A DNA stretch of 64,000 nt from Pseudomonas sp. MUP55. Lineage in GTDB: Bacteria; Pseudomonadota; Gammaproteobacteria; Pseudomonadales; Pseudomonadaceae. Shown in pieces: positions 1-64,000 of this stretch. The translations under genes were made by a program, and so were the position numbers. The notes beneath the pieces are model-generated. The model made no database searches and was not told the origin of the DNA. It was given only the letters and a program-made list of their open reading frames with translations. Every line of letters begins with the position of its first letter. The stretch's first letter is position 1. The stretch spans positions 4,092,001-4,156,000 of the forward strand of contig NZ_CP138214.1 in NCBI RefSeq assembly GCF_034043515.1. Direction: 5' to 3'.

Positions 1-69
1 CTACAAAGTTGTTTAGATACCTATGCCCCGATGAGGGAGTGTCAGCAAATCCATCTGTTACTGACCCAC

Positions 70-98
70 CGCCATCGGGGGCAAGCCCCCTCCCACAT
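70..98. repeat. Single REP palindrome (GGGGGCAAGCCCCC core)
   Basis: This is a REP-type imperfect palindrome with core GGGGGCAAGCCCCC followed by TCCCAC. It lies just downstream of the binding-protein gene, which ends at 115 on the minus strand. The same element recurs, usually as inverted pairs, at 7990, 16632, 31162, 38861 and 42842. The remainder of 1-114 shows no gene. Confidence 0.85.
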
Positions 99-114
99 TT
101 GACCTTCTGCAACC

Positions 115-903
115 TCAGGGGACAGGTGTTACATCAATTCGATACGGCTCGAAAATCTTCAGCATCTGGCCATTGTCCCGCAGTTGCTTGAGCATCCCGG
201 CGAACACCGGGCCGCTGATCGGGGCCTTGGGCCGCAGCAACGCGTAATGGTGATAGACCTGGTCAGTGCGCTCCGACACCAGGAATTTGCCCGCCATGTC
301 GGCGTTGCGCACCATGAAGTCACTCAGGTACGAACGCGTCACCAAGGCGATGTCCGCACGCCCGCGGGCCACCATCAGCAAGTTGCTGTCGTGGGAGTAG
401 GTCAAGGTGGCGTGAAAGTGCTCGGTCAGGTATTTGGGGTCGGGGTTGAAGTTGGCGAAGGCGTAGTGATAACCGCTGAACACCGCCAGCCGTTTACCGC
501 CCAGGTCGTTGAAAAAGCTCTGGTCGCGACCGGGTTCACGCTCGGCGACGAAGATTTCAGCGTCTTCCAGGCCCATGTCGACGCTGGTATGGGCAACCTC
601 GTTCCAGCCCCAGGACGGGTTTTCGAAGATCGCCATGTCGACCCGGCCTTGCTCGAAATCGCGGAACCGCCGGGGGATCGAGGTCGGCACCAGCACAAAC
701 TGGTAGTCGCTTTGCACGGCGTTCAGCGCTTCAACCAATTGCGGCAGTAAACCGGTATCGGCGCCTTGCTCAGGGCGTACGGTATACGGCGGGAAATGCG
801 CGGCGCCCACCCTCACCAACTGCGCCGCGCCAGCCTGCGTCCACCCTGCGGTACCCAGTGCCAAAAAAGTAAGTCCTGCAGCCAGCCGCCATGGCGAAAA
901 CAT
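115..903 (-). CDS. Periplasmic substrate-binding protein, SBP_bac_3-like (ABC transporter family 3)
   Basis: A 262-residue protein with an N-terminal signal peptide (basic start, hydrophobic stretch of roughly residues 6-22, Ala-rich cleavage region near residue 27). The mature part has the layout of family-3 extracellular solute-binding proteins, including an opening strand of the type VRVGAAHFPPYTV and a later segment with GKRLAVFSGYHY. Such proteins usually bind polar amino acids, but many orphan Pseudomonas members have no known ligand. No permease or ATPase gene lies beside it in the window, so it is an orphan or works with a transporter encoded elsewhere. The ATG at 903 was chosen because it gives an intact signal peptide. 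The function is inferred from fold-level similarity only. Confidence 0.75.
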   Translation of the reverse strand: MFSPWRLAAGLTFLALGTAGWTQAGAAQLVRVGAAHFPPYTVRPEQGADTGLLPQLVEALNAVQSDYQFVLVPTSIPRRFRDFEQGRVDMAIFENPSWGWNEVAHTSVDMGLEDAEIFVAEREPGRDQSFFNDLGGKRLAVFSGYHYAFANFNPDPKYLTEHFHATLTYSHDSNLLMVARGRADIALVTRSYLSDFMVRNADMAGKFLVSERTDQVYHHYALLRPKAPISGPVFAGMLKQLRDNGQMLKIFEPYRIDVTPVP

Positions 904-995
904 CTAGGCACACACCGTCGAATTCTATGATGGCGATAAGCTAGGCGTTTTTCCCAGGCGAGACAACGCTCGCCCGCAAATTAATAGCATGCGCC

Positions 996-1619
996 TCAGT
1001 CCGCCTTGAGCACCATCAGCAGGGCCTCTTCGGCCAGTTGTTCGAGTGTCAGGCTGCCCTGGGTGCGGAACCAGGTGGTGGTCCAGGACAGCGCGCCGGT
1101 CAGGAAGCGCCGGGTGATAAACACGTCGCCCTTGATATAGCCGGCAGCCTTGGCCTCGCCCAGCACCTGCAGCCAGACGTCTTCATACACATCACGCAAG
1201 GCCAGCACCTGGGCTTGACCCTCGGCCGACAGTGAACGCCATTCGTACACCAGCACCGCCATCGCCTCCCCGCTGCCGCCCATGATCGACTGCAATTCGC
1301 AGCGGATCAGCGCCAGCACGCGCTCGCGCACCGTGCTCGCCTCTTCCAGCGCAGCCCGCATCATCGCGGTGTTGTAAAGGATGGTTTCTTCCATCACCGC
1401 GCGCAGGATCTCGTCCTTGCTCTTGAAGTGATGAAAGATGCTGCCGGACTGGATGCCCACCGCGCTGGCCAGGTCGCGTACGGTGGTGCGCTCGAAGCCC
1501 TTGTTGCGAAACAGGTGCGCCGCGGTTTGCAGCAACTTGCCCCGGGCACTCTCGGGGTCGGTCAATTGTCCACCGTCGACCATGGTGCGCATTACCCGCA
1601 GGGCCTGGGGGTCATCCAT
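996..1619 (-). CDS. atuR: TetR-family repressor of acyclic terpene utilisation, AtuR
   Basis: A 207-residue TetR-family protein. The N-terminal helix-turn-helix (about residues 22-70) contains ARGKLLQTAAHLFRNKGFE and the typical GIQSGSIFHHFKSKDE segment. The C-terminal ligand domain is divergent, as usual. The reading frame stays open far upstream, but the ATG at 1619 is preceded by a GGGAGAG ribosome site, while the in-frame ATG at 1634 is not. The gene is divergent from atuA and separated from it by long inverted repeats. In P. aeruginosa, AtuR represses the atu genes and binds inverted repeats in the same gap, so autoregulation and repression of atuABCDEF are the likely roles. The inducer is probably a terpenoid acid or its CoA ester. 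Confidence 0.88.
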   Translation of the reverse strand: MDDPQALRVMRTMVDGGQLTDPESARGKLLQTAAHLFRNKGFERTTVRDLASAVGIQSGSIFHHFKSKDEILRAVMEETILYNTAMMRAALEEASTVRERVLALIRCELQSIMGGSGEAMAVLVYEWRSLSAEGQAQVLALRDVYEDVWLQVLGEAKAAGYIKGDVFITRRFLTGALSWTTTWFRTQGSLTLEQLAEEALLMVLKAD

Positions 1620-1676
1620 GCTGCTCTCCCTCATGTCTACTATCGTCTTGGGCGGCAATTTAGGCCGTGACCGCCA

Positions 1677-1737
1677 ACCAAGCAAGCGCTCGGGTAAAAC
1701 TTGTGCACAGGGTTTACAAACCAAGCGCTTGCTTGGT
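1677..1737. promoter_or_regulatory. Probable AtuR operator: 14-bp inverted repeats in the atuR-atuA gap
   Basis: The arms ACCAAGCAAGCGCT (1677-1690) and AGCGCTTGCTTGGT (1724-1737) are exact reverse complements separated by 33 bp. The right arm also sits in a smaller palindrome, ACCAAGC-gctt-GCTTGGT (1720-1737). This is the only strong dyad between divergent atuR and atuA. AtuR of P. aeruginosa is known to bind inverted repeats in this position. The binding site assignment is inference from position and symmetry. Confidence 0.8.
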
Positions 1738-1772
1738 AGCCTCGCCACCAGCCATTCGAGGAAGGATTTCTC

Positions 1773-3551
1773 ATGAGCAAGACCGTTCGCATCGGCTGTG
1801 CCAGCGCCTTCTGGGGCGACACCTGCACCGCCGCCGCCCAACTGGTGCATGGCGGCGCCCTGGATTACCTGGTGTTCGACTACCTGGCGGAAGTCACGAT
1901 GTCGATCCTGGCCGGGGTGCGCATCAAAGACCCCAAGGCCGGTTACGCCACCGACTTTGTCGAGGTGCTCACGCCGCTGCTGGCCGATATCCAGCGCCAG
2001 GGCATCCGGGTGATCAGCAATGCCGGCGGTATCAACCCCCAGGCGTGCGCGGCGGCGCTGCAGGCGGCCTGCGACAGCGCCGGGGTTGGCCTGAGGATCG
2101 CCGTCCTGCTCGGCGATGACCTGCATTCGCAACTCCAGCACCTGCCCGACGTCACCGACATGTTCAGCGGCGCCCCGCTGCCACCTGCGTGCGTGTCCGC
2201 CAATGCCTACCTCGGCGCGCCAGGTATTACCGCAGCGCTCGAGCTCGGCGCCGACATCGTCATCACCGGCCGGGTGGTCGACAGCGCAGTGGTCAGCGCA
2301 GCGCTGGTGCATGAGTTCGGCTGGTCGTGGCAAGACTATGACCACCTCGCCCAAGCCGCCCTGGCCGGGCACATCATCGAATGCGGCGCGCAATGCACCG
2401 GCGGCAACTTCACCGACTGGCGCGACGTGCCGGACTATGAGCACATCGGTTTCCCCATCGTCGAAGTCAGCGCCGACGGCCAGTTCACCGTGAACAAGGT
2501 CGAAGGCAGCGGCGGCTTGATCAGCGAACTGAGCGTGGCCGAACAACTGCTGTACGAGATCGGCGATCCCCGCGCCTACCGGTTGCCGGACGTGATCTGC
2601 GACTTCAGCCAGGTCAAGGTGCAGCAGCAGGGCAAACACTGCGTGCGCCTGCACGGCGCCAAGGGGCTGCCGCCGACCGATCAATACAAGGTCAGCGCCA
2701 CTTACCTTGACGGTTTCCGCTGCACCGCCACGTGTCTGCTCGCCGGCATCGATGCGGTGGCCAAGGCCGACCGGGTCAGCCAGGCCATCATCCACAAGAC
2801 CTCGGAACTGTTCAGCCAACATGGCTGGGCACCCTACACCGAGGTGAACATCGAACTGCTCGGCAGCGAAGCCACCTACGGTGGTCATGCCCAACGCCAC
2901 GACTGCCGGGAGGTGGTGATCAAGCTGGCGGTGCGCCACCCCAACAAGCAGGCGCTCGTGCTGTTCGCCCGCGAAATCGCCCAGGCCGCCACCGGCATGG
3001 CGCCGGGGCTGACCGGGATCGTCGGCGGCAGGCCCACGGTGTATCCCCTGATCCGACTGTTTTCGTTCCTGATCGATAAATCCGCCTGCGCCTTGACCCT
3101 CGACTACCAGGGCGCCCATCACGCCGTGGAATTACCCGCCGCACGGCCGCCGCTCACCCCTGCCGCGCCCCTCGAACCGCCCAAGCCCCAGGGCCGCGCC
3201 GACGCCAGTGTGCCGCTGGTGAAACTGGCGGTGGCGCGCTCCGGCGACAAGGGCAACCACAGCAATATCGGCGTGATTGCCCGCGCGCCCGAGTACCTGC
3301 CGTGGATCGCCGAAGTGCTCACCCCCGAAGTGATCGTCGACTGGATGAGCCATGTGCTCGACCCGGTCTACGGGCGTGTCGAGCGCTGGTACCTGCCCGG
3401 CAGCCACAGCCTCAACTTCCTGCTGGAAAACGCCCTGGGCGGCGGCGGCATCGCCAGCCTGCGCATCGACCCCCAGGGCAAGGCCTTCGCCCAGCAACTG
3501 CTGGAAATTCCCATCGCCGTGCCGCAACACATCGCCGATCAACTCACTTAA
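1773..3551 (+). CDS. atuA: Acyclic terpene utilisation protein AtuA
   Basis: A 592-residue member of the AtuA family. The large N-terminal domain (about 1-440, DUF1446 type) starts with RIGCASAFWGDT and contains the conserved NAGGINPQ and ITGRVVDSA segments. A smaller C-terminal domain (about 480-592) contains VARSGDKGNHSNIG. Family members are required for growth on citronellol and geraniol. The biochemical step is not firmly settled; it has been proposed to act late, around the 3-hydroxy-3-isohexenylglutaryl-CoA stage. The ATG at 1773 has a strong GAGGAAGGA ribosome site. The stop lies 12 bp before atuB, so it is the first gene of the operon and lies directly downstream of the AtuR operator. 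Confidence 0.9.
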   Translation: MSKTVRIGCASAFWGDTCTAAAQLVHGGALDYLVFDYLAEVTMSILAGVRIKDPKAGYATDFVEVLTPLLADIQRQGIRVISNAGGINPQACAAALQAACDSAGVGLRIAVLLGDDLHSQLQHLPDVTDMFSGAPLPPACVSANAYLGAPGITAALELGADIVITGRVVDSAVVSAALVHEFGWSWQDYDHLAQAALAGHIIECGAQCTGGNFTDWRDVPDYEHIGFPIVEVSADGQFTVNKVEGSGGLISELSVAEQLLYEIGDPRAYRLPDVICDFSQVKVQQQGKHCVRLHGAKGLPPTDQYKVSATYLDGFRCTATCLLAGIDAVAKADRVSQAIIHKTSELFSQHGWAPYTEVNIELLGSEATYGGHAQRHDCREVVIKLAVRHPNKQALVLFAREIAQAATGMAPGLTGIVGGRPTVYPLIRLFSFLIDKSACALTLDYQGAHHAVELPAARPPLTPAAPLEPPKPQGRADASVPLVKLAVARSGDKGNHSNIGVIARAPEYLPWIAEVLTPEVIVDWMSHVLDPVYGRVERWYLPGSHSLNFLLENALGGGGIASLRIDPQGKAFAQQLLEIPIAVPQHIADQLT

Positions 3552-3563
3552 AGGACCGTCGCC

Positions 3564-4436
3564 GTGGCCTTCGACTCGATCTTCAAAGCCGACCTGTTCC
3601 AGGGGCAGAGCGTTATCGTTACCGGAGGCGGCAGCGGGATTGGCCGTTGCACCGCCCATGAGCTGGCGGCCCTCGGTGCGCACGTGATCCTGGTGGGGCG
3701 CAAGCCGGACAAGCTGCAAAAGGTCGCGGCGGAAATCGCCGAAGACGCTGGCAACGCCGATTGGCACGCCTGCGACATCCGCGATGAAGACGCCGTGAAG
3801 CAACTGGTCGCACAGATCGTCGCCGACCACGGCCCGGTGCATGGCCTGGTCAATAACGCCGGCGGCCAGTACCCGTCGCCGCTGGCCTCGATCAATCAGA
3901 AAGGCTTTGAAACCGTGCTGCGCACCAACCTGGTCGGCGGCTTTGTGATGGCGCGGGAAGTGTTCAACCAGTCGATGAGCACCCACGGTGGCGCCATCGT
4001 CAACATGCTCGCCGATATGTGGGGCGGCATGCCCGGCATGGGCCATTCGGGCGCGGCGCGTGCGGGGATGGACAACTTCACCAAGACCGCAGCGTTTGAA
4101 TGGGGCTATGCCGGCGTGCGCGTCAACGCGGTGGCGCCGGGCTGGATCGCCTCCAGTGGCATGGACACCTACGAAGGCGCGTTCAAAGCTGTGATCCCAA
4201 CGTTGCGCGAGCACGTGCCGCTCAAGCGGATCGGCACCGAGTCGGAAGTCAGCGCGGCCATCGTGTTTCTGCTCAGCCCCGCCGCCGCGTTTATCAGCGG
4301 CAGCACCTTGCGCATCGACGGCGCCGCCAGCCTGGGCAGCCGCGCCTGGCCGCTGCACAAGGCGAAGGCGCCCAGTGAAGCTTTCAATGGTTTTCATCGC
4401 GCCTACCTGCCCGATGTGCTCAAGGCGGAGCACTAG
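3564..4436 (+). CDS. atuB: Short-chain dehydrogenase/reductase AtuB
   Basis: A 290-residue SDR enzyme starting at a GTG with an AAAGGAC ribosome site. It shows the Rossmann glycine motif VTGGGSGIGR near residue 22 and the NNAGG motif near residue 98. The catalytic region is unusual: the expected S-x(12)-YxxxK is not clear, and the region reads MWGGMPGMGHSGAARAGMDNFTK, with no obvious catalytic Tyr. This resembles the 2,4-dienoyl-CoA-reductase-like branch of SDRs, which also lacks the usual Tyr. It may therefore act on an unsaturated acyl-CoA in the citronellol/geraniol pathway rather than on an alcohol. It lies 3 bp before atuC in the same operon. Confidence 0.85.
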   Translation: MAFDSIFKADLFQGQSVIVTGGGSGIGRCTAHELAALGAHVILVGRKPDKLQKVAAEIAEDAGNADWHACDIRDEDAVKQLVAQIVADHGPVHGLVNNAGGQYPSPLASINQKGFETVLRTNLVGGFVMAREVFNQSMSTHGGAIVNMLADMWGGMPGMGHSGAARAGMDNFTKTAAFEWGYAGVRVNAVAPGWIASSGMDTYEGAFKAVIPTLREHVPLKRIGTESEVSAAIVFLLSPAAAFISGSTLRIDGAASLGSRAWPLHKAKAPSEAFNGFHRAYLPDVLKAEH

Positions 4437-4439
4437 GCC

Positions 4440-6056
4440 ATGCCGCTGATTGACAGCCTGATCGACCCCCACAGCCCGCAATTCGCACAAAACCGCGAAG
4501 CCATGCTGCACAGCCTGCAGCACGTGCGCCAGCTGGAACACGCCCTGCTCGCCAAGGCCGAGCAAGCCCGGCCCACGTTCGAACAACGCGGCCAACTGCT
4601 GCCACGCGAACGCCTCAACCTGCTGCTCGACCCCGGCGCCCCGTTCCTGGAACTGGCCAGCCTGGCCGGCTACAAACTGCATGACGACAAGGACGGCAGC
4701 GCCGCCGGCGGCGGGTTGATCGCCGGCATCGGTTACGTCAGCGGCGTGCGCATGCTGGTGGTGGCCAACAACAGCGCGATCAAGGGCGGGACCATCTCCC
4801 CCTCCGGCCTGAAAAAATCCCTGCGCCTGCAACAGATCGCCATGGACAACCAACTGCCGGTGGTGACCCTGGCCGAAAGCGGCGGTGCCAACCTCAATTA
4901 CGCTGCCGAAATATTTGTCGAAGGCGCGCGCAGTTTTGCCAACCAGGCGCGGATGTCGGCCATGGGCCTGCCGCAGATCACCGTGGTGCACGGCTCGGCC
5001 ACCGCCGGCGGCGCCTATCAGCCGGGGCTTTCGGATTACGTGGTGGTGGTGCGCGGCAAGGCCAAGCTGTTTCTTGCCGGGCCACCGCTGCTCAAGGCCG
5101 CCACCGGTGAAGTCGCCACCGATGAAGAACTGGGCGGCGCCCAGATGCACGCGCAAACCGCTGGCACCGCTGAATACCTGGCCCAGGACGATGCCGATGG
5201 CGTGCGCATCGTGCGTGAGATTGTCAGCCTGTTGCCCTGGAATGATCACCTGCCGCCAGCGCCGCAACGGGCCTACAGCGAGCCGCTGTATGCCGCTGAA
5301 GAGCTGCTGGGACTGATCCCGGACGACCCTAAAAAACCCTACGACGTGCGTGAAATCCTCGCGCGCCTGGCCGACGGCTCGCGCTTTCTTGAGTTCAAGG
5401 GCGAGTTCGATGCGCACACGGTCTGCGGCCACCTGCATATTCACGGTTACGCCGTCGGCGTGATCGGCAATAACGGCCCGATTACCCCGAAAGGCGCGAG
5501 CAAGGCCGCGCAGTTCATCCAGCTGTGCGACCAGAGCCGCACGCCGCTGCTGTTCCTGCACAACACCACCGGTTTCATGGTGGGCACCGAATCGGAGCAG
5601 CAAGGCGTGATCAAGCACGGCGCCAAGATGATCCAGGCGGTGGCCAATGCCCGCGTGGCCAAACTCACCATTGTGGTCGGCGGCTCCTACGGTGCCGGTA
5701 ACTACGCGATGTGCGGCCGTGGCCTGGACCCGCGCTTCATCTTCGCCTGGCCCAACAGCCGCACAGCGGTGATGGGCGGGGCGCAGGCGGGCAAGGTGCT
5801 GCGCATCGTCACTGAGGCCAAGCAGCTGAAGCAGGGGCTGGTACCCGACGCCACGGCGTTGGACCTGCTGGAGCAGGTCACCGCGCAGAAACTCGACAGC
5901 CAGTCCACCGCACTCTACGGCACAGCCAACCTGTGGGATGACGGGTTGATCGATCCACGCGATACGCGAACCTTGCTCGGGTTTCTACTGGATATCTGTC
6001 ATGAGGCCCAGGTGCGCTCATTGCAGCCCAACAGTTTTGGTGTGGCGCGGTTCTAA
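4440..6056 (+). CDS. atuC: Geranyl-CoA carboxylase, carboxyltransferase (beta) subunit AtuC
   Basis: A 538-residue carboxyltransferase of the geranyl-CoA/3-methylcrotonyl-CoA carboxylase beta family, at the usual length. The N-terminal crotonase-like half carries ESGGANLNYAAEIFV and HGSATAGGAYQPGLSDYVV. The C-terminal half carries NNGPITPKGASKAAQFIQLC and GGSYGAGNYAMCGRGLDP. It transfers carboxybiotin from AtuF to cis-geranyl-CoA, giving isohexenylglutaconyl-CoA. The position between atuB and atuD and the presence of a matching biotin subunit (atuF) argue for the geranyl-CoA enzyme rather than the leucine-pathway enzyme LiuB. It sits 16 bp upstream of atuD. Confidence 0.92.
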   Translation: MPLIDSLIDPHSPQFAQNREAMLHSLQHVRQLEHALLAKAEQARPTFEQRGQLLPRERLNLLLDPGAPFLELASLAGYKLHDDKDGSAAGGGLIAGIGYVSGVRMLVVANNSAIKGGTISPSGLKKSLRLQQIAMDNQLPVVTLAESGGANLNYAAEIFVEGARSFANQARMSAMGLPQITVVHGSATAGGAYQPGLSDYVVVVRGKAKLFLAGPPLLKAATGEVATDEELGGAQMHAQTAGTAEYLAQDDADGVRIVREIVSLLPWNDHLPPAPQRAYSEPLYAAEELLGLIPDDPKKPYDVREILARLADGSRFLEFKGEFDAHTVCGHLHIHGYAVGVIGNNGPITPKGASKAAQFIQLCDQSRTPLLFLHNTTGFMVGTESEQQGVIKHGAKMIQAVANARVAKLTIVVGGSYGAGNYAMCGRGLDPRFIFAWPNSRTAVMGGAQAGKVLRIVTEAKQLKQGLVPDATALDLLEQVTAQKLDSQSTALYGTANLWDDGLIDPRDTRTLLGFLLDICHEAQVRSLQPNSFGVARF

Positions 6057-6072
6057 CAGGAGAACGACAACC

Positions 6073-7230
6073 ATGATCTTCACCCAGGAACACCAGGAAC
6101 TGCGGCGCACCGTGCACGCCTTCGTCGAGCGCGAGATCAACCCCTATGTAGACGAGTGGGAAAAAGCCGGGCGCTTTCCCATCCATGAGATTTTCCGCAA
6201 GGCCGGCGACCTCGGCCTGCTGGGCATTTCCAAGCCGCAGCAGTTCGGCGGCATGGGCCTGGACTACAGCTACTCGATCGTCGCCGCCGAAGCGTTCGGC
6301 AGCATTCGTTGCGGCGGCATCCCCATGTCCATCGGTGTACAGACCGATATGTGCACCCCCGCCCTCGCCCGTTTCGGCTCGGATGAACTGCGCGAGGAGT
6401 TCCTGCGCCCGGCCATCAGCGGCGAGCAGGTCGGTTGCATCGGCGTGTCGGAAACCGGCGCCGGTTCCGACGTGGCCGGGCTCAAGACCCATGCGCGCAA
6501 GGACGGCGACGACTACGTGATCAACGGCAGCAAAATGTGGATCACCAACTCGCCCAGCGCCGACTTTATCTGCCTGTTGGCCAATACTTCCAACGACAAG
6601 CCGCACATCAACAAATCGCTGATCATGGTGCCGATGAACACCCCGGGCATCAGCGTCAGCCCGCCCCTGGAAAAGCTCGGCATGCACAGCTCCGAGACCG
6701 CCCAGGTATTCTTTGATGGGGTGCGCGTGCCGCAGCGCAACCGCATCGGCCAGGAAGGCGCAGGCTTCATGATGCAGATGCTGCAGTTCCAGGAAGAACG
6801 CCTGTTCGGCGCGGCCAATATGATCAAGGGCCTGGAATACTGCATCGACAGCACCATCGACTATTGCCGGCAACGCCACACTTTCGGCAAGGCGCTGATC
6901 GACAACCAGGTGATTCACTTTCGCCTGGCCGAGCTGGCGACCGAAATCGAATGCCTGCGCGCGCTGGTCTACCAGGCCACCGAGCAATACATCAAAGGCC
7001 AGGACGTGACCCGCCTGGCGTCCATGGCCAAGCTCAAGGCCGGGCGCCTGGGCCGCGAGGTCAGCGACAGTTGCCTGCAATATTGGGGCGGCATGGGCTT
7101 CATGTGGGACAACCCGGTGGCCCGCGCCTATCGCGACGTACGCCTGGTGTCGATCGGCGGCGGCGCCGATGAAATCATGCTGGGCATCATCTGCAAGCTG
7201 ATGGGCACCCTGCCGGGGAAAACGCCATGA
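6073..7230 (+). CDS. atuD: Citronellyl-CoA dehydrogenase AtuD (acyl-CoA dehydrogenase)
   Basis: A 385-residue acyl-CoA dehydrogenase. The frame is open upstream inside atuC, but the ATG at 6073 follows an AACAGGAGAACGAC ribosome site and gives the standard family length. Visible family signatures include GCIGVSETGAGSDVAGLKT (middle domain), KMWITNSPSADF and the C-terminal QYWGGMGFMWDNPVARAYRDVR, which continues into SIGGGADEIML. The enzyme should oxidise citronellyl-CoA to cis-geranyl-CoA with FAD, passing electrons to ETF. It overlaps atuE by 4 bp (ATGA), which supports translational coupling. Confidence 0.92.
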   Translation: MIFTQEHQELRRTVHAFVEREINPYVDEWEKAGRFPIHEIFRKAGDLGLLGISKPQQFGGMGLDYSYSIVAAEAFGSIRCGGIPMSIGVQTDMCTPALARFGSDELREEFLRPAISGEQVGCIGVSETGAGSDVAGLKTHARKDGDDYVINGSKMWITNSPSADFICLLANTSNDKPHINKSLIMVPMNTPGISVSPPLEKLGMHSSETAQVFFDGVRVPQRNRIGQEGAGFMMQMLQFQEERLFGAANMIKGLEYCIDSTIDYCRQRHTFGKALIDNQVIHFRLAELATEIECLRALVYQATEQYIKGQDVTRLASMAKLKAGRLGREVSDSCLQYWGGMGFMWDNPVARAYRDVRLVSIGGGADEIMLGIICKLMGTLPGKTP

Positions 7231-7988
7231 ACACCTTGCTGCTCGAAGCGCACAGCGGTGTGCTGCACATCACCCTCAACCGCCCGCACTGCCGTAACGC
7301 AATGAGCCTTGAGATGGTCAACGAACTGCGCGCCGTGCTGGCGCAGCTGGACAGTCAGGTGCGTGCCATCGTGATCAGCGGCGCGGGTGGGCACTTTTGC
7401 GCGGGGGCGGATGTGAAGGACCTGGTCACCGCCGGTGATCAACTGGCCGCGTTGAATCGGGCGTTTGGCAGCTTGTTGCAAGAAGTGGAGGCGGTTTCGC
7501 CGGTGGTGATCGTGGTGCTGCAAGGCGCCGTGCTGGGCGGCGGGTTTGGCCTGGCCTGTGTGAGTGACATTGCGATTGCACAAGGCACGGCGCAGTTCGG
7601 CTTGCCGGAGACCAGCCTGGGGTTGCTGCCGGCGCAGATTGCGCCGTTTGTGGTCAAGCGCATCGGCTTGACCCAGGCGCGTCGGCTGGCGCTGACGGCG
7701 GCGCGGTTTGATGGGGTTGAAGCGGGCCGGTTGGGGGTGGTGCATTGTGTCGAGCACGATGGGCAGGCATTGGCCGAGCGCCTGGATGAGGTGCTGGGGC
7801 AAGTGCTGCGCTGCGCGCCCGGCGCCAATGCGCGCACCAAGGCGCTGTTGCTGGCCAGTGTGGAGCAGCCACTGGAGCCGCTGCTGGACCAGGCGGCGCA
7901 GTGGTTTGCCGAGGCGGTGGTGAGTGAAGAAGGGATTGAGGGGACGCAGGCTTTTGTGCAGAAGCGCAAGCCTGGGTGGTGCAAATGA
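7227..7988 (+). CDS. atuE: Isohexenylglutaconyl-CoA hydratase AtuE (crotonase family)
   Basis: A 253-residue crotonase-fold enzyme. The oxyanion-hole segments are visible as GAGGHFCAGADVKDL (about 52-66) and the LQGAVLGGGFGLACVSDIAIA stretch (about 99-119). The glutamate expected in the second half lies in QFGLPETSLGLLPA. In the atu pathway it hydrates isohexenylglutaconyl-CoA to 3-hydroxy-3-isohexenylglutaryl-CoA. Its start overlaps the atuD stop. Downstream it is followed by a REPIN before atuF, so the operon continues through a strong hairpin pair. Confidence 0.9.
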   Translation: MNTLLLEAHSGVLHITLNRPHCRNAMSLEMVNELRAVLAQLDSQVRAIVISGAGGHFCAGADVKDLVTAGDQLAALNRAFGSLLQEVEAVSPVVIVVLQGAVLGGGFGLACVSDIAIAQGTAQFGLPETSLGLLPAQIAPFVVKRIGLTQARRLALTAARFDGVEAGRLGVVHCVEHDGQALAERLDEVLGQVLRCAPGANARTKALLLASVEQPLEPLLDQAAQWFAEAVVSEEGIEGTQAFVQKRKPGWCK

Positions 7989-7989
7989 C

Positions 7990-8061
7990 GCCATCGGGAG
8001 CAAGCCCCCTCCCACAGGTGGGACGCATTTCAAAATGTGGGAGGGGGCTTGCCCCCGATGA
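7990..8061. repeat. REPIN (inverted REP pair) between atuE and atuF
   Basis: Two REP palindromes face each other, CGGGAGCAAGCCCCCTCCCAC and its inverse ending GGGGGCTTGCCCCCG. The spacer is short. The pair lies inside the atu operon, immediately after the atuE stop, and could form a large cruciform or RNA hairpin that stabilises or attenuates the transcript. Confidence 0.88.
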
Positions 8062-8099
8062 GGCCGGAAAACTCACCCGATCAACCAAGGGATAAGCCA

Positions 8100-10022
8100 A
8101 TGCCCGCCTTCACCAAGATCCTGATCGCCAACCGCGGCGAAATTGCCTGCCGTATCCAACGCACGGCCCAGGCATTGGGCTACCGCACGGTGGCCGTCTA
8201 CAGCGACGCCGACGCCCAGTCCCTGCACGTCGCAATGGCCGACGAAGCCGTCAATATCGGCCCCGCCGCCGTTCACGCGTCCTACCTTGATAGCCAGGCG
8301 ATTCTCGATGCCGCCCGCCGCACGGGAGCCGACGCGATTCACCCCGGTTACGGCTTCCTCTCGGAAAACCCTGCGTTCGCCACGGCCTGCCTGAAGGCGG
8401 GCATCACCTTCATCGGCCCCAGCCCCGAGGCCATCGAACTGATGGGCAGCAAGCGCCTGTCCAAACTCGCCATGCTCCAGGCCGGCGTTCCCTGCATCGC
8501 CGGGTATCAAGGCAGCGCCCAGGACGACGCGACCCTGCTCCACGAAGCCCTGCGCATCGGCTACCCGCTGATGATCAAGGCCAGCGCGGGGGGCGGCGGC
8601 CGCGGCATGCGTCTGGTGCAGCACCAGGACCAACTGCTGGAGCACCTGCGCGCGGCGCGCTCCGAAGCGCTGAACGCTTTCGGCAGCGACGAACTGATCC
8701 TCGAACAGGCGCTGATCAATCCTCGCCATGTGGAAATCCAGCTGTTCGGCGACCAGCATGACCAGCTGATTTACCTGGGCGAGCGCGATTGCTCGCTGCA
8801 GCGTCGCCATCAGAAAGTCATCGAGGAAGCGCCCTGCCCGGTCATGACCGACGCACTGCGCCACGCCATGGGCGACGCCGCGCTCAAGGCGGGTCGCGCG
8901 GTGAACTATGTCGGCGCCGGCACGGTGGAATTCCTGCTCGACGGCAATGGCCAGTTCTACTTCCTGGAAATGAACACACGCCTGCAAGTCGAGCACCCGG
9001 TGACCGAACTGATCACCGGCGTAGACCTGGTGGACTGGCAACTGCAGATCGCCGCCGGCCAGCCATTGCCGTTGACCCAAGCCGAGGTGACGTTCAGCGG
9101 CCACGCCATGGAGGTGCGCCTATACGCCGAAGACCCGGCCAACGACTTTCTGCCGCAAACCGGCGCGGTGCTGCGCTGGGCGCCGGCGCAGGGTATTCGC
9201 ATCGACCATGGCGTGCGCGAGGGCGACAGCATCAGCCCGTTCTACGACGCGATGCAGGGCAAGCTCATCGCCCATGGCGCCACCCGCGAAGAGGCTCGGC
9301 GCAAGCTGCTGCGGGCAGTGCAGGATACGGTGTTGCTCGGCGTCGCCACCAATCAGCGCCTTTTGGCCGACCTGCTCAGGCATCCGGCCTTTGTCAGCGG
9401 TGATTTCGGTACCGGTTTTATCGCCGAGCATTTCAACCACATTCCCCGCCCCCCGGCCTGCGCCGAAGAACTCGCCGTGGCCGCCGCGCTGTTCTACCAG
9501 CACAGCGCCAACGCCCATCGCCACGGCCTCGCAGGTTGGCGCAACAACGCCACGGTGCCCTGGGCCTGCCGCCTGGAGGTCAACGATGTGGTTCACTCGG
9601 CCAGCGTCAGCGTGATTGCCCACGAGCACTTGCACGTCAACGGGATCGACATTCAGCACCTCGGCAGCGACGGGCGCTGGGCGACTCTGGTGCTCAACGG
9701 TATCCGCCGGCGCGTCGCCTATCACCTCGACGGCAACCAGTTGTGGCTACCGGGCCTGCGGGTAATCAACGGCACCCAGCCCATCGCCAACCGCCAGGCC
9801 GATGCCGGCAGCGGCACGCTGAAGGCGCCGATGGCTGGGGCGGTTGTCGAGGTGCGGGTACGCGTCGGCGAAAACGTCAGCAAAGGCCAACTGCTGGTGG
9901 TGCTCGAAGCGATGAAAATGGAGCACCCGCTGAAGGCCGGTATCGACGGCATTATCAAAGGTGTGCAGGTGGTGGCGGGCGATCAGGTGCGCAATCGTCA
10001 GGTTTTGCTGGAGATCGAATAA
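8100..10022 (+). CDS. atuF: Geranyl-CoA carboxylase, biotin-containing (alpha) subunit AtuF
   Basis: A 640-residue protein with a biotin carboxylase part (about 1-450) and a C-terminal biotinyl carrier domain. It begins FTKILIANRGEIACRI, has the ATP-grasp glycine loop KASAGGGGRGMR, and carries EMNTRLQVEHPVTEL. The biotin attachment motif is EAMKMEHP near residue 605. The frame is open from 8037, but that part lies in the REPIN; the ATG at 8100 with an AAGGGATAA ribosome site gives the canonical N-terminus. It carboxylates its own biotin with ATP and bicarbonate, then AtuC transfers the group. It is the last atu gene present: in P. aeruginosa atuG and atuH follow, but here an unrelated exonuclease gene does. 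Confidence 0.92.
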   Translation: MPAFTKILIANRGEIACRIQRTAQALGYRTVAVYSDADAQSLHVAMADEAVNIGPAAVHASYLDSQAILDAARRTGADAIHPGYGFLSENPAFATACLKAGITFIGPSPEAIELMGSKRLSKLAMLQAGVPCIAGYQGSAQDDATLLHEALRIGYPLMIKASAGGGGRGMRLVQHQDQLLEHLRAARSEALNAFGSDELILEQALINPRHVEIQLFGDQHDQLIYLGERDCSLQRRHQKVIEEAPCPVMTDALRHAMGDAALKAGRAVNYVGAGTVEFLLDGNGQFYFLEMNTRLQVEHPVTELITGVDLVDWQLQIAAGQPLPLTQAEVTFSGHAMEVRLYAEDPANDFLPQTGAVLRWAPAQGIRIDHGVREGDSISPFYDAMQGKLIAHGATREEARRKLLRAVQDTVLLGVATNQRLLADLLRHPAFVSGDFGTGFIAEHFNHIPRPPACAEELAVAAALFYQHSANAHRHGLAGWRNNATVPWACRLEVNDVVHSASVSVIAHEHLHVNGIDIQHLGSDGRWATLVLNGIRRRVAYHLDGNQLWLPGLRVINGTQPIANRQADAGSGTLKAPMAGAVVEVRVRVGENVSKGQLLVVLEAMKMEHPLKAGIDGIIKGVQVVAGDQVRNRQVLLEIE

Positions 10023-10095
10023 GCCCCTGGGCGGAACTACAAGGCCCGGCTACGCTCTATCCCCATCAGGACAGGAACAGTACGGGAACCAGCGC

Positions 10096-10638
10096 ATGCC
10101 TCATTGGCTGATTATTGACCTTGAAGCCACCACGGATGACGGCGGCTGGCCCGTGACGGAGATGGAAGTCATCGAAATCGGCGCGAGCCTGGTCAACCGC
10201 CAGGGCCGCGAGCTGGATCACTTCCAGCGCTTCGTGCGACCGCTGCGGCGGCCGTTGCTGACGCCGTTTTGCCGCAAATTGACCCACATCACCCAGGCCA
10301 ATATCGACGCGGCAGCGCCCATCACCGAGGTGTGGCCGCTGTTCGAGCGCTGGCTGGGCCAGCATCAGCCACGCCTGGAAGGCTGGGCCAGCTGGGGAGA
10401 CTACGACCGCGTGCAACTTGAGCTGGAGTGGCAACGCCATGGCCTGGCCAGCGCGCTCGGCCAGACGCCCCACGTCAACCTCAAGCAACGTTTCGCCAAG
10501 GCCCGGCGCCTGGACAAGCCCCTGGGGCTCAATGGCGCGCTGCAATTGGCGGGCATGCAGTTCCATGGCCAGCAGCATCGAGCCCTGGAGGATGCGCGCA
10601 ACACGGCACGCCTGCTGCCACTGACTTTGCCGGTCTAG
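10096..10638 (+). CDS. DEDDh 3'-5' exonuclease (Eri1/KapD-like)
   Basis: A 180-residue exonuclease. The DEDDh pattern is visible: D8 and E10 in LIIDLEATT, an Asp in SWGDYDRVQLE near residue 102, and His plus Asp in HRALEDARNTARL close to the C-terminus. The short single-domain form resembles the Eri1/KapD-type exonuclease group rather than the DnaQ proofreading subunit. The true substrate (RNA or DNA) cannot be told from sequence. The ATG at 10096 was chosen for the conserved start of the first motif. It is monocistronic, with 70 bp to atuF and 63 bp to ppnP. Confidence 0.8.
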   Translation: MPHWLIIDLEATTDDGGWPVTEMEVIEIGASLVNRQGRELDHFQRFVRPLRRPLLTPFCRKLTHITQANIDAAAPITEVWPLFERWLGQHQPRLEGWASWGDYDRVQLELEWQRHGLASALGQTPHVNLKQRFAKARRLDKPLGLNGALQLAGMQFHGQQHRALEDARNTARLLPLTLPV

Positions 10639-10701
10639 GCAGCTCCCCTGCCCTTGGGCATACTGGCTGACCTTTCCAGACCCTTTTCCGAGGATTCACC
10701 C

Positions 10702-10986
10702 ATGTTCAAAGTCAATGAATACTTCGACGGCACCGTCAAGTCGATCGCTTTCGGCACCGCGGAAGGTCCGGCGACCATCGGCGTGATGGCCCCGGGTGAA
10801 TACGAGTTCGGCACCGCCCAGCGTGAAATCATGCACGTGGTCTCCGGCGCACTGGTGGTCAAGCTGCCAGACAACAGCGGCTGGGAAACCTTCGCCGCCG
10901 GCAGCCAGTTCAACGTACCGGCCAACAGCAAGTTCCAGTTGAAGGTCGCCGTAGACACCGCTTATCTGTGCGAATACCGCGGCTAA
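10702..10986 (+). CDS. ppnP: Pyrimidine/purine nucleoside phosphorylase PpnP
   Basis: A 94-residue single-domain cupin of the PpnP (YaiE, DUF1255) family at full length. Conserved segments include [37 protein letters not shown] and [12 protein letters not shown]. Members phosphorolyse several nucleosides to the free base and pentose 1-phosphate. The start follows a CCGAGGATTC ribosome site. A strong bidirectional terminator lies just after the stop. Confidence 0.93.
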
Positions 10987-11001
10987 CCGTCAGTTGGCAG
11001 A

Positions 11002-11036
11002 AAAAAATGCCCGTCTCCTGCGAGACGGGCATTTTT
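11002..11036. terminator. Bidirectional rho-independent terminator between ppnP and the MOSC gene
   Basis: A perfect stem GCCCGTCTC / GAGACGGGC with a 4-nt loop is flanked by a run of A on the left and T on the right. It therefore works for both convergent genes. Its right edge touches the stop codon of the MOSC gene on the minus strand. Confidence 0.93.
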
Positions 11037-11839
11037 CATTCAAGCACCGTTACCGGCATGCCGACTTCCAGTCGCCCTGCCCCATCGTTGACCAGGTTCT
11101 GGCCGAACATCGCGCCCTTGTCGGTGCCGCGGTAGGCCTGCAGGGTGGCGAACGGTTCGCGGTCCGGGCTGCGCTCACCGGTCTGCGGGTCGATGGTGGT
11201 CAGAATGCAGCGTGAACAGGGCTTGACCACACGAAACTCTACCTCGCCGATGCGCAGGCGTTTCCAGCCATCCTCGGCAAAGGCGTCACCGCCTTCGATC
11301 ACCAGGTTGGGGCGAAAGCGCAGCATCTCCATCGGCCGGCCGATCTGCTCGCACAGATCGTTCAGGGAAGCCTGGCCGATCAGCAGCAGTGGGTAGCCGT
11401 CGGCGAACCCGACCTGGTCGTCATCCAGGCCATAGCCGGCGTCGGTTGCGCGCGCGCGATCCACCGGCATGTGCACCAGGCGGGTGGGCTTGCCGATAAA
11501 AGCACTGACCCAGGCCGCTGCGGTATCACCCGCGTCCGGTACACGCAGGCTGTCATGCCAGATGGTCACACCGCGCAACGTGTCGGTGCCAGGCAAGGCC
11601 ACGTCCAGCGTCGGGTAGCCGGGCGAGCTGAGGGTAAGGCCACCGGCCGTGTTCCACAGGGCCGTCAGCTGGCTCATTTTGGCCACGGCGCGTTGCGTCA
11701 GGAAACGCCCGCTGGCTTCGTCCACCAGCATCCAGCGTCGATCCCCCTCCAGTCCCAGCTTATCCAGGCCAATCTGCTGCAAAGCCTGGGCTTTGCCGGA
11801 TTTCAAGGGGTAACGGTACAACGCGCTGAGACGGAGCAT
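11036..11839 (-). CDS. MOSC domain-containing protein (YcbX-like)
   Basis: A 267-residue protein with an N-terminal MOSC_N beta-barrel (start LSALYRYPLKSGKAQ) and a C-terminal MOSC domain. The motif VVKPCSRCILTTIDPQTGE contains the conserved Cys expected to bind the molybdenum cofactor. Relatives such as YcbX reduce N-hydroxylated compounds with electrons from partner proteins. Unlike E. coli YcbX, no C-terminal 2Fe-2S ferredoxin domain is present, so an external electron donor would be needed. The gene lies 40 bp downstream of cheV on the same strand and could be read through from it. Confidence 0.85.
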   Translation of the reverse strand: MLRLSALYRYPLKSGKAQALQQIGLDKLGLEGDRRWMLVDEASGRFLTQRAVAKMSQLTALWNTAGGLTLSSPGYPTLDVALPGTDTLRGVTIWHDSLRVPDAGDTAAAWVSAFIGKPTRLVHMPVDRARATDAGYGLDDDQVGFADGYPLLLIGQASLNDLCEQIGRPMEMLRFRPNLVIEGGDAFAEDGWKRLRIGEVEFRVVKPCSRCILTTIDPQTGERSPDREPFATLQAYRGTDKGAMFGQNLVNDGAGRLEVGMPVTVLE

Positions 11840-11879
11840 GAGCCTGCGTTCCTGGGAAACAAAGTGTCATAGACTAAAG

Positions 11880-12815
11880 TCAGGCAGACACTTCGTCCAG
11901 CATCAGTCGTTGACGCACCACATCCACCAGCTTGTCGGGCTGGAATTTGGAGAGGAAGTTGTCGCAGCCGACCTTCTTCACCATCGACTCGTTGAAGCTG
12001 CCCGACAGCGAGGTGTGCAGCACCACGTAGAGACCACGCAGACGCGGGTCGTTGCGAATTTCGGTGGTGAGGCGGTAGCCGTCCATCTCGGGCATTTCGG
12101 CGTCGGTGAAAATCATCAGCAGCTTGTCGGTCATCACCTGGCCACTGTCGGCCCAGGCCTTGAGCATGTTCAGCGCCTTGAGGCCGTCGCTGGCGATGTG
12201 CATTTTCACGCCCAGCTGGCCCAGGGTGTCACGCAACTGCGACAGCGCCACGTTGGAGTCGTCCACCAGCAGTACTTCGCGGCCACGGGCGCGTTCGAGC
12301 ACTGGGTCTTCGAGTTTTTCCCGGGAGACCTTGGCGTTATAGGGCACGATTTCAGCGAGGACTTTTTCCACATCGATGATTTCCACCAACTGGTCCTCGA
12401 CCTTGCTGATGGCGGTGAGGTAGTGCTGGCGCCCGGCGCTGGCCGGCGGTGGCAGGATGGCTTCCCAGTTCATGTTGACGATGCGGTCGACGCCGCCCAC
12501 CAGGAACGCCTGTACCGAGCGGTTGTACTCGGTGACGATAATCGTGCTGTTGGGCCCCGGCACCAGCGGGCGCATGCCGATGGCCTGGGACAAGTCGATC
12601 ACCGGCAAGGTCTGGCCGCGCAGGTTGACCACGCCGCAGACAAACGGATGGCGCTGGGGCATCAGGGTCAACTTGGGCAATTGCAGTACTTCCTGCACCT
12701 TGAACACGTTGATCGCAAACAGTTGCCGCCCGAACAGACGGAACATGAGGATCTCCAGGCGATTCTCACCCACCAATTGCGTGCGTTGATCTACCGTGTC
12801 GAGAATGCCGGCCAT
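11880..12815 (-). CDS. cheV: Chemotaxis protein CheV (CheW-receiver fusion)
   Basis: A 311-residue protein with a CheW-like coupling domain (about 10-160, with VNLRGQTLPVIDLSQAIG) and a response-regulator receiver domain (about 180-305, with the acidic pocket LLVDD and the phospho-Asp in IFTDAEMPEMDG). CheV links chemoreceptors to CheA and is tuned by phosphorylation, which helps adaptation. The ATG at 12815 was chosen because an AGGAGCTTTTA ribosome site precedes it. A sigma-28-like promoter with an exact GCCGATAA lies 63 bp upstream, so expression with late flagellar genes is likely, although the gene is 13 kb from the main che cluster. Confidence 0.92.
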   Translation of the reverse strand: MAGILDTVDQRTQLVGENRLEILMFRLFGRQLFAINVFKVQEVLQLPKLTLMPQRHPFVCGVVNLRGQTLPVIDLSQAIGMRPLVPGPNSTIIVTEYNRSVQAFLVGGVDRIVNMNWEAILPPPASAGRQHYLTAISKVEDQLVEIIDVEKVLAEIVPYNAKVSREKLEDPVLERARGREVLLVDDSNVALSQLRDTLGQLGVKMHIASDGLKALNMLKAWADSGQVMTDKLLMIFTDAEMPEMDGYRLTTEIRNDPRLRGLYVVLHTSLSGSFNESMVKKVGCDNFLSKFQPDKLVDVVRQRLMLDEVSA

Positions 12816-12877
12816 TAAAAGCTCCTGATGTGCACGCTGGTTTCGCGCTGAGAGGGTGTGCAGTTCATATAGGCAAG

Positions 12878-12904
12878 TTATCGGCGGCAAGCGCCAGACC
12901 TTGA
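12878..12904 (-). promoter_or_regulatory. FliA (sigma-28) promoter of cheV
   Basis: On the minus strand the sequence reads TCAAGGTC, an 11-nt spacer, then GCCGATAA. The -10 box is an exact match to the sigma-28 consensus and the spacing is ideal. The -35 box matches 5 of 8 positions of TAAAGTTT. The distance to the cheV start is 63 bp. Confidence 0.75.
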
Positions 12905-12924
12905 CCCCGGTAAAATGCCATGTA

Positions 12925-12956
12925 AAAGCATTGATGTCACACTGACATCATGCTTT
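12925..12956. promoter_or_regulatory. Long palindrome upstream of the cheV promoter
   Basis: The inner arms TGATGTCA and TGACATCA are perfect inverted repeats around CAC. The symmetry extends outward through AAAGCA/TGCTTT with a single-base bulge, giving arms of about 14-15 bp. It sits about 20 bp beyond the -35 box of the cheV promoter. There is no T-run, so it is not an obvious terminator; an operator for a dimeric regulator is more likely. Its owner is unknown. Together with the hairpin at 13189 this is the main content of the 549-bp gap 12816-13364. Confidence 0.55.
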
Positions 12957-13188
12957 ACTGACTCAGCCCTTCATGGACCCGTGTCGCGGCTCGCCCGACA
13001 CTCAAATCAGCGCGCGGTTCCCCATCGTAGGGGATTCCCCTATGCGCAATCAGGCCCGACCTGATATTCGCAATATCTAATAGCCATTAATGTGACGCCA
13101 TTCTCATTGCATGAATGGAGTCAGGCTTTTGTTTGCCATCCCAAGCCCTTGGTCCGCAGGCCTTCCAGGCATTCTCGTATCGGCAACT

Positions 13189-13230
13189 AAAGTCGTGTCA
13201 TCCCGCTCAACGGGGGATACACGCGACTTT
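13189..13230. other. Long intergenic hairpin (leader or cryptic element)
   Basis: AAAGTCG on the left pairs with CGACTTT on the right, and the inner parts TGT/ACA and ATCCC/GGGGAT also pair around a GCTCAA loop. The stem is long but interrupted. No U-tract follows on either strand, so it is not a classical terminator. It lies about 135 bp upstream of the small gene at 13365 and could belong to its leader. Confidence 0.4.
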
Positions 13231-13364
13231 CGCGGGCATTTAAATAAACGTCCTACAGGAATATCGGAAGCAGCCTACAAGCCTCAATTAAATTTCAGCG
13301 CTAGTTTTAAGCTATTCACCCGGTGCGATATCTCATCACCCGAGCTTAAGTTGTGGAGACTTGC

Positions 13365-13814
13365 ATGATGAACAGCGCGAAAGAATGGCAAACGGGACTT
13401 CCCGAATTTCTGATGGAAGCCGAAATGCTGCTGATCAAGTCGCAAGAGTGCTTGAGCCATCTGCATTTGATCCGCAACGACAGCGACGCCATCGACTGCA
13501 TGAAGACCAGCCTCGCCAAACTGGCTGAAAAGGCCGACAGCCTGGCGCTGCAGGCGATCAGCGAATTCTCCAGGCACCTTCAGCATTTGATCGCCAATGC
13601 CCAGAGCCCCATGCAACTGCATGACGACGCGCTGGATGCCTTGCATAACTGCCTGACACTGCTGGCCTGGCAATTGGAGCTGATCGACACACGCACCGGC
13701 GAACTGGGCCTGGATGAAAGTGAACAAACTTCACTGATTGCGACGGTCACCCTGCAAATCCCGCAAAAGGACTTCGGGCATAAGCCGCAACAGCGTTTAC
13801 ATCATGCGTCCTGA
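13365..13814 (+). CDS. Small helical protein of unknown function
   Basis: A 149-residue, mostly helical, acidic protein with no signal peptide or membrane segment. I do not recognise the family. The heptad-like pattern and the segment SLALQAISEFSRHLQHLI faintly recall a histidine phosphotransfer four-helix bundle, but the expected HxxKG motif is missing. The ATG at 13365 is preceded by GTGGAGAC. It stands alone between divergent cheV and the downstream two-component pair. A role as a partner of a signalling protein is only a guess. Confidence 0.6.
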   Translation: MMNSAKEWQTGLPEFLMEAEMLLIKSQECLSHLHLIRNDSDAIDCMKTSLAKLAEKADSLALQAISEFSRHLQHLIANAQSPMQLHDDALDALHNCLTLLAWQLELIDTRTGELGLDESEQTSLIATVTLQIPQKDFGHKPQQRLHHAS

Positions 13815-14015
13815 GTCTGTCGTATTTGATCGCCAGGCTATCCGAAAACGACCTGCACGCTGATAACGTTACAAATCCATTCTGGCGGTACAACTTTTCC
13901 TTTTTGAAACCCTGGGGTTACCCGCCCAGAGTAATTACATGGGCCATAAACCAATCAGGCGACCAGCGGTAACGGGGGTGGTACTATGCCCCCCTCGAAG
14001 TGACACAACTTCATC

Positions 14016-14996
14016 ATGTCTAAAAACGATTCGGCAGCGCATTCCAAACAGAGCCCGGCCAACCGGACTCCCCGCAGCGAACACTCAGTGGCTCCATCCG
14101 CTATGTACGCCAACCTCAAACCACTTCTCTCACGGTCTGTGTCGCGCGGCAGCGCTCGCCGTATCGTCCTGGTGCTGTGCCTGTGTTCGTTGTCTGCCAG
14201 TGTGTGGGCCTATGTGCACGCATCGCCCTGGTCGCTGCTGATGCTGCTGCTCAACCTGGCCACGCTGGCGGTGGTCTGCGTGCATCAATGGCGTTCGCGC
14301 AAAGCCATCAAGCTGCAGCCCCAAGAATTGGCCGACCGCCTGTTGCAGGTCCAGGAAAACGAACGCCATCGCCTCAGCCGCGAGTTGCACGATGACATCG
14401 GCCAACTGCTGACCGCCGCCAAGCTGCAAAGCGAATGGCTGCAACGTCGCTTGCCGCCTGAGCTGCAGGATTCTTGCACGGCGCTGTGCAATACCCTCAA
14501 CGAAACCCTGGCCAAAGTGCGCGACGTGTCCGCCATTCTTCACCCGCGCCAGCTGACCAGCCTGGGCCTGGAAGCCAGCTTGCGCGCGCACCTGCTCAAG
14601 ACCCTGGCCAACACCCCGGTGCGCTGGAGCCTGGAATGCCAGCAGCGCCTGGCCGGTATCCCCGAAGAAATGGCCGTGGCGGCGTTTCGGATTACCCAGG
14701 AAGCGGTCACCAACATGCTGCGTCACGCCCAGGCACATAACCTGCTGGTGCGCCTGCAACGCCTGCCCGAAGGCCTGTCGCTGATGATCTGCGATGACGG
14801 CCTGGGCTTTTCGCCTGCTCCGGACCCAGGCCTTGAAGGCCAACGCGGCATGGCCGGCATGGCCGAGCGCATCGATCAACTGGGGGGCACGTTGTCTGTC
14901 AGCAGCCAGCCAGGCAAAGGCACGCAGATCGACGCGCTTTTCCCCTGGGCGCCGCGCGCCCTCGAACGGGCCCGCGCGCCTAAGGTTGTCGAGTGA
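14016..14996 (+). CDS. NarL/DegS-type sensor histidine kinase
   Basis: A 326-residue kinase with two N-terminal membrane segments (about 49-67 and 72-90) and almost no periplasmic loop, so it probably senses within the membrane or cytoplasm. The HisKA_3 dimerisation domain has the phospho-acceptor in ENERHRLSRELHDDIGQ (His125). The HATPase domain shows ITQEAVTNMLRHAQA (N box) and DDGLGF (G1). The gene overlaps the response regulator by 4 bp (GTGA), so the two are translationally coupled partners. The signal is unknown. Confidence 0.88.
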   Translation: MSKNDSAAHSKQSPANRTPRSEHSVAPSAMYANLKPLLSRSVSRGSARRIVLVLCLCSLSASVWAYVHASPWSLLMLLLNLATLAVVCVHQWRSRKAIKLQPQELADRLLQVQENERHRLSRELHDDIGQLLTAAKLQSEWLQRRLPPELQDSCTALCNTLNETLAKVRDVSAILHPRQLTSLGLEASLRAHLLKTLANTPVRWSLECQQRLAGIPEEMAVAAFRITQEAVTNMLRHAQAHNLLVRLQRLPEGLSLMICDDGLGFSPAPDPGLEGQRGMAGMAERIDQLGGTLSVSSQPGKGTQIDALFPWAPRALERARAPKVVE

Positions 14997-15652
14997 CCTG
15001 CAACTTACTTCTGGTGGATGACCACGCGCTGATTCGCGCCGGCGTGCGTGCGCTGATCCTGGATATTCCCGGCTACAACGTGGTCGGCGAAGCCAGCGAC
15101 GGTGCGCAACTGCTGGAGCAATTTCACGCCCTGCAGCCGGATATCGTGCTGCTGGACCTGTCGATGAAACACACCGGTGGCCTGGATGCCTTGCAGCAAC
15201 TGAAGGGGGCCTACCCCAAGAGCAAAGTGCTGATCCTGTCGATGCACACCGACCCCGACCTGATCATGCGCGCACTGGAGTCGGGCGCCCACGGCTACCT
15301 GCTCAAGGACATGACCGCCAGCGAGCTGGAACACGCCCTGCGGGCCTTGCGCAACAACGAGCGCTACCTGAGCCCGGCCATCGCCCATACCGTGATCAAC
15401 CAGGCGCTGATCCGCAGCCACGGTGCTGCTTCGTCCGTTCCCCACAGCCACAACCTGACGGCGCGCCAGCTGGAAATCCTGCGCTTGATCGTGCGCGGCA
15501 AGTCCACCCGGGAAATCGCCCACGGCCTGGGCTTGAGCATCAAGACCGTGGAAGCGCATCGCTCGCAGATCATGAAGCGCCTGCAGATTTTCGACGTGGC
15601 GGGCCTGGTGCTATTCGCGGTGCGCGAGCAGATCATCAGCCTGGACGACTAG
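14993..15652 (+). CDS. NarL/FixJ-family response regulator (LuxR-type HTH)
   Basis: A 219-residue regulator starting at GTG inside the kinase stop. The receiver domain has the acidic pair LLVDDHALIRAG and phospho-acceptor D55 in IVLLDLSM. The C-terminal LuxR-type helix-turn-helix is clear: LTARQLEILRLIVRGKSTRE followed by IAHGLGLSIKTVEAHRSQIM. It is the cognate partner of the upstream kinase. Its last 42 bp overlap the 3' end of the convergent lipid-kinase gene. Target genes are unknown. Confidence 0.9.
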   Translation: MTCNLLLVDDHALIRAGVRALILDIPGYNVVGEASDGAQLLEQFHALQPDIVLLDLSMKHTGGLDALQQLKGAYPKSKVLILSMHTDPDLIMRALESGAHGYLLKDMTASELEHALRALRNNERYLSPAIAHTVINQALIRSHGAASSVPHSHNLTARQLEILRLIVRGKSTREIAHGLGLSIKTVEAHRSQIMKRLQIFDVAGLVLFAVREQIISLDD

Positions 15653-16531
15653 GGGCGAACCCAGCGGCAGGTGCACGCGCAGGGCCTTGGGCAAGGCTTC
15701 GAAATGCAGGTCGTCACCTTCCAGCGGCTCGCCATCGAGGTTGATGTACAAGCCTTGCGCCACCTTGATATTCACCCACGGCAGGCGCGCGCGGACGAAC
15801 ATGGTGTCCAGGCCCCAGCCGTTGCTCATCAATTCGCGCAAGGTGCCGACCACTTCCTGGGGCGCCGGCAGGATACTGATGTCCAGCAACCCATCATCGG
15901 CCAGCGCGCCAGGGCACAGTACATGCCCGCCCCCGGCCTGGCGCCCGTTGCCGATACCCAAGGCGAGCAGCTCGCCTTTCCAATGGAAATCCGGGCCTTC
16001 GAGTTCACCGTAGGCGGCCTTCAACTCACTGAAACGCGACAAACCGGTGAACAGGTAGGCGGCGCCGCCGAGGATTTTCTTCAAGTCTTCGGAGGTGTTG
16101 GCGGTGACCTGGCTGCCGAAACCGCCAGTGGCCATGTTCAAGAAGATCTGCCCGCCGACCCGACCAAGGTCGATTGCTCGCGGCTCAACATCCAGCAACG
16201 CCAGGGCACCGGCCGGTTCCAACGGCACGCCGGCGGCCTTGGCAAAATCATTGGCAGTGCCCAGGGGCATCAGCACCAGGCTGGCGTCGGTGCTGGCCTG
16301 GGCCATGGCTTCGGCCACATCGCGCAAGGTGCCATCGCCGCCACCGGCAATGATGTGGGTGTAACCGTCGGCCAGGGCTTCATTGACCAGGCGCTGGGCA
16401 TCACCGCCCTCCCAGGTGACCCGCACCGCCAACTCCCACCCCTGCTCACGCCGCGCCGTCACGGCAGCACGCACGTCCTCGTTGAGGGCTTGTTTGCCGT
16501 GGAGGATCAACAGGGCTCTGGGGCTGGTCAT
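15611..16531 (-). CDS. yegS: YegS-like lipid kinase (diacylglycerol kinase catalytic fold)
   Basis: A 306-residue protein of the YegS/DgkB family. The nucleotide-binding motif IIAGGGDGTLRDVAEAM (near residue 60) and VLMPLGTANDFAKAAG are both conserved. The C-terminal half carries NMATGGFGSQV. YegS phosphorylates lipids such as phosphatidylglycerol in vitro; the physiological substrate here is unknown. The frame is open upstream to 16630, but the ATG at 16531 has a GGAGATTTTCC site and the normal N-terminus. Its 3' end overlaps the response regulator by 42 bp in convergent orientation. Confidence 0.88.
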   Translation of the reverse strand: MTSPRALLILHGKQALNEDVRAAVTARREQGWELAVRVTWEGGDAQRLVNEALADGYTHIIAGGGDGTLRDVAEAMAQASTDASLVLMPLGTANDFAKAAGVPLEPAGALALLDVEPRAIDLGRVGGQIFLNMATGGFGSQVTANTSEDLKKILGGAAYLFTGLSRFSELKAAYGELEGPDFHWKGELLALGIGNGRQAGGGHVLCPGALADDGLLDISILPAPQEVVGTLRELMSNGWGLDTMFVRARLPWVNIKVAQGLYINLDGEPLEGDDLHFEALPKALRVHLPLGSPLVVQADDLLAHRE

Positions 16532-16631
16532 CGGAAAATCTCCTGGGTCAAAGGTGCTTGCAGGATGTGGACCTTCGGGCAACAGGAAAAGTCTGTGACG
16601 GACGAAAATTGGCGGATGTATGGAGATCAAA

Positions 16632-16722
16632 ATGTGGGAGGGGGCTTGCCCCCGATAGCAGTGGGTCAGCTATAGATAAGCTGACTGATACACCGCCATC
16701 GGGAGCAAGCCCCCTCCCACAT
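16632..16722. repeat. REPIN (inverted REP pair) downstream of the DUF2802 gene
   Basis: Two REP palindromes in inverted orientation (GTGGGAGGGGGCTTGCCCCC, then GGGAGCAAGCCCCCTCCCAC) are separated by about 35 bp. The element fills the gap between yegS and the minus-strand DUF2802 gene. Confidence 0.88.
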
Positions 16723-16785
16723 TGGGCCGAGGAGCATCAGTTGGATCGCCACCGGCTGCCCTTCCCACATTGCGCCCTGCACTGA

Positions 16786-17178
16786 TCAGCTCTTGTGCAA
16801 CTTGCTCATCAACTGCGCTTCAGCCTGGGTCAAGCCGCAGGACTGGGTCAGCTCATCCACCGTCGCGCCCATGCCCACCAGCCTCGCGGCCTGAGCGAAC
16901 GACAGATTCGAAGGATCACGCTGTTCCAACTGCACCAGCTTGTCCGGCAACGGCGCAAGAATGGCGCGCAGTTCATGCACTTCATCCCCGACGCGCACGG
17001 CGCTTTGCTGGAAATGGTCGACCCGCTTGACCAGCTCCAGCAGGCGCCGATCACGCACCGCATCGCGCTCGGCCTGTTGCAGGAGCAACTCCCGCTGCTG
17101 GCGCATATAGCGCAGCACGAACGCCAAAGTCCCGGCCCACAACAAGGCCAGGACAATCACCGCCGCCTCAAGGAACAA
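16786..17178 (-). CDS. DUF2802 membrane-anchored coiled-coil protein
   Basis: A 130-residue protein with one N-terminal membrane segment (about 5-24), then a charged coiled coil (about 28-95) and a short C-terminal helix-turn-helix-like part with AARLVGMGATVDELTQSCGL. It belongs to the DUF2802 family, found after cheW in many polar-flagellated gammaproteobacteria. The start appears to be TTG, 1 nt after the cheW stop, using a GGAGAG site inside cheW. The context implies a link to chemotaxis arrays or motility, but no biochemical role is known to me. Confidence 0.82.
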   Translation of the reverse strand: MFLEAAVIVLALLWAGTLAFVLRYMRQQRELLLQQAERDAVRDRRLLELVKRVDHFQQSAVRVGDEVHELRAILAPLPDKLVQLEQRDPSNLSFAQAARLVGMGATVDELTQSCGLTQAEAQLMSKLHKS

Positions 17179-17179
17179 A

Positions 17180-17662
17180 TCAGATGCTCTCCAGTTCCGA
17201 CCACTCTTCTTCGCTCATCATTTTGTCCAGCTCAACCAGAATCAACAGCTCGTTGTTCTTGTTGCACACGCCCTGGATAAACTTGGCGGATTCTTCGTTG
17301 CCCACGTTCGGCGCGGTTTCCACTTCCGACTGACGCAGGTAGACCACTTCGGCCACGCTGTCGACCATGATCCCGACCACTTGCTTGTCGGCTTCGATGA
17401 TGACGATGCGCGTGTTGTCGTTCACATCGGTCGGTGCCAGGCCAAAACGCTGACGGGTGTCGATCACCGTCACCACGTTGCCGCGCAGGTTGATGATGCC
17501 CAGCACGTAGCTCGGTGCACCCGGTACCGGGGCGATCTCGGTGTAGCGCAGCACTTCCTGCACGCGCATAACGTTGATGCCGTAGGACTCGTTGTCCAGT
17601 TTGAAGGTAACCCATTGCAGGATCGGATCATCCAAACCTTGTGCGGACGCTGACTTGTTCAT
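17180..17662 (-). CDS. cheW: Chemotaxis coupling protein CheW
   Basis: A 160-residue single CheW domain. It contains YGINVMRVQEVLRYTEIAPVPG and IINLRGNVVTVIDTRQRFGL, which form the receptor- and CheA-binding surfaces. It joins chemoreceptors to CheA in the array. It lies between parP and the DUF2802 gene in the order seen in P. aeruginosa. The ATG at 17662 is preceded by a GAAGGGGTC ribosome site. Confidence 0.95.
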   Translation of the reverse strand: MNKSASAQGLDDPILQWVTFKLDNESYGINVMRVQEVLRYTEIAPVPGAPSYVLGIINLRGNVVTVIDTRQRFGLAPTDVNDNTRIVIIEADKQVVGIMVDSVAEVVYLRQSEVETAPNVGNEESAKFIQGVCNKNNELLILVELDKMMSEEEWSELESI

Positions 17663-17742
17663 GCTTGTGACCCCTTCAAATGCCGCTAATCGACGGCGTG
17701 TGTGCTAGTGGGCCGCGCAACCGCACGACCTTTATTGTTCAA

Positions 17743-18534
17743 TCAACTGCGTTTGTTTTGCGCCATCGTCTTGACTGCGCCACTGGCGATCAACTCGGCC
17801 AGCTCGGCGACGTCGAGCAATGCGCACATGTGTTCAATCACGGTGCCCGCCAGCCACGGCCGTTGGCCGCGCTGGCTGCGCCATTTGATTTCGTTCGGGT
17901 CCAGGCGCAACGAGCGGCTGACCTGATGCACCGCCAGCCCCCACTCGTAGCCCTGCACGGAAATAACGTACTGCAGGCCCTGGCGGAAGTCGTCGCGGTA
18001 GCGGTCGGGCATCACCCAGCGCGCAGTGTCCAGCACCTTGAGGTTGCCAGCCTGGCTGGGCAGGATGCCGAGGAACCACTCCGGTTGCCCGAACAGCGGC
18101 GTCAACTCCTGGCCTTCCAGGGAATAGATCGAACCCAGGCATACCAGCGGCACCGCCAGGGTCAACCCGGCGACGTCGAACAACAGGCACTCGAACGGCT
18201 CGGCGGCCCACGACGGGCGACCATCGCCGCTCACCGGCGGCGGCGTGATGCCGGGCGGCAGGTGCACTTGCACGATCGGCTCGACCACCACCGGCACCAC
18301 GATGTCAGGCGTGATCGGCACCACAACGGGCGCCGCCTCAATGTGCGCATCGCGCGCCTGCTCTTCGAGCACCGCCAGCTGGAACTCATCCAGCGCGGTC
18401 TCGGGCTCGACGATAGGCTCCAGCAGCAGGACCGGTTCCGGCAACTCTTCGGCTGTCGCATCCTGCAGCAAGGCATCCAGGTAGGATTCCAGTGCCAGTT
18501 GCGGCCGGGTCTTGAATTCCAGGGGACGGTTCAT
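17743..18534 (-). CDS. parP: ParP: CheW-domain polar array-positioning protein
   Basis: A 263-residue protein with a Pro/Glu-rich variable N-terminal half (about 1-125) and a C-terminal CheW-like domain (about 130-260, with ECLLFDVAGLTLAVPLVCLG). In Vibrio and Pseudomonas the equivalent ParP binds CheA and ParC and keeps chemosensory arrays at the pole. The ATG at 18534 overlaps the parC stop as TGATG; a GTG one codon earlier is the alternative start. The pairing with a ParA-like ATPase gene supports the name. Confidence 0.87.
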   Translation of the reverse strand: MNRPLEFKTRPQLALESYLDALLQDATAEELPEPVLLLEPIVEPETALDEFQLAVLEEQARDAHIEAAPVVVPITPDIVVPVVVEPIVQVHLPPGITPPPVSGDGRPSWAAEPFECLLFDVAGLTLAVPLVCLGSIYSLEGQELTPLFGQPEWFLGILPSQAGNLKVLDTARWVMPDRYRDDFRQGLQYVISVQGYEWGLAVHQVSRSLRLDPNEIKWRSQRGQRPWLAGTVIEHMCALLDVAELAELIASGAVKTMAQNKRS

Positions 18535-19322
18535 CACGCCACCTGCGCCATGATCTGCTGGGACAGCAGGTGTTTGAGCAATGCCCGATACGCCAGCACT
18601 CCGCGGCTCTTGCCGTCGAATTGCGACGGTGTGAGCCCGGCGCGGCTGGCGTCACGCAGGCGCGTGTCCACCGGGATGTAGCCATTCCAGATGGTGTCCG
18701 GGTAGGCATCGCGCAGTACGCGCAAGGTGCCGAGGGACGCCTGGGTACGGCGGTCGAACAAGGTCGGCACGATGCTGAACGGCAGCGCCTGCTTGCGCGA
18801 ACGGTTGATCATCGCCAGGGTGCTGACCATGCGCTCCAGGCCTTTGACGGCCAGGTGCTCGGTCTGTACCGGGATCACCAACTGCTGGCTGGCCGCCAAG
18901 GCGTTGACCATCAGCACGCCCAGCAAGGGCGGGCTGTCGATGATCGCGTAGTCGAAGTCCTGCCACAGTTGCGCCAGGGTCTTGGCGATCACCAGGCCCA
19001 GGCCGCTCTGGCCCGGCGACTGGCGCTCCAGGGTGGCCAGCGCGGTGCTGGACGGCAACAGCGAAATGCTGTCATTGCTGGTGGGCAGCAACAGTTGCCC
19101 AGGCAAATCGCTCGGCACGCTGCCCTGATGCAGAAACAGGTCGTAGCAACTGTGTTCCAGCGCATCCGGGTCGTAGCCGAAATAGCTGGTCATGGAGCCG
19201 TGGGGATCCAGGTCGACCACAACCACGCGCTTGCCCGCCTCGGCCAGCAAGCCGGCTAAAGCGATGGACGTGGTGGTCTTGCCGACTCCACCTTTTTGAT
19301 TGGCTACTGCCCAGACTCTCAT
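18534..19322 (-). CDS. parC: ParC: ParA/MinD-like ATPase for polar chemotaxis arrays
   Basis: A 262-residue ParA-type ATPase with the deviant Walker A motif KGGVGKTTT near residue 10 and IIDSPPLLG as the Walker B region. The true start is ATG 19322 with an upstream GGGAGGAATC ribosome site; the longer frame lacks one. ParC recruits ParP and chemotaxis arrays to the pole and helps both daughters inherit them. It is not a chromosome-partition gene: no parB follows, and the neighbours are motD and parP. Confidence 0.88.
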   Translation of the reverse strand: MRVWAVANQKGGVGKTTTSIALAGLLAEAGKRVVVVDLDPHGSMTSYFGYDPDALEHSCYDLFLHQGSVPSDLPGQLLLPTSNDSISLLPSSTALATLERQSPGQSGLGLVIAKTLAQLWQDFDYAIIDSPPLLGVLMVNALAASQQLVIPVQTEHLAVKGLERMVSTLAMINRSRKQALPFSIVPTLFDRRTQASLGTLRVLRDAYPDTIWNGYIPVDTRLRDASRAGLTPSQFDGKSRGVLAYRALLKHLLSQQIMAQVA

Positions 19323-19372
19323 TCGGTTGATTCCTCCCGGTGGGCACAAACGCGACCGAGACATTGCATAGG

Positions 19373-20260
19373 TTATTGAGCCGGTGACGGAGAATTGACG
19401 GAGCTTGCCCGCACCGACGGCTTTGCAGGGGCCGGTGCAGTTTGTGTGCCAGCGCGCCTCAACGCCGCATCCGGTGTTGCATTCGCCGTGCCGGTGCCGG
19501 TCAGGCTGCGGCGTACATCCAGGTTGCGCGACACCACCAGCACCACCCGCCGGTTGCGCGCACGGCCTTCGACCGTGGCGTTATTGGCCACCGGCTGGAA
19601 CTCACCATAGCCCACCGACGCCAGGCGCTGGGGGTTCACGCCCTGCATCGCGAGCATGCGCACGATGCTTGACGCCCGGGCCGAGGACAGTTCCCAGTTG
19701 GTCGGGTACTGCGCGGTGGCGATCGGAAAATTGTCGGTAAAGCCTTCGACATGAACAGGGTTCTCAAACGGTTTGAGAATCGCCGCCACCTTGTCGATGA
19801 TGGTGAACGCCTGGTCGCTGGGCAGCGCATCGGCGCTGGCGAACAACAGGCTGGAGTTAAGCTCGATCTCCACCCACAACTCATTGCCACGCACGGTCAT
19901 CTGGTTGGAACGGATCAGGTCGCCAAACGCAGCGCTGATATCGTCGGCGATGCTTTTGAGCGGGTCGCTGGTGCCACCGACGCCGGCAGCGGTTTCATCG
20001 CTGTCGTTGACCAGCGGCTTGGCCGGGGTCACGGTCTTGGGGCGCTCTTCGCCAATGGGGATCGGCTTGAGCGCGCGCTCGGTATCGTTGAACACCCCCA
20101 CCAACGCCTGGGAAATGATCTTGTACTTGCCTTCGTTGACCGACGAGATCGAGTACATCACCACGAAAAACGCAAACAGCAAGGTGATGAAGTCCGCGTA
20201 GGACACCAGCCAGCGTTCATGGTTGACGTGTTCTTCAGGCTCGCGACGGCGACGGCTCAC
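19373..20260 (-). CDS. motD: Flagellar stator protein MotD
   Basis: A 295-residue MotB-type stator subunit. One membrane helix (about 20-42) starts WLVSYADFITLLFAFFVVMY and includes the proton-binding Asp in SYAD. The C-terminal OmpA-like peptidoglycan-binding domain carries VEGFTDNFPIATAQYPTNWE and YGEFQPVANN. Two GTG starts are possible. The one at 20260 is better placed relative to the GAGAGGG site than the one at 20266. With MotC it forms the second stator of polar-flagellated Pseudomonas. A REPIN lies between it and motC. Confidence 0.92.
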   Translation of the reverse strand: MSRRRREPEEHVNHERWLVSYADFITLLFAFFVVMYSISSVNEGKYKIISQALVGVFNDTERALKPIPIGEERPKTVTPAKPLVNDSDETAAGVGGTSDPLKSIADDISAAFGDLIRSNQMTVRGNELWVEIELNSSLLFASADALPSDQAFTIIDKVAAILKPFENPVHVEGFTDNFPIATAQYPTNWELSSARASSIVRMLAMQGVNPQRLASVGYGEFQPVANNATVEGRARNRRVVLVVSRNLDVRRSLTGTGTANATPDAALRRAGTQTAPAPAKPSVRASSVNSPSPAQ

Positions 20261-20296
20261 AGGCACTTCCCTCTCTGACCAACAGCGAACACTTCA

Positions 20297-20430
20297 TTGT
20301 GGCGAGCGAGCTTGCTCGCGCTGGGGCGCGAAGCGGCCCTGACCTCAGACGCTGCGACCTGTCTGAATGACCGTGCTGCCTGGAGTGGGGCTGCTTCGCA
20401 GCCCAGCGCGAGCAAGCTCGCTCGCCACAT
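20297..20430. repeat. REPIN of a second family between motC and motD
   Basis: The arms GTGGCGAGCGAGCTTGCTCG (left) and CGAGCAAGCTCGCTCGCCAC (right) are inverted and about 90 bp apart; each is itself a palindrome (GAGCTTGCTC). It differs from the GGGGGCAAGCCCCC family. It sits inside the che-mot operon, so the transcript would contain a very stable hairpin between the two stator genes. Confidence 0.88.
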
Positions 20431-20441
20431 GCCCATTCCCA

Positions 20442-21182
20442 TCAATCCATGAAGCCCTGGAGCTTCAGTTCGATGGAGCGCGGGTTTTCGCCCTCGGCAA
20501 TCGACAGCAGGCCTTCGAGCAGCATTTCGCGGTAACGGGATTGGCGCATGGCAATCGACTTGAGCTTGCTCGCCACCGGCAGCAACACCAGGTTGGCGCT
20601 CGCCACACCGTAGATGGTGGCGACAAACGCCACGGCAATGCCGCTGCCCAGTTGCGAAGGGTCGGCCAGGTTGCCCATCACGTGGATCAGGCCCATCACC
20701 GCACCGATGATGCCAATGGTCGGCGCGTAGCCGCCCATGCTTTCAAACACTTTGGCGGCGTTGATATCACGGCTTTCCTGGGTGTAGAAATCCACCTCAA
20801 GGATGCTGCGAATCGCCTCCGGCTCGGCACCGTCCACCAGCAGCTGCAAGCCCTTGCGGGCGTAGCTGTCGGGCTCGGCATCGGCCACGCCTTCCAGGCC
20901 CAGCAAGCCTTCCTTGCGCGCAGTCAGACTCCAGTTGACCACACGGTCGATGCCACCTGGCAAGTCGACCCGTGGCGGAAAAATGATCCAGACCAGAATC
21001 TGCATGGCGCGCTTGAACGAACTCATCGGCGACTGCAACAAGGCCGCGCCCACGGTGCCACCGATCACGATCAGCGCCGCCGGGCCGTTGGCCAGGGCGC
21101 CCAGGTGGCCGCCTTCGAGGTAGTTGCCACCGATGATGGCGACAAATGCCAGGGTGATGCCGATCAGGCTCAACACATCCAT
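20442..21182 (-). CDS. motC: Flagellar stator protein MotC
   Basis: A 246-residue MotA-type subunit with four predicted membrane helices (about 1-21, 28-50, 145-167 and 178-200). It begins [20 protein letters not shown]. The cytoplasmic loop contains the conserved charged residues that contact FliG. The start codon overlaps the cheB stop by 1 nt (TGATG). MotC and MotD together drive torque, complementing MotAB encoded elsewhere in such genomes. Confidence 0.93.
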   Translation of the reverse strand: MDVLSLIGITLAFVAIIGGNYLEGGHLGALANGPAALIVIGGTVGAALLQSPMSSFKRAMQILVWIIFPPRVDLPGGIDRVVNWSLTARKEGLLGLEGVADAEPDSYARKGLQLLVDGAEPEAIRSILEVDFYTQESRDINAAKVFESMGGYAPTIGIIGAVMGLIHVMGNLADPSQLGSGIAVAFVATIYGVASANLVLLPVASKLKSIAMRQSRYREMLLEGLLSIAEGENPRSIELKLQGFMD

Positions 21183-22321
21183 CAGAGACAGGCCTCCACC
21201 AGATGCTTGCCAATGTCGTCCAGGCTGTAGACCGCATCGGCCAGGTCAGCCTTGACGATGGCCATGGGCATGCCGTAGATCACGCAACTGGCCTCGTCCT
21301 GGGCCCAGACGGCGCTGCCGCCCTGCTTGAGCAGGCGCGCGCCTTCACGGCCGTCGGCGCCCATGCCGGTGAGCACCACCGCCAGAACTTTGTCGCCGTA
21401 GGATTTGGCCGCCGAACCGAAGGTGATGTCCACGCACGGCTTGTAGTTGAGACGCTCGTCACCCGGCAGGATTTTGATCGCGCCACGCCCGTCCACCATC
21501 ATCTGCTTGCCACCCGGAGCCAGCAGCGCCAGGCCAGGGCGCAGGATGTCGCCGTCCTCGGCTTCCTTGACGCTGATGCGGCACAGCTTGTCCAGGCGCT
21601 CGGCGAAAGCCTTGGTGAAGGCGGCGGGCATGTGTTGCACCAGCACGATCGGCGCCGGGAAGTTGGCCGGCAGTTGGGTCAGTACACGCTGCAAGGCCAC
21701 CGGCCCACCGGTGGACGTACCGATTGCCACCAGCTTGTAGGCCTTGCGCTTGGGCGCGGGCGAGTGGGCGCTCGGGGCAGCCGCGCGGGTCGGCGCAGCC
21801 GGTGCAGGCCGAGCGACGGGCGCAGGTGCGGGTGCCGGACGGCTGAACGACGAGGTCGGCGCAGCGGCGGGCGTGGGTGCAGGTGCGGATGTCGGCGCGG
21901 GTGCGCTGAACAGGCTGCGGCGGTTACTGCGCGAAATGCTGTGCACCTTCTCGCACAGCATCTGCTTGACCTTCTCGGGGTTGCGCGAGATGTCTTCGAA
22001 ATTCTTCGGCAAAAAATCCACCGCGCCGGCGTCCAGCGCGTCCAGGGTGACCCGGGCGCCTTCGTGAGTCAGCGAGGAGAACATCAACACCGGTGTGGGG
22101 CAGCGCTGCATGATATGACGCACGGCCGTGATGCCATCCATCATCGGCATTTCGTAGTCCATGGTGATCACGTCCGGCTTCAACGCAATGGCTTGATCAA
22201 TCGCCTCTTTGCCGTTGGTGGCCGTGCCGACTACCTGGATCGTTGGATCGGCGGAAAGAATCTCCGAGACGCGGCGGCGGAAGAAACCCGAATCGTCCAC
22301 CACCAGGACCTTGACTGCCAT
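21182..22321 (-). CDS. cheB: Chemotaxis protein-glutamate methylesterase CheB
   Basis: A 379-residue response regulator-esterase. The receiver domain (1-120) has [12 protein letters not shown] and phospho-Asp in [15 protein letters not shown] long Ala/Pro linker (about 135-190) follows. The esterase domain (about 190-379) shows the catalytic [11 protein letters not shown] serine, the VQHMPAAFT histidine and the Asp in [13 protein letters not shown]. It removes methyl groups from chemoreceptors when phosphorylated by CheA. The ATG at 22321 was preferred over the upstream in-frame start because it gives the standard N-terminus. Confidence 0.94.
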
Positions 22322-22369
22322 AAACACTCCGTTAGACGGGGCGGGCATTACTGCCCTGCCCCGCCAGAA

Positions 22370-24547
22370 TCAAATACGCCGTGCGGCGTAACGCTTGAGC
22401 ATGCTCGGAACATCAAGAATCAGCGCGATGCGGCCGTCACCGGTGATGGTGGCGCCCGACATGCCCGGGGTTCCCTGCAGCATTTTGCCCAGCGGCTTGA
22501 TGACCACTTCTTCCTGGCCCACCAGTTGGTCGACCACAAAGCCGATGCGCTGGGTGCCCACCGACAGAATCACCACATGGCCTTCGCGCTGCTCTTCATG
22601 CTTGGCCGATGCCACCAGCCAGCGCTTGAGGTAGAACAGCGGCAAGGCCTTGTCGCGCACGATCACCACTTCCTGGCCGTCCACCACATTGGTGCGCGAC
22701 AGGTCGAGGTGGAAAATCTCGTTGACGTTGACCAGCGGGAAAGCGAAGGCCTGGTTGCCCAGCATCACCATCAGGGTCGGCATGATCGCCAGGGTCAACG
22801 GCACCTTGATGACGATCTTCGAACCCTGGCCCTTGGTGGAGTAGATGTTGATCGAGCCGTTGAGCTGGCTGATCTTGGTCTTCACCACGTCCATGCCGAC
22901 GCCACGGCCGGACACGTCGGAAATCTCGGTCTTGGTCGAGAAGCCGGGGGCGAAGATCAGGTTGTAGCACTCGGTGTCGGTGAGACGGTCGGCGGCGTCC
23001 TTGTCCATCACGCCGCGCTTGACCGCGATATTGCGCAAGATGGTCGGGTCCATGCCTTTGCCGTCATCGGTGATCGACAGCAGGATGTGGTCGCCCTCTT
23101 GCTCGGCCGCCAGGATCACCTTGCCACCGCGTGACTTGCCGGAGGCTTCGCGTTCTTCCGGGGTTTCCACGCCATGGTCGACGGCGTTGCGCACCAAGTG
23201 GACCAGCGGGTCGGCCAGGGCCTCGACGAGGTTCTTGTCGAGGTCGGTTTCTTCGCCAACCAGTTCCAGATTGATTTCTTTCTTGAGCTGACGCGCCAGG
23301 TCGCGCACCAGGCGCGGGAAACGGCCGAAGACCTTCTTGATCGGCTGCATGCGCGTTTTCATCACGGCGGTCTGCAGGTCCGCGGTGACCACGTCCAGGT
23401 TCGACACGGCCTTCTGCATGGCCTCGTCGCCACTGTTCAGGCCCAGGCGCACCAGGCGGTTACGCACCAGTACCAGTTCGCCGACCATGTTCATGATGTC
23501 GTCCAGGCGCGCAGTGTCCACGCGCACGGTGGTTTCGGCTTCACTGGCAGGCTTGTCGGCAACCGGCGCAGCGGCGGCACGCGCCGGGGCGGGCGCGGCG
23601 GCCGGAGCCGCGGCTTTGGCGGCGACCGGTGCTGGCGTAGCCACCGCCGCGGCGGCGGCAGGGGCCACTTCGGTGAACTTGCCTTTGCCGTGCAGCTCGT
23701 CCAGCAAGGCTTCGAACTCGTTGTCGGAGATCAGTCCGTCAGCGGCCGGTTCAGACTTGGCAGCTGGAGCGGCTGCGGTGGCCGCAACGTTCGGCAGGGC
23801 ATCGGCGACGAACGTGCCTTTGCCATGCAGCTGGTCGAGCAGCGCCTCGAATTCGTCGTCGGTGATATCGGTGCTGGCGCTGGCGGCTGGCGCCGGCGGT
23901 GCAGCGGCCGGAGCCACGGCGTCAGCCGCGAACTGGCCCTTGCCATGCAACTGATCGAGCAGGGATTCGAATTCCGCGTCGGTAATGTCTTCGCTGGTCG
24001 GCGCGGCAACAGGCGCGGCTGCAGCCGGAGCCGGGGCCTCAGCTTGAGCCTTGACCGCATTGAGCGAATCGAGCAGCTGTTCGAACTCGCTGTCGGTCAC
24101 GTCCGGCTCGGCTTCTACCACAGGCTCAGGCTCGGCTTGCGCGGCCGGTGCTTCGGCCGCCGGTTCGGCCAGGCGCGCCAGGGCGGCCAGCAGTTCCGGG
24201 GTGGCGGCGGTGACCGGTGCACGTTCACGCACCTGGCTGAACATGCCGTTGACCGCATCGAGTGCTTCGAGAATCACGTCCATCAATTCCGAGTCGACCT
24301 GACGCTCACCCTTGCGCAGGATGTCGAAGACGTTCTCGGCGATGTGGCAGCACTCCACCAGCTCATGGAGCTGGAGGAAGCCGGCGCCCCCTTTTACAGT
24401 GTGAAAACCGCGAAAAATTGCATTGAGCAGGTTCGCATCATCCGGACGGCTTTCCAGCTCGACCAGTTGTTCGGACAGTTGCTCTAAAATTTCGCCGGCC
24501 TCTACAAGGAAATCCTGAAGGATTTCTTCATCGGCGCCGAAGCTCAT
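22370..24547 (-). CDS. cheA: Chemotaxis histidine kinase CheA with repeated linker motif
   Basis: A 725-residue CheA. P1 carries the phospho-acceptor in FHTVKGGAGF (His49). P3 starts near 340, P4 has the ATP-site motifs LVRNAVDHG, DDGKGMD and GRGVGMDVV, and the C-terminal P5 is CheW-like. In place of a globular P2 the region 130-335 is Ala/Pro-rich and contains four copies of an acidic motif, (T/S)D-x-EFE-x-LLD-x-L, three of them followed by HGKG (about 149-163, 187-206, 227-246, 272-291). These could be docking sites for CheY, CheB or ParP. It phosphorylates CheY and CheB in response to chemoreceptors. Confidence 0.95.
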   Translation of the reverse strand: MSFGADEEILQDFLVEAGEILEQLSEQLVELESRPDDANLLNAIFRGFHTVKGGAGFLQLHELVECCHIAENVFDILRKGERQVDSELMDVILEALDAVNGMFSQVRERAPVTAATPELLAALARLAEPAAEAPAAQAEPEPVVEAEPDVTDSEFEQLLDSLNAVKAQAEAPAPAAAAPVAAPTSEDITDAEFESLLDQLHGKGQFAADAVAPAAAPPAPAASASTDITDDEFEALLDQLHGKGTFVADALPNVAATAAAPAAKSEPAADGLISDNEFEALLDELHGKGKFTEVAPAAAAAVATPAPVAAKAAAPAAAPAPARAAAAPVADKPASEAETTVRVDTARLDDIMNMVGELVLVRNRLVRLGLNSGDEAMQKAVSNLDVVTADLQTAVMKTRMQPIKKVFGRFPRLVRDLARQLKKEINLELVGEETDLDKNLVEALADPLVHLVRNAVDHGVETPEEREASGKSRGGKVILAAEQEGDHILLSITDDGKGMDPTILRNIAVKRGVMDKDAADRLTDTECYNLIFAPGFSTKTEISDVSGRGVGMDVVKTKISQLNGSINIYSTKGQGSKIVIKVPLTLAIMPTLMVMLGNQAFAFPLVNVNEIFHLDLSRTNVVDGQEVVIVRDKALPLFYLKRWLVASAKHEEQREGHVVILSVGTQRIGFVVDQLVGQEEVVIKPLGKMLQGTPGMSGATITGDGRIALILDVPSMLKRYAARRI

Positions 24548-24558
24548 GTGGGTGCTCC

Positions 24559-25347
24559 TTAGAAGCCTAAACTGGACAGCAAATCGTCTACGTCATCTTG
24601 ACCGGATACGACGTCTTCACGTTTATCGGCATGAATCTGCGGACCTTCACCCTTGGCGAGATGTTTTTGTGGATCTTTTTCCGAGAGGATCGCTTCGCGG
24701 TCATGTTCGATGCCGGCAAAACGGTCGACCTGGCCGGCCATGAGCACCAGTTTGAGCAGGTTGCTTTCCACTTCGGTGACCAGTTGGGTCACACGCTTGA
24801 TCACTTGACCGGTGAGGTCCTGGTAATCCTGGGCGAGCAGAATGTCGTTGAGGTTGCTGGCCACCGTGCGGTTTTCCTGTTCGCTGCGCGACAGAAAACC
24901 GTCAACCCGGCGGGCCAGCTCACGGAACTCTTCAGCCCCCACTTCACGGCGCATGAAGCGGCCCCAGTCAGCGCTCAGGGCCTGGGCTTCAGTGGCCATG
25001 CCGTTGACCAGAGGCGTGGCGTTCTCCACCAGGTCCATGGTGCGGTTGGCCGCCGCCTCGGTCAGCCTGACCACATAGGACAGGCGTTCGGTGGCATCGG
25101 TGATCTGCGAAATTTCTTCGGCCTGGGGCATGCGCGGGTCAATCTGGAAATTGACGATCGCGCTGTGCAGCTCACGCGTGAGCTTGCCCACTTCCTGGTA
25201 CAGGCCGCGGTCACGGGTCTGGTTAAGCTCATGGATCAACTGCACCGCATCACCGAACTGGCCCTTTTCAAGGCTGTCGACCAACTGGTGAGCATGTTTC
25301 TTCAGGGTCGACTCAAAATCGCCCTGTGACGTTTCGTTATTCTCCAT
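24559..25347 (-). CDS. cheZ: CheY-P phosphatase CheZ
   Basis: A 262-residue helical CheZ. The central helices carry the catalytic region with LAQDYQDLTGQVIKRV, including the conserved Asp and Gln used to dephosphorylate CheY-P. The C-terminal tail DVDDLLSSLGF is the CheY-binding peptide. It ends CheY signalling and sits between cheY and cheA. The start at 25347 is 18 bp after the cheY stop. Confidence 0.95.
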   Translation of the reverse strand: MENNETSQGDFESTLKKHAHQLVDSLEKGQFGDAVQLIHELNQTRDRGLYQEVGKLTRELHSAIVNFQIDPRMPQAEEISQITDATERLSYVVRLTEAAANRTMDLVENATPLVNGMATEAQALSADWGRFMRREVGAEEFRELARRVDGFLSRSEQENRTVASNLNDILLAQDYQDLTGQVIKRVTQLVTEVESNLLKLVLMAGQVDRFAGIEHDREAILSEKDPQKHLAKGEGPQIHADKREDVVSGQDDVDDLLSSLGF

Positions 25348-25365
25348 AGCTCCCCCGCGATGGCT

Positions 25366-25740
25366 TTAGCCGTGGATGCGTTCGAAGATTTTTTCGATCT
25401 TCTCTTTCAAGGCCAATGCTGTGAATGGCTTGACCACGTAACCGTTGACCCCGGCCTGGGCGGCTTCAATGATCTGTTCACGCTTGGCTTCGGCGGTCAC
25501 CATCAACACCGGCAGGCTGCGCAGTTTTTCATCGGCACGCACGTGGCGCAGCAAGTCGATACCGGTCATGCCCGGCATGTTCCAGTCGGTTACCAGAAAG
25601 TCGATGCTGCCGCTGTTGAGGATCGGAATGGCGGTAATGCCATCGTCCGCCTCGACCGTGTTTGTGAACCCAAGGTCACGCAACAGGTTTTTTATGATCC
25701 GCCGCATCGTTGAGAAGTCATCAACGATGAGGATTTTCAT
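25366..25740 (-). CDS. cheY: Chemotaxis response regulator CheY
   Basis: A 124-residue stand-alone receiver beginning [15 protein letters not shown]. Phospho-acceptor D52 lies in VTDWNMPGM and the conserved Lys in GYVVKPF. The frame is open to a TTG at 25764, but the ATG at 25740 gives the usual CheY N-terminus. CheY-P binds FliM and FliN at the switch. It is the first che gene after fliA; the 167-bp gap upstream has no recognisable sigma-28 box, so it may be read from fliA. Confidence 0.95.
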
Positions 25741-25907
25741 GTTCTTGTCCAATTCGACCTCCAAGCAGTCTTAAACGCGCCCAGCACCTGGACGCGCCAC
25801 TTCATTCAACAGGCGTTACACAAAAAGGACTGCCCAGGGCACCACGCAACGAAACCGCGAAGGCTCATACCCCCGCGGTAGCGTCTGCAGTGTCCCCACA
25901 CTGCCTG

Positions 25908-26648
25908 TCAGCGCGCGCGCCACTCTCCCAACCGCCCCCGCAAGCGGGCCGCGCACTGGCTATGCAACTGGCTGACACGCGATTCGCTGACCCCCAGGAC
26001 CTCACCGATTTCCTTGAGGTTCAGCTCTTCGTCGTAGTACAGCGCCAACACCAGGCGCTCGCGCTCCGGCAAATTGGCAATGGCCTCCGCCAGCGCCCCC
26101 TGGAAGCGTTCATCTTCCAGATCGCGCGACGGTTCCATATGCGCGCTCGCGCCGTCCTCGTGCAGCCCTTCGTGTTCGCCGTCCTGCAACAGGTCGTCGA
26201 AACTGAACAGGCGGCTGCCCAAGGTATCGTTCAAAATCCCGTAATAATCATCGAGACTCAATTGGAGTTCGGCCGCAACTTCATGATCTTTAGCGTCACG
26301 ACCGGTTTTTGCTTCAATTGCGCGAATTGCGTCACTGACCATTCGCGTATTGCGGTGTACCGAACGCGGCGCCCAATCCCCTTTACGCACCTCATCGAGC
26401 ATCGCACCACGGATACGAATACCCGCATACGTCTCGAAACTCGCGCCTTTGCTCGCATCGTATTTGGTCGACACTTCGAGCAGGCCGATCATGCCGGCCT
26501 GGATCAGGTCTTCCACCTGCACGCTGGCGGGCAGACGAGCCAACAGGTGATAGGCAATACGCTTGACCAACGGCGCATAGCGCTCGATCAATTCGCCCTG
26601 AGTGTCACGGGCGGACTTCTTGTAGGCGTTGTAGCCGTTCGCTGTCAT
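25908..26648 (-). CDS. fliA: Flagellar sigma factor FliA (sigma-28)
   Basis: A 246-residue sigma-70-family factor with region 2 (LVKRIAYHLLARLPASVQVEDLIQAGMIG), region 3 and region 4 (LNLKEIGEVLGVSESRVSQLHSQ). It transcribes late flagellar and chemotaxis genes and is inhibited by FlgM until the hook is complete. The ATG at 26648 overlaps the fleN stop by 4 bp (ATGA). The longer frame upstream lies within fleN and is rejected. Confidence 0.95.
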   Translation of the reverse strand: MTANGYNAYKKSARDTQGELIERYAPLVKRIAYHLLARLPASVQVEDLIQAGMIGLLEVSTKYDASKGASFETYAGIRIRGAMLDEVRKGDWAPRSVHRNTRMVSDAIRAIEAKTGRDAKDHEVAAELQLSLDDYYGILNDTLGSRLFSFDDLLQDGEHEGLHEDGASAHMEPSRDLEDERFQGALAEAIANLPERERLVLALYYDEELNLKEIGEVLGVSESRVSQLHSQCAARLRGRLGEWRAR

Positions 26649-27478
26649 AGCACCGGTCCTGCGCTCGTCTGATGTACCAATCGCTCGACGAAAAACTCCA
26701 GATGCCCCCGAGGGTTGGCAGGCAACGGCCAGGTATCGACCTTCTGGGCAATGGCCTTGAACGCCAGTGCGCACTTCGAACGGGGGAACGCTTCATAGAC
26801 CGCACGCTGCTTCTGCACGGCCTTGCGCACACACTCGTCGTAGGGCACCGCACCGACGTATTGTAAGGCGACGTCGAGGAAGCGATCCGTGACCTTGGTC
26901 AACTTGGCAAACAGGTTGCGGCCTTCCTGCGGGCTCTGGGCCATGTTGGCCAGCACGCGGAAGCGGTTCATGCCGTAGTCACGGTTAAGCAGTTTGATCA
27001 GGGCGTAGGCGTCGGTGATCGAGGTGGGTTCGTCGCAGACCACCAGCAGCACTTCCTGGGCGGCGCGCACAAAGCTGACCACCGACTCGCCGATCCCGGC
27101 GGCGGTGTCGATCACCAGCACGTCGAGGTTGTCGCCGATATCGCTGAAAGCCTGGATCAGGCCGGCATGCTGCGCCGGGCTCAGGTGCACCATGCTCTGG
27201 GTGCCCGAGGCGGCCGGCACGATGCGGATGCCACCGGGGCCCTGGAGCAGCACATCGCGCAGCTCACAGCGACCTTCGATCACATCGGCGAGGGTGTGTT
27301 TGGGTGTCAGCCCCAGCAGAACGTCCACGTTCGCCAGGCCCAGATCAGCATCCAGCAGCATGACGCGACGGCCAAGCTCTGCCAGGGCCAGGGACAAATT
27401 CACTGACACGTTAGTTTTGCCGACGCCACCTTTGCCGCCGGTCACCGCGATCACCTGTACGGGATGCATGCTGCCCAT
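26645..27478 (-). CDS. fleN: FleN (FlhG), flagellar number regulator ATPase
   Basis: A 277-residue MinD/ParA-like ATPase starting MGSMHPVQVIAVTGGKGGVGKT, with the deviant Walker A at about 13-20 and VIDTAAGIGESVVSF as Walker B/switch. FleN binds FleQ and limits flagellar gene expression, giving one or few polar flagella. The start at 27478 is preceded by AAGGTAAAG. It is followed directly by fliA with coupled translation, and flhF lies 105 bp upstream. Confidence 0.95.
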   Translation of the reverse strand: MGSMHPVQVIAVTGGKGGVGKTNVSVNLSLALAELGRRVMLLDADLGLANVDVLLGLTPKHTLADVIEGRCELRDVLLQGPGGIRIVPAASGTQSMVHLSPAQHAGLIQAFSDIGDNLDVLVIDTAAGIGESVVSFVRAAQEVLLVVCDEPTSITDAYALIKLLNRDYGMNRFRVLANMAQSPQEGRNLFAKLTKVTDRFLDVALQYVGAVPYDECVRKAVQKQRAVYEAFPRSKCALAFKAIAQKVDTWPLPANPRGHLEFFVERLVHQTSAGPVL

Positions 27479-27583
27479 TTTATTTCTTTACCTTGTCTTG
27501 CTTAGACGCAGGCTACAGGGGTTGGCCGCGTGTATCGCTTGCAGGCCATCGATGTAGGTACATTTCACGGTGTTCATCCTGCC

Positions 27584-28900
27584 TCACCCCACCCGCTTTG
27601 CCGGGTTGTGGTAAAGGTCGGCGAACATGTCGGCCATCGCTTCCTCGCTAGGCTCGTCTTGCATTTGCACACTGACAGCACGGCTGACCAACTGATGACG
27701 GCGCGGCAGATGCAAATCATCCGGGATCCGCGGCCCGTCGGTCAGGTAGGCGACCGGCAGTTCATGACTGATTGCCAGGCTCAACACTTCGCCCAGGCTG
27801 GCGGTTTCATCCAGTTTAGTCAGGATGCAACCGGCCAGGCCACAGCGCTTGTAACTGTGATAGGCAGCGGTAAGAACCTGTTTCTGGCTGGTGGTTGCGA
27901 GCACCAGGTAATTTTTTGACTTGATGCCGCGTCCGGCCAGGCTTTCGAGCTGCATGCGCAGGGCCGGGTCGCTGGCTTGCAGGCCGGCGGTATCGATCAA
28001 CACCACGCGCTTGCGCAGCAGCGGATCGAGGGCATTGGCCAGGGACTGGCCCGGGTCGACGTGGGTCACCGGCACATTGAGAATGCGGCCCAGGGTCTTG
28101 AGTTGCTCCTGGGCGCCAATGCGGTAGCTGTCCATGCTCACCAGCGCGATATTCGACGCGCCGTACTTGAGCACATAACGCGCGGCCAGCTTGGCCAGGG
28201 TGGTGGTCTTGCCCATGCCGGCGGGGCCGACCATGGCGATCACACCGCCTTCTTCCAGGGGTTCGATTTCCGGGGTGGCGATCATCCGCGCCAAATGCGC
28301 CAGCAGCATGCGCCAGGCTTGGCGCGGCTCCTGGACTTCGGCGGTCAGCGCCAGCAGGTCGCGGGACAACGGACCGGACAGGCCGATGCGCTGCAGGCGA
28401 CGCCACAGGTTGGCTTGTTGCGGCTTGCTGCCTTGCAGTTGCGTCCAGGCCAGCGAGCCGAGCTGCACTTCGAGCAGCTCGCGCAGGCCGTTGAGTTCAA
28501 AGCGCATCGAATCGAACACGCGCTGGTCGACCGTGGCGGCCGGGGCTGGCGCGGCGGGACGTGGCGGTTCGACAAAGGTAGGTTCAACCAGCGGCTCGGC
28601 GGCGGTCAGGGGCAAGCCGGCGAACAGCTGGCGGTTGGTGGTGGCATCGCTGTCGCCACGCATGCTCAGTTCGGCCTGGGCCGAGACGATGCGCGAAGCG
28701 GTCTTGCGCAGCTCGTCCTCCAGCTCCATGTTCGGCACGCGCGGAGCCAGGGCCTGGGGCGTGTAATCCAGGGCAGCCGTCAGCTCGACACCGCCGGCAA
28801 TACGACGGTTGCCGATAATCGCGGCATCGGCGCCCAGCTCATCGCGGACCAACTTCATGGCCTGACGCATATCGGCGGCGAAAAAACGCTTCACTTGCAT
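27584..28900 (-). CDS. flhF: Flagellar biosynthesis GTPase FlhF
   Basis: A 438-residue SRP-type GTPase. The N-terminal basic region (1-150) includes MQVKRFFAADMRQAMKLVRD. The NG domain has GPAGMGKTTTLAKLA (P loop), DSYRIGAQEQL and TKLDETASLG. FlhF places the first flagellar components, including FliF, at the cell pole, and FleN antagonises it. It starts 12 bp downstream of flhA, so the two are co-transcribed. Confidence 0.95.
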   Translation of the reverse strand: MQVKRFFAADMRQAMKLVRDELGADAAIIGNRRIAGGVELTAALDYTPQALAPRVPNMELEDELRKTASRIVSAQAELSMRGDSDATTNRQLFAGLPLTAAEPLVEPTFVEPPRPAAPAPAATVDQRVFDSMRFELNGLRELLEVQLGSLAWTQLQGSKPQQANLWRRLQRIGLSGPLSRDLLALTAEVQEPRQAWRMLLAHLARMIATPEIEPLEEGGVIAMVGPAGMGKTTTLAKLAARYVLKYGASNIALVSMDSYRIGAQEQLKTLGRILNVPVTHVDPGQSLANALDPLLRKRVVLIDTAGLQASDPALRMQLESLAGRGIKSKNYLVLATTSQKQVLTAAYHSYKRCGLAGCILTKLDETASLGEVLSLAISHELPVAYLTDGPRIPDDLHLPRRHQLVSRAVSVQMQDEPSEEAMADMFADLYHNPAKRVG

Positions 28901-28912
28901 AACCCACTACCC

Positions 28913-31045
28913 TCAGCCGTTGGGCCCTACTGTCGCGACGATAGTCACTTGCTTATTGTCAGGAATTTCCTGGTAAGCCAACACGTGCAAATTCGGTACT
29001 GCCAGGCGTCCAAAGCGCGACAACATCGCGCGGACCGGACCGGCCACCAGCAGAATCACTGGCTGGCCCTGCATTTCCTGGCGCTGCGCGGCTTCGATCA
29101 ACGAACGCTGCAGCTTTTCAGCCATGCTTGGCTCCAGCAGAACGCCCTCTTCCTGGCCTTGTCCTGCCTTCTGAATACTATTGAGCAATATCTGTTCCAA
29201 CCTTGGCTCCAAGGTGATAACAGGCAGCTCAGACTCAATGCCTACAATGCTTTGCACGATTGCACGGGACAAACCGACGCGCACCGCGGCCACCAGCGCG
29301 GCAGTATCTTGACTCTTGGCGGCATTGTTGGCGATGGCCTCGGCAATGCTGCGAATGTCCCGGACCGGCACCTGTTCGGCGAGCAAGGCTTGCAACACCT
29401 TGAGCAACTGCGACAGCGAGAGCACGCCCGGCACCAGTTCTTCGGCCAGTTTCGGCGAGGCTTTGGCCAGCAAACCCATCAATTGCTGGACTTCCTCGTG
29501 GCCGATCAGTTCGTGGGAGTGCTTGTAGAGAATCTGGTTGAGGTGGGTGGCGACCACGGTGCTGGCGTCGACCACGGTATAACCGAGGGACTGCGCCTGG
29601 CTGCGCTGGCTGACTTCGATCCACACCGCTTCCAGGCCAAAAGCCGGATCTTTGGCGGTGATGCCGTTGAGCGTGCCGAACACCTGGCCTGGGTTGATCG
29701 CCAGTTCGCGGTCCGGGTAGATCTCCGCTTCGGCCAGGATCACCCCCATCAGGGTCAGGCGGTAGGCGCTGGGGGCCAGGTCGAGGTTGTCGCGAATGTG
29801 CACGGTGGGCATCAGAAAGCCCAGGTCCTGGGACAGCTTCTTGCGCACGCCCTTGATCCGCGCGAGCAACTGGCCGCCCTGGTTGCGGTCCACCAGCGGA
29901 ATCAGGCGGTAGCCGACTTCCAGGCCGATCATGTCGATCGGGGTCACGTCATCCCAGCCCAGCTCCTTGGTTTCCTGGGCGCGGGCCGGGGACGGCAGCA
30001 GTTCCTGCTGGCGGGCAATTTCCTGCTGGGCCTGGACCTTGACCGCATTCTGCTTTTTCCAGAACAGGTAGGCACCGCCGCCAGCCATGGCCGCCATGCT
30101 CAGAAACGAGACGTGGGGCATGCCCGGCACGATGCCCATGATCGCCATGATGCCCGCCGCCACCGCCAATGCCTTGGGGGACGCGAACATTTGGCGGCTG
30201 ATCTGCTTGCCCATGTCTTCGGAGCCCGACGCACGGGTCACCATGATGGCTGCGGCTGTGGATAACAACAGTGATGGCAATTGCGCCACTAAACCGTCAC
30301 CGATGGTCAGCAAGGCGTACACCTTGCCCGCATCGCCGAAGGTCATGCCGTGCTGGAAGATACCGACCGCCATGCCGCCGATCAGGTTGATGAACAGAAT
30401 CAGCAGGCCGGCGATGGCGTCACCGCGCACGAATTTGCTCGCACCGTCCATGGAGCCGTAGAACTCGGCTTCCTGGGCGACTTCGGCACGGCGCGACTTG
30501 GCCTGGTTCTGGTCGATCAGGCCGGCGTTGAGGTCGGCGTCGATGGCCATCTGCTTACCGGGCATCGCGTCCAGGGTAAAGCGCGCGCTCACCTCGGAGA
30601 TACGCCCGGCACCCTTGGTCACCACCACGAAGTTGATGATCATCAGGATCGCGAACACCACGATACCGACCACGTAGTTACCGCCGATCACCACTTCACC
30701 GAAGGCCTGGATCACCTTACCGGCGGCGGCGTGGCCGTCCTGGCCGTGCAGCATCACCACGCGGGTGGACGCCACGTTCAACGCCAGGCGCAGCAGGGTC
30801 GCCACCAGCAGAATGGTGGGGAACACCGCGAAATCCAGCGGCCGCAGGGCGTACACACACACCAGCAGCACCACCACTGACAGCGCGATGTTGAAGGTGA
30901 AAAACACGTCGAGCAGGAACGGCGGCATTGGCAACATCATCATTGCCAGCATCACCAGCAACAACAATGGCACACCCAGATTGCCCCGCGACAGGTCAGT
31001 CAGGGTGCCACGGGCCGTGCTGAGCATTTGAGAGCGATCTACCAC
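28913..31045 (-). CDS. flhA: Flagellar type III export protein FlhA
   Basis: A 710-residue export-gate protein with eight N-terminal membrane helices (about 15-310), the conserved cytoplasmic FHIPEP loop region (GKQMAIDADLNAGLID), and a C-terminal cytosolic domain that binds export chaperones. The frame is open to 31162, but a GAGGAA site lies 5 nt before the GTG at 31045, which yields the N-terminus VVDRSQMLSTARG and the normal length. FlhA lies downstream of an IS3 element that separates it from flhB. A sigma-54-like promoter at 31106-31121 remains between the IS and the gene, so expression need not be lost. Confidence 0.93.
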   Translation of the reverse strand: MVDRSQMLSTARGTLTDLSRGNLGVPLLLLVMLAMMMLPMPPFLLDVFFTFNIALSVVVLLVCVYALRPLDFAVFPTILLVATLLRLALNVASTRVVMLHGQDGHAAAGKVIQAFGEVVIGGNYVVGIVVFAILMIINFVVVTKGAGRISEVSARFTLDAMPGKQMAIDADLNAGLIDQNQAKSRRAEVAQEAEFYGSMDGASKFVRGDAIAGLLILFINLIGGMAVGIFQHGMTFGDAGKVYALLTIGDGLVAQLPSLLLSTAAAIMVTRASGSEDMGKQISRQMFASPKALAVAAGIMAIMGIVPGMPHVSFLSMAAMAGGGAYLFWKKQNAVKVQAQQEIARQQELLPSPARAQETKELGWDDVTPIDMIGLEVGYRLIPLVDRNQGGQLLARIKGVRKKLSQDLGFLMPTVHIRDNLDLAPSAYRLTLMGVILAEAEIYPDRELAINPGQVFGTLNGITAKDPAFGLEAVWIEVSQRSQAQSLGYTVVDASTVVATHLNQILYKHSHELIGHEEVQQLMGLLAKASPKLAEELVPGVLSLSQLLKVLQALLAEQVPVRDIRSIAEAIANNAAKSQDTAALVAAVRVGLSRAIVQSIVGIESELPVITLEPRLEQILLNSIQKAGQGQEEGVLLEPSMAEKLQRSLIEAAQRQEMQGQPVILLVAGPVRAMLSRFGRLAVPNLHVLAYQEIPDNKQVTIVATVGPNG

Positions 31046-31105
31046 CGGTATTCCTCGTGTCCTTGAAGCAAAGTTTTGACGCGCAGAAGCGTCCTGGAGG
31101 CGGTA

Positions 31106-31121
31106 TTGCAAGAAGCCTTCC
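31106..31121 (-). promoter_or_regulatory. Candidate sigma-54 promoter of flhA
   Basis: The minus strand reads TGGAAGGCTTCTTGCA, with the GG and GC dinucleotides 10 nt apart as needed for sigma-54. The first box departs from the consensus TGGCAC at two positions, so it is weaker than the promoters of fliE, fliL and fleS. It is 61 bp from the flhA start. FleQ-dependent sigma-54 control of flhA is known in P. aeruginosa. Confidence 0.5.
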
Positions 31122-31161
31122 AACTTTGCTCTGGAACCCGTACGACTCCATGCGGGACCCA

Positions 31162-31241
31162 ATGTGGGAGGGGGCTTGCCCCCGATGACGGTGCATCAAC
31201 CACCTATTTCGGGGCCTGACACACCGCTATCGGGGGCAAGC
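31162..31241. repeat. REPIN, second REP split by the IS element (left part)
   Basis: A complete REP (GTGGGAGGGGGCTTGCCCCC) is followed by the left half of its inverted partner, which stops at GGGGGCAAGC where the IS begins. The remaining half (AGCCCCCTCCCAC) appears directly after the IS at 32495-32510. Joining the two parts, counting the AGC duplication once, restores an intact REP palindrome. Confidence 0.88.
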
Positions 31242-31308
31242 TGAACTGGCCTAATGATCCCGGACACCTCTTAAGGGCGATATGATTCGCCCAATCAGGA
31301 GGTTCCGA

Positions 31309-32456
<1,148 letters not shown>

Positions 32457-32494
32457 TCACCGTAACCGGTGTCCGGAAAAACTTGACCAGAACA

Positions 32495-32510
32495 AGCCCC
32501 CTCCCACATT
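32495..32510. repeat. Right part of the split REP, after the IS
   Basis: AGCCCCCTCCCAC directly follows the IS right end and completes the REP interrupted at 31241. The first three bases form the target-site duplication. Confidence 0.88.
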
Positions 32511-32594
32511 GGATTGCGTGCAGTCAGAACTCTCGGAGAAATTTCCGGCACGTAGGGTGATCTCCCACGCGGAGCGTGTGAACGATCAGAATGC

Positions 32595-32810
32595 TCAACG
32601 GCCACCACCGTTGCGCGCCTTGATCGGTAACGCATACACACCCTGAGGCCTGTGGACCAATTGGAAGCTCATGCGCTTGCCCACCCAAAGCTCAGTACAG
32701 CACCAATCATAGCAATTGATAAACACCTCTTCTGCTCCGTAATCCAGCTGGATCAACCACTCTCCCCGGGTCCAGAGATAGGCGCTGACAGTCCCCGTAA
32801 TCACCTTCAA
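32595..32810 (-). CDS. Small protein with divergent cold-shock-like (OB-fold) pattern
   Basis: A 71-residue ORF from a TTG codon at 32810, with GGGAG placed 7 nt upstream. The sequence follows the strand pattern of cold-shock domains: ITGTVSAYLW, then LDYGAEEVFI, then LWVGKRMSFQLV, and GVYALPI at the end. The RNP1 and RNP2 aromatic motifs of CspA are not conserved, so nucleic-acid binding is uncertain. It lies next to another small cold-shock-like gene on the same strand and in the same accessory patch between flhB and flhA. It could be a diverged or decaying gene. Confidence 0.45.
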   Translation of the reverse strand: MKVITGTVSAYLWTRGEWLIQLDYGAEEVFINCYDWCCTELWVGKRMSFQLVHRPQGVYALPIKARNGGGR

Positions 32811-32884
32811 TACCGCTCTCCCTGCATCTCGTCTACTACATGCGCGCAGTGTCTACAGAGTAATCAAATCGTGATAAGCGCCGC

Positions 32885-32909
32885 TTGGCTACTGTCAAAG
32901 TTGACAGGT
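32885..32909. repeat. 25-bp direct repeat, copy 1
   Basis: The sequence starts TTGGCTACTGTCAAAG and ends TTGACAGGT, with the palindromic core TGTCAA-AG-TTGACA. An identical copy in the same orientation begins 450 bp further on, at 33335. Confidence 0.9.
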
Positions 32910-32956
32910 AGACGCTCGCTGCCAGGAGTGCTAAGCGGCAGGCACGATTGCGATGC

Positions 32957-33072
32957 TGATCGTTCCCACGCTCTGCGTGGAAATGCCGCCTGGGACGCTC
33001 CGCGTCCCGATTGAGCAAGGCTGACGCAGAGCGTCAAGGGAGGCATTCCCACGCAGGCGCGCGGGAACGATC
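32957..33072. repeat. REPIN-like pair of the GATCGTTCCCACGC family
   Basis: GATCGTTCCCACGCTCTGCG on the left and GCGCGGGAACGATC on the right form the outer inverted ends, with inner segments rich in GCGTGG/CCACGC-type short palindromes. A related fragment, TCCCACGCGGAGCGTGTGAA, lies at 32563-32582. This is a third repeat family in the window. Confidence 0.7.
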
Positions 33073-33086
33073 TGATGGTAGCCGGT

Positions 33087-33269
33087 TCAGGCCTCCGGCG
33101 ACTGCTTTCGCTTGCGGGGTTTGGGCGGTTTGGGCAGTGGTTGCGGTGCTGGGGCGTCACAGCATTCAGTGCTTGCCGATTGAATGGAAACGCGGTTGCC
33201 GTCGCGATCCAGAGCCCTGAAACCAATGCCCTTGACCGCATCGCACCACTTGACCGTGCCCCTGTCCAT
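33087..33269 (-). CDS. Short cold-shock-domain-like protein with Pro/Lys tail
   Basis: A 60-residue ORF. The first half matches the start of cold-shock proteins: MDRGTVKWCDAVKGIGF aligns with the GxVKWFNxxKGFGF pattern containing RNP1, followed by DRDGNRVSIQSAS. The second half is replaced by a Pro/Lys-rich tail (PQPLPKPPKPRKRKQSPEA), so strands 4 and 5 of the OB fold are missing. The ATG at 33269 has a well-spaced GGGAGG site, which argues that it is translated. It could be a truncated CspA relative or a small nucleic-acid-binding peptide. It lies between the two copies of the 25-bp repeat, 98 bp downstream of the flhB promoter-distal end on the map. Confidence 0.5.
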   Translation of the reverse strand: MDRGTVKWCDAVKGIGFRALDRDGNRVSIQSASTECCDAPAPQPLPKPPKPRKRKQSPEA

Positions 33270-33334
33270 CACCGCCTCCCGAGCTGCGCATGGCTGCGCG
33301 CCTCATCGCTCTATCAGACAGTGAAGGCGGCATA

Positions 33335-33359
33335 TTGGCTACTGTCAAAGTTGACAGGT
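33335..33359. repeat. 25-bp direct repeat, copy 2
   Basis: This copy is identical to 32885-32909 in sequence and orientation. It ends 11 bp before the 3' end of flhB, so transcripts leaving flhB cross it at once. Confidence 0.9.
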
Positions 33360-33370
33360 CAGCGCACATT

Positions 33371-34507
33371 TCAAGTGTCGCGACGCAGGTCCGGCGGAAT
33401 GGGCAGGTCCTTGAGCGGATCCGGCCGCTTGCCCTTGCCCGCTCGGTACTGGCGGATCTGGTAGACGTAGGCCAACACCTGCGCCACGGCCAGGTACAGC
33501 CCGGCCGGGATTTCCTGGTCAAGGTCGGTGGAATAGAAGATCGACCGTGCCAGCGCCGGCGATTCCAGCAGCAGAATGTCGTTGGCCACGGCGATTTCGC
33601 GAATTTTCAGCGCGGTAAAGTCGCTGCCCTTGGCCAGCAGCATCGGCGCGCCGCCCTTCTCCGGGTCGTACTTGAGGGCGACGGCGTAGTGGGTCGGGTT
33701 GGTGATGATCACATCGGCGTCGGGCACCGAGGCCATCATCTTGCGCTGGGACATTTCGCGCTGCAGTTGACGGATGCGCTGCTTGACCTCCGGGCGCCCT
33801 TCCTGATCCTTGTGTTCGTCGCGCACTTCCTGCTTGGTCATCAGCAGTTTCTTGTGGCTTTCCCACAACTGGATCGGCGCATCCACCGCCGCAATGATGA
33901 TCAGCCCGGCGGACATCCACAGCGCGCTCCAGCCCACCACCTGCAGGCTGTGAATGATCGCCGACTCCAGCGGTTCGTGGGCGATGCGCAGCAAATCGTC
34001 GATGTCGGACGACAACACCGTCAACGCTACGACCAGAATCAGGATGAACTTGGCCAAGGCCTTGAGCAGCTCCACCAGGGCCTTGGTGGAAAACATGCGT
34101 TTGAGTCCGGCCCCCGGGTTCATGCGGCTGAACTTGGGCGCCATGCTGCCGGCGGCGAACAGCCAGCCGCCGAGGGCGACCGGGCCGATCAGCGCGGCCA
34201 GCAGTAACGTGATCAGAATCGGCTGCACCGCCAGGATGGCGATCTTGCCCGAGTGCAGCAGGTATTGCCCCATGGAATCGGGGTTGAGCAGCACCTCGCG
34301 GGGCAAACTGAAGTTGTGCTTCATCAGTTCCAGCAAGTCCAGCGCCAGGCCACCGCCGTAAATCAGCAGCGCGCCGGCACCCGCCATCATGGTCGCAACG
34401 GTATTGAGCTCTTTGGAGCGTGCGATCTCGCCCTTTTCCCTGGAGTCTTTTTTACGTTTCTCCGTGGGGTCTTCTGTTTTGTCCTGACCGCTCTCGCTCT
34501 CGGCCAT
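33371..34507 (-). CDS. flhB: Flagellar export switch protein FlhB
   Basis: A 378-residue export-gate protein with four membrane helices in the first 210 residues and a cytoplasmic domain. The autocleavage motif NPTH is at residues 270-273 in DVIITNPTHYAVALKYD. FlhB switches export from rod/hook to filament substrates together with FliK. It starts 3 bp after the fliR stop. In P. aeruginosa flhA follows closely; here 2.3 kb of repeats and an IS separate the two. Confidence 0.95.
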   Translation of the reverse strand: MAESESGQDKTEDPTEKRKKDSREKGEIARSKELNTVATMMAGAGALLIYGGGLALDLLELMKHNFSLPREVLLNPDSMGQYLLHSGKIAILAVQPILITLLLAALIGPVALGGWLFAAGSMAPKFSRMNPGAGLKRMFSTKALVELLKALAKFILILVVALTVLSSDIDDLLRIAHEPLESAIIHSLQVVGWSALWMSAGLIIIAAVDAPIQLWESHKKLLMTKQEVRDEHKDQEGRPEVKQRIRQLQREMSQRKMMASVPDADVIITNPTHYAVALKYDPEKGGAPMLLAKGSDFTALKIREIAVANDILLLESPALARSIFYSTDLDQEIPAGLYLAVAQVLAYVYQIRQYRAGKGKRPDPLKDLPIPPDLRRDT

Positions 34508-34510
34508 GGC

Positions 34511-35296
34511 TCAGCGCGCCCGTGCCAGGTCACGTAAGAACTGCAAGGCGTCGGTCGCCAGCGGTTGATACTGATTGAGAATGTCAGCCAGGCCGATCCA
34601 GAAAATCCCCATGCCCAACACCAGGGTCAACGGGAAACCAATCGAGAAGATGTTCAGTTGCGGCGCCGCGCGGGTCATCACGCCAAACGCGATGTTGACC
34701 ACCAGCAGTGCGGTGATCGCCGGCAACACCAGCAACAGCGAAGCGCCGAGCACCCAACCGAGGCGCCCCACCACTTCCCAGAAATGGTTGACCACCAGCC
34801 CCGAGCCCACTGGCAAGGTGGTGAAGCTTTCGGTCAGCACCTCGAACGCCACCAGATGGCCGTTCATGGCCAGGAACAGCAGGGTCACCAGCATGGTCAG
34901 GAATTGCCCGATCACCGCCGCCGACACCCCGTTGGTGGGGTCGACCATGGACGCAAAGCCCATGCCCATCTGCACCGAGATGATTTGCCCGGCGACCACA
35001 AACGCCTGGAAGAACAGGCTCAGGGAAAAGCCCAGCATCGCGCCGATCAGCACCTGTTCGGCGATCAGCATCAGCGCACTGAGGTCAAGCGCGTTGACCG
35101 CAGGCATCGGCGGCAGCCCCGGCACGATGACCACGGTGATCGCCACCGCGAAATACAGCCGCACACGCCGCGGTACCAGGGTGGTACCGAACACCGGCAT
35201 GGCCATCAACATCGCCGTGACGCGAAACAGCGGCAGGATGAACGAGGCCACCCAGGTACTGATCTGGGTGTCGGTCAAGGCCAGCAAGGATTGCAT
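34511..35296 (-). CDS. fliR: Flagellar export protein FliR
   Basis: A 261-residue protein with about six hydrophobic helices, at normal FliR length. It contains the conserved FRVTAMLMAMPVFGTTLVPRRVRL near the N-terminus. It forms the core of the FliPQR export gate. Only 4 bp separate it from fliQ. Confidence 0.94.
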   Translation of the reverse strand: MQSLLALTDTQISTWVASFILPLFRVTAMLMAMPVFGTTLVPRRVRLYFAVAITVVIVPGLPPMPAVNALDLSALMLIAEQVLIGAMLGFSLSLFFQAFVVAGQIISVQMGMGFASMVDPTNGVSAAVIGQFLTMLVTLLFLAMNGHLVAFEVLTESFTTLPVGSGLVVNHFWEVVGRLGWVLGASLLLVLPAITALLVVNIAFGVMTRAAPQLNIFSIGFPLTLVLGMGIFWIGLADILNQYQPLATDALQFLRDLARAR

Positions 35297-35300
35297 CGGT

Positions 35301-35570
35301 TCAGCCGATCAACTGCGGAATACTGCCGTACAACTGCAGGATGTATTCCATGAAGGTTTGCACCAGCCACGGGCCGGCGACGATCAACGTGACCAGCATC
35401 ACCAGCAGACGCGGCAGGAAGCTCAGGGTCTGTTCGTTGATCTGGGTGGCCGCCTGGAACATCGCCACCAGCAGGCCGACCAGCAGGCTCGGCACCACCA
35501 GCACGGCGACCATCACGGTGGTCAGCCACAGCGCTTCACGGAACAGGTCGACGGCAACTTCTGGGGTCAT
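35301..35570 (-). CDS. fliQ: Flagellar export protein FliQ
   Basis: An 89-residue protein with two membrane helices, starting MTPEVAVDLFREALWLTTVM. It carries the family segment ATQINEQTLSFLPRL. Four FliQ copies form part of the FliPQR gate. It lies 4 bp from fliP. Confidence 0.95.
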   Translation of the reverse strand: MTPEVAVDLFREALWLTTVMVAVLVVPSLLVGLLVAMFQAATQINEQTLSFLPRLLVMLVTLIVAGPWLVQTFMEYILQLYGSIPQLIG

Positions 35571-35574
35571 GGCG

Positions 35575-36318
35575 CTATACCCCTCCGAAACTGCCGGCCA
35601 GGGTGCCGATAATCAGCGCCCAGCCGTCCACCAGCACAAACAGCATGATCTTGAACGGCAACGAGATGATCAGCGGCGACAGCATCATCATGCCCATCGC
35701 CATCAACACGCTCGCCACCACCAGGTCGATGATCAGGAACGGGATGAAAATCATGAAGCCGATCTGGAACGCGGTCTTCAATTCCGAGGTGACGAACGCC
35801 GGGACCAGGATGGTCAACGGTGCCTGGTCGGGCGTGGCGATGTCGGTGCGCTTGGACAGGCGCATGAACAGTTCAAGGTCGCTGGAGCGGGTCTGCGACA
35901 GCATGAAATCCTTGATCGGGCCCTGGGCCTTGTCGATCGCGTCCTGGGCGGTCATTTTTTCGGCAAGATAAGGTTGCAGAGCTTGCTGGTTCACCTTGTC
36001 GAACACTGGCGCCATGATGAACAGCGTCAGGAACAACGCCATCCCGGTAAGGATCTGGTTCGAGGGCGTCTGTTGCAGGCCCAGGGCCTGACGCAGGATC
36101 GAGAACACAATGATGATCCGCGTAAAGCTGGTCATCAGCATGACGAACGCCGGGATGAAACTCAGCGCAGTCATGATCAACAGGATCTGCAGGCTGACCG
36201 AATACTCCTGCGCCCCCGCCGCGTTGGTGCCCAGGGTGATCGCCGGGATCGACAACGGGTCGGCGCCCAGCGCCATCGGCGCGGCCAGCAACAGCATGAG
36301 CGTCAGGAACACGCGCAT
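35575..36318 (-). CDS. fliP: Flagellar export protein FliP
   Basis: A 247-residue protein with a cleavable signal peptide (about 1-19) and four membrane helices. Conserved motifs include [20 protein letters not shown] and [18 protein letters not shown]. Five copies form the gate base. The start overlaps the fliO stop by 1 nt (TAATG), so translation is coupled. Confidence 0.95.
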
Positions 36319-36758
36319 TACTTCTTATCCTTCTGATCCTTGCCCAGCAACTCCATCAGGCGCTGAGCGAATTCTGGCGTGGCGGCCTCGGTCTTGGCCG
36401 CGTCCACCGGTGTCTTGAGTACGTGCAACGGGGTGATGCGCCCAGGTGTGATGCCGAGCAGAATCTGCTCCTCACCCACCTGCACCAGCACCAGGCGATC
36501 ACGCGGGCCCAGGGCGCGCGAGCCGATCAGTTCGATGACCTGGGCGTTGCCCGGGCCAATACGCTGCACGCGGCGCATCAGCCAGGCCAGCACGAAAATC
36601 AACCCGACCACCAGCAACAGGCCGAGCATCAGCTGCGTCAATTGCCCGCCGACGCTGCCGACCGCAGGTGTGGCAGTCGCAGCCGCTTGCGCGACCGGTT
36701 CAGCCGCCAGCGCGCTCAATGGCAGCGCCAGTAACAGTCCCGCCATTGAATACTTCAT
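36318..36758 (-). CDS. fliO: Flagellar assembly protein FliO
   Basis: A 146-residue protein with an N-terminal hydrophobic segment (signal-like, 1-18) and a membrane helix at about 44-62, followed by a cytoplasmic domain with the conserved [21 protein letters not shown]. FliO assists assembly of the FliP ring. It lies between fliN and fliP in the usual order. Confidence 0.92.
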
Positions 36759-36759
36759 T

Positions 36760-37227
36760 TCAGCGCAACTTCTTGATGCGTTCGCTCGGGCTGATCACGT
36801 CCGTCAGGCGAATGCCGAACTTCTCGTTGACCACCACCACCTCGCCATGGGCGATCAGCGTGCCGTTGACCAGCACATCCAGCGGCTCGCCGGCCAGGCG
36901 GTCAAGCTCGATCACCGAACCCTGGTTGAGCTGCAGCAGGTTGCGGATGTTGATTTCGGTGCTGCCCACTTCCATGGAAATCGACACCGGAATGTCCAGA
37001 ATCACATCCAGGTTGGGGCCGTCGAGGGTCACCGGGTCGTTGTTTTTCGGCATGCTGCCGAATTCTTCCATCGGCAGGCGCTTGCCGGCCGGCGCAGAGG
37101 CGGCGTCGGCGGCCAGCAGCGCGTCGATGTCGTCCTGGCCGACATCGCCGGTTTCTTCCAGGGCCGCAGCCCACTCGTCAGCCAGGGCCTGGTCTTCGGC
37201 GGATGTGTTTTCGTGTTCGGTAGCCAT
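36760..37227 (-). CDS. fliN: Flagellar motor switch protein FliN
   Basis: A 155-residue protein with an acidic N-terminal extension (1-70) and the C-terminal SpoA domain (about 75-155; ILDIPVSISMEVGSTEINIR and LAGEPLDVLVNGTLIAHGEV). It forms the lower C-ring and binds FliH. The ATG at 37227 has a GAGGAC site and gives the usual Pseudomonas start. Confidence 0.95.
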   Translation of the reverse strand: MATEHENTSAEDQALADEWAAALEETGDVGQDDIDALLAADAASAPAGKRLPMEEFGSMPKNNDPVTLDGPNLDVILDIPVSISMEVGSTEINIRNLLQLNQGSVIELDRLAGEPLDVLVNGTLIAHGEVVVVNEKFGIRLTDVISPSERIKKLR

Positions 37228-37283
37228 TACATGTCCTCGGCGCAGCAAACAATCAGAAATAGGGGATGCATCACGGGGTTGGG

Positions 37284-38252
37284 TCAGCGTCGGTTGATCG
37301 GCTCAACCACTTGCAGCGCCAGGTTGCCCTTGTGGGAACCGAGCTTGACCTTGAACGACGGCACACCGTTGGCGCGCATGATCAGTTCTTCCGGCAACTC
37401 GACGGGGATCACGTCCCCCGGCTGCATGTGCAGGATGTCGCGCAGGCGCAACTGGCGACGGGCCACGGTGGCGCTCAGGGGCACGTCGACGTCCAGCAGG
37501 TCTTCGCGCAGGGCCTTGACCCAGCGTTCGTCCTGGTCGTCGAGGTCGGACTGGAAGCCCGCGTCGAGCATCTCGCGCACCGGCTCGATCATCGAGTACG
37601 GCATGGTCACGTGCAGGTCGCCGCCGCCGCCATCGAGTTCGATGTGGAAGGTCGACACCACAATGGCTTCGCTCGGCCCGACGATGTTGGCCATGGCCGG
37701 GTTCACTTCCGAGTTGATGTACTCGAAGTTGACTTCCATGATCGCCTGCCAGGCTTCCTTCAAATCGATGAAGGCCTGCTCCAGCACCATGCGCACCACA
37801 CGCAGTTCGGTGGGCGTGAATTCACGGCCTTCGATCTTGGCGTGACGACCGTCGCCGCCGAAGAAGTTGTCCACCAGTTTGAACACCAGCTTGGCGTCGA
37901 GGATGAACAGCGCGGTGCCGCGCAACGGCTTGATCTTGACCAGGTTGAGGCTGGTGGGTACGTACAGCGAGTGCACGTATTCACCGAACTTCATCACTTG
38001 TACGCCGCCCACCGCCACGTCCGCCGAACGGCGCAGCATGTTGAACATGCTGATGCGGGTGTAGCGGGCGAAACGCTCGTTGATCATTTCCAGGGTCGGC
38101 ATGCGTCCACGGACGATGCGATCCTGGCTGGTCAGGTCGTAACTTTTGACGCTGCCGGGTTCGGCAGCCATTTCGGTCTGTACCAGACCATCGTCGACGC
38201 CATGCAACAGCGCGTCGATTTCATCCTGGGACAGCAGGTCTTGCACGGCCAT
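37284..38252 (-). CDS. fliM: Flagellar motor switch protein FliM
   Basis: A 322-residue switch protein. The N-terminal CheY-P-binding peptide is LLSQDEIDALLHG. The middle CheC-like domain contains GGVQVMKFGEYVHSLYVPTS and the C-terminal SpoA domain ends near PINRR. It links FliG and FliN in the C-ring and receives CheY-P. It lies 9 bp after fliL. Confidence 0.95.
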   Translation of the reverse strand: MAVQDLLSQDEIDALLHGVDDGLVQTEMAAEPGSVKSYDLTSQDRIVRGRMPTLEMINERFARYTRISMFNMLRRSADVAVGGVQVMKFGEYVHSLYVPTSLNLVKIKPLRGTALFILDAKLVFKLVDNFFGGDGRHAKIEGREFTPTELRVVRMVLEQAFIDLKEAWQAIMEVNFEYINSEVNPAMANIVGPSEAIVVSTFHIELDGGGGDLHVTMPYSMIEPVREMLDAGFQSDLDDQDERWVKALREDLLDVDVPLSATVARRQLRLRDILHMQPGDVIPVELPEELIMRANGVPSFKVKLGSHKGNLALQVVEPINRR

Positions 38253-38261
38253 GTCGTGGTC

Positions 38262-38762
38262 CTACTGCAATACGAAGTTAGTGAAGAGCGCCTGCTCGAC
38301 CACGACTTTGCCGAGCTCTTTCTGGGCCACTTCCTGCACGCTGGCAGTGACCTTCTGGCGCAGCATTTCCTGGCCCACGGGCGTGGCCAGGCTGTCGAAG
38401 CTCTGCCCGGAGAACAGCATGACCAGGTTGTTGCGGATTACCGGCATGTGCACCTTGAGCGCGTCCAGGTCCGCCTGGTTGCGCGCCAGCAAGGTGATGC
38501 TCACCTGCAAGTAGCGTTGGCGACCGTTCTGGTTGTAGTTGGCGACAAACGCCGGAAGCATCGGCTCGAAGATTGCCGGTTGCTTGACGTTAGTGGCGGT
38601 CTCGGCGGCGGGGGCCGGCTTGCTGGCACTGCTGTGCATGATGTACCAGGTGCCGCCTACCGAGGCGCCAATGGCCAGGAGCAGGCCCAGCACAATCAGC
38701 AGGATCAGCTTGAGCTTGCCTTTGCCTGCGGGGGGAGTTGCTGCGTCGTCGCTCTTCGCCAT
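38262..38762 (-). CDS. fliL: Flagellar basal body-associated protein FliL
   Basis: A 166-residue single-pass membrane protein: a short cytoplasmic N-terminus with Lys/Ala, one helix (about 19-38; LKLILLIVLGLLLAIGASVG) and a periplasmic domain that forms a ring around stators. It is first in the fliLMNOPQR-flhB operon, directly after a strong sigma-54 promoter. Confidence 0.94.
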   Translation of the reverse strand: MAKSDDAATPPAGKGKLKLILLIVLGLLLAIGASVGGTWYIMHSSASKPAPAAETATNVKQPAIFEPMLPAFVANYNQNGRQRYLQVSITLLARNQADLDALKVHMPVIRNNLVMLFSGQSFDSLATPVGQEMLRQKVTASVQEVAQKELGKVVVEQALFTNFVLQ

Positions 38763-38812
38763 GCCAATAATCCGTCACTATTCTGGGATTCATAGATCTA
38801 CGCAAAGGCAAG

Positions 38813-38828
38813 AGCAAGTGTTATGCCA
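38813..38828 (-). promoter_or_regulatory. Sigma-54 promoter of fliLMNOPQR-flhB
   Basis: The minus strand reads TGGCATAACACTTGCT, close to the consensus TGGCAC-N5-TTGCT with correct 10-nt spacing between GG and GC. It is 51 bp from the fliL start. FleQ is the likely activator. Confidence 0.85.
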
Positions 38829-38860
38829 GAGTTGTCTGGCATCAGGGCAACATTAATCAA

Positions 38861-38953
38861 ATGTGGGAGGGGGCTTGCCCCCGATGGCGGTGTATCAGCA
38901 AAGGATTTGTTGACTGACACACTGCTATCGGGGGCAAGCCCCCTCCCACATTT
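38861..38953. repeat. REPIN between fliL promoter and fliK
   Basis: An inverted pair of the GGGGGCTTGCCCCC family, about 40 bp apart, lies downstream of the fliK stop on the minus strand. It may stabilise the 3' end of the fliK transcript. Confidence 0.88.
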
Positions 38954-38973
38954 CAGATCGCTGATCGGCTGGG

Positions 38974-40266
38974 TCAGGCGTAGTAGTCGACGGCGCTGGA
39001 GCCGATCACACTGCTCACCACCGGCGCGACGGCGGCCGCCACGTCGACAGGGTCGGCGACGTCGCCACCGTTGCCCCTACCGCCGCTGCCACTCACGGCC
39101 CGCGCCTGGTTCTGCTGCTGTTGCTGCTCCTGCCCCCGAGACTGGTCGGACACATTCACGTCCACCTGGCCCATGCCCTGCTGAGCGAACATCTCGCGCA
39201 AGCGGCCGGACTGGCTTTCCAGCGCTTCACGCACCACCGCATGCCCGCTCATGAAATTCACCTGGGCCTGCTGATCGGGCGTCATGTTGACCTTGATGTC
39301 CAGGCGCCCCAGCTCCGCCGGCTGCAACTGAATTTCGGCTGACTTGAGGTTGGTGCTGGAGAGGTACATGACGCGGTTGACCACTTCTTCGGTCCAGCCG
39401 CTCTGGTGCATGGCCAGCGGCGCATTGATCACCGGCGGCAAGGCGTTGGCGGTTTTCGGCGTGGCGGCCTGAGTCAGCGCGGCCAGGCGGTTGGCGAAGT
39501 CATCCACGCGGGTGTCGCTGCTGGCGTCTTTCAAATCCTTGAGGCCGTCATCGATCAGCGCGCCGAAGGCTTTGTCGCCGCCCTGGTCAGTGCTGTCCTT
39601 GGTGGCTTGCTGATCGACCAGGGTAGCCAGGCCCGTCGCGAAGTTCTGCGCGGCGGTCGGCTGATCCTGCGGGGTGGTTGGCGCGGCTTTCTGTGGCGCC
39701 TGGCTGCTGGCAGACACGTGACCGCCCTGCTCCATCGCCAAACGCACGGCGGGCATCGCATCCAGGGGATCGGCTTCAGGGTCGAAGGCCGGCTGCTTGG
39801 CCTCATCGATCACTGCGACGGGGGCGGCGACGACCGGCGCAGGCTTGTCATCCGCCACCACCACCGCGGGCGCTGGGGTTTCTACCGGTACGGCAGCGGG
39901 CGTGACCGCAGCGATCAACGCGGGGTCGACCGGCGCATCTACCGGCGGCTGTTGCGCCACGGACGGGTCGGCGGGCGCGTCGTCGGCCGCTTCATCGGCC
40001 TTGGCCGGCGTGGCAGGCAAGGGATTGCCGCTATCGGCAACCGCTGGCGTGCTGGCGGCAGCTTTATCGTCGCCCGCTGTCGGCGTCGACTTGCCGGGGG
40101 TGTCGCTGGTTTTCGACGCCGGCTTGGCGCCTTGGTTGGCAAACACTTGAGCGAAGCCAGGGCCCTTGTCCCGTGGGTCCGCAGCCGCTACCGCAGGGGT
40201 GGCGGCAGGCGCTTGAGGCTTGGCCGCGGGGGCAGCCTGAAGGAGCGAATTGGGGGCGACTGGCAT
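38974..40266 (-). CDS. fliK: Flagellar hook-length control protein FliK
   Basis: A 430-residue protein. The first 290 residues are low-complexity, rich in Ala, Pro, Asp and Gln, as expected of the hook ruler. The C-terminal Flg_hook domain (about 310-400) carries SAEIQLQPAELGRLDIKVNM. Gln-rich repeats (EQQQQQNQ) follow. FliK measures hook length and triggers the FlhB specificity switch. The ATG at 40266 follows GGAGACC, and an upstream sigma-54 promoter fits this start. Confidence 0.9.
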   Translation of the reverse strand: MPVAPNSLLQAAPAAKPQAPAATPAVAAADPRDKGPGFAQVFANQGAKPASKTSDTPGKSTPTAGDDKAAASTPAVADSGNPLPATPAKADEAADDAPADPSVAQQPPVDAPVDPALIAAVTPAAVPVETPAPAVVVADDKPAPVVAAPVAVIDEAKQPAFDPEADPLDAMPAVRLAMEQGGHVSASSQAPQKAAPTTPQDQPTAAQNFATGLATLVDQQATKDSTDQGGDKAFGALIDDGLKDLKDASSDTRVDDFANRLAALTQAATPKTANALPPVINAPLAMHQSGWTEEVVNRVMYLSSTNLKSAEIQLQPAELGRLDIKVNMTPDQQAQVNFMSGHAVVREALESQSGRLREMFAQQGMGQVDVNVSDQSRGQEQQQQQNQARAVSGSGGRGNGGDVADPVDVAAAVAPVVSSVIGSSAVDYYA

Positions 40267-40318
40267 AGATAAAGGTCTCCACTGCATGGGGGATCGGGGA
40301 TGCAGTATGCAGAGGCAG

Positions 40319-40334
40319 AGCAAGAGTCGGGCCA
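40319..40334 (-). promoter_or_regulatory. Sigma-54 promoter of fliK
   Basis: The minus strand reads TGGCCCGACTCTTGCT, which has the invariant GG and GC spaced by 10 nt. One base differs from TGGCAC. It is 53 bp from the fliK start, matching the distances at fliL, fliE and fleS. Confidence 0.75.
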
Positions 40335-40371
40335 AGTTGGCCAGCGCTGGTACATTACGCTTCAGCGGGAC

Positions 40372-40716
40372 TCAGAGACTGAAGCGCTCACGCTCGGACT
40401 CATACAACGGCCGAACCAGCGCAAACTCGTGATCAATCTGATCGACCAGGGCACCGAGGCCTGCCTGCGCCCCTACCGACTCCGCTTCCAGCCGCTCACA
40501 CAACTGCGCCAACCGAACCGCCCCAAGGTTGCCACTGCTGCCCTTGAAGCTATGCGCGATGCGCCCCAGCGCCTTGGCATCATCGCGTGCCTTGCGCAGC
40601 GCGGTGACGCGTTCTTCGCAATCATGCAGGAAAGTCTCCAGCAGCCGCGGGTACTCGGCCTCCATCACCTCTTGCAGGCCCGACAACACATTGGGGTCCA
40701 GATGAATCTCAGCCAC
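40372..40716 (-). CDS. hptB: Histidine phosphotransfer protein HptB-like
   Basis: A 114-residue Hpt domain with the phospho-acceptor in RIAHSFKGSSGNLGA (His55). It lies directly downstream of hsbR and hsbA, as in the P. aeruginosa hptB-hsbR-hsbA group. There HptB receives phosphate from several hybrid kinases and passes it to HsbR, affecting swarming, biofilm and FlgM/HsbA binding. The same relay is inferred here. Confidence 0.85.
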   Translation of the reverse strand: MAEIHLDPNVLSGLQEVMEAEYPRLLETFLHDCEERVTALRKARDDAKALGRIAHSFKGSSGNLGAVRLAQLCERLEAESVGAQAGLGALVDQIDHEFALVRPLYESERERFSL

Positions 40717-40746
40717 TTGCTCGCTCCTTGATCAAGAATCGGCGGA

Positions 40747-42456
40747 TTATGCCAGAGCCTTCCAGCAAAACTCCACGCAGACACTGCGCCCGCCGTCGGA
40801 CCAGCGTACATCGCTGCTCAGTTGACGCACCAGGCTCAAGCCGCGACCGGACAGACGGTCGATGTCCAGCGGCTGCGCAAGCACGTGCTCAACGTCGAAG
40901 CCAGGCCCGCTGTCGTCAATGCGCAATGTCATCGTGCCGCCCGTTTCGGTCGGCACCACCTGTACCTGCACGCGGATGTACCCGTGATCCAGCTGCGCCA
41001 GCCGTTCGTTGCGCTGTTGATAATACTGCGCAAAGCCTTCGGCATCGCGCTTGATCCGGGAGTCCAGGCCCAGCACGCCATGCTCCAGCGCATTGGAATA
41101 CAACTCCGCCATGACGCCGTACAGCGCCCCGCTCTGCTCCCGCAGGCCATGGACTTCCAGCAGCAGTTGCAGCAGGTAGGGCAACGGGTTGTAGCGCTTG
41201 AGCGTCTGCGCGCGAAATTCGAAACTCACCGACCAGTCCAGCGGGCACGACTGGCCGCTGTCGGTATACAGGGGCTCGGCCGCAGGCAATGGCTGGCCGG
41301 CCTGCAAGGTAATCTCCACCAGGCTGACGTCATCCCTGGCCTGCCCACGGAAGGACGCCAGTGCCTGCTCGATCTCTTCAAACAGCCGGTCGGGCTCACG
41401 GTTGGCGGCAAAAACCTGCCGCAAGCGCTCGGCGCCGAACAGCTGGTCGTTGGCGTCAGCCGTTTCCAGCACCCCATCGGACAGCAGAAACACCCGGTCG
41501 CCCAAGGCCATCGGCCAGACCTCGGTACGGTCATCGAACGCCTGCGCCGACAGCACGCCCAGCGGCAAGTGTCGCGACACCAGCGCGCTGCGTTTGCCCG
41601 TCGCAATGGCATGCACATACCCCTCGGGCATGCCGCCGTTCCACACTTCCACCACCCGCCGCTGGGGGCTCAGGCACAACAGCGTCGCGCAGCAGAACAT
41701 GTCCACCGGCAGGATGCGCTTGAGCTTGGCGTTCATTTCCCTGAGGATCTGGGTCAAGCCGTAGCCCTTGGCGGTCATGCCGTAGAACACCTCCGCCAGG
41801 GGCATCGCACCGATCGCGGCCGGCAAACCGTGGCCGGTGAAATCGCCGAGCAGCACGTGCATGTCGCCGGACGGCGTGTAGGCGGCCAGCAGCAGGTCGC
41901 CGTTGAACAGCGCATAGGGCGATTGCAGGTAGCGGATATTCGGCGCCGCATTGATGCAGCCCGAATGCGCGACTTTGTCGAACACCGCCTTGGCCGCGCG
42001 CTGCTCATGCAACAGGTAGTCGTGATGCCGGGCGATCTGGTCGCGCTGTTGCAGCACCGTGGCCTGCAGCCGGCGCAGACGGTCCATGGCGTTGATCTTG
42101 GCGGCCAGGATCAACGGGTTGTAGGGTTTGGGCAGGAAGTCATCGCCACCGGCATCCAGGCATTCGGCCAGGTCGGCGCTTTCGCTCAAGGAAGTCAGAA
42201 AGATAACCGGGACCAGTTCTTCCCCGGCCAGTTGCTTGATCCAACGCGCGGCGAAAAAACCGTCCATCACTGGCATCAGCGCGTCCATCAGCACCAGTTG
42301 CGGGCGCTCGCGGGCAAACACCTCCACCGCTTGCTCGCCATTGGTCGCGGTGAGCACGTGGTGCCCCTGGCGCCGTACGATGGTCGTCAGCAACAGCAGA
42401 TCGGCGGCGCTGTCTTCGGCGATCAGGATCGTCAGCGGTTCAATAACGGCGGCCAT
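40747..42456 (-). CDS. hsbR: HsbR-like response regulator with PP2C phosphatase and kinase domains
   Basis: A 569-residue protein with three parts: receiver (about 8-125; LTILIAEDSAADLL and phospho-Asp in QLVLMDALMPVMDG), SpoIIE/PP2C phosphatase (about 185-380; LGDFTGHGLPAAIGAMPLAE) and an HATPase anti-sigma-type kinase domain (about 430-569; ELYSNALEHG, DDSGPGFD). This is the architecture of P. aeruginosa HsbR, which phosphorylates and dephosphorylates HsbA. A TTG at 42465 overlapping the hsbA stop is an alternative start. HptB is the expected phosphodonor. Confidence 0.88.
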   Translation of the reverse strand: MAAVIEPLTILIAEDSAADLLLLTTIVRRQGHHVLTATNGEQAVEVFARERPQLVLMDALMPVMDGFFAARWIKQLAGEELVPVIFLTSLSESADLAECLDAGGDDFLPKPYNPLILAAKINAMDRLRRLQATVLQQRDQIARHHDYLLHEQRAAKAVFDKVAHSGCINAAPNIRYLQSPYALFNGDLLLAAYTPSGDMHVLLGDFTGHGLPAAIGAMPLAEVFYGMTAKGYGLTQILREMNAKLKRILPVDMFCCATLLCLSPQRRVVEVWNGGMPEGYVHAIATGKRSALVSRHLPLGVLSAQAFDDRTEVWPMALGDRVFLLSDGVLETADANDQLFGAERLRQVFAANREPDRLFEEIEQALASFRGQARDDVSLVEITLQAGQPLPAAEPLYTDSGQSCPLDWSVSFEFRAQTLKRYNPLPYLLQLLLEVHGLREQSGALYGVMAELYSNALEHGVLGLDSRIKRDAEGFAQYYQQRNERLAQLDHGYIRVQVQVVPTETGGTMTLRIDDSGPGFDVEHVLAQPLDIDRLSGRGLSLVRQLSSDVRWSDGGRSVCVEFCWKALA

Positions 42457-42461
42457 GGTAC

Positions 42462-42767
42462 TCAACTGATGTCGAACAGTTTGTCGAAGTTGGAGATACC
42501 GAGGATCTTGCGTACATCCGAATTGCTGTTGATCACCTGGACTTCGGAATCGTCACCACCGGCGTGGTCCCGCAGCAGCAGGAGCATGCCCAGGGCCGAA
42601 CTGTCCATGTAGGTGGTTTCCTTCAAATCAACGACATACGTCTCAGGCACCTTGTAGAAGCGCTCGTAGGCATCACGAAACGGCTGGTGACTGCCAAAAT
42701 CGAAACGGCCCTTGACCGCAATGGTCAACTTCTTCCCGTCCAGGGATACTTCTGACTCGACTGACAT
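42462..42767 (-). CDS. hsbA: Anti-sigma factor antagonist HsbA (STAS domain)
   Basis: A 101-residue STAS protein. The phosphorylatable serine lies in TTYMDSSALGMLLLLRDHAG (near residues 50-60). In P. aeruginosa unphosphorylated HsbA binds FlgM and so releases FliA, while phospho-HsbA favours the diguanylate cyclase HsbD. Its location among flagellar genes fits that. It ends next to hsbR with overlap or a few bases. Confidence 0.9.
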   Translation of the reverse strand: MSVESEVSLDGKKLTIAVKGRFDFGSHQPFRDAYERFYKVPETYVVDLKETTYMDSSALGMLLLLRDHAGGDDSEVQVINSNSDVRKILGISNFDKLFDIS

Positions 42768-42841
42768 GTGACTGCTTCCTTGTCGTTGGCACTAGTCACA
42801 AGGTGTAGCAGCTGAACCGGATGTGAGCAACACAGGAATCA

Positions 42842-42935
42842 AATGTGGGAGGGGGCTTGCCCCCGATGGCGGTGTGTCAGAAAAGGATTTGCTGGCTGAC
42901 ACTCTGCTATCGGGGGCAAGCCCCCTCCCACATTT
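42842..42935. repeat. REPIN between hsbA and fliJ
   Basis: An inverted pair of the GGGGGCTTGCCCCC family with about a 40-bp spacer fills most of the gap after fliJ. It divides the fliEFGHIJ operon from the hsb genes. Confidence 0.88.
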
Positions 42936-42950
42936 GCCCTGCGTCGTTGG

Positions 42951-43400
42951 TTAGAACTGTTCCTGACGGGGAAGACGCTGGGACAGCTCATCGAGCAGTT
43001 TCTGCTCACGCTTGTCTTCGATGGCCCGTGCTTCGTCGATGTAGCGCTGCACCAGCTTGCGCAACCCTTCGACGCGGGCGAACGCCGCTTGCCAGCTTTC
43101 GCGGGCCTTATCGAGGTTGTTCTGGTGCCAGGCCAGGCTCTGGCGCTGTTGGCCGACGGCGGTTTCCAGTTGATTGAGAAAGCCCTGGTACCCCATCAGC
43201 CACTGCCCCGACACGCCCTTGCTGCCGCGCTCGATCCACTGCTGCTGGTATTCGCTGCGAAAGCGTTCGAGGTCGCCCAGCTTGCTTTCCGCCAGACGCA
43301 CCTGGCCCTGGAAATACCCCAGGCGCTGAACGGCGGCTTTTTCGGCCTTTTCGGCCATGTCCACCACCGGGGCCAGGCGCGCGGCACGGCTGTTGGCCAT
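42951..43400 (-). CDS. fliJ: Flagellar export protein FliJ
   Basis: A 149-residue, almost entirely coiled-coil protein (ARLAPVVDMAEKAEKAAVQR near the start; many Gln and Glu). FliJ binds the FliI ATPase hexamer and promotes export. It starts 3 bp after fliI. Confidence 0.93.
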   Translation of the reverse strand: MANSRAARLAPVVDMAEKAEKAAVQRLGYFQGQVRLAESKLGDLERFRSEYQQQWIERGSKGVSGQWLMGYQGFLNQLETAVGQQRQSLAWHQNNLDKARESWQAAFARVEGLRKLVQRYIDEARAIEDKREQKLLDELSQRLPRQEQF

Positions 43401-43403
43401 GGC

Positions 43404-44762
43404 TTAGCCGCCTGGCGCCGGGGCGAAGATCGATTGCAGGTGCGCTTCGCTCTCACCCATGCTGATCTTGTCGTTGAGCCCCTGACGCAGGTAGGTCACC
43501 AATTGCGGTTGCAGGGCAATCGCCAGGTCGGTCTCGCGATCGCCACCGGCCACGTAGGCGCCGACGCTGATCAGGTCGCGGCTCTGCTGGTAACGTGACC
43601 ACAGCTGCTTGAAGTATTGCGCGCGGGCCATGTGCTCCGGCGTGACCACCGCCGGCATCACCCGGCTGATGGACGCCTCGATGTCGATGGCCGGGTAGTG
43701 CCCCTCTTCGGCCAGGCGCCGCGACAGCACGATGTGCCCATCGAGCACGCCCCGCGCCGAGTCGGCAATCGGGTCCTGCTGGTCGTCGCCTTCGGACAGC
43801 ACCGTGTAGAACGCAGTGATCGAGCCGCCGCCGGCCTCGGCATTACCGGCCCGCTCCACCAGCTTGGGCAGCTTGGCGAACACCGACGGCGGGTAACCCT
43901 TGGTCGCCGGCGGCTCGCCGATGGCCAGGGCGATCTCGCGCTGGGCCTGGGCGAAACGGGTGAGCGAGTCCATCAGCAACAGGACATTCTTGCCCTTGTC
44001 GCGAAAATATTCGGCGATGCGCGTGCAGTACATGGCGGCACGCAAGCGCATCAGCGGGGCGTCATCCGCTGGGGAGGCGACGACCACCGAGCGCTTGAGC
44101 CCTTCCTCACCGAGGCTGTGCTCGATGAATTCCTTGACCTCACGGCCCCGTTCGCCGATCAGCCCCACCACAATGATGTCGGCCTCGGTAAAGCGCGTCA
44201 TCATGCCCAGCAACACCGATTTACCCACACCTGTACCGGCGAACAGGCCCAGGCGCTGGCCGCGACCGACCGTCAATAAACCGTTGATGCTGCGAATGCC
44301 CACGTCCAGCGGCACGCTGATGGGGTTACGGTTGAGCGGGTTGATGGTGGGTCCGTCCATGGGCACCCAGTCCTCGGCCTTCATGCCGCCCTTGCCGTCC
44401 AGCGCGCGACCGGCACCGTCGAGCACGCGGCCGAGCATGCTCATGCCCATCGGCAAGCGCCCGGTATCGGCCAATGGCACCACGCGGGCGCCGGGGGCGA
44501 TACCGGCGAGGCTGCCCACCGGCATCAGGAATATCTTGCTGCCGGAAAAGCCCATCACTTCGGCTTCGACCTGCACCGGGTGATAGCTGTCGTCGTTGAT
44601 CACCATGCAGCGGCTGCCCATGGCGGCACGCAAGCCCTCGGCTTCGAGGGTCAGGCCGACCATGCGCAACAGGCGCCCTTCCAGGATCGGTTGGCCGGGC
44701 AGCTCAGTGGCCTCGGCGTAGCTGTCCAGGCGCTTGGCAAAGCTGGTGCGTTCAAGGCGCAT
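43404..44762 (-). CDS. fliI: Flagellum-specific ATPase FliI
   Basis: A 452-residue F1-type ATPase. Walker A is [16 protein letters not shown], Walker B is [17 protein letters not shown], and the arginine-finger region follows. It energises export of flagellar proteins. The ATG at 44762 gives the standard start; its first codons overlap the fliH 3' end by 11 bp. Confidence 0.95.
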
Positions 44763-45516
44763 CGCTGGCGTCCAGGTCAACACTGATATCGGCTTGGGTG
44801 GGGTTCAATGCCTGCTCATGCTGCTGGTCCAGCAATTTGGCCATGATCTGGCTGATGCGGGTTTCCACCGTGGCATCGATGCGGCTGTGCTCGGTCTCGA
44901 CGCGGCAACCACCCGGCTGCAGCGAGGCGTCCTCGACGATGCGCCAGGTTTCTTCATGGCGCTCGCGCAAGGCTTTGACCTGCTCGAAATCCTGCGGGTT
45001 GACGTACAGCCGCACATTGCCGACACCCAGGGGCAGCAGCTTGAGGGCTTCGCGCATCACGCTTTCGATCTGGCTCGAGTCAAGCACCAGTTCGCGCTGG
45101 ATCACCTGGCGCGCGATGTGCTGCACCAGGCCGATCATGGACTTTTCCAACTGCGAGTCCTGCCCGGCAATCGGGTCGAACAGGCTGCCCATCAAGCGCT
45201 CGAGGCTGGCCAGCTTGCCGCTGAGGGCTTCTTCGGCTTCCTGGCGGACCTTGAGAGTGGTGCTGCGAAAGCCGTCTTTTTCACCGGCCGCAAAGCCTTC
45301 GTTGTAAGCCTCCTGGCGGATCGCTTCCAACTCTTCAAGGGTCAGTGGCTGGACTTCTTCCAGCGGCACTTCTTCCATCTGCACCGGAAGCTCTTCCACC
45401 GGCTCAGGCTCAGGTTCCGGCACGTGGGGGTCGAAGCTGGGCAACGACCAGATATCGAACCCGCCGACATCCCGCGCGCGAATCAGATCGCTGGGCGTCT
45501 CATCTTTGTTCGACAT
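44752..45516 (-). CDS. fliH: Flagellar assembly protein FliH
   Basis: A 254-residue protein: acidic/Pro-rich N-terminal segment (25-65; [15 protein letters not shown]), a GxxxG-type helix around 70-120 ([12 protein letters not shown]), and a V-ATPase E-like C-terminal domain. It regulates FliI and tethers it to FliN. It overlaps fliI. Confidence 0.93.
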
Positions 45517-45526
45517 GCAGGGCGCC

Positions 45527-46543
45527 TTAGATCATTTCTTCGCCGCCCTTCCCGCCGAGAACGATTTCTCCGGCTTCGGCCATACGGCGGGCAATGGTGA
45601 GGATTTCTTTCTGCGCGGTTTCCACGTCGCTGACGCGCACCGGGCCCTTGGCTTCCAGGTCGTCGCGCAACAGTTCGGAGGCGCGCTTGGACATGTTCTT
45701 GAAGATCTTTTCCTTGACGCCTTCGTCCGAGCCCTTGAGGGCCAGCACCAGCACGTCGGACGACACTTCGCGCAGCAACGCCTGGATGCCACGGTCGTCG
45801 ACATCGGCGAGGTTGTTGAACACGAACATCAGGTCTTCGATCTGGCCGGACAGGGTGTCGTCGATCTCGCGGATCGAGTCCATCAACTGGCCTTCGACCG
45901 AGCTGTCGAGGAAGTTCATGATGTCGGCGGCACGCTTGATCCCGCCCAGGGTGGTGCGCGAGGCATTCGAGTTGCCCGAGAACTGTTTCTCGAGAATCGT
46001 GTTGAGTTCTTTCAGGGCGGCCGGCTGCACGGTGTTCAGCGACGAGACGCGCAGGATGATGTCCAGGCGCACTTTATGGTCGAAGTGGCCGAGCACTTCA
46101 CCGGCCTGGTCCGGGTCCAGGTAGGCCACGACGATGGCCTGGATCTGCGGGTGTTCGTAGCGGATCACATCGGCGACCGCGCGCGGTTCCATCCATTTGA
46201 GGCTGTCCAGGCCACTGGTGTTGCCGCCCAGCAGGATGCGGTCGATCAGGCCGTTGGCCTTGTCTTCGCCCAGGGCCGAGGTCAGCATCTTGCGGATATA
46301 GCTGTCGGAGCCGACGCCCAGGCTGGTCTGGTCGCCGACGATCTCGACGAACTCGCTCATCACCTGCTCGACTTGCTCGCGGTGCACATTGCGCATCTGC
46401 GCCATGGCCACGCCTACGCGCTGGACCTCTTTGGGCCCCATGTGGCGCAGCACTTGGGCAGCGTCGGTTTCGCCCAACGACAGCAGCAGCACGGCGGCTT
46501 TGTCGACCCGGGAGAGCTTGGCAACAGCGGCTCGATCATTCAT
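45527..46543 (-). CDS. fliG: Flagellar motor switch protein FliG
   Basis: A 338-residue protein with N, middle (EHPQIQAIVVAYLDPDQA, containing the EHPQ motif) and C-terminal torque domains. The charged helix near residue 285-305 faces the stator. It overlaps fliF by 8 bp. Confidence 0.95.
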   Translation of the reverse strand: MNDRAAVAKLSRVDKAAVLLLSLGETDAAQVLRHMGPKEVQRVGVAMAQMRNVHREQVEQVMSEFVEIVGDQTSLGVGSDSYIRKMLTSALGEDKANGLIDRILLGGNTSGLDSLKWMEPRAVADVIRYEHPQIQAIVVAYLDPDQAGEVLGHFDHKVRLDIILRVSSLNTVQPAALKELNTILEKQFSGNSNASRTTLGGIKRAADIMNFLDSSVEGQLMDSIREIDDTLSGQIEDLMFVFNNLADVDDRGIQALLREVSSDVLVLALKGSDEGVKEKIFKNMSKRASELLRDDLEAKGPVRVSDVETAQKEILTIARRMAEAGEIVLGGKGGEEMI

Positions 46544-48311
46544 CAGCGTTAATCCACTCTTTCACGACCTGGGCCACACGGCCCGGGTCTTCTGCCACCA
46601 GACTCTTGATTGCGTTCAACTGAGCGTCATAGCCTTCGCTCGGGCTCGGCAACAGGATGCTTTGCGGACCGCCCAGGCTGACGCGGTCGTTGGCCAGCTC
46701 GCCGTCCAGACCACCCATGCCGCCCAGTTCCACGTCGCCACCGGCCAGGGCCAGTTGTTTCTTGCCGTTACCGGTGATGTTGTTGAGCACCGGACGCAGC
46801 ACGCCGAACACCAGCACCAGAATGAACATCACCCCCAGCACTTGCTTGACGATGTCCCAGAACCACGGCTGGGTGTAGAACGCAGGGTCTGCGATCACTT
46901 CGCCGCGCTCGGCGGAGAACGGCATGTTGATTACGCTGACGCTGTCGCCACGGCTGGCGTCGAAGCCGACGGCGTCCTGCACCAGGCGGGTGAAGCGCGC
47001 CAATTCATCGGCGGTCCATGGCGCGCGGGTGACGGCGCCGTCAGCGGCGTTGACCTTGACCTGATCATCGACCACCACCGACACCGACAGGCGATTGATC
47101 TTGCCCTGCTGCTGCTTGGTGTGGCTGATGGAACGGTCGAGTTCGAAGTTCTTGGTGGACTGGTTACGCTTGTCCGCCGGGTACGGCGCGAGCATTGGCT
47201 GGCCGGTGGCCGGGTCCATGATCTGCTGGCCGTTGGCATCCAGCAACGGCTGCCCAGGCTGGATCGCACCCGCGGTCGCCGCAGCGCCACCGGTGGTTTG
47301 CGGGGCCGAAGCCGGTGCAGGTGGCTGGTTGCTCAAGGCTCCCGGTACACCCTGCGGGCCGTTGCTGGCAGTGCGTTGTTCGCTGGTGGACTGCTCGCTG
47401 CGCAGGGCGGGCTGGTCCGGGTTAAATTGCTCGGACGTCGATTCGACGGCGCTGAAGTCCACGTCGGCAGACACTTCAGCCTTGTAGCGGTCATTGCCCA
47501 GCACCGGCTGCAGAATGTTGTGCACGCGCTGGGTGAGCATGCTTTCCATGCGACGGCTGTAGTCGAACTGCTTGCCGGCCTGGGTCAGCGCGGAATTTTC
47601 GGCCATGTCCGACAGCAGGTTGCCCTTCTGGTCGACCACGGTGATTTGCGACTTGCTCAACTCCGGCACGCTGGTGGCCACCAGGTTGACGATCGCCAGT
47701 ACCTGGCCAGGCTCCAGGGAGCGGCCGGAAAACAGCTCGACCAACACCGAGGCGCTTGGCTTGCGTTCGTCACGCACGAACACCGAGCTTTTCGGAATGG
47801 CCAGGTGCACGCGGGCACCCTTGACGTTGTTCAGGCTGGAAATGGTGCGCGCCAGTTCGCCTTCCAGGCCGCGACGGTAGCGGGTGGCTTCCATGAACTG
47901 GCTGGTGCCCAGGCCCTGATCCTTGTCGAGGATTTCAAAGCCGATGTTGCTGTCGGACGGCGTCACGCCGGCGGCGGCCAGTTTCATCCGCGCACGCGCC
48001 ACATCATCGGCCTTGACCAGCAAGGCACCCGAGTTGGGCTCGACCGTGTAGGCGATGTCGGCGGCGGCGAGGGTTTCCATGATCTGCTTGGAATCCATGC
48101 CCGCCAGGCTGCCGTACAGCGGCCGGTAATCAGGCTGCTGCGACCACAGCACCACGGCAAAACCAATCGCCACGCTGGCCGCCAGGCCGACCATCAGGCC
48201 TACCTGACGCAGCATGGTCATTTCCGAGAGGTTTTCCAGGAACGACAGGCCAAACAGAGGCGACTTGCCTTCTGTCTTGGCGGGTACGTTGTCCACGACT
48301 GCTTCTGCCAT
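46536..48311 (-). CDS. fliF: Flagellar MS-ring protein FliF
   Basis: A 591-residue protein with two membrane helices (about 35-55 and 480-500) and a large periplasmic part containing the ring-building motifs. The Gly/Ala/Pro-rich spacer (about 320-370) is typical. The C-terminal cytoplasmic tail binds FliG. It begins 16 bp after fliE. Confidence 0.95.
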   Translation of the reverse strand: MAEAVVDNVPAKTEGKSPLFGLSFLENLSEMTMLRQVGLMVGLAASVAIGFAVVLWSQQPDYRPLYGSLAGMDSKQIMETLAAADIAYTVEPNSGALLVKADDVARARMKLAAAGVTPSDSNIGFEILDKDQGLGTSQFMEATRYRRGLEGELARTISSLNNVKGARVHLAIPKSSVFVRDERKPSASVLVELFSGRSLEPGQVLAIVNLVATSVPELSKSQITVVDQKGNLLSDMAENSALTQAGKQFDYSRRMESMLTQRVHNILQPVLGNDRYKAEVSADVDFSAVESTSEQFNPDQPALRSEQSTSEQRTASNGPQGVPGALSNQPPAPASAPQTTGGAAATAGAIQPGQPLLDANGQQIMDPATGQPMLAPYPADKRNQSTKNFELDRSISHTKQQQGKINRLSVSVVVDDQVKVNAADGAVTRAPWTADELARFTRLVQDAVGFDASRGDSVSVINMPFSAERGEVIADPAFYTQPWFWDIVKQVLGVMFILVLVFGVLRPVLNNITGNGKKQLALAGGDVELGGMGGLDGELANDRVSLGGPQSILLPSPSEGYDAQLNAIKSLVAEDPGRVAQVVKEWINADE

Positions 48312-48327
48312 GAGTTAAATCTCGCCC

Positions 48328-48657
48328 TTAAACCGGCATCTGCATGATGTCTTGATAAGCCTGAACCAGCTTGTTACGCACTTGGGTCAAGGCCTGGAAG
48401 GAAACACTGGCCTTTTGCGAGGCGACCATCACATCGGTGAGGTCCACGCCGCTTTTACCGATCTCGAACGCGGTCGCCAACTGGCTGGAAGCCTGCTGGG
48501 TATCACTGACTTTATTGATTGCCTGACCGAGCATGTCGGCAAAATTGCTTTGGCCCAATTCCGGCGCTGGCGCGACGGATTTCGGCTGAGCCATGGCATC
48601 CATTTGCATGGAGCGCATATCCAACATCAACCGATTGAACTCAATACCCTGGCTCAT
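48328..48657 (-). CDS. fliE: Flagellar hook-basal body protein FliE
   Basis: A 109-residue protein with the conserved C-terminal [20 protein letters not shown]. It joins the MS ring to the rod. The ATG at 48657 follows GAGAGAGGAAG. It is first in fliEFGHIJ and lies behind an excellent sigma-54 promoter. Confidence 0.94.
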
Positions 48658-48719
48658 GAACTTCCTCTCTCCGACGACCCGCAATTTTTTGACACTACGC
48701 AGCGGTTACTAGGGGTGGT

Positions 48720-48735
48720 AGCAACAAGGGTGCCA
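48720..48735 (-). promoter_or_regulatory. Sigma-54 promoter of fliEFGHIJ
   Basis: The minus strand reads TGGCACCCTTGTTGCT, a perfect TGGCAC-N5-TTGCT. It is 63 bp upstream of fliE, between fleR and fliE. FleR (and FleQ) are the candidate activators. Confidence 0.9.
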
Positions 48736-48789
48736 GCTCCGTGGCGATTCGTAAGAAAAGGCGACAAACCTTGTCAGCCCAGGTTTTGC

Positions 48790-50166
48790 TCAGGTGGCGA
48801 AAAGATACGCTTCAACGTCCATCCCGGCGTCGCGCATCTGCGCCAGCTTGTAGCGCAGGGTGCGCGGGCTGATGCCAAGGCGTTCGGCCGCTTCTTTGCG
48901 GCGGCCGCGCTCGGCGCGCAGGGTGTCGATGATCATCTGGAATTCGCGGCGGCGCAGGTCATCGCCCAGGCCGCCAGCCGATTCGGCTTCGGCCAGCACC
49001 GGTGCCGGCGCCAGGCTCGGCAACGGCGCCACGCCATTGCCCATGGCCAGGCAGAAATCCTGCGGCTGGATCAGGCCGCCCTGCTGCAGGATCAGCGCGC
49101 GCTGAATGGCGTTGTCCAGCTCGCGCACGTTACCCGGCCATGGATAACCGACCAGGCAGGCCTGGGCCTCGGCCGACAGCCGTGCCTGGGCGTGCTTCAT
49201 TTTTTTGACGTGGTTGTTCAGCAGGCGCTCGGCCAGCGGAATGATATCGGCCGGACGCTCGCGCAACGGGCGCCAGGCCAGCGGGAATACCGACAGGCGG
49301 TAGAACAAGTCTTCGCGAAACCGCCCCGCCGCCACTTCGCCCGCCAGATCGCGGTTGGTGGTGGCGACCACGCGAATGTCCAGCTGGATCGGCTTGCGTG
49401 CGCCCACCCGCTCCACTTCGCGCTCCTGCAACACGCGCAGCAGCTTGGCTTGCAGGCCCAGGGGCATTTCCGAGATTTCGTCGAGCAGAATGGTGCCGCC
49501 GTCGGCCTGCTCGAATTTGCCGGCCTGGGCTGCGATGGCGCCGGTGAACGAACCTTTCTCATGGCCGAACAGCGTGGCTTCGAGCATGTTGTCCGGGATC
49601 GCCGCGCAATTGATCGCGATGAACGGTTGCCGGGCCCGACTCGATTGCTGGTGGATATAGCGCGCCAACACTTCCTTGCCGGTGCCGGACTCGCCGGAGA
49701 TCAATACGGTGGAGTCACTGCGCGCCACGCGGGCCGCCAGTTCCAGCAATTGCGCGCTGGCCGGTTCGAAGGCAATCGGACCGTCACCCTCGCCCGCCGA
49801 AATCACCCCCAGGGCATGCCGGGCCACCAATTCGATCAGCGCCTTGGGCTCGAACGGCTTGACCAGGTAATCCGCCGCCCCCTGGCGCATGGCGTCCACG
49901 GCCCGCTCCACGGCGCCATGGGCGGTCATCAGCAGCACCGGCAATTGCGGCTGGCGCGCGCGCAGCAGGCCGAGCAACTGGTGGCCGTCCATGCCCGGCA
50001 TGTTTACATCGCTGACCACCAGGTTGAAGGCTTCTTGCTCAACCGCCTCCAAGGCCTCCTCGGCAGAGCCGACCGCACGGTAGTCATGGCCCGCCAACAG
50101 CAGCGTGTCAGCCAATGCCTCACGCAGGGCGCGATCGTCTTCCACCAATAAAACCTTGATAGTCAT
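48790..50166 (-). CDS. fleR: Sigma-54 response regulator FleR
   Basis: A 458-residue NtrC-type regulator: receiver (1-115; VLLVEDDRALREALAD, phospho-Asp in VVSDVNMPGMDG), AAA+ domain (about 135-370; GESGTGKEV Walker A, GSFTGA loop that contacts sigma-54) and a C-terminal Fis-type helix-turn-helix. FleS is its kinase. FleR activates mid-stage basal body and hook genes with RpoN. It starts 7 bp downstream of the fleS stop. Confidence 0.94.
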   Translation of the reverse strand: MTIKVLLVEDDRALREALADTLLLAGHDYRAVGSAEEALEAVEQEAFNLVVSDVNMPGMDGHQLLGLLRARQPQLPVLLMTAHGAVERAVDAMRQGAADYLVKPFEPKALIELVARHALGVISAGEGDGPIAFEPASAQLLELAARVARSDSTVLISGESGTGKEVLARYIHQQSSRARQPFIAINCAAIPDNMLEATLFGHEKGSFTGAIAAQAGKFEQADGGTILLDEISEMPLGLQAKLLRVLQEREVERVGARKPIQLDIRVVATTNRDLAGEVAAGRFREDLFYRLSVFPLAWRPLRERPADIIPLAERLLNNHVKKMKHAQARLSAEAQACLVGYPWPGNVRELDNAIQRALILQQGGLIQPQDFCLAMGNGVAPLPSLAPAPVLAEAESAGGLGDDLRRREFQMIIDTLRAERGRRKEAAERLGISPRTLRYKLAQMRDAGMDVEAYLFAT

Positions 50167-50173
50167 GATCCTT

Positions 50174-51385
50174 CTACTCCGCGCTTGCCGCGCTGGAAAA
50201 CAGCGGCAAGGTCATCAATGCACAGGTGCCGCGCCCCAACCGGGAGCGCAACTGCAATTGTCCCTGATGCGCACGCGCCACGGCCTTGACCACGGTCAGG
50301 CCCAGGCCGGTGCCGTTGGTCTTGGTGGTGAAAAAAGGTTCTCCCAGGCGCTCCAGCACGGCCGGAGCTATACCGCTGCCGCTGTCGCTGATGCACAGGC
50401 GCAGGGTTTGCTCGCGGCGATACAGATGCACCTTGAGCCGCGCACCGGGGCCGCTGGCCTGGGTGGCGTTTTCGATCAGATTGAGCAGCGCGCCCACCAG
50501 CGTGTCGCGGTTGCACAGCAACTCGCCGTGGTGGCTGTCGCATTGCCAGCGCAGACTCGCGCCCTGGATATGCGTGGCCGCCGCCGCTTGCAGGGCCTGC
50601 ATCAAACCGGCCGGGGTGATGCGGTCGGTCAAGGGCAATTCGCCGCGGGCAAACACCAGCATGTCGCGCACCTGGTGTTCCAACTCATGCAGGCGCTCCT
50701 TGAGACGCCCGGCAAAACGCTGGTGGGTGGCCGTGGGCAATTGCTCATCAGTCAAATGACTGGCGTAGATCAACGCTGCCGACAGCGGCGTGCGAATCTG
50801 ATGCGCCAGGGAAGCGACCATGCGCCCCAACGACGACAAACGCTCGTGGCGGGCCAGTTGATCTTGCAGGTGACGGGTTTCCGTCAGGTCGTTGAGCAGC
50901 ACCAACTGGCCTGGCTCAGCGTCCAGGGACCGGGTGGCGATGGACAGGCGGCGCCCATCCTTAAGGGACACTTCGTGGCCGTCATCCTCACGCGGCGCGA
51001 AGCAGCGGGTGATGACGTGGCGCCACAGCTCGCCTTCCAGCGGCAGGCCAAGCAGGTCGCAGGCGGCCGGGTTGGCTTCGCGCACACGGCCCTGGTCATC
51101 GATGACGATCACGCCACCGGGCAACAGTGAGAGCAGATTCTGCAGGCGGTTGGCCAAGCGTTCTTTTTCGGCCAGCTCCTGCATGCGCTGAGCACTGACC
51201 ACCGCAAGTTCGCCTTTAAGCTCGGACACCCGGGCTTCAAGCAGACTGTAGGAATCGGTCAGCTGGCTCGACATCTGGTTGAAGTGCGAGAACGCCTGCT
51301 CAAGACCCTGGCGGGTCGGCGGCTCTACAGGCGGAACCAGCCCCTGGATCACAGGGGCGGTAGATAGTTGGGCGGCGTGGGGCAT
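50174..51385 (-). CDS. fleS: Flagellar sensor histidine kinase FleS
   Basis: A 403-residue soluble kinase without membrane helices. A coiled coil leads into a PAS domain (about 85-180; GGVIVIDDQGRVREANPAACD), then HisKA (VASLAHQIRTPLSAAL) and HATPase (LIENATQA, DSGSGIAP). It phosphorylates FleR. The signal is thought to be internal and is not known. Confidence 0.92.
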   Translation of the reverse strand: MPHAAQLSTAPVIQGLVPPVEPPTRQGLEQAFSHFNQMSSQLTDSYSLLEARVSELKGELAVVSAQRMQELAEKERLANRLQNLLSLLPGGVIVIDDQGRVREANPAACDLLGLPLEGELWRHVITRCFAPREDDGHEVSLKDGRRLSIATRSLDAEPGQLVLLNDLTETRHLQDQLARHERLSSLGRMVASLAHQIRTPLSAALIYASHLTDEQLPTATHQRFAGRLKERLHELEHQVRDMLVFARGELPLTDRITPAGLMQALQAAAATHIQGASLRWQCDSHHGELLCNRDTLVGALLNLIENATQASGPGARLKVHLYRREQTLRLCISDSGSGIAPAVLERLGEPFFTTKTNGTGLGLTVVKAVARAHQGQLQLRSRLGRGTCALMTLPLFSSAASAE

Positions 51386-51438
51386 CGTGCTCTCTCGCTT
51401 GGCTGACCGTCAGTTAAACGGAACGTTGCGAGGGATAT

Positions 51439-51454
51439 AGCAATACCCGTGCCG
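51439..51454 (-). promoter_or_regulatory. Sigma-54 promoter of fleSR
   Basis: The minus strand reads CGGCACGGGTATTGCT, which fits YGGCAC-N5-TTGCT exactly. It is 54 bp upstream of fleS, in the fleQ-fleS gap. FleQ is the known activator of fleSR in P. aeruginosa. Confidence 0.88.
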
Positions 51455-51495
51455 AAAAAAACCTACTTATAAATCAAACGGTTGAAAAACAGGCG

Positions 51496-52971
51496 TCAAT
51501 CATCCGCCTGTTCGTCACCTTCTTTGCGGCTCATACCGTACTTGCGCATCTTCTCCACCAGGGTGGTGCGACGAATGCGCAGGCGCTCGGCAGCGCGGGC
51601 GACGATGCCATTGGCGTCGTCCAGGGCCTGCTGGATCAGGCCTTGCTCCAGGTTGCCGAGGTAGTCCTTGAGGTCCAGGCCCTCGGGCGGCAGCATGGCC
51701 GATGCACCGAAGTCCGGCGTATGGCCGTTGATCGCCACGCGCTCTTCCATGTCGCTGCGCAGGCTGTCGACCATCTGCTCGTCTTCGTCATCGACGTAAC
51801 GGAATTTCTTCGGCAACTCGACCACGCCGATCACCCCATAGGGGTGCATGATCGCCATGCGCTCCACCAGGTTGGCGAGCTCGCGCACGTTGCCCGGCCA
51901 GCCGTGGCGGCACAGCGACATGATCGCGGCGGAGTTGAAACGGATGGAGCCGCGTTTTTCGTGCTCCATGCGCGAGATCAGTTCGTTCATCAGCAACGGG
52001 ATGTCTTCCACGCGCTCACGCAGCGGGGCCATCTCGATCGGGAATACGTTGAGGCGGTAGTACAGGTCTTCGCGGAAGCTGCCGACCTCGATCATGCTTT
52101 CGAGGTTCTTGTGGGTGGCGGCAATGATGCGCACGTCCACGCTCTGGGTCTTGTTGCTGCCCACGCGTTCGAAGGTGCGCTCCTGCAACACGCGCAGCAA
52201 CTTGACCTGCATCGGCAGCGGCATATCGCCGATTTCGTCGAGAAACAGCGTGCCGCCATTGGCCAGCTCGAAGCGCCCGGCACGGCTGGTGATCGCCCCG
52301 GTAAAGGCGCCCTTCTCGTGGCCGAACAATTCGCTTTCCAGCAGCTCTGCCGGGATCGCCCCGCAGTTGACCGGCACGAATGGTCCGTCGCGGCGCTTGG
52401 AGTGATAGTGCAGGTTGCGCGCGACCACTTCCTTGCCGGTGCCCGACTCGCCGAGGATCAGCACGCTGGCGTCAGTGTCGGCCACCTGCTGCATCATCTG
52501 GCGTACGTGCTGGATCGCCCGGCTGGTGCCGACGAGGCTGCGGAACAGGTTGGGTTCGCGGTGACGGCCGCGCTCGCGGGCCTGGTCGTACATCTCGCGA
52601 TAGACCTGGGCGCGGTGCAGGGAATCAAGCAATTTGCTATAGCTGGGCGGCATTTCCAGGGTGGAAAGCACGCGGCGGCGCTGGTCTTCAGGCAGGTCGA
52701 CAGAAGAAATATCGCCCATCAGCAACACCGGAAGGAACTCATCCCAGGTTGACAGTGTCTTTAACAAGCCCAAAACAGCGCCTGGAGCGTTTACCGTCCC
52801 GATCAGCACACAAATGACTTCACGGCTCGACGCCAACGAGCTGACCACCTGCTGCCAATCATGGCTACCGCAGGGCAAATTTTCTTCACCGAGAAAATTT
52901 AAAATCACCGCTAAATCGCGGCGGCGGACGCTATCGTCATCGATCAGCAGAATTTTGGTTTCACGCCACAT
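51496..52971 (-). CDS. fleQ: Flagellar master regulator FleQ
   Basis: A 491-residue sigma-54 activator. The N-terminal FleQ domain (1-120; [20 protein letters not shown]) is receiver-like but not used as a normal phospho-receiver. The AAA+ domain has [13 protein letters not shown] (Walker A), GAFTGA and the R-motif LFRSL used for c-di-GMP binding. The Fis-type DNA-binding domain is C-terminal ([17 protein letters not shown]). FleQ activates flagellar genes and, with c-di-GMP and FleN, controls exopolysaccharide genes. Confidence 0.96.
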
Positions 52972-53141
52972 GCAATAGCAACTTCCCTAGTAAAACTTCC
53001 TGCCCCGGAATGAAGGCAATCAAGACGTCAGTAAGACTTATCCTCTACTAGACGTCTGAAATCTGAAAACAGCACTAGTTAAGTCAAAAATGCTGGCACA
53101 GTCAAATATATGACGCACCGTTCGGACTAACCGAGCCCTTA

Positions 53142-53438
53142 TCAGCCGAAAAGATGGTAAACCTTTGACGCATTTTTCGCTTGGTTGATCTGCGCCATCT
53201 CTTCGAAAATCGCCTGGCGCTCGCCGGTCGTCACCTCAAGCAACTGCTGATACACCGCCAACAGAGCCTCGAGCTTTTCGCGCAACGCATCCTCGTCCAC
53301 CGGCGCTTCGCTGAGCACGTTATCGATCACGTTGCGGCACCCCAGGTCCAGCTCGCCAATGGCGTCCCAGTTGCGCGCAGCCAGTGCGTCGACCAGGGCT
53401 TCACGGGTTTCATCGATGCGTTGCAGTGCTTGATTCAT
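53142..53438 (-). CDS. fliT: Flagellar protein FliT (FliD chaperone-like)
   Basis: A 98-residue helical protein next to fliS, beginning MNQALQRIDETREALVDALA. The position and size fit FliT, the export chaperone of the cap protein FliD; sequence conservation in this family is low. It lies 25 bp downstream of fliS. In this genome its presumed client gene fliD is 8 kb away, past the glycan operon. Confidence 0.8.
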   Translation of the reverse strand: MNQALQRIDETREALVDALAARNWDAIGELDLGCRNVIDNVLSEAPVDEDALREKLEALLAVYQQLLEVTTGERQAIFEEMAQINQAKNASKVYHLFG

Positions 53439-53463
53439 GACGTATTCCTCAAGGCCATTGGCC

Positions 53464-53868
53464 TTATTCTGCCGCGCCTTGTGGCACGCCAATAGCATCC
53501 CAGCCTTCTTTAACAGTGATCATCAAACGCGCTACTTCGTCGATCATATCGGCGTCATTATGCAGGTTGGCCTCCATCAGGCGATTGGTCATGTATGCGT
53601 ACAGACTTTCCAACTGCTGGACGTAAGCCGGGTTTTCGCTTTTCTCCGCATCCAGACCGTCCCGCAGGCCGATGATGATATCCACCGCCTTGCCCAACAT
53701 CAGCCCCTTCTGCGAGATATCACCACGAGCCAGCGCACCCTTGGCCTGCGCCATACGGTCCAACCCGCCTTCCATCAACAGTTGCACCAAGCGATGCGGA
53801 CTGGCTTCGGATATCTGAGCGTGAGAATTGACCTTCTGGTACTGGCGAAGGGCTCTGATGGGGTTCAT
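53464..53868 (-). CDS. fliS: Flagellin export chaperone FliS
   Basis: A 134-residue chaperone with the conserved SPHRLVQLLMEGGLDRMAQAKGA and the C-terminal helix. FliS binds the disordered C-terminus of flagellin and prevents early polymerisation. It normally follows fliD in one operon, but here it is separated by the glycan operon and carries its own upstream sigma-28-like site. Confidence 0.93.
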   Translation of the reverse strand: MNPIRALRQYQKVNSHAQISEASPHRLVQLLMEGGLDRMAQAKGALARGDISQKGLMLGKAVDIIIGLRDGLDAEKSENPAYVQQLESLYAYMTNRLMEANLHNDADMIDEVARLMITVKEGWDAIGVPQGAAE

Positions 53869-53916
53869 GGTTCTACCTCGTGACAGGCGAAAGCGGAAAG
53901 GATTTCAGTAGCCTTA

Positions 53917-53943
53917 ATGTCGACTGGATTGCCAATTACTTTA
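53917..53943 (-). promoter_or_regulatory. Candidate FliA (sigma-28) promoter of fliS-fliT
   Basis: The minus strand reads TAAAGTAA, an 11-nt spacer, then GTCGACAT. The -35 matches 6 of 8 and the -10 matches 5 of 8 positions of TAAAGTTT / GCCGATAA. The site is 48 bp from the fliS start, the expected place, since fliS cannot be read from fliD here. Confidence 0.5.
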
Positions 53944-54124
53944 GTGCGCCGGTTGTTAAAAAAGCCCGCGATCAGGATGTTGGCTGTCGGCAAGCTCTAT
54001 CAAGTTCTGTGCGGAAGCTCATCCGTACCCTCTGCAGCGGGCCGGCCTCACTTCGATTGGTACAGTTCCTGCTATGCCCTGCTGCAATAGCAAAAACGAT
54101 ACTTTATTGACAGCCGTGGGCACC

Positions 54125-55249
54125 ATGAAAAATATCATCAAGCTGTTAGTACCGGAAATGCCGAAGATCGAGCAGATTCTTCCTTACTGGCGACAAATCG
54201 ATGAGAACCGCTGGTACACGAACTTCGGCCCGCTGGTCAGTGAGCTTGAAAGGAGGCTGTCGCGTTCATTTAGCCGGGAACCTGCGCAAGTTCACGTGGT
54301 GTCCATGGCCAACGGCACGTGCGCGCTACAAATAGCCTTGGAAGCATTGAAACTACGTAAGGGGAGCCGGGTACTCGTACCTGGGTTGACGTTTGTTGCG
54401 ACTGCAACCGCAATCATCCGTGCCGGACTCAATCCACTGATAAGCGATGTAAACCCCGAAAACTGGCTGCTTACACCGGCCATAGCACGGGCGCTGCTGG
54501 CTGAAACGTCATTTGAAGCGGTAATGCCTGTCGCCACTTATGGCTGTCCTCAAGATGTCGCGGACTGGGACGTGTTTACTGCCGAAACCGGCATTCCGGT
54601 GGTAGTGGATGCCGCAGGCGCCTGGGGTAACCAGCAAATAGGTCTGACAACGAAAGCCGCTTTCAGCCTACACGCCACAAAAGCTCTCGGCGGAGGCGAA
54701 GGCGGTTTCGTCGCGTCGCGACATCACGCATATGGTCAGAGCATGCGGACACTCAGCAACTTTGGTATCGATGCCCATAGTGGCGGGCTCGTGTTTGATG
54801 CAGGTGAGAACGGCAAAATGAGCGAATACCACGCAGCCGTCGCGTTGGCCGCGCTGGACAACTGGCCAGTCGTGGCCGAAGCGCGTCGAACCCTGCATCA
54901 ACACTACGCTACGAGGATATTGGAAAAAATTCCTGCGCTGAAACTTCAAGTCAAACCGATGACTGGCGTCTACAGCCTTATGCTCGTATTGCTACCTCCA
55001 GGCTTCCGTGGTGTGGATATTCAGTTACGCCTTTTGGGCAAAGACATCGAAACCCGTCGCTGGTATTGCCCTCCCTTGCATGGCCACCCTGCCTTTCAGG
55101 CTTTCACGGTCGGCCCGCTGCCTGTAGTTGAAATGTTGACAGAGCGTTTAATTGGGCTGCCATTCCATCTTTCATTAACCAAAGCAAACGTTGAAACAAT
55201 CATTGATTGTCTCGCGGAATTGCTCGCTGACCCATCGGTAGCAATATGA
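54125..55249 (+). CDS. DegT/DnrJ/EryC1/StrS-type sugar aminotransferase (VioA-like)
   Basis: A 374-residue PLP enzyme. The cofactor lysine lies in SLHATKALGGGEGG (Lys186), with the partner Asp in VVVDAAGAWG (near 162). It should convert a nucleotide-linked 4-keto-6-deoxy sugar to a 4-amino sugar, as VioA does for viosamine. The ATG at 54125 is chosen because upstream codons are unlike family members; the ribosome site is weak. The region is visibly more A/T-rich than the flagellar genes, suggesting transfer. It is first in a four-gene operon of overlapping genes that presumably serves flagellin glycosylation, although the exact sugar is unknown. Confidence 0.85.
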   Translation: MKNIIKLLVPEMPKIEQILPYWRQIDENRWYTNFGPLVSELERRLSRSFSREPAQVHVVSMANGTCALQIALEALKLRKGSRVLVPGLTFVATATAIIRAGLNPLISDVNPENWLLTPAIARALLAETSFEAVMPVATYGCPQDVADWDVFTAETGIPVVVDAAGAWGNQQIGLTTKAAFSLHATKALGGGEGGFVASRHHAYGQSMRTLSNFGIDAHSGGLVFDAGENGKMSEYHAAVALAALDNWPVVAEARRTLHQHYATRILEKIPALKLQVKPMTGVYSLMLVLLPPGFRGVDIQLRLLGKDIETRRWYCPPLHGHPAFQAFTVGPLPVVEMLTERLIGLPFHLSLTKANVETIIDCLAELLADPSVAI

Positions 55250-56391
55250 CTCCAATGCTTGAGAAAAAGCCTTTGGTAGTCATATTCACTGGGGCCAACG
55301 AACGCGCGATCGGCGCTTTCTGCCGATCTTTGCGGCGGGAGCATATCGACTTCGTATTGATTACGCGTAACGCAAAAGATTTGTTGTACCACACTCGTCT
55401 ACGTCGTCATTTATTTGCCCAGCGCACGCTCGACAGCCTGGACGAAAACGAATTCAAGCGCTTGTTGCTCGACGTCAAGACACATTACCCCGAACGCGCG
55501 TTAACCGTAGCTCCCAGTGCCGAGTCAATAAATCGTCTGTTACTTGGCATGCAGGAGTGGATGCATCACGAAGGCATACAAGGGATCAACGTCAGCTCGC
55601 AGATCTACGAGCTATTTTCAGACAAGGAAAAGCTCCTTGCCGCGGCGGTGACAGCCGGTCTTGAAATACCGCCACTGATAGAGCACCTATCTGAAAGTCA
55701 ATTACCGTTCGTGCTTAAGCCTAAAGTCGAGAGCATTGCCAAGGGTCAGCGTATTTACCCGCTGCTGGTGCGCAATGCTGCCGAATATGTCGAACACGTT
55801 GCTAGCTACGACGCTACACGCTATTTGATTCAACGCTATATAGACGGACAGAGCTTTTACTATCTTTATTTCCGCAACGATGTAGGCGTTCTTGCGCTGT
55901 ATCAGCGCAACATCGCCCAGCAGGCGGCTGGCAAGTCAATAGTTGCCGCCGAACTGGTGAGCTGCCCAAACAGCGCTACAGATCAGCGTCTGCGAGCATT
56001 ACTTGAACAGTATGAATATCGCGGATTCATCATGTTCGAAGTAATGGAAAGCGCTGGGCAGCATTTCCTGATAGAGGCTAACCCGCGCATGTGGGGGCCG
56101 ATGCAGTTGGCGCTGGAGAATGGCTTCCGCGCGAGTTGGCTGGTGCAAGCCCAGCATGACTCGCCACAGATGGCCGAGACTCGGCGTTTTCTCCGCTTTT
56201 GGCGCCGTGAAAAATATCTTTGGCTCGGCGGATTCGCCGGCCAGACACGCACCCAAATGCGCTTTTTTTCTGGAGCTCGGCTCTGGCTGTTACAGGCCTG
56301 CTGTTGGTTACCGCGCTATGACATCTGGTTCGCCACCGACAGCCTGAGGCTGTTTTTTTTCGAATTCCTTCGCTCAGGCAAACGCCAATGA
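55246..56391 (+). CDS. ATP-grasp enzyme of the glycan operon
   Basis: A 381-residue protein with the ATP-grasp fold. Nucleotide-binding features include FVLKPKVES (about 160-168) and the metal/ATP segment FLIEANPRMWGPMQLALENG (about 280-300). It overlaps the aminotransferase by 4 bp (ATGA) and the next gene likewise. ATP-grasp enzymes join a carboxylate to an amine or similar nucleophile, so acylation of the new amino sugar is a reasonable idea. The last 60 residues are hydrophobic and aromatic and may contact the membrane. I do not recognise a characterised relative. Confidence 0.8.
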   Translation: MTPMLEKKPLVVIFTGANERAIGAFCRSLRREHIDFVLITRNAKDLLYHTRLRRHLFAQRTLDSLDENEFKRLLLDVKTHYPERALTVAPSAESINRLLLGMQEWMHHEGIQGINVSSQIYELFSDKEKLLAAAVTAGLEIPPLIEHLSESQLPFVLKPKVESIAKGQRIYPLLVRNAAEYVEHVASYDATRYLIQRYIDGQSFYYLYFRNDVGVLALYQRNIAQQAAGKSIVAAELVSCPNSATDQRLRALLEQYEYRGFIMFEVMESAGQHFLIEANPRMWGPMQLALENGFRASWLVQAQHDSPQMAETRRFLRFWRREKYLWLGGFAGQTRTQMRFFSGARLWLLQACCWLPRYDIWFATDSLRLFFFEFLRSGKRQ

Positions 56392-57179
56392 CCAAAGAAC
56401 AATTACTGGCGCTCTATGTACACTCGGGTAAACATGCCAGCTATCAGCCGCTGCCTGCTTTTGTGGTCAAGCAGCTGGGAGTCGACGTGCCCGTAAACCC
56501 CCGCTGGCGCGCAGACCATGGTCGCCTGGACTACCTCAACGCGCATTTCGACTTCAGTGGTCAGCGCTTACTGGACGTCGGCGCCAATACAGGCCTGTTC
56601 ACCACGACACTGGCGCATACATACCCTGACAGCCATTGCGTTGCCTGGGAGCTGGATCAGAGCAGCGCGGATTTTATCCGCGCCCTCGCCGCTGAATTCA
56701 ACCTGACCAATGTCGAAGTGGTTCAGCAGGCGCTCGATTATCAGGTCGCCCAGACCATACCGGAACACTTTGACACATTATTGCTGTTCAACGTGCTGCA
56801 CCACGCCGGGGTCGACTTTGATGCCGCGCTGGTGCCCGACAAACAAGCACTGAACAGTTACATCCAGGGTTTCTTGAAAGCGTTGCGCCCGGCATCGGAT
56901 TGCCTCCTCTTCCAGATGGGATTCAATTGGGGCGGCGATACCGCGCAACCCGTAGCAGGGCGCAACGCATTGGGTGAGAAGCTTGCCTACGTAGAAGCGG
57001 CGCTGGTCGATACCGGATGGCAGGTTGAGCATGTTGGGTTGGTGCTGGATCCGCAGACCCGGCAAATAGAGCTATTTGATTGGGCTGGCGCCCTCGATAA
57101 GGCTGATGTTTGCGACCGCCTGGGCCGTGAAGGCAACCTAAGCGAGTTCTATCTTCGCCCTTTGTTCAAACTGGTATGA
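56388..57179 (+). CDS. Class I SAM-dependent methyltransferase
   Basis: A 263-residue methyltransferase. SAM motif I is LLDVGANTGLF (61-71), the acidic loop is VAWELDQSS (near 90), and motif IV is FDTLLLFNVLHHAGVD. It overlaps both neighbours by 4 bp. O-methylation of the flagellin sugar is the likely role; P. syringae flagellin carries an O-methyl amino sugar. The acceptor is inferred from context only. Confidence 0.85.
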   Translation: MTKEQLLALYVHSGKHASYQPLPAFVVKQLGVDVPVNPRWRADHGRLDYLNAHFDFSGQRLLDVGANTGLFTTTLAHTYPDSHCVAWELDQSSADFIRALAAEFNLTNVEVVQQALDYQVAQTIPEHFDTLLLFNVLHHAGVDFDAALVPDKQALNSYIQGFLKALRPASDCLLFQMGFNWGGDTAQPVAGRNALGEKLAYVEAALVDTGWQVEHVGLVLDPQTRQIELFDWAGALDKADVCDRLGREGNLSEFYLRPLFKLV

Positions 57180-60100
57180 ACATGACAACGATTCTCTCGG
57201 CCGAACGCTTACCGCTGATCAGCATAGCAATACCCGCCTACAGCCCTCGATTTTTTGAGGCGGCACTGAGCAGTGCGCTGAGTCAGCAATACTCCAATAT
57301 CGAAGTGGTCATCACCGATGATTGTCGCGGCGACGGCATTCGTCTAATTACTGAGCGTCTTGCTGAGCAGTCGGTTGTGCCGGTCCGCTATCTTCACAAT
57401 GAACAGCAGTTGGGCGGGATGCTGAATCTTAACCGTTGCCTGGAGGAATCCCGAGGCGAATACATCAAGTTTCTCAACGACGATGACGTCCTGCTGCCCG
57501 ATTGTGTGCCACGTATGGCGGCAGTACTGCAATCTCGCAGTGATATCGCGCTGGTCACCTCACGGCGCCAGCTAATAGATGCCCAGGGCGAGACGCTACC
57601 GGACATCCTGGAGACCACCGACGTATTTAAAGAAGACACCTGCCTGCATGGCGAGGACGTTATTTCGCTGCTTTGCGACTGGCCTGTGAACTTCATCGGC
57701 GAACCCAGCACCGTGATGTTTCGTCGAACTCAAATAATCGACAAGGTACCGCACATCTGTGCCCTTGGAGGGGTAGTTATCCGGGCGATCAACGACTTGG
57801 CGTTGTTCGTAAACCTGCTGCAGCACGGCCACTTGGCGTTTCTACATGAGCCTCTGTCGCTGTTTCGTCGGCATGCCGACCAGCGCCAGAACCAGCCCGA
57901 CATGAAGGAGCTGTTCATGCAGGGCAGCACACATTTCACCCAGCAGATCCGGGCACTGAAGCTATACCGACCGCAATTTCTATTACAGGTACGCCGCACA
58001 CCACTATCAGCCCCCCCCGTTTTCACACTGTTTCAGTTAAGGGGGGCTTATGTTGCATCCGATACCGTACCCGCCGCTTCACCAAGCAGCGCCGATGGGT
58101 ACACTCAAACATGTGAATTGCTGGAAGTGGAGCGGCCCTCTCTTGAGGACGGCGCCCCCCCGGTCGGTGTGGTCATCCACGCCTACCACCCCGACTTGCT
58201 ACAAAATATATTGCAGCGCCTGATTCAATTGCATGAACGTCTGCATTTATATGTTACCTGCATAGCGGGAGCGGAAAATGACATACGCGCCCAGTTAAAG
58301 GCTACGGGACTAGGTTATTCACTTTTTAGAGTAACGAACCATGGTCGCGACGTTTTTCCCTTCCTGCAGGTACTGCCGTTTCTACGCGCTGATAACATCC
58401 ATACGCTAGTCAAGCTGCACACCAAGCGCTCGCAGCACCTGGGCTCGGCCAACTCGTGGGCGAACGATCTTTTCGATGACCTGCTCGGCCCGGTGCGATT
58501 CCGTCAATCGATAGAGTATCTTGCCAACCCCACGCACCACCCCCTGCTTGGCACAGAAAAATACCGCCAGGAGGTGACCACCCGCCTTGCTGAAAACAAC
58601 CGTATACATTTGCTCGCCCTTGCCGCACGCGCCGGCATTGATCCACAACAAATCGATGTGTCGGATTTTTTTGCCGGAACCATGTTTTTCATACGTCTGG
58701 ATGCATTGGCCCCGCTGGAGCGCATGCGTCTGACGGCAGCCGATTTCGAAACTGAATGCGGCCAACTCGATGGCACACTCGCCCACGCTTTCGAACGTTT
58801 TTTCGGCGTACTGGGAAATCTCGGCAAACAGCAGCGCAACAACCACCTTTATAAGCGCTGGCTGGAAACCCGACAACTGTCCACCACCGAGTTCGAAGGG
58901 TTGCCGGCACGACTGGCGAGCTGGTCACATCAATCAACAGTCTTGCTGGTCCTGACCGATACCACAGGTGACATTGCGGCGTTACGCGCAAGCCTCGACA
59001 GCATTGACCGTCAGCTGTACCAGGCAGCTGCCATCGCAGTGCTTTCCAATGCCCAACCCTTGGGGGTGAAACCGGCCGACAATCTTGTCTGGCTACCGCT
59101 GGCGGATTCCTGGCCAAGCCAACTCAATGAGCTACTTCAAGGCATCCAGGTGGACTGGTGCTATCTGTTGCGCGGCGGCGACCAACTCGATCCGCATGCA
59201 TTGCTGCTGCTTGCCGAGGGAATCGCACTCAATCCAGGCATCAGCGTCTGTTACAGCGATGAAGACTCGATAACCGTATCAGGTTGCCAGGACCCGGTAT
59301 TCAAACCTGACATGAACCTGGATCTTCTACGCAGTTATCCATATGTGGGTCGCGCCCTGGCCTTTAGCCGCGAAGCAGCACTGAAGGCTGATGGATTCAA
59401 TCCCACTTTTGCTGAGCTGGCACCCCACGACCTGCTCTTGCGGCTCGTGGAGAGTCATGGGCTGGGTACCGTCGGCCACATCGCTGAAGTGCTGGTTCAC
59501 CAGGAAATCAACTTCGGCCAATGGCTTGGCGAAAACCAAGTCATCGTCCATTCCGCCGCTGTCATACAGGCACACCTCCAGCGGCTAGGCGTGGCTCACA
59601 AGTTGAGCACGGGCCCTCTTCCGATGGTCAACCGTGTGATCTACCAACACACGGGAAAGCCGTTGGTATCAATCGTGATTCCTACCAAAGATCAACTGCC
59701 TATGCTGATGCGCTGCATAGAAAGCCTGATGGGTAACACTCGCTACACCCATTACGAACTAATCATCATCGACAACAACAGCCAAACCCCCGAGGCCCGG
59801 GAATGGTTCAAAGGCATGGAGCGCCTGAACGATGCCAAAGTGCGCATCCTGCGCTACCCGCACCCGTTCAATTATTCTGCCATCAACAACTTTGCAGTGA
59901 GCCATGCGCGCGGCGAGTATCTGGTGCTGCTCAATAACGACACTGCGGTCATCGATGGCGACTGGCTGGGTGCAATGCTCCATCATGCTCAGCGACCGGA
60001 AGTGGGGATTGTCGGTGCAAAATTGCTGTTCCCCAATGGGAATATCCAACACGCTGGCGTGGTGCTTGGATTGCGCGGCGTTGCAGATCACCCGTTCATC

Positions 60101-61516
60101 GACAGCCCGATGCTGTCCAACGGCTACCTTCACCGTCTGCAAATCGATCAGAACTACAGCGCTGTCACCGCCGCCTGCATGATGATCCGTACCGCGTTAT
60201 ACCGGCAGGTGGGCGGGATGGATGAGGCCGGCCTGGGTGTTTCCTATAACGATGTAGACCTGTGCCTGAAAGTAGGACAGGCCGGTCAATTGGTCGTCTG
60301 GACCCCTTACGCGGTGCTGATGCATGAGGCCAACGTAAGCCAGAACAAAGTAGACAAGACCACACAGGAAGCCAAGCGCGAGCGGTTCAAACGCGAACAG
60401 GCGGTGATGTACCAACGCTGGCTGCCGCAACTGGCGAACGACCCTGCCTACAATCGCAACCTGACCCTAGAAGGCAGTGGTTTTGCCTACGAATGTCGTA
60501 GCGACGTCGGCTGGCGACCGTTCGCCACTCGTGCGCTACCCTACGTATTATGCTACCCAGGTGACTCATTCGGCAGCGGTCATTATCGGGTACGCCAGCC
60601 TTTTGCTGCACTTCAGGCCGCCAAGCTGGTCGACGGTGAAGTGAGTGACTCGCTTCTGCAACCAGTGGAACTGGAGAGGCTGGCCCCGGACACAATCATC
60701 TTCCAACGTCAGTTCAGCAAACCCCAACTGGAAGTCATCCAGAATGCCCGATCACTGTCCAAGGCATTTAAGGTGTACGAACTGGACGATTACATTCTCG
60801 ATATTCCCGCTGGCAATCTGACCCGCGCGCTGTTCCCCAAAGACACGGCAAAGCGCTTGAGGAAAGCTGTGAGCCTATGCGATCGACTGGTGGTTTCGAC
60901 TCAACCGCTGGCCGATGCCCTGAAAGGCTACAACACCGACATTCGTGTGATGGAAAACCGCCTGCCAGGCCAGTGGTGGGCTGGGCTGGTCAGCCACCGC
61001 AAACAAGGGCGAAAACCTCGGGTGGGCTGGGCCGGTGGATTGAGCCACGGCGCCGACTTGCGAGTGATTGCCGACGTGGTTCGCGAACTGGCCGGGGAGG
61101 TGGAATGGGTGTTCATGGGAATGTGTCCGACGGCCCTGCGCCCCTATGTGCAGGAGTTTCACAGCGGGGTAAGTATCGAAACATACCCTGCACGGCTGGC
61201 AGGCTTGAATCTGGACTTGGCATTGGCACCGGTGGAAGACAATTTTTTCAACGCCTGCAAAAGTAATCTGCGTCTACTGGAATATGGCGCTTGCGCGTTT
61301 CCGGTCATCTGCTCGGACGTACTCTGTTATCGCGGTAACTTTCCGGTGACCCGGGTCAAGAACCGGTCCGGAGACTGGATCGCCGCCATTCGCGAACATC
61401 TCGCTGAACCGGATGCCAGCGCCCAGTCCGGAAATGCCTTACGCAACGTGATACTGGACAAGTGGCTACTAAGGGAAGAAAACCTGTCGGCCTGGCGAGA
61501 CGCCTGGCTGCCTTGA
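57176..61516 (+). CDS. Giant multidomain glycosyltransferase (probable flagellin glycosyltransferase)
   Basis: A 1446-residue protein with five recognisable modules: GT2 domain (about 13-240; ISIAIPAYS, with NDDD at 101-104), RgpF-like domain (about 325-560; VVIHAYHPD, LVKLHTKRS), a second degenerate GT2 domain (about 587-820; YSDEDS near 693), a third GT2 domain (about 828-1080; SIVIPTKDQLP, LLNNDTAV, SYNDVDLCLK) and a C-terminal GT4-like part (about 1120-1446; GDSFGSGHYR, WAGGLSHGADL). No membrane helices are seen, so it is cytoplasmic. Placement between flagellin-associated genes supports a role in building and attaching the flagellin glycan. The start overlaps the methyltransferase stop. 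Confidence 0.85.
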   Translation: MNMTTILSAERLPLISIAIPAYSPRFFEAALSSALSQQYSNIEVVITDDCRGDGIRLITERLAEQSVVPVRYLHNEQQLGGMLNLNRCLEESRGEYIKFLNDDDVLLPDCVPRMAAVLQSRSDIALVTSRRQLIDAQGETLPDILETTDVFKEDTCLHGEDVISLLCDWPVNFIGEPSTVMFRRTQIIDKVPHICALGGVVIRAINDLALFVNLLQHGHLAFLHEPLSLFRRHADQRQNQPDMKELFMQGSTHFTQQIRALKLYRPQFLLQVRRTPLSAPPVFTLFQLRGAYVASDTVPAASPSSADGYTQTCELLEVERPSLEDGAPPVGVVIHAYHPDLLQNILQRLIQLHERLHLYVTCIAGAENDIRAQLKATGLGYSLFRVTNHGRDVFPFLQVLPFLRADNIHTLVKLHTKRSQHLGSANSWANDLFDDLLGPVRFRQSIEYLANPTHHPLLGTEKYRQEVTTRLAENNRIHLLALAARAGIDPQQIDVSDFFAGTMFFIRLDALAPLERMRLTAADFETECGQLDGTLAHAFERFFGVLGNLGKQQRNNHLYKRWLETRQLSTTEFEGLPARLASWSHQSTVLLVLTDTTGDIAALRASLDSIDRQLYQAAAIAVLSNAQPLGVKPADNLVWLPLADSWPSQLNELLQGIQVDWCYLLRGGDQLDPHALLLLAEGIALNPGISVCYSDEDSITVSGCQDPVFKPDMNLDLLRSYPYVGRALAFSREAALKADGFNPTFAELAPHDLLLRLVESHGLGTVGHIAEVLVHQEINFGQWLGENQVIVHSAAVIQAHLQRLGVAHKLSTGPLPMVNRVIYQHTGKPLVSIVIPTKDQLPMLMRCIESLMGNTRYTHYELIIIDNNSQTPEAREWFKGMERLNDAKVRILRYPHPFNYSAINNFAVSHARGEYLVLLNNDTAVIDGDWLGAMLHHAQRPEVGIVGAKLLFPNGNIQHAGVVLGLRGVADHPFIDSPMLSNGYLHRLQIDQNYSAVTAACMMIRTALYRQVGGMDEAGLGVSYNDVDLCLKVGQAGQLVVWTPYAVLMHEANVSQNKVDKTTQEAKRERFKREQAVMYQRWLPQLANDPAYNRNLTLEGSGFAYECRSDVGWRPFATRALPYVLCYPGDSFGSGHYRVRQPFAALQAAKLVDGEVSDSLLQPVELERLAPDTIIFQRQFSKPQLEVIQNARSLSKAFKVYELDDYILDIPAGNLTRALFPKDTAKRLRKAVSLCDRLVVSTQPLADALKGYNTDIRVMENRLPGQWWAGLVSHRKQGRKPRVGWAGGLSHGADLRVIADVVRELAGEVEWVFMGMCPTALRPYVQEFHSGVSIETYPARLAGLNLDLALAPVEDNFFNACKSNLRLLEYGACAFPVICSDVLCYRGNFPVTRVKNRSGDWIAAIREHLAEPDASAQSGNALRNVILDKWLLREENLSAWRDAWLP

Positions 61517-61536
61517 CCGGCCCGTTTTCAATGCTC

Positions 61537-61570
61537 AAAAAAAAGCCCGGGTGTAGTACCCGGGCTTTTT
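61537..61570. terminator. Bidirectional terminator between the glycan operon and fliD
   Basis: The stem AAGCCCGGGT / ACCCGGGCTT with a short GTAGT loop is flanked by A and T runs. It serves both the plus-strand glycosyltransferase and the minus-strand fliD. Confidence 0.92.
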
Positions 61571-61584
61571 GCATGGAGGCTCAA

Positions 61585-62976
61585 TCAAGTACTTTTCTGA
61601 TTGTTCAGAGCGTTGAGCGTACCCAATATGTTATTACTCTGCTGCCGCAATTGTGCAACAAGCGTATCCATCGCTGCGTACTTATTGGTCAGCGTGGTCT
61701 GGTAGGCGTCGATACGTTGGTCGAGTGCGGATTGTTGCTTGGCCAAGTCTTTGAGGCTGTCAGACAGCGAGGTAGAGCGAGTCGCTAGCAGGCCAGTGGT
61801 CGGCTTGGCATAGGCTTCCGTCGCCGAGGTCAAACGCGCCAGCAGGCCGTTCTTGCCATTGAAAATGCTGCTTATATCTGCAGCGTTGGTTTTCATGGCA
61901 TTGTCCCATTGCTTGTCGTCGATCGACAGCATCCCCGTGGTCTGGTCGGTTTCAACACCGAATTGGGCCAGGGATTTCAAGGTACCGCTGCCGGACATTG
62001 TGTTGAACTCGTTACGGATCGCCGATTGCAGCGTGCGCATGGTCGAGTCGCCGGTCAGGGTCGCCGCCACCGGGTCGCCCGCCGCGTTCTTGGTTACCGC
62101 TGTTTCAGCGGTCATCGCCTTGAGCAAAGCGTTGTAGGTATCGACAAAACCCTTAACGCCGGATTTGAGTGCGCTGGTACTGGTGCTGACGGAGATGGTC
62201 AGGGCGCTACGGACATTTGGATCCGACTTGTCGACCAAGGGAGACACCGTCAGCAACTTGATGCTGACACCGCTCACCGCATCGGTGATGTTGTTGGTCT
62301 TCGACTCAGCGGCAATCCCGTCAATGGTGTACTTGGCATTTTGAGGCGGGTTGACCACGCTGTAACCCGTGTCAACGCCCGAGTTGCCGGACAGGGTCAA
62401 GTCCGTACCCACACCGCTATTGGTGGAGGTCAGTATCAACCGCGAACCGTTAGAATCCGTCAGAATATTGGCACTGATGCCGGCGGTTCCAAACTGCGAG
62501 TTGATAGACTCTCGCACCTGCTGCAGGGTTGCACCGGGCGCTACGCTCACATCAAAGTTCTTGCCTGACTGCGAAATAGTCAGCGTAGTGGCGGTGTCAG
62601 TCTTGTTGACCACGGTAGATGCGCCACCCGCAAAATTGGCGGTGGTCAGTTTCGAAGGTTGGGCCAGCTGCGATACCACCAGCGAGAACGAGCCGTTTGA
62701 AGCACCCGCCCCTGCAGTCATGGTGGCAACTTTTTCATCCGAAGAAGTACCGACCAAGCCACTGAAGCTGTTATCGGTCCCCATGGTCTTGAGTGCACCA
62801 CGAAACGCATCCAACGCCGCTTGAATCTTTCCGATGGACGACAGTTGAGTGGTCGCTTTCTGCGATTGAGTGTTGATCTGAAGCTGTTTCGGTGCTTTTT
62901 CAGCATTTACCAGCGACGTAATGATCCCGCTGGTATCGATACCAGAACCAACACCACTAACCGTTGTACTCGCCAT
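61585..62976 (-). CDS. fliD: Flagellar cap protein FliD
   Basis: A 463-residue hook-associated protein 2. The N-terminal coiled-coil region starts TVSGVGSGIDTSGIITSLVN, and the C-terminal domain contains the heptad region ending near LGTLNALNN. The middle is variable, as usual. The ATG at 62976 was preferred over that at 62979 because spacing to GGAG is better. It caps the growing filament. It is followed not by fliS but by the convergent glycan operon. Confidence 0.94.
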   Translation of the reverse strand: MASTTVSGVGSGIDTSGIITSLVNAEKAPKQLQINTQSQKATTQLSSIGKIQAALDAFRGALKTMGTDNSFSGLVGTSSDEKVATMTAGAGASNGSFSLVVSQLAQPSKLTTANFAGGASTVVNKTDTATTLTISQSGKNFDVSVAPGATLQQVRESINSQFGTAGISANILTDSNGSRLILTSTNSGVGTDLTLSGNSGVDTGYSVVNPPQNAKYTIDGIAAESKTNNITDAVSGVSIKLLTVSPLVDKSDPNVRSALTISVSTSTSALKSGVKGFVDTYNALLKAMTAETAVTKNAAGDPVAATLTGDSTMRTLQSAIRNEFNTMSGSGTLKSLAQFGVETDQTTGMLSIDDKQWDNAMKTNAADISSIFNGKNGLLARLTSATEAYAKPTTGLLATRSTSLSDSLKDLAKQQSALDQRIDAYQTTLTNKYAAMDTLVAQLRQQSNNILGTLNALNNQKST

Positions 62977-63055
62977 CATCTTGCTCCTAATTCGGGAGTT
63001 ACCGCTTTCTTGACAAACAACTATCACGAACCGCAGCAACAAGTTTCATGCCAGG

Positions 63056-63406
63056 TCAGACCTTTTCGTCAAAGAGCACATGGCTGGCATTCGCCAGGTT
63101 TTGCGCCAACTTTAACGCTGTCTCCGACGGAATCTGGCGAATTACCTCACCCGTGTCGGTGGCAATGACCTTGACCACAACACGGTGAGTCGAATCATCA
63201 ATCGAAAAGTCCAGTTTACGCTGGGCCGATTGTACGAATTCTCGAATATCAGTAACCGCTTTTTCAAGATCAGCCCGTTCAGGCGCACCAGCGACTGGTG
63301 CAACAGCCTCGACGCTGGTTTTATCCTTGTTCGCAAAGGTAGCAGCGGGCACGCCTTGAGGTGCGACCGGTGGATAAGACGAGGCCAGCTTTACATTCAT
63401 GTCCAT
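63056..63406 (-). CDS. flaG: Flagellar protein FlaG
   Basis: A 116-residue protein with a variable N-terminus and the conserved FlaG domain (about 45-116; FSIDDSTHRVVVKVIATDTG, then EVIRQIPSE). It lies between fliC and fliD and affects filament length or morphology. The first ATG at 63406 has AGAGGAG 7 nt upstream; the TTG two codons earlier is less likely. Confidence 0.92.
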   Translation of the reverse strand: MDMNVKLASSYPPVAPQGVPAATFANKDKTSVEAVAPVAGAPERADLEKAVTDIREFVQSAQRKLDFSIDDSTHRVVVKVIATDTGEVIRQIPSETALKLAQNLANASHVLFDEKV

Positions 63407-63431
63407 GTCCAATCTCCTCTAAAACCTAAAC

Positions 63432-63463
63432 GACGAAAGGGCACGTAAACGCACCCTTCCGTC
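63432..63463 (-). terminator. Hairpin between fliC and flaG (terminator or attenuator)
   Basis: On the minus strand GACGGAAGGG pairs with CCCTTTCGTC around a loop of about 12 nt, and a modest T-rich run (GTTTAGGTTTT) follows. This is a plausible fliC terminator with partial read-through to flaG. Confidence 0.55.
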
Positions 63464-63481
63464 AGTTACCAATCGCGGTTA

Positions 63482-64000
63482 TTACTGAAGCAGCTTCAGT
63501 ACAGCAGATGGCAGTTGGTTAGCCTGCGACAGAATCGCGGTGGCTGCCGATTGCAGGGTTTGCTGTTTGGTCAACTCGGCTGTTTCAGCAGCGAAGTCGG
63601 TATCTTGTACAGTCGAACGTGCTGCAGTGGAGTTCTTCTGAATGTTGGTCAAGTTGTCTACAGTAGTGGTCAGACGGTTCTGAACAGCACCCAGACCCGA
63701 ACGTACGCTGTCGATACCACCGATAGCCTTGTCGATGACCGCTACAGCTGCCTGTGCATTGAAGGCACTGGTCACGTCGGTTTGCGCGATGGTAGTTTTG
63801 GTCGACGCTGCGGCAGTGCCGGTAGCGGCGAACAGACCGGTCACACCGGCACCATTCAATGCATAGCCTTTGGACGAGTCCAGGTTGACGGAACCAGTCG
63901 CGGTCAAGCCGTTAGCCAGGGCAACGGCAGTGCCGTATGCGCCGGAACCATCTTTGGTTGCGACAGTGATAGCACCGGCTGCAGTCGTTGCACTGAAAGC
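63482..64000 (-). CDS. fliC: Flagellin FliC, 3' part (cut by the window edge)
   Basis: The frame is open from the window edge to a stop at 63482, giving the last 172 residues. The C-terminal D0/D1 regions are typical: [20 protein letters not shown] and the end [20 protein letters not shown] with LLQ. The part near the edge belongs to the variable surface domain, rich in Ala, Gly, Thr and Ser, which is where glycosylation would occur. The start and promoter are outside the window. Confidence 0.94.

Follow-up and report, generated by a model that had tools for sequence, protein, structure and literature searches.

A candidate flagellin-sugar cassette inserted between fliD and fliS in Pseudomonas sp. 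MUP55

Introduction

Flagellin glycans shape the sensing of bacteria by plants and animals as well as the attachment of phages, and the flagellin glycosylation islands of Pseudomonas, for example that of P. aeruginosa PAK, sit between flgL and fliC. In Pseudomonas sp. MUP55, four genes are located between fliD and fliS on the strand opposite to both, raising the questions of (i) whether these genes were inserted at this position or are ancestral to it, and (ii) what function they may serve. Both questions were addressed here in a stretch of 64,000 nucleotides (NZ_CP138214.1, positions 4,092,001 to 4,156,000), hereafter the window. A compact cassette for which relatives supply a natural deletion series would render the role of each tailoring step testable in matched strains; furthermore, it raises the specific claim that ATP-grasp enzymes act in flagellar amino-sugar acylation, and its presence is tied to alleles of the filament and cap.

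Results

Layout and predicted products of the cassette

An earlier note on this DNA had described four overlapping plus-strand genes (aminotransferase, ATP-grasp, methyltransferase and a 1446-residue glycosyltransferase) between fliS and fliD, and the ORF list, Pfam and a profile of the ATP-grasp protein bear this out. All four ORFs lie on the plus strand, with a 4-base overlap at each successive junction:

53464..53868, minus strand: fliS, left flank (PF02561)
54074..55249, plus strand: AT, DegT/DnrJ/EryC1/StrS sugar aminotransferase (PF01041, E 8.9e-62)
55246..56391, plus strand: AGR, ATP-grasp, carboxylate-amine ligase-like enzyme, as predicted by profile
56388..57179, plus strand: MT, SAM methyltransferase (PF08242, PF13649 and PF08241 above gathering score)
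57176..61516, plus strand: GT, multidomain glycosyltransferase of 1446 aa (GT2, RgpF-like, GT2, C-terminal region)
61585..63042, minus strand: fliD, right flank (PF07195/PF02465)

AT scores 209.8 bits against PF01041 (gathering score 19.8), which places it in the DegT/DnrJ/EryC1/StrS family, and its closest solved structures are 3ju7 and 2po3. Homologues suggest that its true start may be the ATG at 54125 (MKNII..) or a TTG shortly upstream of that ATG. The identity of AT to the aminotransferases of flagellin-linked loci is only 25-31% (P. trivialis and P. poae excepted), and its dN/dS against P. trivialis is 0.06 at a dS of 1.3. In GT, Pfam identified PF00535 (residues 16-131), PF05045 (330-545) and PF13641 (831-1068).

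The AGR protein of the window itself gave no Pfam match; a profile built from six sequences matched PDB 2pn1 (E 7.2e-6), while ATP-grasp_3 was found in four of the six aligned proteins. Residues E265, E277, N279 and R281 are invariant in the alignment, and we take these columns to be the ATP-grasp motif; by profile similarity together with these E/E/N/R columns, AGR is assigned to the ATP-grasp superfamily. An AlphaFold2 model derived from three sequences (pLDDT 48) was too poor for a structure search. AGR is present in one of 298 Pseudomonas genomes and also in P. simiae CCUG 50988; its two weaker relatives share 25-26% identity, and the one inspected (G535) has no flagellar gene nearby.

Occupation of the fliD-fliS junction

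The fliD-fliS gap was measured in 107 of the 298 Pseudomonas genomes searched. It spans 87-368 bp in 104 of these and 6.0-7.7 kb in the other three, namely MUP55, P. trivialis and P. poae, whose GTs form one clade (support 100/100). The cassette also occurs at other chromosomal sites, away from flagellar genes, in P. simiae, where it lies between hda-like and perM-like genes (names read from N-termini), and in genome G155. Insertion of the cassette between fliD and fliS is thus supported, because short junctions predominate, the occupied ones carry a single GT clade, and the cassette is found elsewhere on the chromosome in P. simiae and G155. The earlier note, which regarded fliD and fliS as normally adjacent and proposed an insertion, was correct on both counts, and the contrary observation that it had named, i.e. 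the same operon at this site in most relatives, was not made; its expectation of strain-specific presence did not hold, as occupation of the site is common to three species. An integrase, a transposase and a tRNA, sought at the site as marks of a mobile element, were all absent: the gap holds the four genes only, and the window contains no tRNA.

Base composition had also been invoked, the cassette being described as richer in A/T than its neighbours. With a GC content of 52.6-56.8%, its genes are so relative to fleQ, fleS and fleR only, and not relative to fliS (55.3%), fliD (54.6%), flaG (52.4%) and fliC (56.4%), which are equally low. The AT-GT pair at the same site in P. trivialis and P. 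poae has 62-64% GC; normal GC, which the note would have counted against insertion, was therefore encountered in these two copies but not in most relatives. Low GC was accordingly discarded as proof of transfer, given the similar values of the flanking flagellar genes and the 62-64% of the copies in P. trivialis and P. poae.

Linkage to flagellar alleles

Nine loci were compared with that of MUP55, comprising the two other carriers and seven loci without the cassette at fliD-fliS. The fliD gene shares 84-85% nucleotide identity with the two carriers versus 65-75% with the seven others, and fliD, flaG and fliC are all nearest to the carriers. Conversely, fleR, fleS, fleQ, fliT and flgK are nearest to G204 and G224, both of which lack the cassette at fliD-fliS, while the fliS and flgL alleles do not group with the carriers. 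The cassette would thus appear to be linked to the local fliD-flaG-fliC alleles, which group with those of the carriers.

These comparisons bear on the alternative that the fliD-fliS junction originally contained the cassette, which most relatives subsequently lost. Such a history would accommodate a site common to three species, and block exchange could remove a cassette; however, it must account for the absence of the cassette from 104 of the 107 measured genomes, including empty junctions in G204 and G224 (of the nine loci, those nearest in their core genes), and no remnant of AT or GT was seen by eye in seven empty junctions. We consider this history highly improbable.

Transcription units and candidate regulatory elements

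Three candidate elements were located around the cassette:

53917..53943, minus strand: promoter-like element of fliS, TAAAGTAA-N11-GTCGACAT, the sole match in the window to TAAAG-N14-GTCGACAT
54058..54073, plus strand: sigma54-like promoter element TGGTACAGTTCCTGCT of the cassette (GG-N10-GC)
61537..61570, minus strand: hairpin plus T run where GT and fliD converge, a terminator candidate usable on both strands

When read by eye, five of seven empty fliD-fliS sites displayed a hairpin followed by T after fliD, and six displayed TAAAG-N14-GTCGACAT before fliS, with a variant in the seventh. The fliS element, which may be a sigma28 promoter, is thus kept in six of seven empty sites and in all three carriers. 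A further pattern, TCAAG-N13-GCCGATA, had six matches versus four expected, none of them at fliS. Additionally, a FleQ ChIP study lists fliD and fliST separately in F113 and reports that P. putida KT2440 has no FleQ peak upstream of fliST (PMC6120874). The premise that fliD and fliS form one operon is doubtful given these elements and the separate F113 entries, and a disrupted fliD-fliS operon is on the same grounds not supported; the insertion point is likely to be a transcription-unit boundary.

In all five close AT-bearing copies, GG-N10-GC lies 66 to 68 bases upstream of the MKNII ATG, and three of the five have further upstream matches. Across the window the sigma54-like consensus is found at chance frequency (46 matches versus 51 expected), and the element by itself does not prove flagellar control. 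A pattern scan of 53700-54200 returned neither a sigma70-like promoter nor a terminator. A conserved ATTGAC downstream of the sigma54-like site was considered as a FleQ box; this is not claimed, given that it may contain a TTG start codon and that the FleQ consensus was judged unreliable in F113 (PMC6120874). At the opposite end, the RNA fold of 61510-61580 has a z of -4.28, and a terminator scan of 61400-61750 returned one weak site (61506-61522) and missed the hairpin at 61537..61570.

Related loci, scars and function

All four gene types lie beside flagellin genes in an Erwinia MAG (L085, fliC-fliC-AT-AGR-MT-GT), and in a distant gammaproteobacterium (G604, L159) the order GT-AT-MT-AGR is found between flgK-flgL and fliC, where a single lipoprotein-like ORF follows flgL. 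From its gene context, the MUP55 cassette is likely to serve in flagellin decoration. AGR and MT are missing from some relatives, and in others the first GT2 domain is gone as well; these scars indicate an older four-gene form followed by AGR-MT loss, and several of the reduced copies stand at sites other than fliD-fliS. Related species thereby present a natural deletion series of four genes, AT-GT and GT alone. In one genome, G155, the scarred cassette adjoins a VioB-type (NeuD/PglB/VioB) acetyltransferase over cut-off and another methyltransferase.

It could be argued that the cassette decorates LPS or exopolysaccharide and that its flagellar location is incidental: among close GT loci (at least 70% identity, 23-24 kb per locus), fliC or fliD is found in three of 14 and neither in 11, examples being the P. 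simiae copy in the non-flagellar setting described above and a GT relative in G036 that resides in a stretch bearing a phage integrase, together with a GT2 and a methyltransferase. This reading is nevertheless unlikely, as 38 of the 42 loci with GT relatives of less than 70% identity contain fliC or fliD, the four gene types adjoin fliC in Erwinia and G604, and the fliD/fliC alleles follow the cassette. The losses of AGR, MT and the first GT2 domain might alternatively be viewed as those of a decaying passenger without function, a proposal to which we give almost no credence, considering that after AGR-MT loss the dN/dS between P. trivialis and P. poae is 0.06 for AT and 0.10 for GT, and that it is 0.11-0.20 among five short GTs compared. 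The interpretation that we hold to be rather probable is that of a horizontally acquired flagellin-sugar cassette, inserted once at the fliD/fliS unit boundary in one Pseudomonas lineage and linked to fliD-flaG-fliC alleles.

Discussion

The cassette probably equips the flagellum with an unusual sugar that it also synthesizes. In the proposed scheme, AT would aminate a 4-keto-6-deoxy sugar nucleotide, possibly dTDP-4-keto-6-deoxyglucose supplied by an RmlB that is encoded elsewhere in this genome (over cut-off); AGR would join a small carboxylic or amino acid to the resulting amine, MT would methylate, and GT would move the sugar(s) onto flagellin before export. Transcription would probably start at the cassette's own sigma54-type promoter and end at the fliD terminator, read from the opposite side. 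More tentatively, and with somewhat less than even confidence, the cassette may be a self-contained unit with a sigma54 promoter of its own, in which N-acylation by an ATP-grasp ligase replaces the acyl-carrier route, and which moves between chromosomal sites into transcription-unit boundaries; AT and GT would be retained, AGR and MT would be deleted or swapped for other acyl- or methyltransferases, and fliD-fliC alleles would co-move, such that species diversify their flagellar sugar.

Among literature on ATP-grasp, flagellin glycosylation and amino sugars, no title or abstract opening was found to describe this cassette. The P. syringae viosamine island (vioA, vioM, vioT, vioS, vioB, vioR and acp), likewise relies on an aminotransferase, a methyltransferase and VioT, a large transferase of 1173 aa, to finish the flagellin glycan, and lies away from fliC (PMC3927599). 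The comparison is one of gene types; the cassette differs in its fliD-fliS site and in having, besides AT, MT and GT, only the ATP-grasp gene, with no VioB, VioS, VioR or ACP acylation gene (PMC3927599). In Shewanella oneidensis, ATP-grasp and methyltransferase genes of sfmABCDE are needed for normal flagellin modification, SfmE (SO_3265), the ATP-grasp protein, being one of five whose loss alters flagellin mass; this offers a precedent for the ATP-grasp gene, although the chemistry is of nonulosonate type and the five genes, as described, include no large GT (PMC3765264). Enterobacterial islands resemble the cassette in that varying sets of sugar genes, with aminotransferase, methyltransferase and GT genes among them, are inserted at the flagellin locus, which is depicted as a hot spot lacking a standard integration signature, but these islands lie between fliC and fliA (PMC4875605). 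The term 'ATP-grasp' is absent from the main text of that paper (PMC4875605), whereas the Erwinia MAG has such a gene beside fliC.

With predicted sugar-synthesis genes and a glycosyltransferase inserted in a flagellin locus, the cassette has the gene content of a flagellin glycosylation island, though at fliD-fliS and on the opposite strand, not in the flgL-fliC position that was also seen in Pseudomonas loci examined. Islands at that position share with it a large GT, alike over the C-terminal two thirds, and several have a DegT aminotransferase nearby. The flgL-fliC interval of MUP55 holds one KAS III gene only.

Gene content of the cassette

Between fliS and fliD of Pseudomonas sp. MUP55 (G000; genome size 5.95 Mb; window G000:C1:4092001-4156000), four open reading frames, AT, AGR, MT and GT, overlap by 4 bases at each junction:

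53464-53868, minus strand: fliS, flanking the cassette
53917-53943, minus strand: TAAAG-N14-GTCGACAT element before fliS, the single one in the window
54074-61516, plus strand: the four cassette genes
61537-61570, between GT and fliD: strong hairpin with T runs, missed by the pattern scan
61585-63042, minus strand: fliD, flanking the cassette

Based on Pfam and NCBIfam, AT is a DegT-family sugar aminotransferase, MT a methyltransferase and GT a multidomain glycosyltransferase of 1446 aa, while AGR displays weak carbamoyl-phosphate-synthase-like similarity. AGR is identified as a predicted ATP-grasp protein by its profile match to 2pn1 (E 7.2e-6), by ATP-grasp_3 in four of six aligned AGR proteins (the window AGR itself being without a Pfam match) and by residues E265, E277, N279 and R281, which are invariant in the alignment; its structure prediction has a pLDDT of 48.

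Probable insertion at the fliD-fliS junction

A search for FliS and FliD covered 298 genus genomes, and the intervening gap was measured in the 107 with both among the matches listed. The gap (median 148 bp across all 107) spans 87-368 bp in 104 genomes, the sole exceptions being G000 (7719 bp) and its genus-level relatives P. trivialis DSM 14937 (G031, 5993 bp) and P. poae DSM 14936 (G172, 6072 bp), hereafter the carriers. This bears out the claim of an earlier note that fliD and fliS normally lie side by side. Furthermore, the three GT copies at this site unite with a support of 100/100 in a maximum-likelihood tree of 15 GTs, so that a single insertion there is the simplest reading, and the insertion proposed in that note is supported. 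Among the matches listed (298 genomes, two candidates scored per genome), a full-length GT (at least 75%) was found in G000, G031, G172 and genome G155; 194/298 had a GT match of some kind, mostly covering the part beyond about residue 550. G155 carries AT and GT at another site, its own fliD-fliS junction being ordinary. Similarly, P. simiae CCUG 50988 carries AT, AGR, MT and GT (84, 79, 83 and 77% identity) in a region devoid of flagellar genes, and its fliD adjoins fliS elsewhere.

Visibly higher A/T content than that of the neighbours had been taken as a sign of transfer, and this does not hold. Relative to a set of 242 ORFs, called mechanically in 400 kb of G000 (mean GC 61.3%), AT, AGR, MT and GT (53.7, 52.6, 56.8 and 56.1%) lie at the 4.5th to 7.4th percentile; fliS (55.3%), fliD (54.6%), flaG (52.4%) and fliC (56.4%) are similarly low, and low GC was rejected as a mark of the cassette. 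By codon score, AT, AGR and flaG rank low (4.5th to 6.6th percentile), and MT, GT, fliD and fliC are in the middle range (14th to 28th percentile). Composition does not set the cassette apart from its flagellar neighbours. At the same site, AT and GT of P. trivialis and P. poae have 62-64% GC. Elsewhere in the window, GC dips to 52.6% at 13001-14000 and to 55-56% at 31001-33000.

The earlier note's further suggestion, that a fliD-fliS operon is split, is made doubtful by signals in most empty sites. As read by eye, the TAAAG-N14-GTCGACAT element, a putative sigma28 promoter, precedes the fliS start in all three carriers and in 6/7 empty sites (with a variant in the seventh), and a hairpin followed by T stands 3' of fliD in 5/7 empty sites. 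In a FleQ ChIP study, fliD and fliST are separate likely targets in P. fluorescens F113, and P. putida KT2440 is without a fliST FleQ peak (PMC6120874); a review states that P. putida KT2440, in contrast to P. aeruginosa PAK, requires FliA for fliS and fliD (PMC8036289). Taken together, the cassette probably lies between two transcription units, the fliD terminator serving GT too.

Linked filament alleles

Nucleotide identity (%) of G000 genes to P. trivialis/P. poae; and to G204/G224, two genomes without the cassette at this site
fleR: 89/89; 93/93
fleS: 88/87; 93/92
fleQ: 92/92; 95/95
fliT: 85/85; 90/91
flgK: 87/87; 91/90
fliD: 85/84; 72/73
flaG: 85/83; 81/75
fliC: 92/91; 86/82

Among nine loci compared overall, full-length fliD, flaG and fliC of G000 are nearest to those of P. 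trivialis and P. poae, which would fit an exchange of the fliD-flaG-fliC block along with the cassette in one or other of the lineages. Two genes depart from this pattern: fliS is 87% identical to that of genome G207 and 83-84% to those of the other two carriers, and flgL is 86% identical to that of G224 and 77% to those of the same two carriers.

Probable deletion history

In P. trivialis and P. poae, a short open frame between AT and GT has, by eye, an ATGAC start like AGR and an MT-like end (FNLRPLFKLV, then stop); tblastn gave no match for this remnant. Fifteen close loci were searched for scars by tblastn, P. simiae being intact. MT pieces were detected upstream of GT in four of the 14 others (G155, E 6.5e-6; TH41, 3.9e-8; CFII64, 3.6e-5; PB120, 1.9e-4), G155 additionally showing an AGR start (E 0.009). 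Opposite-strand matches (E 0.02-0.04) were chance-like, similar DNA was seen by eye alone in six further loci (L075-L079, L126), and neither approach revealed a scar in ICMP 561 or P. folii. MT was thus once present in 6/14 loci (two by eye, four by tblastn), and since all four genes also occur in P. simiae, an uncultured Erwinia MAG and G604, a distant gammaproteobacterium, the four-gene form is probably older than the reduced forms. The first GT2 domain is also absent from the short GTs, whose open frames are about 1150-1230 aa long.

Purifying selection acts on what is left: a comparison of P. trivialis with P. poae gives a dN/dS of 0.06 for AT and 0.10 for GT, and five short GTs compared with one another give 0.11-0.20. 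The ratios for AGR (0.10) and MT (0.05) come from one pair only, near saturation. The scarred cassette of G155 has as its neighbours an acetyltransferase of the NeuD/PglB/VioB family (167.1 bits against a cut-off of 160.8) and a methyltransferase similar to PF13578 and TylF; in this one genome, the two missing steps look as though they had been substituted. In Pseudomonas sp. TH41, a short same-clade GT (L056 6187-9654, identical to L083), preceded by a methyltransferase remnant, lies between fleS and fleQ, opposed to its neighbours.

Flagellar linkage and proposed role

GT patterns retrieved 56 GT loci, which are not independent of one another. fliC or fliD lies within the fetched stretch in 38/42 loci below 70% identity and in 3/14 at 70% or above; the GT family at large is flagellin-linked, the close clade having largely moved out of flagellar loci. 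Other close-clade GTs follow purC-like or ppa-like genes or stand near an integrase, and the P. simiae copy lies between hda-like and perM-like genes (the neighbour names purC, ppa, hda and perM being our reading of N-termini). In genome G036 (L057 5469-15727), a short GT lies amid a phage integrase, a GT2, a methyltransferase and a DUF6311 protein, which may show one route of GT movement.

AGR was found in 1/298 genus genomes and in 4/274 class genomes, including G000. It accompanies AT, MT and GT in four examined loci, three of them in flagellar clusters: the window, P. simiae, the Erwinia MAG (AGR 33% identical, adjoining two fliC) and G604 (28%, between flgL and fliC). In G604 (L159 4031-15398), three flagellin copies adjoin AGR-MT-AT-GT. 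Weaker AGR relatives occur in G535 and G407 (25-26% identity), that of G535 having no flagellar gene in a 13-kb stretch.

The four genes probably form a flagellin-sugar cassette. Its site is unusual, one of its tailoring enzymes is a predicted ATP-grasp protein, its deletions can be traced in part, and filament alleles are linked to it. RmlB, encoded in G000 (G000:C1:384527-385540, above cut-off), would supply dTDP-4-keto-6-deoxyglucose, which AT would aminate to viosamine or another amino sugar; AGR would then N-acylate this sugar, MT methylate it and GT pass it on to flagellin. In P. syringae, the viosamine island performs a comparable job with VioA, VioB/VioS/VioR/ACP, VioM and VioT (PMC3927599), whereas the N-acylation proposed here would fall to AGR instead of VioB/VioS/VioR/ACP. 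In Shewanella, normal flagellin mass is reported to require five sfm gene products, one of which is an ATP-grasp protein (PMC3765264). Besides AT, G000 has another aminotransferase match (G000:C1:5651561-5652622), with 26% identity and a single TGA within it.

Upstream of AT, all five close AT-bearing copies have a sigma54-like GG-N10-GC element at a distance of 66-68 bases from the MKNII start; farther upstream, the fliD-fliS copies, P. simiae and G155 do not align. The consensus alone is not enriched in the window relative to shuffles and further matches occur elsewhere upstream in 3/5 copies; the evidence for this element is therefore its conservation.

Another type of flagellar glycosylation locus may exist in genome G085, where the interval between fliS and fleQ holds, at L061 7867-11142, an aminotransferase that shares 39-43% identity with AT and a protein of 669 aa matching HMW1C_N and GT41. 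A KAS III-like gene between fliC and flgL (L051 4214-5143, genome 4157213-4158142) is 95-99% identical in 9/9 loci, with or without the cassette, and its contribution to an acyl group of the flagellin glycan is possible.
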